A stretch of DNA of 22,702 bases, taken from the IMG/VR virus record IMGVR_UViG_3300042397_000308, positions 1 through 22,702 of that record. One strand, written 5' to 3'. This DNA is from a virus. Shown here piece by piece: positions 1 to 22,702 of this stretch. Under the pieces are notes generated by a model. It did not search any database. It worked only from the letters and a program-made list of their open reading frames with translations, and was not told the origin of the DNA. Position numbers and translations under genes: made by a program. Each line of letters begins with the position of its first letter. Within the stretch, counting starts at the first letter, position 1.

Positions 1-913
1 CCAACCGTTTGGCTATAGCTACTTGAGTTTTCGTCAACTTAATCTTGGATGGCGCTACACTGCGTGTCGCTGGTGCGACCACATTTGACGCCGGCTTAGC
101 ACGGCTTTGAGTTTCCTCTTCTGCCGGTTTTGTATCTTCTACTTCGCTCCCGGTATCGAAATACTCGGGGTATCTTTTGCGCATTGTAGCATCAATTCGC
201 TTGAAGTAAGCATCGGAACCAATATAACTTTTTCCAAATTCTTTCTCTAGCTTCTTGTGCAACCCAAGGGCAGTAGCACTCATTTCATCGTCATCACCGT
301 ACCAAGGGTTTTCATCTAGCCACTCGGAGGTCTTCGGATCAAGTTGAGGCTGTTGCTCCTCTTTTGGTAACTGTACATCAATTTCTCTAGCTTGCAAGGG
401 CTTTAGTGAATCAGCCTTGTCCATCTTTAGCGTTGCTTGTGAGATACGTTGCTGTGCATCGGCCAATAATTCACCATCACCAGCGTCATAAGCCTCTTTA
501 AAAGCACGTTTAGCTGCTTCAAGTTCGTACTGAGCTGAGGTTTTACCTTGTTCAATATAGACTTTGCTGCCTTCTTCGAGTTGCTCTTGAAGTCGTTTGT
601 TTTCCGCAATGATTGATTCGGCTAACTTAATAGCTTCTTCTTTCTCACGAACTGCAGCTTCTTTAGCACGGCGCTCATCGTGGTAGCCACGGGTGAACTT
701 TTTGATGCGTTTCTGAACTTTGGCATCATATTGGCCTAGTTCATCTTCATCAACTTCTTCAGGGGGTTCGGCCGCTTTAAAGCCTCTGTCCTTTTCAGGG
801 GTGTCGTCCTCGATCTCAATCTCGGGGGCTGCCGCTTCTGCTTCTACGGGTTTACCCTTAGGTTCTTCATCGGGGAACGTGTATTCTTCTAACTCTAGGT
901 TATTTTCTGACAT
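1..913 (-). CDS. Scaffold-like head assembly protein, C-terminus cut off by the window edge
   Basis: The frame is open from an ATG at 911-913 to the left edge, giving about 304 residues with no stop. It is preceded by a good ribosome binding site (TAAGGAG) that overlaps the stop of the GroES-like gene. The N-terminal 60 residues are very acidic (long Glu/Asp/Pro stretches). Residues about 60-165 are rich in Lys, Glu, Gln and Ala and read as long coiled-coil helices. A more globular part follows with a WLDENPWYGDDDEM segment near residue 205, and then a Lys/Ala/Pro-rich region. An acidic, helical protein after terminase, portal and a GroES-like gene fits an internal scaffold, which would precede the major capsid gene just outside the window. 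The function is inferred from composition and gene order, not from a diagnostic motif. Confidence 0.6.
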   Translation of the reverse strand, partial: MSENNLELEEYTFPDEEPKGKPVEAEAAAPEIEIEDDTPEKDRGFKAAEPPEEVDEDELGQYDAKVQKRIKKFTRGYHDERRAKEAAVREKEEAIKLAESIIAENKRLQEQLEEGSKVYIEQGKTSAQYELEAAKRAFKEAYDAGDGELLADAQQRISQATLKMDKADSLKPLQAREIDVQLPKEEQQPQLDPKTSEWLDENPWYGDDDEMSATALGLHKKLEKEFGKSYIGSDAYFKRIDATMRKRYPEYFDTGSEVEDTKPAEEETQSRAKPASNVVAPATRSVAPSKIKLTKTQVAIAKRL

Positions 914-923
914 TTATAGCTCC

Positions 924-1325
924 TTAGGCACGTTTGATTCCACGGGGGTCTTGTACAACTGCCTCAACGACATCATCATTAATTAGTCTAAATTCACGAC
1001 CATGAATGAGTAAGCGTGAGCCAGAGTTTGGTCTAACTAGGATAAAGTCACCCTGTTTACACCAAGGCCCATTAGGAAAACGGGTTTTGTCCGTGTAACA
1101 CTCCGGACCAACTTTTACTACAAAAAGTACTGTGGTCAACACTTCTTCCACACGCATAGTGTCATCCGACTTAATAATTTCACTTCCGTCGAAATTCTTT
1201 TCTGCTTCTGGTATTGCACAGAGGATATGGTATCCAACTGGGTCAGGTAGTTGCCTACCCTTTTCTTCGGCTTCTTTGTCGAGTAAGGCAGACAAATCGA
1301 CCGCTTTATTTAAATCAAGACTCAT
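924..1325 (-). CDS. GroES-like co-chaperonin
   Basis: This 133-residue protein follows the Cpn10/GroES plan. After a 25-residue helical N-terminal extension, a PDPVGYHILCAIP strand matches the first GroES strand. A flexible acidic loop with DGSEII (about residues 46-51) sits where GroES has its GroEL-binding mobile loop (GGIVL-like). Then come VLFVVKVGPECY, GPWCKQGDFILV and a final NDDVVEAVV strand, matching the V-G-D-x-V and C-terminal strands of the family. GroES is usually about 95 residues; the extra length here is the N-terminus and an insert before GPWCKQ. T4 gp31 is the classic phage counterpart: it replaces GroES so the host GroEL can fold the capsid protein. The position directly before the scaffold gene fits this role. 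The start ATG has GGAGAA upstream and overlaps the preceding gene by 11 bases. Confidence 0.65.
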   Translation of the reverse strand: MSLDLNKAVDLSALLDKEAEEKGRQLPDPVGYHILCAIPEAEKNFDGSEIIKSDDTMRVEEVLTTVLFVVKVGPECYTDKTRFPNGPWCKQGDFILVRPNSGSRLLIHGREFRLINDDVVEAVVQDPRGIKRA

Positions 1326-1506
1326 CAGAGTTCTCCAATCGTTGCACGAGATCTTTTGTTATTTGGATAGCTGACTCTAGACCTCGGATAGCGCCAACCA
1401 CTTGACGGTACTCCTCCATATTGGCAGGGCGTCCCGTCGATAAAAACTGAGTGTGATTAGAAATCTGTTCTTTAAACTCGTTGATTAAATAATCAAGTTC
1501 TTTCAC
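1315..1506 (-). CDS. Small helical protein between portal and GroES-like gene, function unknown
   Basis: A 63-residue protein starting at GTG (1504-1506), which overlaps the portal stop in a GTGA arrangement; GAGGGG just upstream serves as ribosome binding site. The tight overlap on both sides indicates translational coupling inside the head operon. The sequence is predicted to be almost all helix, with a heptad-like pattern in the second half (QVVGAIRGLESAIQITKDL). I recognise no family. The position suggests an accessory head or portal-associated protein, but that is inference only. Confidence 0.7.
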   Translation of the reverse strand: MKELDYLINEFKEQISNHTQFLSTGRPANMEEYRQVVGAIRGLESAIQITKDLVQRLENSDES

Positions 1507-3986
1507 CTATTCCCCTCTTTCTTGGTGTTTTGCCTGTTTTCACGGGCTAGTGCCATCTGTTCTTTTGATTTGGCAATATCTACCCCGATCTTTGTGCCCT
1601 CTAGACTCTGTTTAGCGCTAAGCTCCGCTTTGTCTTTCTGGACTTTTGCTCCAACGTTCATACCAGCAATACGCTCTTGGGAACGAATTCGCTCTTGCTC
1701 AATCTCAATCTGGTCTGCTTTAGCTGCTGCGTCTGCAACCAGCTTGCGTTCCTTAATATCAATATCTTTAGCTTTGAGCTGCAATTCCTGTTGCTGCAAC
1801 TGGATAAGTGGGTCTTGTGCTTGCTGCTGGGCGGCTTGTTGAGCAGCCTGTTGTTGGTTCTGGCCAAGCAGTTGTTGAGAAGCCTGCGCTGCCAACTGAG
1901 CAACACGGCCTGCAACTTCTGGTGACATCAGCGGTGGATCTTCGCCTTCTGCTACTACAGGCAACGGCATACCCATAGCTTGTTCTACCTGACGGCGATA
2001 CTCGAACCCAACGTGCTCATTGATGTGCGCCAACATAGAAGCCTGAAGTGCCTGTGCCATCTGTGGGTTTTGGCCCAAAATAGACTGGATCTTCGGATCC
2101 TGCATAGCTGACATGTGCACTGCAATATGAGCAGCGTGATTCTGCTCGATGAACGCCTTGACCGGTTTGTTCTTCAAAACGTTCTGATTCTCCGTCACAG
2201 GGTCAACTGGCTTCATGTCTTCTTCCATAGGAATTAACTTGGTAGCATTTTTGACGCCTAGGACCTCCACCATTTGACGATGGAGGAGCGGGAGGTTGTA
2301 GAGCTGCGGGGCAGTTTGAGCCAACTGAAGTACCGCTTGGTACTGAACAATCTTCTGCGCCATTGTTGCTGCATTTGGATCACTGACCGGAATAACGTCA
2401 ACTGCATCGTAGTCGCTTTTCTTCGCCCAACGTGAACCTTCTTCCGGCTCATAGGTGTACTCCTCAGGTGTGTAGTCAGCAATAATGTTCTTGAGTAACT
2501 TAAACTCAGACTTCATCGCATAGTGGATGCGGGCCTGAACTGCGGACATTACCTTGAGTGTGCGCTCCAAGATTGCCAAGGTTGTACCAACAGGGGCGTT
2601 AGCCGACATGTCAGAAATCTTAGTATCCCCGGCGGTTGCAAACGCACGGCCTTCAGCAATAATCTGACCTAGTAACTGGAACAGGGTTTGGCTTGGCTCT
2701 TTGTATGGGAGGGGTAGAATATTGTCCTTGATAGAACCAGACGGTACATCGACGTCTCTAAACTCTCCTGGTGCGATTGGGGTGTCGTCGCCTTTGACTC
2801 GTAAGCCCCGTGACTTGAGTCCTCCGGGAAGATTAGCCAAAGTACCAGCATCAACAAGCTGGCGAATAATACTAGTCGCACTACGTGCGTAACCGCCGAT
2901 GAGGTGAATGAGACCATAGCCGTAGAACCCAAATCCTGGAATGTATTGGTAATGAACAAAGTGATTGCGCTTTAACTTGAGGGTGTCATCCTCATACCAG
3001 TTACGACGGATCGAGAGAATTGTGCTTGTGCCCTTCTCAATAGTGACTACATATGGCAGTGCAATATCATCTTCGTCTTCAAAGCCAGGCATCTGGTAGT
3101 TGATGTGCATCTCAAGAATACGATAGCGGTCATCCGTTGAGGCGGTGTAGCCACTCTCTTCAGCTTTGCGCTTCTCAATATCATCAAGAACTAGTACGGG
3201 GTCGCCTAGGTCGACATCACGGTAGAACCCAGCAGCTTGGAGCTTTTTAATCTCGTTCTTGGTCTTCCGCATCACGTGGGTTACACGATCTGCGGTTTCC
3301 AAGTTAGCTGCGCCGTAAGGGACAATCATGTCTTCGGCCGGGATAAACATAGCTACTTGACGACCCAACGATGGATCGTAGTAGACTTTTTTAAACGCTG
3401 AGCCTGCCAGTGGCAACGCCCATAATAACTTCTCATGCTCAGGGCGATACTCGGTCATGGTATCTGTGAGCTTATAGTTCATGTCCTGTTCAACACGCAA
3501 AGCCGAGTTTTTCTTCTCCGGTGTTTCTTTACCGATAATTTGAGTACGTACGGGACCTGCTGCGGGGAAGGTCTCCATAATAGCTTCGGACTGGAAGCGA
3601 ACTACGGACTCAGTCAACATGGGGTGGAACACACCACAGGCGCCAGCCCACGGCTCAATACGCTCTTCCATCTTAAGACCAAGCAGTTTTAAGCCATCAA
3701 CGTATGTGTCAACCCAGTCTTTGCGGGCACCAATATCTGCATCGAACAACCCAATTAAATCACTAGCTAATTCTTGGAGGTCGCCCTCAGCCATGTCTTC
3801 CGCTAAGTTTTCATCGAACTTATTATCTTCTTCTTTGTTTTCAATCTCAAGAATTGGCATACCATCAATGCCGATGCGAACCGCTTCCGGATCCTCAATC
3901 TCGATTTCTAATTCGGGGCCTTCCATTAACTCCGCCTCTTCATCAATGGATGTTGGCGCTGCGTATAAACCTTTTTCAATTGCCAT
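1503..3986 (-). CDS. Portal protein
   Basis: An 827-residue protein directly after the large terminase (7-base gap), with AGGTGA upstream of the ATG. Its size and layout fit the large portals that carry a C-terminal barrel or coiled-coil extension. There is an acidic N-terminus (about 1-60) and a core of about 70-560 with conserved-looking stretches such as WVDTYVDGLKLLG, HPMLTESVVRFQSEAI, FVHYQYIPGFGFYGYGLIHL and LPGGLKSRGLRV. The C-terminal third (about 570-827) is Gln/Ala-rich, including QQQAAQQAAQQQAQ near 700, followed by a charged coiled coil to the end. The portal ring forms the DNA entry channel at one capsid vertex, docks the terminase and nucleates the scaffold. The call rests on size, order and overall sequence character. 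Confidence 0.88.
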   Translation of the reverse strand: MAIEKGLYAAPTSIDEEAELMEGPELEIEIEDPEAVRIGIDGMPILEIENKEEDNKFDENLAEDMAEGDLQELASDLIGLFDADIGARKDWVDTYVDGLKLLGLKMEERIEPWAGACGVFHPMLTESVVRFQSEAIMETFPAAGPVRTQIIGKETPEKKNSALRVEQDMNYKLTDTMTEYRPEHEKLLWALPLAGSAFKKVYYDPSLGRQVAMFIPAEDMIVPYGAANLETADRVTHVMRKTKNEIKKLQAAGFYRDVDLGDPVLVLDDIEKRKAEESGYTASTDDRYRILEMHINYQMPGFEDEDDIALPYVVTIEKGTSTILSIRRNWYEDDTLKLKRNHFVHYQYIPGFGFYGYGLIHLIGGYARSATSIIRQLVDAGTLANLPGGLKSRGLRVKGDDTPIAPGEFRDVDVPSGSIKDNILPLPYKEPSQTLFQLLGQIIAEGRAFATAGDTKISDMSANAPVGTTLAILERTLKVMSAVQARIHYAMKSEFKLLKNIIADYTPEEYTYEPEEGSRWAKKSDYDAVDVIPVSDPNAATMAQKIVQYQAVLQLAQTAPQLYNLPLLHRQMVEVLGVKNATKLIPMEEDMKPVDPVTENQNVLKNKPVKAFIEQNHAAHIAVHMSAMQDPKIQSILGQNPQMAQALQASMLAHINEHVGFEYRRQVEQAMGMPLPVVAEGEDPPLMSPEVAGRVAQLAAQASQQLLGQNQQQAAQQAAQQQAQDPLIQLQQQELQLKAKDIDIKERKLVADAAAKADQIEIEQERIRSQERIAGMNVGAKVQKDKAELSAKQSLEGTKIGVDIAKSKEQMALARENRQNTKKEGNR

Positions 3987-3993
3987 AATTCAC

Positions 3994-5532
3994 CTATACG
4001 TTGTAGTACCCGGCATTCCTGCCAGATTTAAAATACTTAATATCTTCCGGCTCGTCACTTGGTAACCGTAAGAACCCACCCTGTCTGAACCGCATTAAAG
4101 CCAAAGTCATCGAGTCAGTTAAGTCGTCATGCTCACCCGCTGGAAACGCAGCTACCTCATCAACTAGTTCTTCCGCCCAACGAGTAGCCGGTGCCCATAC
4201 TTTACCACTTGCGAACATGTCTGCGACACTATTTAGTCTAGATATTTTATCCTGCCCCTTACCTGGACTGTACTCGGCTACTGGAATACCCATTCTACGC
4301 AGTTCCTGAATCAGTGGGGCACCAGCCGCTTTTTTCTCAATGAGGAAAGCATCCGGTTCGTAGTCCATGTAGTGTTCGTACGCTTTTGCCTTGAGTTCCG
4401 GGAACTCCAGCCGCTCTTTAAATGCCGATAAAAGTATGATGTTAGGGAGATTGTTATCCTCCTCGTCGTAGAAGACGCCCCAAGTTGTACATGCAGAGTA
4501 GTCGTTAACCGTCTTTTTCTCGTGCGCCGTATCCCATGCCTGGATCGTAAATTCACAGTGCGGCGGATCTTCATGATCCCATATCTTCCACCATTCCCGT
4601 TTAATAATCGCAGAGCTATCTGACGTTGGCTGCTGCATATACTGCGCCATCCACTTGCTGTTAGGCAATTCTGTGTGTAGCGCCTCTAGTTCTTTCTTGC
4701 TCCAAAACTCGGGCCAGAGCGGGTTGCCACTGGGCAAAATCGCTGGAAACTCAATCACTTTCCACTCGTCCCCACCCCGTTTAGCCGCCGACTTCATTAC
4801 CTGGGCAGTCAAGTCCTTTAGCGACCACCGGGTCATCACTATAACAATCGCACCCCCCGGCTGGAGACGCTGACGAGGACCTGAGGTATACCACTCATAG
4901 GTTTTGTCGTAAATCTCTGGGTTGAACGCAGCCAACGCCGCCTCTTGTTCGGAGTGCGGATCGTCAATTATAAGAATATCAGCGCCTTTACCAGTAACAG
5001 CACCACCGACACCAATAGCGAAATAGTCACCGCCAAAATTAGTATTCCAACGGCCTGCTGCTTTAGAGTCTGACTGTAGCTCGATGGCGGGAAACATTCT
5101 TTTATACGCATCAGAATCGACCAAGTTCCTGACTTTACGGCCGAAACCCACTGCAAGCTCCGCTGTGTGAGACGTTTGAATAACTTTTTTGTTTGGGTAC
5201 TTACCCAGAAACCAGGCGGGTAATAAATAAGATGCAAACTCCGATTTCGTATGGCGAGGAGGCATGTTGATAATAAGCCTCTTACATTTACCACTAGCAA
5301 CGTCTTCAAACGCTCTAGCCATTTTTTCATGATGCCTCCCGTGAATAAAATCGGGCCAAACCTGGCCCACAAATGCCATAAAATCCTTCTGGCACAGCTC
5401 TCTTTCCTCCCGAACGTCTAATTCGTCCAGGATTTCTAGTATTTCTGACGCCTCTTCCTTAGGCAACGAGTCCAAAAACGCTTTTCGCTCCGCTTTTGGC
5501 AGTGTTTTGAACGTGTCGAGGACTTCAGTCAT
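3994..5532 (-). CDS. terL: Terminase large subunit (DNA packaging ATPase and nuclease)
   Basis: A 512-residue protein with both catalytic halves visible. In the ATPase domain there is a Walker A-like MPPRHTKS at about 90-97, a Walker B ADILIIDDPH at about 184-193, and a VMTRW coupling motif at about 232-236. In the RNase H-fold nuclease domain, IQAWDTAHEKK at about 330-340 carries the first metal-binding Asp, DAFLIEKKAAG at about 394-404 the second acidic site, and GEHDDLTDS at about 466-474 the last Asp pair. The enzyme cuts concatemeric DNA and drives it through the portal. The reading frame overlaps the small terminase stop by 8 bases. The protein is full length with no missing catalytic residue, so the packaging motor looks functional. 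Confidence 0.97.
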   Translation of the reverse strand: MTEVLDTFKTLPKAERKAFLDSLPKEEASEILEILDELDVREERELCQKDFMAFVGQVWPDFIHGRHHEKMARAFEDVASGKCKRLIINMPPRHTKSEFASYLLPAWFLGKYPNKKVIQTSHTAELAVGFGRKVRNLVDSDAYKRMFPAIELQSDSKAAGRWNTNFGGDYFAIGVGGAVTGKGADILIIDDPHSEQEAALAAFNPEIYDKTYEWYTSGPRQRLQPGGAIVIVMTRWSLKDLTAQVMKSAAKRGGDEWKVIEFPAILPSGNPLWPEFWSKKELEALHTELPNSKWMAQYMQQPTSDSSAIIKREWWKIWDHEDPPHCEFTIQAWDTAHEKKTVNDYSACTTWGVFYDEEDNNLPNIILLSAFKERLEFPELKAKAYEHYMDYEPDAFLIEKKAAGAPLIQELRRMGIPVAEYSPGKGQDKISRLNSVADMFASGKVWAPATRWAEELVDEVAAFPAGEHDDLTDSMTLALMRFRQGGFLRLPSDEPEDIKYFKSGRNAGYYNV

Positions 5533-6163
5533 CGAAATCCACGTCCTTTGTTACCTTATCTAGCTTGACTACACCTAATTCTTCATCCAAATCAATGACA
5601 ACGGGCTTTTTCTTCTTTTTTTCTTCCGCTTTTACCTCTTCCACGTCGCCCATATAGCGGCTTAGCTTCTTAGCTAGCTCTTCTCTTAGCTCATCTGTGG
5701 ATTTTGAGTTGACTGAAATCTCTAGTTTGTCCGCAAACATACCTAACTGGCTTAATCGGCCTAGACTTTCTAGTGCACGCAGTCTGTCACCGGCCTTTTC
5801 GCCTAGCGCTGTGGGGTCTGACTCTTCTATAAGACGTGTTGTGACGTATGCCCTGAGTTTTACTGTGTCTTCAATGACATCATTTTGATATTTATCAACT
5901 AACCCCTTGAGCCATTTTGCAGTTTCTACATTAAATGGGCGCCTTTTGGCGTCGGGGCTACCTGAAAATTGTTTAACTGCTTCCCGTGCTCCACGTTCTA
6001 CTTGCTTACGGTAAATACTTGGGTCTGGATTCCAGCCGTTGGCTTCGAGAAACTCTGCGGTATTGAACGCAGCTTGAGTGCGAGCGAGTAAATCCGAGAT
6101 CTCTTCGGGTTCGAAGTTAGTCGGAATAGGGAACAGCTTTTCTGGTGTTGCAATAATTGTCAT
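5525..6163 (-). CDS. terS: Terminase small subunit
   Basis: I take the ATG at 6161-6163, giving 212 residues. An in-frame ATG at 6317-6319 would add a 52-residue basic stretch and lacks a ribosome binding site. The chosen start is not ideal either: the nearest AGGAG lies 17 bases upstream, so the start is less sure than the frame. The middle is helical, and the segment at about 130-180 (RLRALESLGRLSQLGMFADKL, then EISVNSKSTDELREEL) resembles the C-terminal part of small terminases that ends the DNA-recognition oligomer region. The tail has a Lys-rich block (EEKKKKKPVV) followed by an acidic end. It lies immediately upstream of, and overlaps, terL. Small terminases bind the packaging start site and regulate the motor. 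Confidence 0.78.
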   Translation of the reverse strand: MTIIATPEKLFPIPTNFEPEEISDLLARTQAAFNTAEFLEANGWNPDPSIYRKQVERGAREAVKQFSGSPDAKRRPFNVETAKWLKGLVDKYQNDVIEDTVKLRAYVTTRLIEESDPTALGEKAGDRLRALESLGRLSQLGMFADKLEISVNSKSTDELREELAKKLSRYMGDVEEVKAEEKKKKKPVVIDLDEELGVVKLDKVTKDVDFDD

Positions 6164-6195
6164 AAGAGGAAAGTTTGGCACTCCTAGTTGACGCA

Positions 6196-6204
6196 AGTGT
6201 AACA
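6196..6204 (-). promoter_or_regulatory. Possible extended -10 promoter for the small terminase
   Basis: The minus strand reads TGTTACACT, a TGn plus TACACT extended -10 with no recognisable -35. It lies about 33 bases before the terS ATG. The same nine bases occur on the plus strand at 7940-7948 upstream of the ribbon-helix-helix gene, which raises its credibility slightly. Confidence 0.35.
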
Positions 6205-6275
6205 CGAATTTTTTGGTGTGGGGGTTGCTCGGTATGCGAAGCCGGAAAGAAATGTGCTTCCCCCACGAATGTATC

Positions 6276-6389
6276 TTACTTCGTTTCTTGGAATTGCTTG
6301 AGGCTTGTAACAATTGCATTAATCCAGAACCGCTGGATCTTCTTTACTTGGGCTTCAAATTCTTGGAGCTGCTTTTCAAAATCAAACAT
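6276..6389 (-). CDS. 37-residue leader protein of the packaging operon, function unknown
   Basis: An ATG at 6387-6389 follows the strongest ribosome binding site on this strand (AAGAAAGGAAG, with 6 bases before the ATG) and opens a 37-residue frame ending in TAA at 6276-6278. The product begins MFDFEKQLQEFEAQVKKI and is amphipathic and helical, rich in Phe, Gln and Lys. The helical pattern with an aromatic-rich start recalls the N-terminus of phasin-type surface proteins, but this is far too short to assign. It is the first gene of the leftward unit, 112 bases before terS. It could be a real small protein or a translated leader. Confidence 0.55.
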   Translation of the reverse strand: MFDFEKQLQEFEAQVKKIQRFWINAIVTSLKQFQETK

Positions 6390-6425
6390 GGTACTTCCTT
6401 TCTTAGTTTATGTTGCAATGCAGCA

Positions 6426-6434
6426 ATTGTAGCA
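6426..6434 (-). promoter_or_regulatory. Probable leftward promoter (extended -10)
   Basis: The minus strand reads TGCTACAAT, an extended -10 (TG, one base, TACAAT), about 37 bases before the 37-residue ORF. No good -35 is present; a GC-rich inverted repeat at 6447-6463 occupies that area, which could mark an operator or activator site. This is the best candidate for the start of the packaging and head operon. Confidence 0.42.
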
Positions 6435-6446
6435 TGAAAATTTTAT

Positions 6447-6463
6447 ATACCCCCCGGGGGTAT
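6447..6463. repeat. GC-rich 17-base inverted repeat upstream of the leftward promoter
   Basis: ATACCCCC-C-GGGGGTAT has perfect 8-base arms around a single central base. It sits where the -35 element of the leftward promoter would be, so it may be a regulator site. It contains GGGGGTAT, which is also part of the TATAAGGGGGTAT motif found at 6687, 7789 and (with one change) 8349. Confidence 0.6.
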
Positions 6464-6696
6464 TGAATTTGAAAAAGAGGGTGGGGGGTCCGCTGAGAAA
6501 TTTGTAATCGACTGTGCATATCTCAGTACATATGTGGGGGAGGGGACTCCTAATTCTAAAAGGGGTCATGGGGGTCGTGTGACGCTAGGAATTTAAAAAT
6601 AACAGGGGGCGGGATCGTTTTCTGAGTAATCTAGACTGGTCTAGAAAGCGGGGGGTAGATAACAGATAACCTGCATTTAAAGCGTATATAAGGGGG
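6456..6696 (+). other. G-run-rich divergent control region
   Basis: This stretch between the leftward and rightward genes holds no gene. The plus strand carries G-runs at 6456-6460, 6479-6481, 6483-6488, 6536-6540, 6542-6545, 6562-6565, 6570-6574, 6605-6609, 6611-6613, 6650-6655 and 6692-6696, while the only long C-run is 6450-6455. Runs at 6536-6574 could form a long-loop G-quadruplex. A small inverted repeat, CATAT...ATATG, lies at 6517-6534. The strand bias and the divergent position suggest a regulatory or replication role, but no specific function can be shown. Confidence 0.5.
6626..6645 (+). repeat. Directional palindromic repeat, copy 1
   Basis: GTAATCTAGACTGGTCTAGA: 7-base arms TCTAGAC and GTCTAGA around TG, with the conserved GTAA on the left. 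It lies 64 bases upstream of the -35 of the rightward promoter at 6710. It is one of seven copies in the window. Confidence 0.9.
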
Positions 6697-6701
6697 TATT
6701 T
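6687..6701 (+). repeat. TATAAGGGGGTATTT motif, copy 1, upstream of the rightward promoter
   Basis: An exact 15-base direct repeat with 7789-7803, and close to 8349-8361, where it fills the promoter spacer. This copy ends 8 bases before the -35 element at 6710, a position typical of an activator or repressor site. The function is inferred from position only. Confidence 0.6.
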
Positions 6702-6709
6702 GGTGTAAT

Positions 6710-6738
6710 TTGACAGTCCTAATAAACGGGAGTATAGT
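6710..6738 (+). promoter_or_regulatory. Strong sigma70-type promoter, rightward
   Basis: TTGACA at 6710-6715, a 17-base spacer and TATAGT at 6733-6738: a perfect -35 and a one-mismatch -10. It drives the 212-residue gene starting at 6784, leaving a leader of about 40 bases. It implies use of the host housekeeping RNA polymerase and suggests early expression. Confidence 0.88.
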
Positions 6739-6783
6739 AGTACTTATGGTGGTATTTCCCACTAATTTAAAAAGGATTTAAAA

Positions 6784-7422
6784 ATGAAAAACGCACAATC
6801 AAACTCAATCGCTAACATCGCTAAGACCCTTGGCGTACCTAGTAAAGCGGGTAAGTCCCCATCAGTCCGCAAGGGTATCAATGCCAAAACTACCATCGGG
6901 GATAGTCTTATCCTGAAGCATACCCTTGGATTCGTTGAGGGTGTAGTAACGGCGGAATCAGGCCGCATTAAGATGACTGACAGCGCCAAGGCATTACATC
7001 TTGGCGGGGTGAAATTACTCAAGAGTTCCACCGCCGAGGGTAAAAAGGATAAGACCACCCAATTAGTCCGCAAGGCTTTCTTTGATGGCTTTGAAGGTAA
7101 GGTTTCCCCGACTGGTAAGGCATACGCTAAGGGCTACATCGACACCCAGTACCAAGTATTTTTCAACGCTGTAAATACGGGCAACCCTATTGAGGATTTA
7201 AACGCTAATCGTGCTAAAGCTAAAGCGGGTAAACCTGCCAAGGCGAATGACGATAACGCCAAAATGATCTCAGCCCTGAAAAATGTATGGGTGCTTTCAG
7301 GTGTTGCAACATCGGCGGTAGATTTTATTCAAGATAAACTTGATGACGGGTTCAGCCTGATCCAGTCTATCGAGGATTATTTACAGTCCGAGGGTATCGA
7401 GATCGCAAAAGATACTGAGTAA
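6784..7422 (+). CDS. Unknown 212-residue protein, first rightward gene
   Basis: The ATG is preceded by AAAGGA with a 7-base gap, and the gene has its own strong promoter and terminator, so it is a single-gene transcript expected to be highly expressed. The product is basic, with a Ser/Lys-rich N-terminus and a Lys/Ala-rich linker at about 138-155 (KAKAGKPAKAN). The middle contains GKAYAKGYIDTQYQVFFNAV, and the C-terminal part is helical (VDFIQDKLDDGFSLIQSIEDYL). There are no membrane segments and no motif I recognise. The stop codon TAA is itself part of copy 2 of the palindromic repeat. An abundant early DNA-binding or host-takeover protein is conceivable, but nothing in the sequence proves it. 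Confidence 0.85.
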   Translation: MKNAQSNSIANIAKTLGVPSKAGKSPSVRKGINAKTTIGDSLILKHTLGFVEGVVTAESGRIKMTDSAKALHLGGVKLLKSSTAEGKKDKTTQLVRKAFFDGFEGKVSPTGKAYAKGYIDTQYQVFFNAVNTGNPIEDLNANRAKAKAGKPAKANDDNAKMISALKNVWVLSGVATSAVDFIQDKLDDGFSLIQSIEDYLQSEGIEIAKDTE

Positions 7423-7438
7423 TCTAGACCAGTCTAGA
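7419..7438 (+). repeat. Directional palindromic repeat, copy 2
   Basis: GTAATCTAGACCAGTCTAGA. Its TAA (7420-7422) is the stop codon of the preceding gene, and its last base touches the stem of the terminator at 7438-7464. Confidence 0.92.
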
Positions 7439-7464
7439 AACCCCGCTTCGGCGGGGTTTTTTTT
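7438..7464 (+). terminator. Rho-independent terminator
   Basis: CCCCGC-TTCG-GCGGGG (7441-7456) with a stable UUCG-type loop is followed by eight T (7457-7464). Upstream AAA extends the stem against the first T bases. It ends the transcript of the 212-residue gene. Confidence 0.95.
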
Positions 7465-7557
7465 CGCCCATTTTTTTCTGCGGAACTATCATAACTATCA
7501 TGCTCTACTAAGCGGGTAAGCCGTAGGCTAAGTTGTAAAGCCGTAATAAGCTGTTGT

Positions 7558-7849
7558 ATTTGCACAATCCTCCTATATTTGCACAATTATTCCAAAGCAC
7601 TTGGAAAATTCTCTAGCCCTTATAGCAGAAGGGTCGCAGGGGATTTTTTTTGTATTATTCCAAGAATAATAATAATAAAGAAAGTATAAATATATAGAGG
7701 TAATACATTTGTGTATGCTTGATTCTTTTCAAGGATTCGTTTGCCTGAAAAGCTGGAATAATTGGAATATTCTGGCAGAAGCCCTGTTTATAAGGGGGTA
7801 TTTTTCCAAAGTACCTCTAAAAATGCCGTATAGGAGGATTGTGCAATTA
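7558..7849. other. Origin-like block: iterated motifs and a long degenerate inverted repeat
   Basis: No credible gene lies between 7465 and 8009. ATTTGCACAAT occurs at 7558-7568 and 7577-7587, and a related ATTGTGCAAT at 7839-7848 is inverted. TTGCACAATCCTCCTATA (7560-7577) has a perfect 18-base inverted partner at 7829-7846. Two more blocks follow in the same order on both arms: ACTTGGAAAATT (7599-7610) against TTTTTCCAAAGT (7801-7812), and CCCTTATA (7617-7624) against TATAAGGG (7789-7796). The arms therefore span about 65 and 58 bases and face each other across an AT-rich core (7625-7788) containing AATAATAATAATAA and several ATTCCAA/TTGGAAT words. This pattern fits a replication origin or a two-sided operator. 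The structure is seen; the role is inferred. Confidence 0.5.
7789..7803 (+). repeat. TATAAGGGGGTATTT motif, copy 2
   Basis: Identical over 15 bases to 6687-6701. It forms the inner end of the right arm of the inverted repeat in the origin-like block; CCCTTATA at 7617-7624 is its shorter inverted partner in the left arm. Confidence 0.6.
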
Positions 7850-7896
7850 CACCAAGGTATGCAAAGCATTACATAGCATAGCCAAGCTGACACCCA

Positions 7897-7916
7897 GTAA
7901 TCTAGACCTGTCTATA
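7897..7916 (+). repeat. Directional palindromic repeat, copy 3 (degenerate right arm)
   Basis: GTAATCTAGACCTGTCTATA. The left arm is intact; the right arm is GTCTATA, with one change. It ends 23 bases before the TGTTACACT element and about 93 bases before the ribbon-helix-helix gene, a plausible autoregulatory site. Confidence 0.85.
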
Positions 7917-7939
7917 TTTCACGCAATACATTAAGCATA

Positions 7940-7948
7940 TGTTACACT
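7940..7948 (+). promoter_or_regulatory. Possible extended -10 promoter for the ribbon-helix-helix gene
   Basis: TGTTACACT (TGn plus TACACT) without a clear -35; the predicted start is near 7955, giving a leader of about 55 bases. The same nine bases occur on the minus strand before terS (6196-6204). Palindromic repeat copy 3 lies just upstream, where a regulator could control it. Confidence 0.35.
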
Positions 7949-8009
7949 CCTGATGTGTACCGCCTCGGACACTCACTTAACACACAAAGCAAACGCAAAG
8001 GAAACACAA

Positions 8010-8315
8010 ATGAGCAACACCAAAAGCATCAAACCCCGCCAAAAACTGTACGATGATGTCCTTGTCATCAGATTACCGCAACAAACCAAAGGGCAATTCG
8101 AACTCATAGCAACCAAGCAATTACGCAGACCAAGCGAAGTAGCCCGAGAAATAATCATGGCATATGTGAACCAATACCAACCAATGCTTCACTCACTCGG
8201 TCAAGCGCAAAACAAACCAAAACCTAGACCCGCACATGAGTATGACTTGCGCCTACCAACATCAGCACGACCACCAAGCCAGCAAGCAGACGAAAACTGG
8301 GATGACTGGGGCTAA
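8010..8315 (+). CDS. Ribbon-helix-helix DNA-binding protein (candidate repeat-binding regulator)
   Basis: I choose the ATG at 8010 (101 residues) because AAAGGAAA precedes it; an in-frame ATG 57 bases upstream has no ribosome binding site. Residues about 15-22 (DDVLVIRL) form the DNA-contacting strand. PQQTKGQFELIATKQL (about 23-38) is helix A, and RPSEVAREIIMAYVNQ (about 40-55) is helix B with the usual R-x-S-E-V-A-R-E-I turn. This is the Arc/CopG/ParD fold, which binds inverted or tandem half-sites as a dimer of dimers. The C-terminal 45 residues are Pro/Gln-rich and end in an acidic ENWDDWG. The gene lies between palindromic repeat copies 3 and 4, making it the best candidate for their binding protein; that link is inference. 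Confidence 0.8.
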   Translation: MSNTKSIKPRQKLYDDVLVIRLPQQTKGQFELIATKQLRRPSEVAREIIMAYVNQYQPMLHSLGQAQNKPKPRPAHEYDLRLPTSARPPSQQADENWDDWG

Positions 8316-8335
8316 ACAACACCTGTAAAGCTGAC

Positions 8336-8364
8336 TTGACAAACCTAGTATAAGGGCGTATAAT
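8336..8364 (+). promoter_or_regulatory. Perfect consensus sigma70 promoter
   Basis: TTGACA at 8336-8341, 17 bases, then TATAAT at 8359-8364: consensus at both hexamers and in spacing. The spacer contains TATAAGGGCGTAT (8349-8361), a variant of the motif at 6687 and 7789. The 11 bases TATAATGTAGT recur at the promoter at 9828. The nearest well-supported gene downstream starts only at 9055, so this promoter seems to make a long untranslated RNA. Confidence 0.92.
8349..8361 (+). repeat. TATAAGGG[G/C]GTAT motif, copy 3, inside the promoter spacer
   Basis: TATAAGGGCGTAT differs by one base from the copies at 6687 and 7789. A protein bound here would block the consensus promoter, so this is an operator-like position. 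Confidence 0.5.
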
Positions 8365-8397
8365 GTAGTTATAGCTGGAGTATTGGGTTTTAACTAT

Positions 8398-8417
8398 GTA
8401 ATCTAGACCTGTCTATT
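8398..8417 (+). repeat. Directional palindromic repeat, copy 4 (degenerate right arm)
   Basis: GTAATCTAGACCTGTCTATT. The left arm is intact and the right arm has two changes. It lies 34 bases after the -10 of the consensus promoter, within the first 50 transcribed bases. Confidence 0.85.
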
Positions 8418-8589
8418 TTGCACCAACACTTCACCCTCTTTAACAACATACTGTATTTGCGGGTACTGCATGGGATTACAACCATCTACCCGCAAAGCAA
8501 ACCGCATGGTCAATTAGACGAAGTATATAGTCGGGACTTGCGTAGCGTTGCGTTGATAATCATTGGGAGATTGGAGTTAAGTAAGCCAA

Positions 8590-8609
8590 GTAATCTAGAC
8601 CAGTCTAGA
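8590..8609 (+). repeat. Directional palindromic repeat, copy 5
   Basis: GTAATCTAGACCAGTCTAGA, identical to copy 2. It lies inside the gene-free transcribed stretch, 192 bases after copy 4. Confidence 0.92.
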
Positions 8610-9003
8610 AAACAAAGTAAACATAACCCCATGACTAATTGCCCTAGCTATACCATCGACCGCCCTCATACTGGCAAGCACACTACGCAACATGATGATT
8701 TCCTATACTAAGCCGATAAGTTCGGGTGCGAGGGGTAAAAGTCCCTAGCTAGGTTTATGTAAGTATCTTTGTAGGCGAGGTTTATCAGTGCATATTTTAG
8801 TGTGGCTGTACCTCCATCTTGGGCTTTACAACTATCACGCTCTCTCATACATACAAACAAAAAACTTAGTTTCGGTGGCATGACCCGTCAGTCATGCGTC
8901 AATATTTGGTAGGTACAAGCGGCTCTCTTTAGGGTGTTTCGGCTTGACCGCCTAGCGTAACTACCTACTCACTTAACGACAATAAATGGCTAAAAGATTC
9001 TGA

Positions 9004-9040
9004 GGATAGCTTAGCGATAGGCTATCCGATTGAGTTTTTT
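9004..9040 (+). terminator. Weak terminator or attenuator before the small-gene cluster
   Basis: GGATAGC (9004-9010) pairs with GCTATCC (9021-9027) over a 10-base loop, and a run of six T follows at 9035-9040. The 7-base gap between stem and T-run makes it weaker than the terminator at 7438. It may only partly stop transcription before the gene at 9055, whose ribosome binding site begins at 9043. Confidence 0.4.
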
Positions 9041-9054
9041 ACAAGGAGAAAACT

Positions 9055-9231
9055 ATGAAGGTGATTAAGCTGTATCGAAAGCCTGATAAGCCTGAGTTCT
9101 TTGTTTTGGTAAAGCAAGTAGGCAACGAGATTCTTTTGGTTTACCCCATTGATAAGCCCGAGCGTAAGCGAAGTGCTAGGTGGCTTGGATTAAACGAAGT
9201 TTATATTGACTGGATAAGGGAGTTTATATGA
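9055..9231 (+). CDS. 58-residue basic protein, function unknown
   Basis: The ATG follows AAGGAGAAAACT, an excellent ribosome binding site, and the frame ends with TGA overlapping the next ATG (ATGA). The product is rich in Lys, Arg and aromatic residues, starts MKVIKLYRKPDKPEFFVLV and looks like a small alpha/beta domain with two strands (FFVLVK, ILLVYPI) and a C-terminal helix (VYIDWIREFI). No known family is recognised. It is the first of four small genes coupled by short overlaps. Confidence 0.72.
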   Translation: MKVIKLYRKPDKPEFFVLVKQVGNEILLVYPIDKPERKRSARWLGLNEVYIDWIREFI

Positions 9232-9425
9232 AGCACTTATGCCGTACTTGTGGGGAAACCATACCCAAGGGCAGAGCAGATTTAGGTTACCGCCTATGCC
9301 TTGAACATGGTGACAAAGAAGCAAAGAGCCGTAGATTTACTATTGCACCACTAAACAAAAGCAACTATGTTTGCATCACCGACATAACCATGCTTAAACA
9401 ACTTAACCCAAAGAGGACAACATGA
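9228..9425 (+). CDS. Small zinc-finger-like protein
   Basis: A 65-residue protein, ATGA-coupled on both sides. Cys5-x2-Cys8 and Cys24-x2-His27 (CRTC ... CLEH) flank a short GETIPKGRADLGYRL loop, giving a likely CCCH zinc site of the small treble-clef or ribbon kind common in phage early genes. The C-terminal half has no visible domain. Such proteins often bind nucleic acid or RNA polymerase; nothing here tells which. Confidence 0.75.
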   Translation: MKHLCRTCGETIPKGRADLGYRLCLEHGDKEAKSRRFTIAPLNKSNYVCITDITMLKQLNPKRTT

Positions 9426-9625
9426 CAGCCAAAAAGCGCAGTAACGCTAAAACAAACTTTGACATATACCAGCTAGATCATGCGATCACCGAAGAATTTA
9501 AGCAGTTCAACGGGCAACCCGAAGCATTGCATAACAAGCTGGAAGTAGTTAAGAAGTACAACCCGTTTTTGTTTTTATTCCAAGTCAACCCAACCCAAGG
9601 AGAACAACATGAGTACACGAAATAA
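9422..9625 (+). CDS. 67-residue protein, function unknown
   Basis: Starts in an ATGA overlap with the previous gene, with AGAGGACA upstream. The N-terminus is basic (MTAKKRSNAKTNF) and the rest is mixed helical, with a hydrophobic NPFLFLFQVNP near residue 47. It overlaps the next gene by 17 bases. No family is recognised. Its membership of the four-gene overlap cluster is the main support for it being real. Confidence 0.65.
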   Translation: MTAKKRSNAKTNFDIYQLDHAITEEFKQFNGQPEALHNKLEVVKKYNPFLFLFQVNPTQGEQHEYTK

Positions 9626-9818
9626 AGGAATGGGTAAAACCTACCGATCAGCAAGCGAAGCGTTTAGAGATGCAGACTATGCAACACCCATATGGCGGTG
9701 CGAATCTGACTGGGATAGAACTAAGGATTACCTCGTATGGGGTGTGATGTGGGCAGTAGTGTTTGCCAGTCTATATCTGTTAGCAACATGGTTTGAAAGT
9801 GGACTTGCAGGTACATAG
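9609..9818 (+). CDS. Small single-span membrane protein
   Basis: A 69-residue protein preceded by AAGGAGAACAAC within the upstream gene. Residues about 1-40 are polar and charged (cytoplasmic-like), and about 42-62 (LVWGVMWAVVFASLYLLATWF) form one membrane helix. Phage proteins of this shape include superinfection-exclusion, lysis-accessory and host-takeover factors, but there is no evidence for any one of these. The stop codon lies within the spacer of the promoter at 9805-9833. Confidence 0.72.
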   Translation: MSTRNKGMGKTYRSASEAFRDADYATPIWRCESDWDRTKDYLVWGVMWAVVFASLYLLATWFESGLAGT

Positions 9819-9833
9819 TAAATCTGTTATAAT
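9805..9833 (+). promoter_or_regulatory. Sigma70-type promoter for the ATPase-VWA operon
   Basis: TTGCAG at 9805-9810, 17 bases, then TATAAT at 9828-9833. It shares the 11 bases TATAATGTAGT with the promoter at 8359. Transcription would start near 9840, about 90 bases before the ATG at 9931, with a terminator-like hairpin in between. Confidence 0.72.
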
Positions 9834-9871
9834 GTAGTATAAGTAATTAAAGTAGTAAATCTTTTGTGCTT

Positions 9872-9911
9872 GGGGGGTTTTCTAGACCAGTCTAGATTAC
9901 CTCCCCTTTTT
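9872..9911 (+). promoter_or_regulatory. Terminator-like attenuator built around a palindromic repeat
   Basis: Around the repeat core (9881-9896), the flanks continue the pairing: G9872-T9878 pair with A9899-C9905 (one G-T wobble), after a two-base mismatch. The whole stem is then 14 pairs and is followed by five T (9907-9911). Between the promoter at 9805-9833 and the gene at 9931, this could stop transcripts early. Whether the RNA hairpin or a protein bound to the DNA site matters cannot be told from sequence. Confidence 0.5.
9881..9900 (-). repeat. Directional palindromic repeat, copy 6 (inverted)
   Basis: On the minus strand it reads GTAATCTAGACTGGTCTAGA, identical to copy 1. It is the only copy in reverse orientation and the only one embedded in a longer hairpin. 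Confidence 0.92.
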
Positions 9912-9930
9912 ACTTTCTAAGGAGAATCAA

Positions 9931-10827
9931 ATGGAACAAACAAACTTAGCATTAAACGACGGCGAGTATGCCTATTCGAAGATCAGCAGTAGTGCCATGC
10001 TGATTGACCTGTCCCTGTCTGTATGGACTGGGCGTAAGTTAGATAAGCAAGTCAGCAACGAGATCGACTCAGCCAAGCGGACTAAATCTAGGGCAGGGAA
10101 CTATCACAAGAACTTGCTCGCTGGCTCTGAAAAATTAGCGGAGATCGGCAAGATCGCATCGGCGGTGCGTAACTGGTCTTATGGGCAGACATCGCCTTGG
10201 TCAGATACGGGTACTCGGTTACTTCCATCTACTTTATTCTTTGATTACAAAGCGAAGCTAACAGAATACGAGAAGATGTTTACACAAGCGGTTACAGATT
10301 TCTTAGCTGAATACGACACACTTGTAGCATCGTCAGCGTTTGCCCTCGGTGACCTGTTTAATCGTGAGGATTACCCACCAGTTGAGAAAGTTGCTCAGAA
10401 GTTTGGGTTTTTCTATACTTTCAGCCCTGTACCCGAAGTAGGCGATTTTCGTGTGGACATTGGCGAAGCGGGTATGGCGGAGTTGCGTGCCAATTACGAA
10501 GGTGCGTACAAGTCAAAGATTGAGAACGCTATGAGTGATGCGTGGACTAAGTTGCATGATGTGATGGGCAGTATCTCAGAACGCTTGGACTACTCAGACG
10601 ATGACACCAAAAAGATTTTTAGGGATAGCTTGGTGGATAACGCTGTGCAGTTGTGTGGCTTACTCAAACACTTGAACATCACTAACGATAACAAGATGGA
10701 GTATATGCGTAAGAAGTTGGAAGATCAGTTGCGTGGTATCTCAGCCCAAGACTTGCGTGAAGATGAAGGGCTACGCTTAGAAACAAAAAGGACTGTCGAT
10801 GAGATGCTCGGCAAGTTTGCATTTTGA
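9931..10827 (+). CDS. DUF3150-like partner protein of the MoxR-VWA module
   Basis: A 298-residue protein with TAAGGAGAATCAA before the ATG. It is mostly helical and charged, with no membrane segment or catalytic motif that I can see. It has an N-terminal strand-like region (MLIDLSLSVWTGRKLDKQVS) and a central DFLAEYDTLVASSAFALGDLFNREDYP segment. The shape, size and position before a MoxR-like ATPase and a VWA/metallopeptidase protein match the DUF3150 family as I know it from phages and bacteria, where it travels with these two. Family membership is recalled from context and general sequence character, so it is less sure than for the next genes. It is probably an adaptor or substrate for the ATPase module. 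Confidence 0.6.
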   Translation: MEQTNLALNDGEYAYSKISSSAMLIDLSLSVWTGRKLDKQVSNEIDSAKRTKSRAGNYHKNLLAGSEKLAEIGKIASAVRNWSYGQTSPWSDTGTRLLPSTLFFDYKAKLTEYEKMFTQAVTDFLAEYDTLVASSAFALGDLFNREDYPPVEKVAQKFGFFYTFSPVPEVGDFRVDIGEAGMAELRANYEGAYKSKIENAMSDAWTKLHDVMGSISERLDYSDDDTKKIFRDSLVDNAVQLCGLLKHLNITNDNKMEYMRKKLEDQLRGISAQDLREDEGLRLETKRTVDEMLGKFAF

Positions 10828-11033
10828 AAGCGGGAGATCAGGTAGTAGATAGGCATGGGAATGTAGGAGAAGTAAAACAAGTAGGGCATAACTTTTTTGA
10901 TATAGATGCAGTTCAGGTGCATTGGTATGCGTTTATGTCCGACTTTGAAGTACCGCACCCATTTGTAAAACAAAAGTATTTAACAGTAGTAACTAAAGAA
11001 GTAGCAGACATCATTAGAAGTAGCAAACCATAA
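10824..11033 (+). CDS. Small SH3-like protein, function unknown
   Basis: A 69-residue frame beginning at TTG (10824-10826) in a TTGA overlap with the stop of the previous gene. There is no in-frame ATG near the start and no clear ribosome binding site, so translation would depend on coupling. The start KAGDQVVDRHGNVGEVKQV is a typical small beta-barrel (SH3/KOW-like) turn pattern, followed by FFDIDAVQVHWYAF. The C-terminus has a short helix (VTKEVADIIRS). It could be a nucleic acid or protein adaptor within the ATPase module. Confidence 0.6.
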   Translation: MKAGDQVVDRHGNVGEVKQVGHNFFDIDAVQVHWYAFMSDFEVPHPFVKQKYLTVVTKEVADIIRSSKP

Positions 11034-11051
11034 CCACAAGGAGAAGTAACC

Positions 11052-12122
11052 ATGAATGTATTTAACTCTGTAACACTCAAACAATGTGCCGACTTGATCT
11101 GTGCAGTAGGCGATAAGGTAACTGTACTTGCACAAGGTGAGATGGGTATTGGCAAGTCATCTATGCTCAAGACATTGAAGGCTAAGTTCCCTGACCACTT
11201 TGCTTGCTATGTAGATATGACCACTAAAGATGTAGGTGACTTTGCTGTGCCTAAGATTCGCACCATAGATGGTGTTGAGGTGTGTAGCTTTATTCCCAAT
11301 GAGGAGTTTGGCTTTCACTTTGATAAGCCTGTCATCATGATGCTTGACGAGGTAGGTAAGTCTAGCAAGGCGGTATTCAACGCATCACTACGCATCATCT
11401 TAGAACGCAAGCTGGGTAACTATACTTTGCCTGAGGGTTCGATTGTGTTTGCTACAACTAACCTTGCACAAGAGGGTATCGGTGACATGATTCCACCCCA
11501 TGCCCGTAATCGTATGACTACGGTAAAAATATCTAAGCCTACCGCCGATGATTGGATTGATAACTATGCCTTGGACAACGGGATATTACCTGAGGTTATC
11601 CTTACAGTTAAAGAGTTCCCGCAAATGTTTGCATCGTTTGAGGACATCAAAGACCCCAAGGACAACGAGTATATCAATGACCCTCGCAGTCCAAGACCTG
11701 CCTTTGTAACGCATCGCAGTATGGAGAAGGCAAGCGACATTCTCAAAGCAACCAAGCATTTAGATGAGAACATCGTGGGTACTAGCTTAGTTGGCACAAT
11801 CGGCAAGCGTGCGACATACGACATGATGGCTATGGTCAAGCTGGCTAATGATATTCCTACATGGGACACGATCATGGCTAACCCCGACAAAGCACCAATC
11901 CCCGAGTCACCCGCCGCAGTTTGTATGTTGGTGTATTCAGCAGTTCAACGCATCGAGAAGGACAACATCAACAAGTGGGTCAAGTACATGGGTCGCTTAG
12001 CTAAGGAAGCACAAGGTCTGTTTGCAACATCGGTAATGCGTACAAGCAAAGCATCGACAGTTGGTACGAGTTCCGAGTTCATCAAATGGGCAACCACAAA
12101 CAATTACCTGTTCGCACAGTAA
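11052..12122 (+). CDS. MoxR-type AAA+ ATPase
   Basis: A 356-residue protein with AAGGAGAAGTAACC before the ATG. Walker A GEMGIGKS lies at 29-36, Walker B VIMMLDEV at 94-101, sensor 1 FATTNLA at 133-139, and an arginine-finger region ARNRM at 151-155. The insert before sensor 1 (LERKLGNYTLPEGS) is typical of the MoxR/AAA_5 group. The C-terminal 150 residues are helical. MoxR ATPases act as chaperones that remodel proteins together with VWA-domain partners that recognise the substrate; a VWA protein follows at 12265. The TAA stop lies inside palindromic repeat copy 7. Its target in this phage is unknown. Confidence 0.9.
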   Translation: MNVFNSVTLKQCADLICAVGDKVTVLAQGEMGIGKSSMLKTLKAKFPDHFACYVDMTTKDVGDFAVPKIRTIDGVEVCSFIPNEEFGFHFDKPVIMMLDEVGKSSKAVFNASLRIILERKLGNYTLPEGSIVFATTNLAQEGIGDMIPPHARNRMTTVKISKPTADDWIDNYALDNGILPEVILTVKEFPQMFASFEDIKDPKDNEYINDPRSPRPAFVTHRSMEKASDILKATKHLDENIVGTSLVGTIGKRATYDMMAMVKLANDIPTWDTIMANPDKAPIPESPAAVCMLVYSAVQRIEKDNINKWVKYMGRLAKEAQGLFATSVMRTSKASTVGTSSEFIKWATTNNYLFAQ

Positions 12123-12138
12123 TCTAGACAGGTCTAGA
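12119..12138 (+). repeat. Directional palindromic repeat, copy 7
   Basis: GTAATCTAGACAGGTCTAGA. TAA at 12120-12122 is the stop codon of the MoxR-type gene, and the repeat ends right before AAGGAGAAG, the ribosome binding site of the next small ORF. It is the rightmost full copy. Confidence 0.92.
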
Positions 12139-12149
12139 AAGGAGAAGCT

Positions 12150-12281
12150 ATGACTGAGGAAGAAATTATTATTGAACTAAGTAACCGCCTAGCAGATGAA
12201 CCTGATTACGACGAGAACTTAAAACCCAAACTAGAAAGATTACTTGAATTATTGGAGAGTATAAATGCTAACAACATCTAA
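12150..12281 (+). CDS. 43-residue acidic protein between the ATPase and VWA genes
   Basis: The ATG follows AAAGGAGAAGCT, one of the best ribosome binding sites in this region, and the frame of 43 residues ends 17 bases inside the next gene. The product is acidic and helical (MTEEEIIIELSNRL, then a Leu/Glu-rich LERLLELLESI stretch). It has no known family. It is separated from the ATPase only by palindromic repeat copy 7, so it may be a small regulator or partner of the module. Confidence 0.65.
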   Translation: MTEEEIIIELSNRLADEPDYDENLKPKLERLLELLESINANNI

Positions 12282-13446
12282 GAGTCTTACAGTAGAACAA
12301 CGCATTGAACGCAGTCATATCGAACTGATGAAACACCCGCATTTCGTTGCTTATAGTGGTGTGCTGATGGTCGGTAGCGTGAAGGTAGTTGAAGCTGATG
12401 AGTGTCCTACGGCGTACACCAATGGTCGTGATGTGGTGTATGGTCGTGACTTTGTAAATAAGCTGAACGATGCTGACTTGCGTGGTCTTATCTTGCATGA
12501 GAACAAGCACAAGATGTATCGCCACTTATCTACATGGCAACACTTACACAAGATCAATCCAAGCAAAGCGAACAAGGCTTGCGACTATGTGATTAACCTT
12601 GAGATTGACGATGAGGGTAAGCGTACTGGTGGGTTTGTATCTGTACCCAAGGGTGGCTTGCTTGACGAGCAGTATCGCAACCTTAACGCACAAGAAGTTT
12701 TCCACAAGTTGCAAGACGATGACGAGGATGGCGGTGGTAAGGGTAGTGGGCTAGATGAGCATGGATGGGAAGAAGCACAGGACATGACCGCCGAGGAAGC
12801 CGACAAGCTATCCAAGGAGATTGACCAAGCGATACGGCAGGGCGCAATCCTAGCGGGTAAGGTCAAGGGTACGCTAGACCGATGCTTCAATGACTTACTG
12901 TCCGCTAAGGTAGATTGGAAGGAAGCATTGCGTGAGTTCGTCAGTAGTGTGTGTAATGGCAAAGATGAATCTACATGGCGTAAGCCTAATCGTAGGTGGT
13001 TACAGCATGACATCTATATGCCTAGCACAGTCAGCGAAACGATGGGTCGTGTAGTGGTAGCCATAGATACTTCAGGCTCTATTGACGATCAAGCAGTCAA
13101 TCGTTTTCTGTCCGAGGTAGTAGCAATTATGGAGAATGTGAACCCTGAGATGGTCGATCTAATCTACTGGGGTAGTGATGTAGTAGGTCATGAGGTGTAT
13201 GGCATGGGTGATGCAGATAGGATGAAGGCATCTACCAAGCCTGTTGGCGGTGGTGGTACAAGCCCTAGTTGTATTACTACATATCTCAAAGATAAGAACA
13301 TTGTGCCTGAGTGTGCAATCGTGCTTACCGATGGGTATGTGGGTAGTGATTGGGGTGGGCATTGGACAAGCCCTGTCTTGTGGGCAATCGTTGGTGGGTG
13401 CAAGGATGTACCTACTGTTGGTTCAGCAATTTATGTGGAGGAGTAA
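12265..13446 (+). CDS. Metallopeptidase-like plus VWA-domain protein (DUF2201 type)
   Basis: A 393-residue protein with GGAGAG upstream of the ATG. The N-terminal domain has LRGLILHENKHKM with a zinc HExxH motif (His78, Glu79, His82), and ACDYVINLEID at about 105-115 is typical of the DUF2201 metallopeptidase-like domain. An acidic Gly-rich linker follows at about 150-165. The C-terminal domain is VWA-like: VVVAIDTSGSID at about 263-274 has the metal-site D-x-S-x-S, GGGGTS is at about 328-333, and IVLTDGYV at about 352-359 supplies the final Asp. With the MoxR ATPase it forms a classic ATPase-VWA pair. Whether the peptidase domain cleaves anything is unknown; all three HExxH residues are present. 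Confidence 0.88.
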   Translation: MLTTSKSLTVEQRIERSHIELMKHPHFVAYSGVLMVGSVKVVEADECPTAYTNGRDVVYGRDFVNKLNDADLRGLILHENKHKMYRHLSTWQHLHKINPSKANKACDYVINLEIDDEGKRTGGFVSVPKGGLLDEQYRNLNAQEVFHKLQDDDEDGGGKGSGLDEHGWEEAQDMTAEEADKLSKEIDQAIRQGAILAGKVKGTLDRCFNDLLSAKVDWKEALREFVSSVCNGKDESTWRKPNRRWLQHDIYMPSTVSETMGRVVVAIDTSGSIDDQAVNRFLSEVVAIMENVNPEMVDLIYWGSDVVGHEVYGMGDADRMKASTKPVGGGGTSPSCITTYLKDKNIVPECAIVLTDGYVGSDWGGHWTSPVLWAIVGGCKDVPTVGSAIYVEE

Positions 13447-13448
13447 TC

Positions 13449-14465
13449 ATGGCATATGGTGGATACTGGGGTAGAACCCCGCACGATGTACAACAACAAA
13501 ATGGCAAACGCTTTGACTTTGAGAAGGTAGCTAAGCATTACGAAGAAGTTAAACCTATCAGGGGTCAGCGTGCTAAATATTGCATCAAGCCGATAAGCGA
13601 ACGCCGTCGTAGTTGGGAGCGTATGTTTAAGGTTAGCGACAATGAGTATTACATTAGCTGTAATGCGTGGGCGCATGATGAGGGGCAGAATGCTTTAAAA
13701 TATCGCAAGGCTATCTCTTTCTTAAAGAATGGCGATCAAGAAACTATCACTGTCCACACCCCTCGTGCGTATTGGGGAGTTGAAGATGGCAAAGAAGCAC
13801 GCTTAAACCCTCATGCGTTGAGCACACCATCAATCTTTTATTTCTATAACTACAACCTACCTATTGGTTTGTCTATGGATAAGCATAAGGCTTGTAACTA
13901 CATAAAAGTGGCTACTGAAACGGGTGATAAGTTCTATACGATTGAGAAGGGCGATGTAACTTTTACTCGCACAGTTGGTGCTAAGTATTGGAGTCCATTA
14001 GTGGTGCATCGTGAGGTAGTTCATACGATTGACCGCAAGCAGTCTAAAGTTGTGCGTGAGAAAGCTAATGAGTTTGTAGAGTATTGCAAGGTCATGTCAG
14101 CAATTACACCCGAATCTAAACATAACTATTGGGCTAGACACACAAACCCTTTCATGATCTTTAGTGGTGATAGCAAGTTCAACGACATCAGAGATGACTT
14201 ACCTAAAAATGTTGCGTGGGATGAGTTGCTATCCAAGGGTGAAGATGTGCCTGAGTATTGGTTTGCCATGATGGAGATTTACAAACAAAAGTCGCACCTT
14301 ACATGGTGGGATCACGAAACTCGTGAGTACCACAGTGAGTATCAGATAGAGAAAATGGTCAAGCATATTTACAAGGACTTGTATCAGGCGGCTAAACCAT
14401 GCAGGGAAGTAGAAGTACCACTAGGTGAGATGTGCAAAGATAACTATGGTAGTTGGTATAACTAA
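13449..14465 (+). CDS. Unknown 338-residue protein following the VWA gene
   Basis: Start chosen at ATG 13449 with GGAGGAG just upstream; a longer in-frame reading from 13350 lies inside the VWA gene and has no ribosome binding site. The protein is rich in Tyr, Trp, His and Lys, with many aromatic clusters (YGGYWGRTP at the N-terminus, IFYFYNYNLPIGL near 128, YWFAMMEIY near 269). It looks globular and cytoplasmic, without signal peptide or membrane segment. No motif is recognised. Its position, two bases after the VWA stop, suggests it belongs to the ATPase-VWA module, perhaps as a substrate or effector; this is inference. Confidence 0.8.
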   Translation: MAYGGYWGRTPHDVQQQNGKRFDFEKVAKHYEEVKPIRGQRAKYCIKPISERRRSWERMFKVSDNEYYISCNAWAHDEGQNALKYRKAISFLKNGDQETITVHTPRAYWGVEDGKEARLNPHALSTPSIFYFYNYNLPIGLSMDKHKACNYIKVATETGDKFYTIEKGDVTFTRTVGAKYWSPLVVHREVVHTIDRKQSKVVREKANEFVEYCKVMSAITPESKHNYWARHTNPFMIFSGDSKFNDIRDDLPKNVAWDELLSKGEDVPEYWFAMMEIYKQKSHLTWWDHETREYHSEYQIEKMVKHIYKDLYQAAKPCREVEVPLGEMCKDNYGSWYN

Positions 14466-14475
14466 GGAGAAGATG

Positions 14476-14655
14476 ATGTGGAGAAAATTTAAACAAGAGT
14501 TAATGTTTGTAGATTGGTATATGCAATTCCATTGGCTAATACTTATAGCGTTGTGGGCGGGATGTGCATACCAGTTGTGGATTGAGGAGTTTGGTAATGT
14601 GCTTGCCATGAGCGCAATGATCGCAGTATGGAAAATGAAAGGGGTAGAACAATGA
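14476..14655 (+). CDS. Small membrane protein
   Basis: About 59 residues; the ATG at 14476 is 6 bases after AGGAG, and the adjacent ATG at 14473 is an alternative that adds one Met. A short basic N-terminus (WRKFKQEL) is followed by hydrophobic stretches WYMQFHWLILIALWAGCAYQ and NVLAMSAMIAVWKM, giving one or two membrane helices. The stop overlaps the next ATG. The function is unknown. Confidence 0.65.
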   Translation: MWRKFKQELMFVDWYMQFHWLILIALWAGCAYQLWIEEFGNVLAMSAMIAVWKMKGVEQ

Positions 14656-14879
14656 GCGAGCATATAAGGATTACGAGAGATGACATGATCGACCACTTAG
14701 TACAGTCGATGCTTGACGATTTAGAGATGAACCCCGATTACCAAGAAGTCATATGCCGTAAGGGTTTTATGGGGTACGAGGAATATACAACCGAGGATTT
14801 GATATGTGAGTATCGGGACTATATTAGTGAGGACAGCAGTTACGAAGTGAACATTGAACTAATCGAGGTGAAACCATGA
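14652..14879 (+). CDS. 75-residue acidic protein, function unknown
   Basis: Start at ATG 14652 in an ATGA overlap, with AAAGGGG upstream; a longer reading from 14628 would begin inside the previous gene without a ribosome binding site. The product is strongly acidic (DDMIDHLVQSMLDDLEMNPD; EYRDYISEDSS) and helical at its N-terminus. It ends in an ATGA overlap with the next gene. No family is recognised. Confidence 0.68.
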   Translation: MSEHIRITRDDMIDHLVQSMLDDLEMNPDYQEVICRKGFMGYEEYTTEDLICEYRDYISEDSSYEVNIELIEVKP

Positions 14880-15685
14880 GTGCAATACAATACGAACAGT
14901 TTTGTGGTGAAACAATAACTAGTGAAACCATTAAGCTAATGAACGAGATCAAGAAGAAACAACCCTTGCTTCAGTTCGTGCCAAGCAAAGCAAATAGGTC
15001 AAAGATATATGTGCACGACACAACACCAGCTACTATGGCGTACACACACCTAGATGTTTTTTATAGTAACGAGCCAAACAATCGAGTGGGTGTTATTGGG
15101 TGGGATAGCCAAAGCTATATAGTTAGCAGTCGCTTGATTGAGAATGGTCGTTACTCGCATTGGAGTGCCAATGAGCACCGCAGTAAGAAGTCCAAGCACA
15201 TGAAGAACATCGTCAGGGAAGCGGTCAAGTTCTTACTACCTATTCAGTTTGATGAGATATGGAAAGAATCAAATCAGAAGTTTCACCAAGAATTACATAA
15301 CAAACCACAAACTATTCGCCAGTCAGTAGGCAACAAAATGCGCATTGACCCTAATGCAATCTTCAAAGAGTTCTTGCATATGCACGCACAAGGGTATGCA
15401 CCTATTACTCAGGAGTTCAAAGAGGTACTAGCATTTACGCTGGCGAAACAAGCGGACATTGAGAAGTATGTTAATTACAAGCCAACTACTTACATGGTGT
15501 GGGTAAAAGGCAACAGTATTGTGTATGGGGCTAAGGAAGATGAGCCAGTCACAATAGATAGCATAGACAAACTACCTGAAGATATTCGTGGAAAGATGTT
15601 TGTGCTTGATGTATCAGAGGTCAATAATTTTATCGAAGATGTAGGCATGAAAACACAGGAGAAACAATATTGGGTAATAGCATGA
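14876..15685 (+). CDS. Unknown 269-residue phage protein
   Basis: ATGA-coupled to the genes on both sides, so it belongs to the same transcript. The protein is basic in its first half (RSKIYVHDTTPATMAYTHLDV; NEHRSKKSKHMKNIVREAVKF) and mixed alpha/beta in its second half, ending with a strand-rich segment (TYMVWVKGNSIVYGAKEDEPV). It has no membrane helix, signal peptide or catalytic motif that I can name. Length and composition suggest a soluble nucleic acid-associated protein, but this is weak. Confidence 0.78.
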   Translation: MSAIQYEQFCGETITSETIKLMNEIKKKQPLLQFVPSKANRSKIYVHDTTPATMAYTHLDVFYSNEPNNRVGVIGWDSQSYIVSSRLIENGRYSHWSANEHRSKKSKHMKNIVREAVKFLLPIQFDEIWKESNQKFHQELHNKPQTIRQSVGNKMRIDPNAIFKEFLHMHAQGYAPITQEFKEVLAFTLAKQADIEKYVNYKPTTYMVWVKGNSIVYGAKEDEPVTIDSIDKLPEDIRGKMFVLDVSEVNNFIEDVGMKTQEKQYWVIA

Positions 15686-16059
15686 CGGGCATAGAAAAAC
15701 TTGTTTATATTTTTGATACAGGTTTAAAAGACAGCAAAATAGTATGGGCATTGAGGGAGAATGACCCACCCGAAATGATAGCCATGCTAGTGGCTGATCT
15801 ATTGAACATGAAACAGGAGGACTTAGAATTAGATAACATATGGCGGGTAAAGGTTTACCCTGATGGACTGGTAGAATTAAATGACTTTACAATGCCAAGT
15901 AAGACGGGTAAAGTTATGGATAAGATTTCGCAAGCCGATGTACCCGATTGGATTCAAGATGCCCTAGCTGTATTACAAATTGTAGACGATGGGGCAGTCG
16001 TTGATGGGGTAGGTCGGAAAATAAGCGAACAAATCTACTATATAACAGAGAGGAAGTAA
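15682..16059 (+). CDS. Unknown 125-residue protein
   Basis: The ATG at 15682 overlaps the previous stop (ATGA); a TTG 12 bases upstream is a weaker alternative. The protein is acidic, with an N-terminal MTGIEKLVYIFDTGLKDSK, a helical middle (PPEMIAMLVADLLNMKQEDL), then IWRVKVYPDGLVELNDF, which looks like a beta hairpin. No family is recognised. It ends by sharing one base with the VRR-NUC gene (TAATG). Confidence 0.72.
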   Translation: MTGIEKLVYIFDTGLKDSKIVWALRENDPPEMIAMLVADLLNMKQEDLELDNIWRVKVYPDGLVELNDFTMPSKTGKVMDKISQADVPDWIQDALAVLQIVDDGAVVDGVGRKISEQIYYITERK

Positions 16060-16400
16060 TGGCAGATAAGCCTGAAGTAAAGGTCAAGAAGGCTGTAAAA
16101 GCCCTATTGGTCAAGCACCGAGCCTACCAGTTTACGCCCGTTACAGGGGGTTTTGGGTCCTCAGGCGTACCTGACATTGTGGCTTGTATTAAGGGAAAGT
16201 TTATCGGTATTGAGGTTAAAGCTGGTAAAGGTAAGCCTACCGCATTACAGGAAAGAAACCTTACACAAATCATGAATGCGGGCGGTATTGCTGTATTAGT
16301 AAATGAGTATGGTGTTAAAGATTTAGAAGTGTTGTTAGAAGCGGGGCTACCCGATGCGGGTGTCCTATTTGATTTATTAAAACAAGGAGAAGCAAAATGA
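16059..16400 (+). CDS. VRR-NUC domain nuclease
   Basis: A 113-residue single-domain protein. GSSGVPDIVA holds the catalytic Asp39, IGIEVKAGKGKP gives Glu52-Val-Lys54 (the E-x-K of the PD-(D/E)xK fold), and TALQERN contributes the conserved Gln64. This is the compact stand-alone VRR-NUC form common in phages, related to Holliday junction resolvases and structure-specific nucleases. It could resolve branched replication intermediates before packaging. The ATG has AGAGGAAGTA upstream. Confidence 0.9.
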   Translation: MADKPEVKVKKAVKALLVKHRAYQFTPVTGGFGSSGVPDIVACIKGKFIGIEVKAGKGKPTALQERNLTQIMNAGGIAVLVNEYGVKDLEVLLEAGLPDAGVLFDLLKQGEAK

Positions 16401-16708
16401 GTTGGACAGAAGTTAGAGAAGTAGATAGCGGTATAACAATAGAAGGTGTGGGTGCAAGTATTACAGTAACAGAAGCGCCCAAGCCTAAGAAGGTAAAGAT
16501 TAAGGCTGACCCCGTTAATAGCCCCGAGCACTACAAGGTAGGTGGTATCGAGACCATTGACTTTATTGAAGCTAAGAATCTAGGCTACAACCTTGGTAAT
16601 GTAGTTAAGTATATTAGTCGTGCTGACCACAAAGATGACAAGTTAGAAAATCTAAAGAAAGCACAATGGTATTTAAATCGTGAAGTAGGCAAACTAGAGG
16701 AGAAATAA
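16397..16708 (+). CDS. DUF3310 family protein
   Basis: A 103-residue protein with AAGGAGAAGCAA before its ATG. After a variable N-terminal 38 residues it carries the full DUF3310 signature: VNSPEHYKVGGIETIDFIEA, then NLGNVVKYISRADHKDDKLE and LKKAQWYLNREV. The family includes part of T7 gene 1.7, a nucleotide kinase, and is linked to nucleotide metabolism; direct function in short versions like this is unproven. It overlaps the nuclease gene by 4 bases. Confidence 0.9.
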   Translation: MSWTEVREVDSGITIEGVGASITVTEAPKPKKVKIKADPVNSPEHYKVGGIETIDFIEAKNLGYNLGNVVKYISRADHKDDKLENLKKAQWYLNREVGKLEEK

Positions 16709-16709
16709 A

Positions 16710-17237
16710 ATGCCTGATATTAGAACAGAAGCAATAAAAGTTATGCACTCATGGAGCAAACCCGAGAAGAAGAAACTATCATCTTCTTCTGACCCGCTAG
16801 GTAAAAGAATGTGGGAGTGGCTTAAACAAAACCCGAACTCAACCATCAAACAAATCTGTACGGCTTTCCCTGAGCAAAAAGATTCATCTGTGGCTACTGG
16901 CTTGAAGTCGCTAGTAGATCGTGGTATTTTAGGTAGACGGACAGTCGAGATCGCTAATTATGCTGGTATGGGTAGAAAAGAACACTATATTTATCGTGCA
17001 ATTACGCCTGAGTATAAGACGCAAAACAAGGGATATAGTAGTACGAAAAAGAACAAACGACCCACGCAACCTACGCAACACGATATAGCGGTAAACAGGA
17101 CAACTAAGGTTATTCAGGAAGTTTTAGGGGTCAAGTGTAGAGTCTTTGATGCTAAAGCCTATGTGGACAAGCTAAACCTGTACGAAGCAAGAGAAGTATA
17201 TGGGTTATTGCGTTCGGTGTTTGAGAGCCGCCTGTGA
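16710..17237 (+). CDS. Winged-helix-like DNA-binding protein
   Basis: A 175-residue protein with AGGAGAAATAAA before the ATG. Residues about 28-78 (DPLGKRMWEWLKQNPNSTIK, then KDSSVATGLKSLVDRGILGRR) read as a winged helix: three helices followed by a wing around GRRTVEIANYAGMGRKEHYIYR. A basic, polar linker rich in Lys, Thr and Gln (about 100-120) leads to a helical C-terminus with DAKAYVDKLNLYEAREVYGLL. It may be a transcription regulator or replication accessory factor. No target can be deduced. Confidence 0.68.
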   Translation: MPDIRTEAIKVMHSWSKPEKKKLSSSSDPLGKRMWEWLKQNPNSTIKQICTAFPEQKDSSVATGLKSLVDRGILGRRTVEIANYAGMGRKEHYIYRAITPEYKTQNKGYSSTKKNKRPTQPTQHDIAVNRTTKVIQEVLGVKCRVFDAKAYVDKLNLYEAREVYGLLRSVFESRL

Positions 17238-17407
17238 GGTTTATCGTTTCTGACGATATGGGGGAACTTAGGCGGTTCAACTGGTTAGATGAAGCTAAAC
17301 GCTTCATTGGGGGTAACCCTGATCTTACGCTGACCAAACTGCCTAAGTCCGCCAAACAAGACCCATATATAATGGCGCAACAATTATTAGGAGAAGCATT
17401 GATATGA
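17234..17407 (+). CDS. 57-residue protein, function unknown
   Basis: Starts at GTG (17234-17236) in a GTGA overlap with the previous stop, and ends in an ATGA overlap with the next gene, so it fills an otherwise empty gap of 166 bases. The product starts MRFIVSDDMGELRRFNWLDEA and is mixed in character, ending in a helix (YIMAQQLLGEALI). No family is recognised. The coupling on both sides is the main evidence. Confidence 0.62.
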   Translation: MRFIVSDDMGELRRFNWLDEAKRFIGGNPDLTLTKLPKSAKQDPYIMAQQLLGEALI

Positions 17408-17595
17408 ACGAACAAGACCTGAGGGATTGTTTTGCTATGTTTGCTATGGTCGGTTTATTTATGAAAGGTATTGGGTTAGATGACGAAAGCGCTAAACAAT
17501 GCTGGGATGCGGCTGACCGAATGTTAGAAGCCCGTACCAAAACGAACGAACAAGGCATAGCCGCCGCTAAACCCAAGAGAGCGAGGAAACCATGA
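17404..17595 (+). CDS. 63-residue protein, function unknown
   Basis: ATGA-coupled on both sides, with TTAGGAGAAGC in front of the ATG. It has an N-terminal helix with MFAMVGLFMKGIGLDDESA and AKQCWDAADRMLEAR, and a basic Ala/Lys/Arg tail (AAAKPKRARKP). This layout, with an amphipathic helix and a C-terminal basic tail, is common in small phage proteins of unknown role. Confidence 0.68.
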   Translation: MNEQDLRDCFAMFAMVGLFMKGIGLDDESAKQCWDAADRMLEARTKTNEQGIAAAKPKRARKP

Positions 17596-17912
17596 AAGAG
17601 TTTTTTCTAGCCGTAATAGGCACAATAGCCATGATGTTGCTTGTACATAACACAACCCCAGTTTTTGCCCAATCGGACTACAACTGGAGAAATAGCCCAT
17701 ACAACTGGAAAAACAGCGAGTACAACTACAACAACAGCGAGTCCAACTGGGCAAACTCCCCATATAACTGGAGGAATAGTGAATACAACTACAATAGCCG
17801 TAATGGTGTTTACGACAATAGCGGCAACCGAGTAGGTTACCAAACGACAACACCCGAAGGCGTGAAAAACTATTTTGACAGCAACGGGAACCGAGTAGGG
17901 TATGGAAGATAA
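17592..17912 (+). CDS. Secreted Asn/Tyr/Trp heptapeptide-repeat protein
   Basis: A 106-residue protein with a clear Sec signal peptide: Lys2, a hydrophobic core (FFLAVIGTIAMMLLV) and a VFA-Q cleavage site after residue 26. The mature part starts with six heptads S-x-Y-N-W/Y-x-N at 28-69 (SDYNWRN, SPYNWKN, SEYNYNN, SESNWAN, SPYNWRN, SEYNYNS), which form two 21-residue units. The C-terminus has two related NRVGY repeats (74-83 and 94-104). No enzyme motif is present. The repeat plan resembles small exported bacterial proteins rich in NSPYNW-type units, of unknown role. In a phage it may act at the envelope or surface of the infected cell. It is ATGA-coupled to the previous gene. Confidence 0.85.
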   Translation: MKEFFLAVIGTIAMMLLVHNTTPVFAQSDYNWRNSPYNWKNSEYNYNNSESNWANSPYNWRNSEYNYNSRNGVYDNSGNRVGYQTTTPEGVKNYFDSNGNRVGYGR

Positions 17913-18087
17913 GAAAGAAAAGAAGACCGCTAGAGATGTTTATATGACACACCAAGAAATAGCAGACGTATTAGGTACGTCGAGAGCGGCGGTTTCTGAG
18001 ATGGAGAAGACAGCTTTGCGCAAAATGAAGAAGGCACTAGCTAAGCGTGGGTTTACAATGGAAGACTTTTTTGGAAAAGACAGATGA
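17902..18087 (+). CDS. Stand-alone sigma70 region 4-like DNA-binding protein
   Basis: A 61-residue protein. Residues about 15-50 (MTHQEIADVLGTSRAAVSEM, then EKTALRKMKKALAKRG) match the helix-turn-helix of sigma70 region 4.2, including the V-x-x-x-E-x-x-A-L-R-K pattern that ends it. There is no region 2, so it cannot act as a full sigma factor. It may bind the polymerase beta flap or -35 DNA and redirect transcription, as some phage and anti-sigma-like proteins do. It starts 11 bases inside the repeat-protein gene with GTAGGG upstream, and overlaps the fucosyltransferase-like gene by 4. Confidence 0.83.
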   Translation: MEDKKEKKTARDVYMTHQEIADVLGTSRAAVSEMEKTALRKMKKALAKRGFTMEDFFGKDR

Positions 18088-18944
18088 AAAAGGTATGCGT
18101 AGTTAACTTTTGGGATGGCGCCTTTGACGGGGACTTTTTTGACTTCTTCTTCAATACTGCGCTGGGTGGTATTGTGTACACAAATAATCAGTACGAAGCT
18201 GACGTTATTATCAGTTCGGTGTTTGGACGGACGGAAACCGACCCCAAGAAAACCATCATGTACATTGGTGAGAACATACGCCCTAACTTTGTTACTCACG
18301 GTTATAGCCTTTCTTTTGACCATGACACCTACGGCGGTAGGAACTTTAGGCTACCACTATGGTACGCACGGCTAGCGTGGGATGGCTTTGAACAAAAACC
18401 TAGGCGTAGCAACCACCATAATCATGGGTATGAGCAGCTAATACCAATTAAGCAACTAACTCAGCCACGTAAGCTAGACATTAAAGCTAAGGATAAGTTT
18501 TGTGCGATGATTGCCGGCAACCCTGAAGGTCTTCGTGTAAACCTGTTTAACAGTATTTCGCAGTACAAACAAGTGGATGGCTATGGGAATATGTTTGGCA
18601 ATTCCTTGCGTAAGTCTAAGTTCGCTGTGTTACCTGAGTATAAGTTCTGCTTATGCCCTGAGAACTCGGTGTATGAAGGCTACGTTACGGAGAAGCTGTT
18701 CGATGCCTATGCTGGATTGACGGTGCCTATTTATAGCGGTGCGGTGAGTGATGGGTTTAATAGTGATGCTTTCTTGAACTACCAAGACTACAAAAACATG
18801 GACAAGTTTGTAAAAGAAATAGAAGCAATTGACTATCTTGAAGCATCTTATAAACGCATGTACGAGCAACCATTACTGACCAAAGAGCCAAGCCTTAACG
18901 AAGCGCTAGCGTTTGTATATAACGCAGTTAGGAAGATGGAATGA
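18084..18944 (+). CDS. Glycosyltransferase family 10 (alpha-1,3-fucosyltransferase-like)
   Basis: A 286-residue protein with two diagnostic GT10 segments. GENIRPNF at 62-69 is followed by a YSLSFDHD at 74-81, matching the G-E-N ... D/S-x-F-D motif. YKFCLCPENSVYEGYVTEK at 186-204, then PIYSGA at 215-220, matches the F-x-x-x-E-N-S ... Y-V-T-E-K donor-binding signature. The family transfers fucose from GDP-fucose, usually to N-acetylglucosamine or related sugars. There is no signal peptide or membrane segment, so it acts in the cytoplasm. It opens a cluster of sugar-modifying genes and is ATGA-coupled to neighbours. Confidence 0.9.
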   Translation: MKKVCVVNFWDGAFDGDFFDFFFNTALGGIVYTNNQYEADVIISSVFGRTETDPKKTIMYIGENIRPNFVTHGYSLSFDHDTYGGRNFRLPLWYARLAWDGFEQKPRRSNHHNHGYEQLIPIKQLTQPRKLDIKAKDKFCAMIAGNPEGLRVNLFNSISQYKQVDGYGNMFGNSLRKSKFAVLPEYKFCLCPENSVYEGYVTEKLFDAYAGLTVPIYSGAVSDGFNSDAFLNYQDYKNMDKFVKEIEAIDYLEASYKRMYEQPLLTKEPSLNEALAFVYNAVRKME

Positions 18945-19816
18945 AGCAACAGTTAGAAGAACTACTCAAGGCGCTACGCCCTGTCAAAACAAAGTATGAG
19001 TTAATTCGAGTAGGCGGTGACAACGATGGTGGTTATCTGTTACCCAACGATTTGTCGGGTGTAGATATTTGCTTCTCGCCCGGTGTTGACGTAACGGCTA
19101 CGTTTGAAAAAGACTTGTTGGCTAGAGGTATCCGCTCTCACTTAGCTGATGCGTCAGTAGATGGTGCGCCTGACGGTTTAGATGTAGCATCGTTCACAAA
19201 GAAATATTTAGGTGGCTATGATAACAAAACATTTATGACTATGGATACATGGGTTAACGATAAAGCCCCTGTAAACGGCGATTTGCTTTTGCAGATGGAC
19301 ATTGAGGGGGCAGAATATACAACCATTCTATGTACGCCACCCAAGATACTAAGCCGATTCCGTATAGTCGCTATTGAGGTACACAACGCACAAACATGGT
19401 TCACTCCATTAGCGTGGGAAGTAGTCAGGGCATTCTTTGAGAAACTGTTAGAAAACTTTCATGTGGTACACAACCACCCAAATAATAACTGCCCCTTTGT
19501 CGAAGCAGATGGGATACTGATACCTACTGTATTTGAACTGACTTTGTTGCGTAAAGATAGAGCCGAACCTGAGGGGTTCTGTGACCAGTTCCCACATCCA
19601 TTAGATCAACCCAACGTATTGGACAAGCCTGATTGCCCACTACCACCAACAATGTACGGAGATGAGATGAATTTAAAAGACCTAATTGAAGCATTAGATC
19701 AACGCTACGGTAACCCGCATGCTAAAGAATGCGCCCTCATTCAAGAAGCTATTGAGGTGTTGAAGTTGCAGAGCGAAGAAATTATAGCGTTGATGGAACA
19801 AGTAAATGAGAAGTAA
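18941..19816 (+). CDS. FkbM-like SAM-dependent methyltransferase
   Basis: A 291-residue protein. GGDNDGGYLLP at 25-35 and DICFSPGVDVTATFEKDL at 42-59 match the start of the FkbM-like domain with its SAM-binding loop. LLLQMDIEGAEYTTIL at 115-130 is the characteristic D-x-E-G-A-E motif. The family methylates hydroxyl groups on sugars and other small molecules. The C-terminal 50 residues (about 240-291) form an extra helical tail not needed for the fold, perhaps for pairing with neighbours. It sits between a GT10 gene and a radical SAM gene, so a methylated sugar on a phage or host glycan is a reasonable product. Confidence 0.83.
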   Translation: MKQQLEELLKALRPVKTKYELIRVGGDNDGGYLLPNDLSGVDICFSPGVDVTATFEKDLLARGIRSHLADASVDGAPDGLDVASFTKKYLGGYDNKTFMTMDTWVNDKAPVNGDLLLQMDIEGAEYTTILCTPPKILSRFRIVAIEVHNAQTWFTPLAWEVVRAFFEKLLENFHVVHNHPNNNCPFVEADGILIPTVFELTLLRKDRAEPEGFCDQFPHPLDQPNVLDKPDCPLPPTMYGDEMNLKDLIEALDQRYGNPHAKECALIQEAIEVLKLQSEEIIALMEQVNEK

Positions 19817-20669
19817 GTACGGTATCGACCATTACGATAGCCCTGTCATGGAACTAACAACCATGATTGGATGCCCGTTGATGTGCACTTTTTGCCCGCA
19901 AGACAACCTACGCACTAACTACGGCAAGGGTATTAAGTACATGCAACCCGTGGATTTAATAAAGGTGCTTGTCAAACTACCAAAAAACACTCGTATTGAT
20001 TTCTCAGGTATGTCCGAACCTTGGGCTAACCCCGAGTGCACTCAAATGTTAGAGATGGTGTTGTACATGGGCTTTAAGGTAGCTATATACACTACCCTGT
20101 ACGGTATGACTGACCCTGAGCGTGTGCGTAAAGTATTAGAAAGTCACCCCGAACAAGTAGAAGTTATTATGCTTCACTTACCTGACGCCAACGGAAACAT
20201 GAAGGGCTGGAAAAACAACGAAGAATGGCAACGGGCGGCGGCGGTCATCTCACATACAAACGTACCTTGCGGTGTTGGTGCTATGACTATGGATAAAAAC
20301 GGGGTAGTACACCCTGACCTGCAACCAATGGTGGGGCAGTTAGCTGGATGGATAGGGCATACAAGGGCTGATAGCTTAGACCCTGAGCAAGTAGCGGGGC
20401 AAGCGCTAAGCGTAACCCCTCGTAATGACTTTGCTTTGACTTGCCGTAGCACCCCGTTCTATGACAGGAACGTCTTACTTCCAAATGGCGACGTGGTTCT
20501 GTGCTGTATGGATTACAACCTCAAGCATGTAATCGGCAACTTATTAACCCAGACCTACGATGAAATGATGCAGGGTAAACCCTTACAAGACCTAATTAAA
20601 ATGAACGAAGCCGATGGGTTCGACAAGTGTAGTATTTGTAAATCGTGTGAAAACGTGAGGAAGATATGA
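19806..20669 (+). CDS. Radical SAM protein with SPASM-like C-terminus
   Basis: A 287-residue protein overlapping the methyltransferase gene by 11 bases. TMIGCPLMCTFCPQ supplies Cys23-x3-Cys27-x2-Cys30, the radical SAM iron-sulfur site, followed by FSGMSEPWANPE near 67, the position of the SAM-contacting G-E-P motif (here M-S-E-P). The C-terminus has LTCRSTPFYDRNVLLPNGDV, VLCCMDY, and CSICKSC near the end, a Cys set typical of SPASM-type auxiliary clusters. The enzyme generates a radical for an unknown carbon-centred modification. No peptide substrate gene is seen; the sugar cluster suggests a carbohydrate substrate. The substrate is inference. Confidence 0.88.
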   Translation: MRSKYGIDHYDSPVMELTTMIGCPLMCTFCPQDNLRTNYGKGIKYMQPVDLIKVLVKLPKNTRIDFSGMSEPWANPECTQMLEMVLYMGFKVAIYTTLYGMTDPERVRKVLESHPEQVEVIMLHLPDANGNMKGWKNNEEWQRAAAVISHTNVPCGVGAMTMDKNGVVHPDLQPMVGQLAGWIGHTRADSLDPEQVAGQALSVTPRNDFALTCRSTPFYDRNVLLPNGDVVLCCMDYNLKHVIGNLLTQTYDEMMQGKPLQDLIKMNEADGFDKCSICKSCENVRKI

Positions 20670-20827
20670 ATTTAAGAGATGAATTTGCGGCAAGGATTAT
20701 GGCTGGTATATGCGCTGGTGATTGGCAGTTACCAGTAGGTGATAAATCGTGGGCTGAATTAGCCGCCTCCAAAGCATATGAGATAGCTGATGCCATGATT
20801 GCGGAGAGGAAGATTATTAATGTCTAG
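20666..20827 (+). CDS. 53-residue small phage protein
   Basis: ATGA-coupled to the radical SAM gene, with GAGGAAG just upstream of the ATG. The product starts MNLRDEFAARIMAGICAGDW and ends with AASKAYEIADAMIAERKIINV. The A-x-x-A-Y-x-x-A-D-A-M-x-x-E/A-R pattern is very common at the end of short phage proteins of unknown role. The stop lies 8 bases inside the next gene. It was easy to miss because of its size. Confidence 0.75.
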   Translation: MNLRDEFAARIMAGICAGDWQLPVGDKSWAELAASKAYEIADAMIAERKIINV

Positions 20828-21503
20828 GGTTATGGTCATTACTCCAACTACGGGTAAAGCTACATTGGAACAAGCACTACTAAGCGTAGAGCAACAGACC
20901 ATTGAAACCGAGCATCTTATTGTGCTTGATGGAAAAGATATGGCTACAAAACCAAGTGAAACAAAGCTAAGAAAAGTAATCCAACTACCCGAAAATGTAG
21001 GTCGTAACAACTGGTATGGGCACCGAGTCTATGCCGCTATGCCACTAATGGTAAACGCCGATTATATTTTATTCCTCGATGAGGATAATTGGTTCGAACC
21101 AAATCATGTAGAAACCATGATTAACAAGATAAAAAGCAAAGACCTGATATGGTCGTATAGCTTGAGGAGGATATGCAATGAGGCTGGAGAATATATATGC
21201 GACGATGATTGCGAATCACTCGGTCGTTATCCGACGGTTTACGATCACACTATCAATTTTGTTGATACTAACTGTTACTGCTTTAAGCGGGAATATTTGG
21301 TCGGTATTGCACATAATTTCTATGGGCAATGGGGTGCAGACAGACCGTTCTATAAAGCTGCCGCATCAGCTTTGCCTGCCTTCGGATGCACGGGAGAGGC
21401 TACGGTTAATTACCGAGCGCCCGAACGATTACTTGGAATGTTTACAGAGGGTAACGCAACAATGAAGAAAGCGTATGTTGATCTACCTTGGAGAAAGAAA
21501 TGA
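20820..21503 (+). CDS. Glycosyltransferase family 2 (GT-A fold)
   Basis: A 227-residue protein; start at ATG 20820, 9 bases after AGAGGA. MSRVMVITPTTGKATLEQAL, then LSVEQQT, is the standard GT2 opening. ADYILFLDEDNWFEPNHVE at 80-98 holds the metal and nucleotide-sugar binding acidic motif (DEDN). Later AHNFYGQWGADRPFYKAA may be the acceptor and catalytic region. No membrane segment is present. The sugar donor cannot be told. It is ATGA-coupled to a 50-residue ORF. Confidence 0.85.
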   Translation: MSRVMVITPTTGKATLEQALLSVEQQTIETEHLIVLDGKDMATKPSETKLRKVIQLPENVGRNNWYGHRVYAAMPLMVNADYILFLDEDNWFEPNHVETMINKIKSKDLIWSYSLRRICNEAGEYICDDDCESLGRYPTVYDHTINFVDTNCYCFKREYLVGIAHNFYGQWGADRPFYKAAASALPAFGCTGEATVNYRAPERLLGMFTEGNATMKKAYVDLPWRKK

Positions 21504-21652
21504 TCGAGAACCTAGTTAAAGCCCAACCACTAGACAACGATATTGCTGTTATAAAAATACTACAGTTAATGGGGCAGTTAAGTCCTAACGATATTGCGTA
21601 TGTGTTAAAAGTATTGGCTCAAGTTTACAAAAATATTGGGGGTATAGAGTGA
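21500..21652 (+). CDS. 50-residue protein, function unknown
   Basis: ATGA overlap with the GT2 gene and GTGA overlap with the next. The product starts MIENLVKAQPLDNDIAVIKI and is amphipathic helical throughout, with a helix-turn-like LMGQLSPNDIAYVLKVLAQV. The ribosome binding site is GGAGAAAG. No family is recognised; it is probably a small DNA- or protein-binding factor. Confidence 0.62.
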   Translation: MIENLVKAQPLDNDIAVIKILQLMGQLSPNDIAYVLKVLAQVYKNIGGIE

Positions 21653-21843
21653 ACATCACAGTCGAAGTAATCAAAGAAAATGAAGATGGGTCGGCTGATG
21701 CAATAGTCAAGTTTGACAAAGAAGGTCTTGGGTTTTTGGTGCAAGAAGGTGTAATAAGCGTACTTAAGCAGTACATTCAACAACAAAAAAAGGAGAAGCA
21801 AAATGGTAAACGAATTGTGGGAAAAAGCAAACAAGGTAAGTGA
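21649..21843 (+). CDS. 64-residue protein, function unknown
   Basis: Begins at GTG (21649-21651) in a GTGA overlap, preceded by GGGGG. The N-terminal half looks like a two-stranded sheet (NITVEVIKENEDGSADAIVKF), followed by a helix with VQEGVISVLKQYIQQQ and a very basic end (KKEKQNGKRIVGKSKQGK). The last 41 bases overlap the next gene in another frame, so the basic tail may be tolerated rather than selected. No family is recognised. Confidence 0.6.
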   Translation: MNITVEVIKENEDGSADAIVKFDKEGLGFLVQEGVISVLKQYIQQQKKEKQNGKRIVGKSKQGK

Positions 21844-22078
21844 ACTGGGATACAAGGTACATAGTGCCTCAGATATTGTTGAACTTGTAGCTGAAAAAAT
21901 ATCTACCGATGTCGAAAGTGGCGCACTATGGGCGGCGGCAGACTTACTGAAAGACCTAGGCGATAGGATTGAAGACATAGCCTCGGACATTATGGCAATC
22001 AATCGAAACCAAGAAGAATGTATCCGTAAGTTAGAAGCGGTTATAGCCAAACACGAATTAAAAAAGGGAAAAAAATGA
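21803..22078 (+). CDS. 91-residue helical protein, function unknown
   Basis: The ATG is 7 bases after AGGAG. The product is almost entirely helical, with an amphipathic and partly coiled-coil character (ELWEKANKVSELGYK; DLLKDLGDRIEDIASDI; RKLEAVIAKHELKKGKK). It has no membrane segment or catalytic motif. It overlaps the last gene of the window by 4 bases (ATGA). The role is unknown. Confidence 0.68.
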   Translation: MVNELWEKANKVSELGYKVHSASDIVELVAEKISTDVESGALWAAADLLKDLGDRIEDIASDIMAINRNQEECIRKLEAVIAKHELKKGKK

Positions 22079-22702
22079 GCAAAGAGCAAACCAAACTATT
22101 TGTGGCTACGCCAATGTACGGTGGTATGTGTACAGGTATGTACGCTTCCGCCATTATGCAACTTGTTGGGGTGTGTGGGCAGAATCAGATACAGATGTAC
22201 TTCTCATTCATGATGAACGAGAGTCTAATTACCCGTGCTCGTAATAGCATGGCTTATGACTTCTTAGAATCCGATGCTACTCATCTTATGTTTATTGATG
22301 CGGACATTAACTTTAACCCGAACGACATCCCGCTTATGGTCAAGGCTAACAAAGATATTATCTGCGGCATATACCCCAAGAAAGAAATTAACTGGGTAGA
22401 GATAGAGGCGGCAGTTAAACGTGGCGTACCACCAGCAGAGTTATCTAAATATACCGGCGCATTTGTTGTAAATTTACCGCACGGAACACAGACCACAACT
22501 GGCAACATTAACGAACCGATGGAGATTGCCAACGGCGGTACTGGCTTCATGTTAATTAAACGTGGTGTATTTGAAGCCTTGGCAGGTAAAGTACCTAGCT
22601 ATACAAACGATATGTACCATGCGGTAGACGTAGTGCGTAAGGTTAAGACTATTAAGGAGTTCTTTGCTACCAGTATTGATGAGGAAAGCAACCGACTTCT
22701 TT
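22075..22702 (+). CDS. GT-A fold glycosyltransferase, C-terminus cut off by the window edge
   Basis: An open frame of 209 residues from the ATG at 22075 to the right edge without a stop. KLFVATPMYGGMCTGMYAS is a GT-A-type first strand and loop. NESLITRARNSMAYDFL and THLMFIDADINFNPNDIP (DAD at 75-77) give the nucleotide-sugar and metal site. NGGTGFMLIKRGVFEAL at about 152-168 is typical of phage-type enzymes of this kind. It is likely to act with the GT10, FkbM-like and GT2 genes upstream. The donor and acceptor are unknown. Confidence 0.85.
   Translation, partial: MSKEQTKLFVATPMYGGMCTGMYASAIMQLVGVCGQNQIQMYFSFMMNESLITRARNSMAYDFLESDATHLMFIDADINFNPNDIPLMVKANKDIICGIYPKKEINWVEIEAAVKRGVPPAELSKYTGAFVVNLPHGTQTTTGNINEPMEIANGGTGFMLIKRGVFEALAGKVPSYTNDMYHAVDVVRKVKTIKEFFATSIDEESNRLL

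Follow-up and report, generated by a model that had tools for sequence, protein, structure and literature searches.

A probable large structured noncoding RNA gene with a boxA-like sequence in a modular slot of uncultured phages

We analysed a linear virus record of 22.7 kb (22,702 nt, IMGVR_UViG_3300042397_000308; the window hereafter) and found, with good support from structure and conservation, that one of its genes specifies a large phage RNA that is structured and noncoding. The RNA, which we call type A, is about 670 nt long and was placed at 8371–9041 on the plus strand, with approximate ends. The slot in which it lies is modular, as relatives carry other large RNAs (types B and C) or none. 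Our preferred reading, to which we give roughly two chances in three, is that of a structured phage RNA gene in a modular slot, made with the assistance of boxA and Nus factors and acting in trans rather than being a mere leader. The first-pass annotation had already suggested a candidate large phage RNA here, and this suggestion was borne out by conservation above the level of synonymous sites, a lost reading frame, compensatory changes and a dedicated promoter. Taken as a whole, that earlier reading was right about the large RNA and wrong about its membership in GOLLD, and it overlooked the boxA, the operators, the RNAs that occupy this slot in related phages and the relatives without one.

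Setting of the RNA gene

The portal and terminase genes of the window are located on the minus strand, and an early-type operon runs on the plus strand from ~6.7 kb. Near its beginning, a near-perfect promoter TTGACA-17-TATAGT (6710–6738) precedes the gene at 6784, and a copy of the operator lies a short way upstream at 6630. The gene immediately 5′ of the RNA promoter encodes an Arc-like ribbon-helix-helix repressor (8010–8315, plus strand; PHROG 3431, E 7e-6), and genes that by eye look RHH-like occupy the corresponding position in relatives. The first gene 3′ of the RNA encodes 58 aa (9055–9231, plus strand) and has an AAGGAG ribosome-binding site directly ahead of it. Further on, a row at 9931–13446 encodes a DUF3150-like protein, a MoxR-like ATPase (PHROG 1297) and a VWA/metallopeptidase-like protein (DUF2201), which together form a phage-borne module of the AAA+/VWA chaperone type. 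The stretch up to the contig end (18084–22701) holds genes of the glycosyltransferase, methyltransferase and radical-SAM types, recognised by eye only. No tRNA genes were found in the window.

The sigma70 promoter TTGACA-17-TATAAT (8336–8364, plus strand) has no other perfect counterpart in the window, where a first-order model predicts 0.01 per strand, and it is kept in place in L001, L016, L004, L008, L013, L014 and L015. Both the perfect promoter and the long stretch without a credible gene behind it (~670 bases, next gene at 9055) had been pointed out in the first-pass annotation, and both hold. The longest plus-strand frame in the stretch is a TTG-initiated ORF of 97 aa (8418–8711), which had no Pfam family at the cut-off and no PHROG match. 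Its substitutions are spread evenly over the codon positions (7/6/6 against L016 and 13/11/11 against L001) and single-base indels in comparison with the relatives disrupt the frame, so we do not consider it a gene. A conserved protein frame had been named as one of the findings that would count against an RNA; the frame found is not conserved.

The palindrome TCTAGAC-NN-GTCTAGA or its near variants occur in 7 copies in the window (6630, 7423, 7901, 8402, 8594, 9881 and 12123), all between genes or at promoters and belonging to a direct-repeat family. One operator of this family, GTAATCTAGACCTGTCTATTT (8398–8418), lies just 3′ of the promoter, and another, TCTAGACCAGTCTAGA (8594–8609), falls inside the RNA gene, where a predicted arm has its tip (helix 9). 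The relatives have different palindromes at the corresponding places, e.g. CCCTATGATAGGG, CCGTAGCGTTACGG and TTTCATACCGTATGAAA, which looks as if the repressor specificity had diversified. The Arc-like protein is our candidate binder of these operators.

A second conserved noncoding element is situated at 7480–7870, 5′ of the Arc-like gene, and is partly conserved in L013. Its 26-nt inverted repeats (7552–7577 and 7829–7854) close a large hairpin with z of about −4.5 on either strand. The element displays almost no covariation and has no meaningful Rfam match, the hits falling mostly on the terminator at 7447–7470. A second RNA, a MITE-like element and an origin are all conceivable readings of it.

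Conservation and folding of the type A RNA

Besides the window, type A is present in two other IMG/VR contigs, L001 and L016, which were found both via the ATPase at 11052 and via RNA patterns; three different exact type A core patterns searched in IMG/VR matched only these two. Three core blocks on the plus strand are 96–100 % identical in the relatives: block 1 (8494–8560) has 67/67 identical positions in L016 and 66/67 in L001, block 2 (8626–8745) has 115/120 and 116/120 in the two relatives, and block 3 (8870–8905), which includes the stem 8878–8897, has 36/36 in both. At the four-fold-degenerate sites of two flanking genes, the window and L001 are less alike, with 68 % identity for DUF3150 and 75 % for the ATPase. 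Between the blocks the sequence diverged freely, with 8746–8869 at 44–46 % identity, and such fast-changing segments amid conserved ones make a recent transfer of the whole stretch unlikely. The first gene past the RNA also varies, encoding 58 aa in the window, 61 aa in L016 and a zinc finger in L001, and the RNA core is the same in all three despite these different neighbours.

The fold of the whole region is not exceptionally stable (z −1.25), so the case for a structured RNA rests on comparison. The three-sequence alignment retains 96.7 % of the pair cells, and in 11 pairs both partners changed and still pair. None of 500 shuffles reached the observed value and slid versions gave 1–3, in a comparison of three members with few events whose counted structure was predicted from the same three sequences. 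Eight of the 11 two-sided pairs fall in helices 13–15, which belong to the variable arm or to the base of that arm, and the pair 8778–8813 appears as A-U, U-A and C-G across the three sequences. This long arm (8730–8889, plus strand) has a nearly invariant base helix (8730–8753 with 8865–8889), made of two segments ~120–140 bases apart, which closes the variable part 8746–8869, where pairing is retained through two-sided changes. The invariant core helices carry no information on pairing. Covariation in homologues, which had been proposed as a check, was thus found in type A, and it was also found in types B and C.

Regarding the individual elements named in the earlier reading, the 10-pair hairpin TTTGCGGGTA/TACCCGCAAA (8456–8496, plus strand), located 3′ of the boxA, is real, with −20.5 kcal/mol and z −4.8 against shuffled sequence, and corresponds to helix 1 of the three-sequence structure. 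The stem 8878–8897 is also real (7 pairs, z −2.3). The stem of the 3′ domain (8909–8968, plus strand) exists but is weak when taken alone (z −0.3); it is GTAGGTA/TACCTAC in the window and GTGGGTA/TACCCAC in L001, an A-U to G-C change noticed by eye and left uncounted by the tool because of an alignment gap. We did not recognise the 13-base long-range pairing in that form, but conserved long-range helices are present at ~8539–8552 with 8679–8691 and in the arm base described above. The predicted RNA ends in an extended hairpin with a T-run (8992–9042, plus strand) and a GNRA loop, GCGA in the window and GCAA in L001. The hairpin itself (8994–9038) is clear, with z −4.7 against shuffled sequence, but it is not a textbook terminator, as the T-run lies several bases past the inner stem and is paired to an upstream A-run.

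The boxA-like sequence and the RNAs of relatives

A boxA-like sequence, CCTCTTTAACA (8435–8445, plus strand), agrees with the consensus GYTCTTTAANA (PMC5725501) in 10 of 11 positions, a level of match expected ~2 times per window by chance; L001 has the exact GTTCTTTAAAA. Using an alignment of the DUF3150 protein, we collected 80 loci of relatives, 28 of which have a promoter followed 34–121 nt on by a boxA-like sequence, with an RNA of type A, B or C behind it. About 25 distinct relatives display the same succession of promoter, palindromic operator, rrn-type boxA and a noncoding RNA of 350–870 bases. Sufficient upstream sequence was available for 30 RNA-bearing and 35 RNA-lacking loci. An exact boxA occurs in 24 of the former, of which 22 have it within the scanned 3.3 kb and two (L062 and L063) slightly beyond, and in 0 of the latter. 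The Fisher p of 1.5e-12 overstates independence, as the genomes are related and some of those lacking the RNA form a subgroup of their own. In RNA-lacking relatives such as L043, L048, L050 and L057, a similar promoter and operator are followed within ~110 nt by the ribosome-binding site and the first gene, with neither RNA nor exact boxA. From this joint presence and absence over the loci, boxA tracks the RNA and not the promoter or the operon. At the level of sequence, the association is the strongest clue we have to RNA production and hints at how it may proceed.

Types A and B have the promoter, a boxA-like sequence and the terminal hairpin in common, and their models match each other in the 3′ hairpin (nhmmer E 2e-4 to 6e-4). 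Type B is characterised by the core GTAGGCGTA...AGCAGTA, and the core together with the 3′ motif was found in 27 contigs, a count that includes L105 and L111, apparently chance coding matches. Its main helix is paired in 22 of 23 sequences via several base-pair types. For the exception, L103, the 3′ strand was wrongly assigned by the script, the sequence CTCTGCGG being present where expected, and in L128 the script chose an alternative register. Type C, with the core GAATAGGCGTNNNGTAGYCAGYC, occurs in 35 viral contigs and in a single contig from a MAG, and 12 helices covary across 34 sequences, compared with 1–4 in controls with shuffled rows and 0–2 in controls with permuted columns. Some type C members have a palindrome at an RNA hairpin tip where others have a plain short hairpin, and the window palindrome at 8594 has the same hairpin-tip arrangement. 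A type C RNA at 2281–2500 of L164 lies in a 9-kb contig from a pond, binned as an alphaproteobacterial MAG, for which the host assignment is unsafe.

The type B core helix NNRGRG-TAGGCGTA...AGCAGTA-CYCYNN (model R2) matched type B loci and gave no match in the window, L001 or L016, and the stem of the type C core (model R1) gave no match in the RNA of the window. Because the covariance models of B and C miss type A, we do not claim homology of type A with either of them beyond the promoter, boxA and 3′ hairpin. BLASTN of the window RNA and of the type B and C RNAs against 50,697 named phages returned no real match, and a search with the DUF3150 protein recovered phage relatives at only 27–29 % identity, so there is no cultured close relative. 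A literature search of incomplete coverage retrieved no description of type A, B or C RNAs.

Proposed production, role and known systems

In the mechanism we propose, transcription would start near 8371 from the consensus sigma70 promoter, and this promoter would be shut via the palindrome at 8402 by a repressor of the phage, in all likelihood the Arc-like protein. Once in the nascent RNA, boxA would be bound by host NusB-S10, together with NusA, NusG and SuhB, as on rRNA; the modified polymerase would be shielded from Rho where the transcript is not translated, and the RNA may be helped to fold, as at rRNA. A long untranslated folded phage RNA needs both protection from Rho and help with folding. 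The RNA would then fold into a multi-arm core ending in the strong hairpin 8992–9042, where the transcript may be cut or ended, which would free the RNA, or where transcription may continue into the small genes that begin at 9055. We infer from the motif that the polymerase would carry the host NusB/S10 complex, and the identity of the repressor, Nus loading and RNA release are putative in the same sense. The picture suggests that these related viruses borrow host rRNA machinery to make large RNAs.

By analogy with GOLLD and ROOL, our best guess for the role of the RNA is a trans-acting structural or regulatory one, and action in trans is favoured as the RNA is unchanged beside changing first genes. 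The same observation weighs on the possibility that the stretch is a long regulated 5′ leader, controlling the small genes from 9055 in cis like a riboswitch or through an attenuator at 8992–9042, with boxA antitermination through the leader. From the RNA up to 9055 we found no further promoter, the ribosome-binding site follows closely on the last hairpin, and in RNA-lacking relatives the promoter drives the first gene directly; a cis role is possible given that the slot precedes genes. However, a cis regulator should track its target, and here the core stays constant next to three different first genes; 350–870 nt is also large for a leader, and entire RNA types are exchanged. We therefore regard a leader as unlikely, though as an explanation to be taken seriously.

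A DNA element conserved for protein binding, whose operators, hairpins and promoter would serve regulation or replication, appears very improbable. The palindromic operators inside the stretch and the second conserved inverted-repeat region at 7480–7870 speak for it, but the operators account for only two 16-base stretches, one of them absent in L001, boxA acts as RNA, and the covariation by base-pair swaps extends over long arms in types A, B and C. We give still less credence to a decayed or undetected protein gene or the remnant of a mobile element. The 97-aa TTG frame is open and the stretch is present or absent among relatives, as such an origin would have it, but there is no family match above the cut-off, the core is more conserved than synonymous sites, and the even codon-position substitutions and frame-breaking indels point the other way.

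Returning to the trans-acting structured RNA as the preferred reading, we tentatively extend it, with the odds somewhat against us, to a slot that a widespread group of uncultured phages would reserve for large RNAs. At least three kinds, none recognisable from another, would be produced and folded in an rRNA-like manner behind boxA and would share one common job, perhaps by assembling from RNA alone as GOLLD and ROOL do. To our knowledge, very few large structured phage RNAs have been described, and none has a settled function. With type A the present analysis adds at least one family that Rfam lacks, and the number is probably three, spread over dozens of viral contigs. The link between rRNA-type boxA and the presence of an RNA provides a testable idea of how large phage RNAs are made, and the RNA-lacking relatives are natural controls for asking what the RNA does.

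Regarding known systems, repressors acting on multiple operators occur in phages, as with the 'stoperators' of cluster A mycobacteriophages and with P22 Arc. As in the window, one operator is repeated between genes and its specificity varies between phages; the window differs in having operators also inside the RNA gene, at hairpin tips, and in that its binder is only a candidate. In bacteria, boxA is found in the early transcribed region of rRNA leaders and in the suhB leader (PMC5725501). The slot resembles rRNA in the order of boxA and a long untranslated structured RNA, and differs from the rRNA and suhB leaders in that the transcript is a phage RNA and the boxA function is deduced from sequence.

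As for known RNA families, Rfam gave no match at the gathering score and only weak matches at E≤10, mostly terminator look-alikes. Direct searches of the window with the GOLLD covariance model RF02032 and with the ROOL model RF03087 were also negative; the latter gave no match in control genomes either, and it is the Rfam-wide searches that carry weight. A resemblance to group I introns (TATATAGTC) was dropped, as Rfam gave no match. The first-pass annotation had spoken of a GOLLD-type RNA, and as a statement of membership this fails on the Rfam results, the direct searches and the lack of a tRNA in the window; as an analogy between large structured phage RNA genes it is fair. GOLLD is a large structured phage RNA of unknown function (PMC12286853), comparable to the window RNA in size and in its less conserved 5′ part. 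The window RNA differs in its promoter-operator-boxA setting, in missing the covariance-model match and in having no tRNA nearby, a proximity that is usual for GOLLD in phages and prophages and not obligatory. GOLLD is also characterised by its homo-oligomeric RNA cage. ROOL is a structured noncoding RNA of ~660 nt from phages and prophages, also of unknown function (PMC12286853). Unlike ROOL, the window RNA has no RF03087 match, and the resemblance between the two is one in kind, both being structured, noncoding and of similar size.
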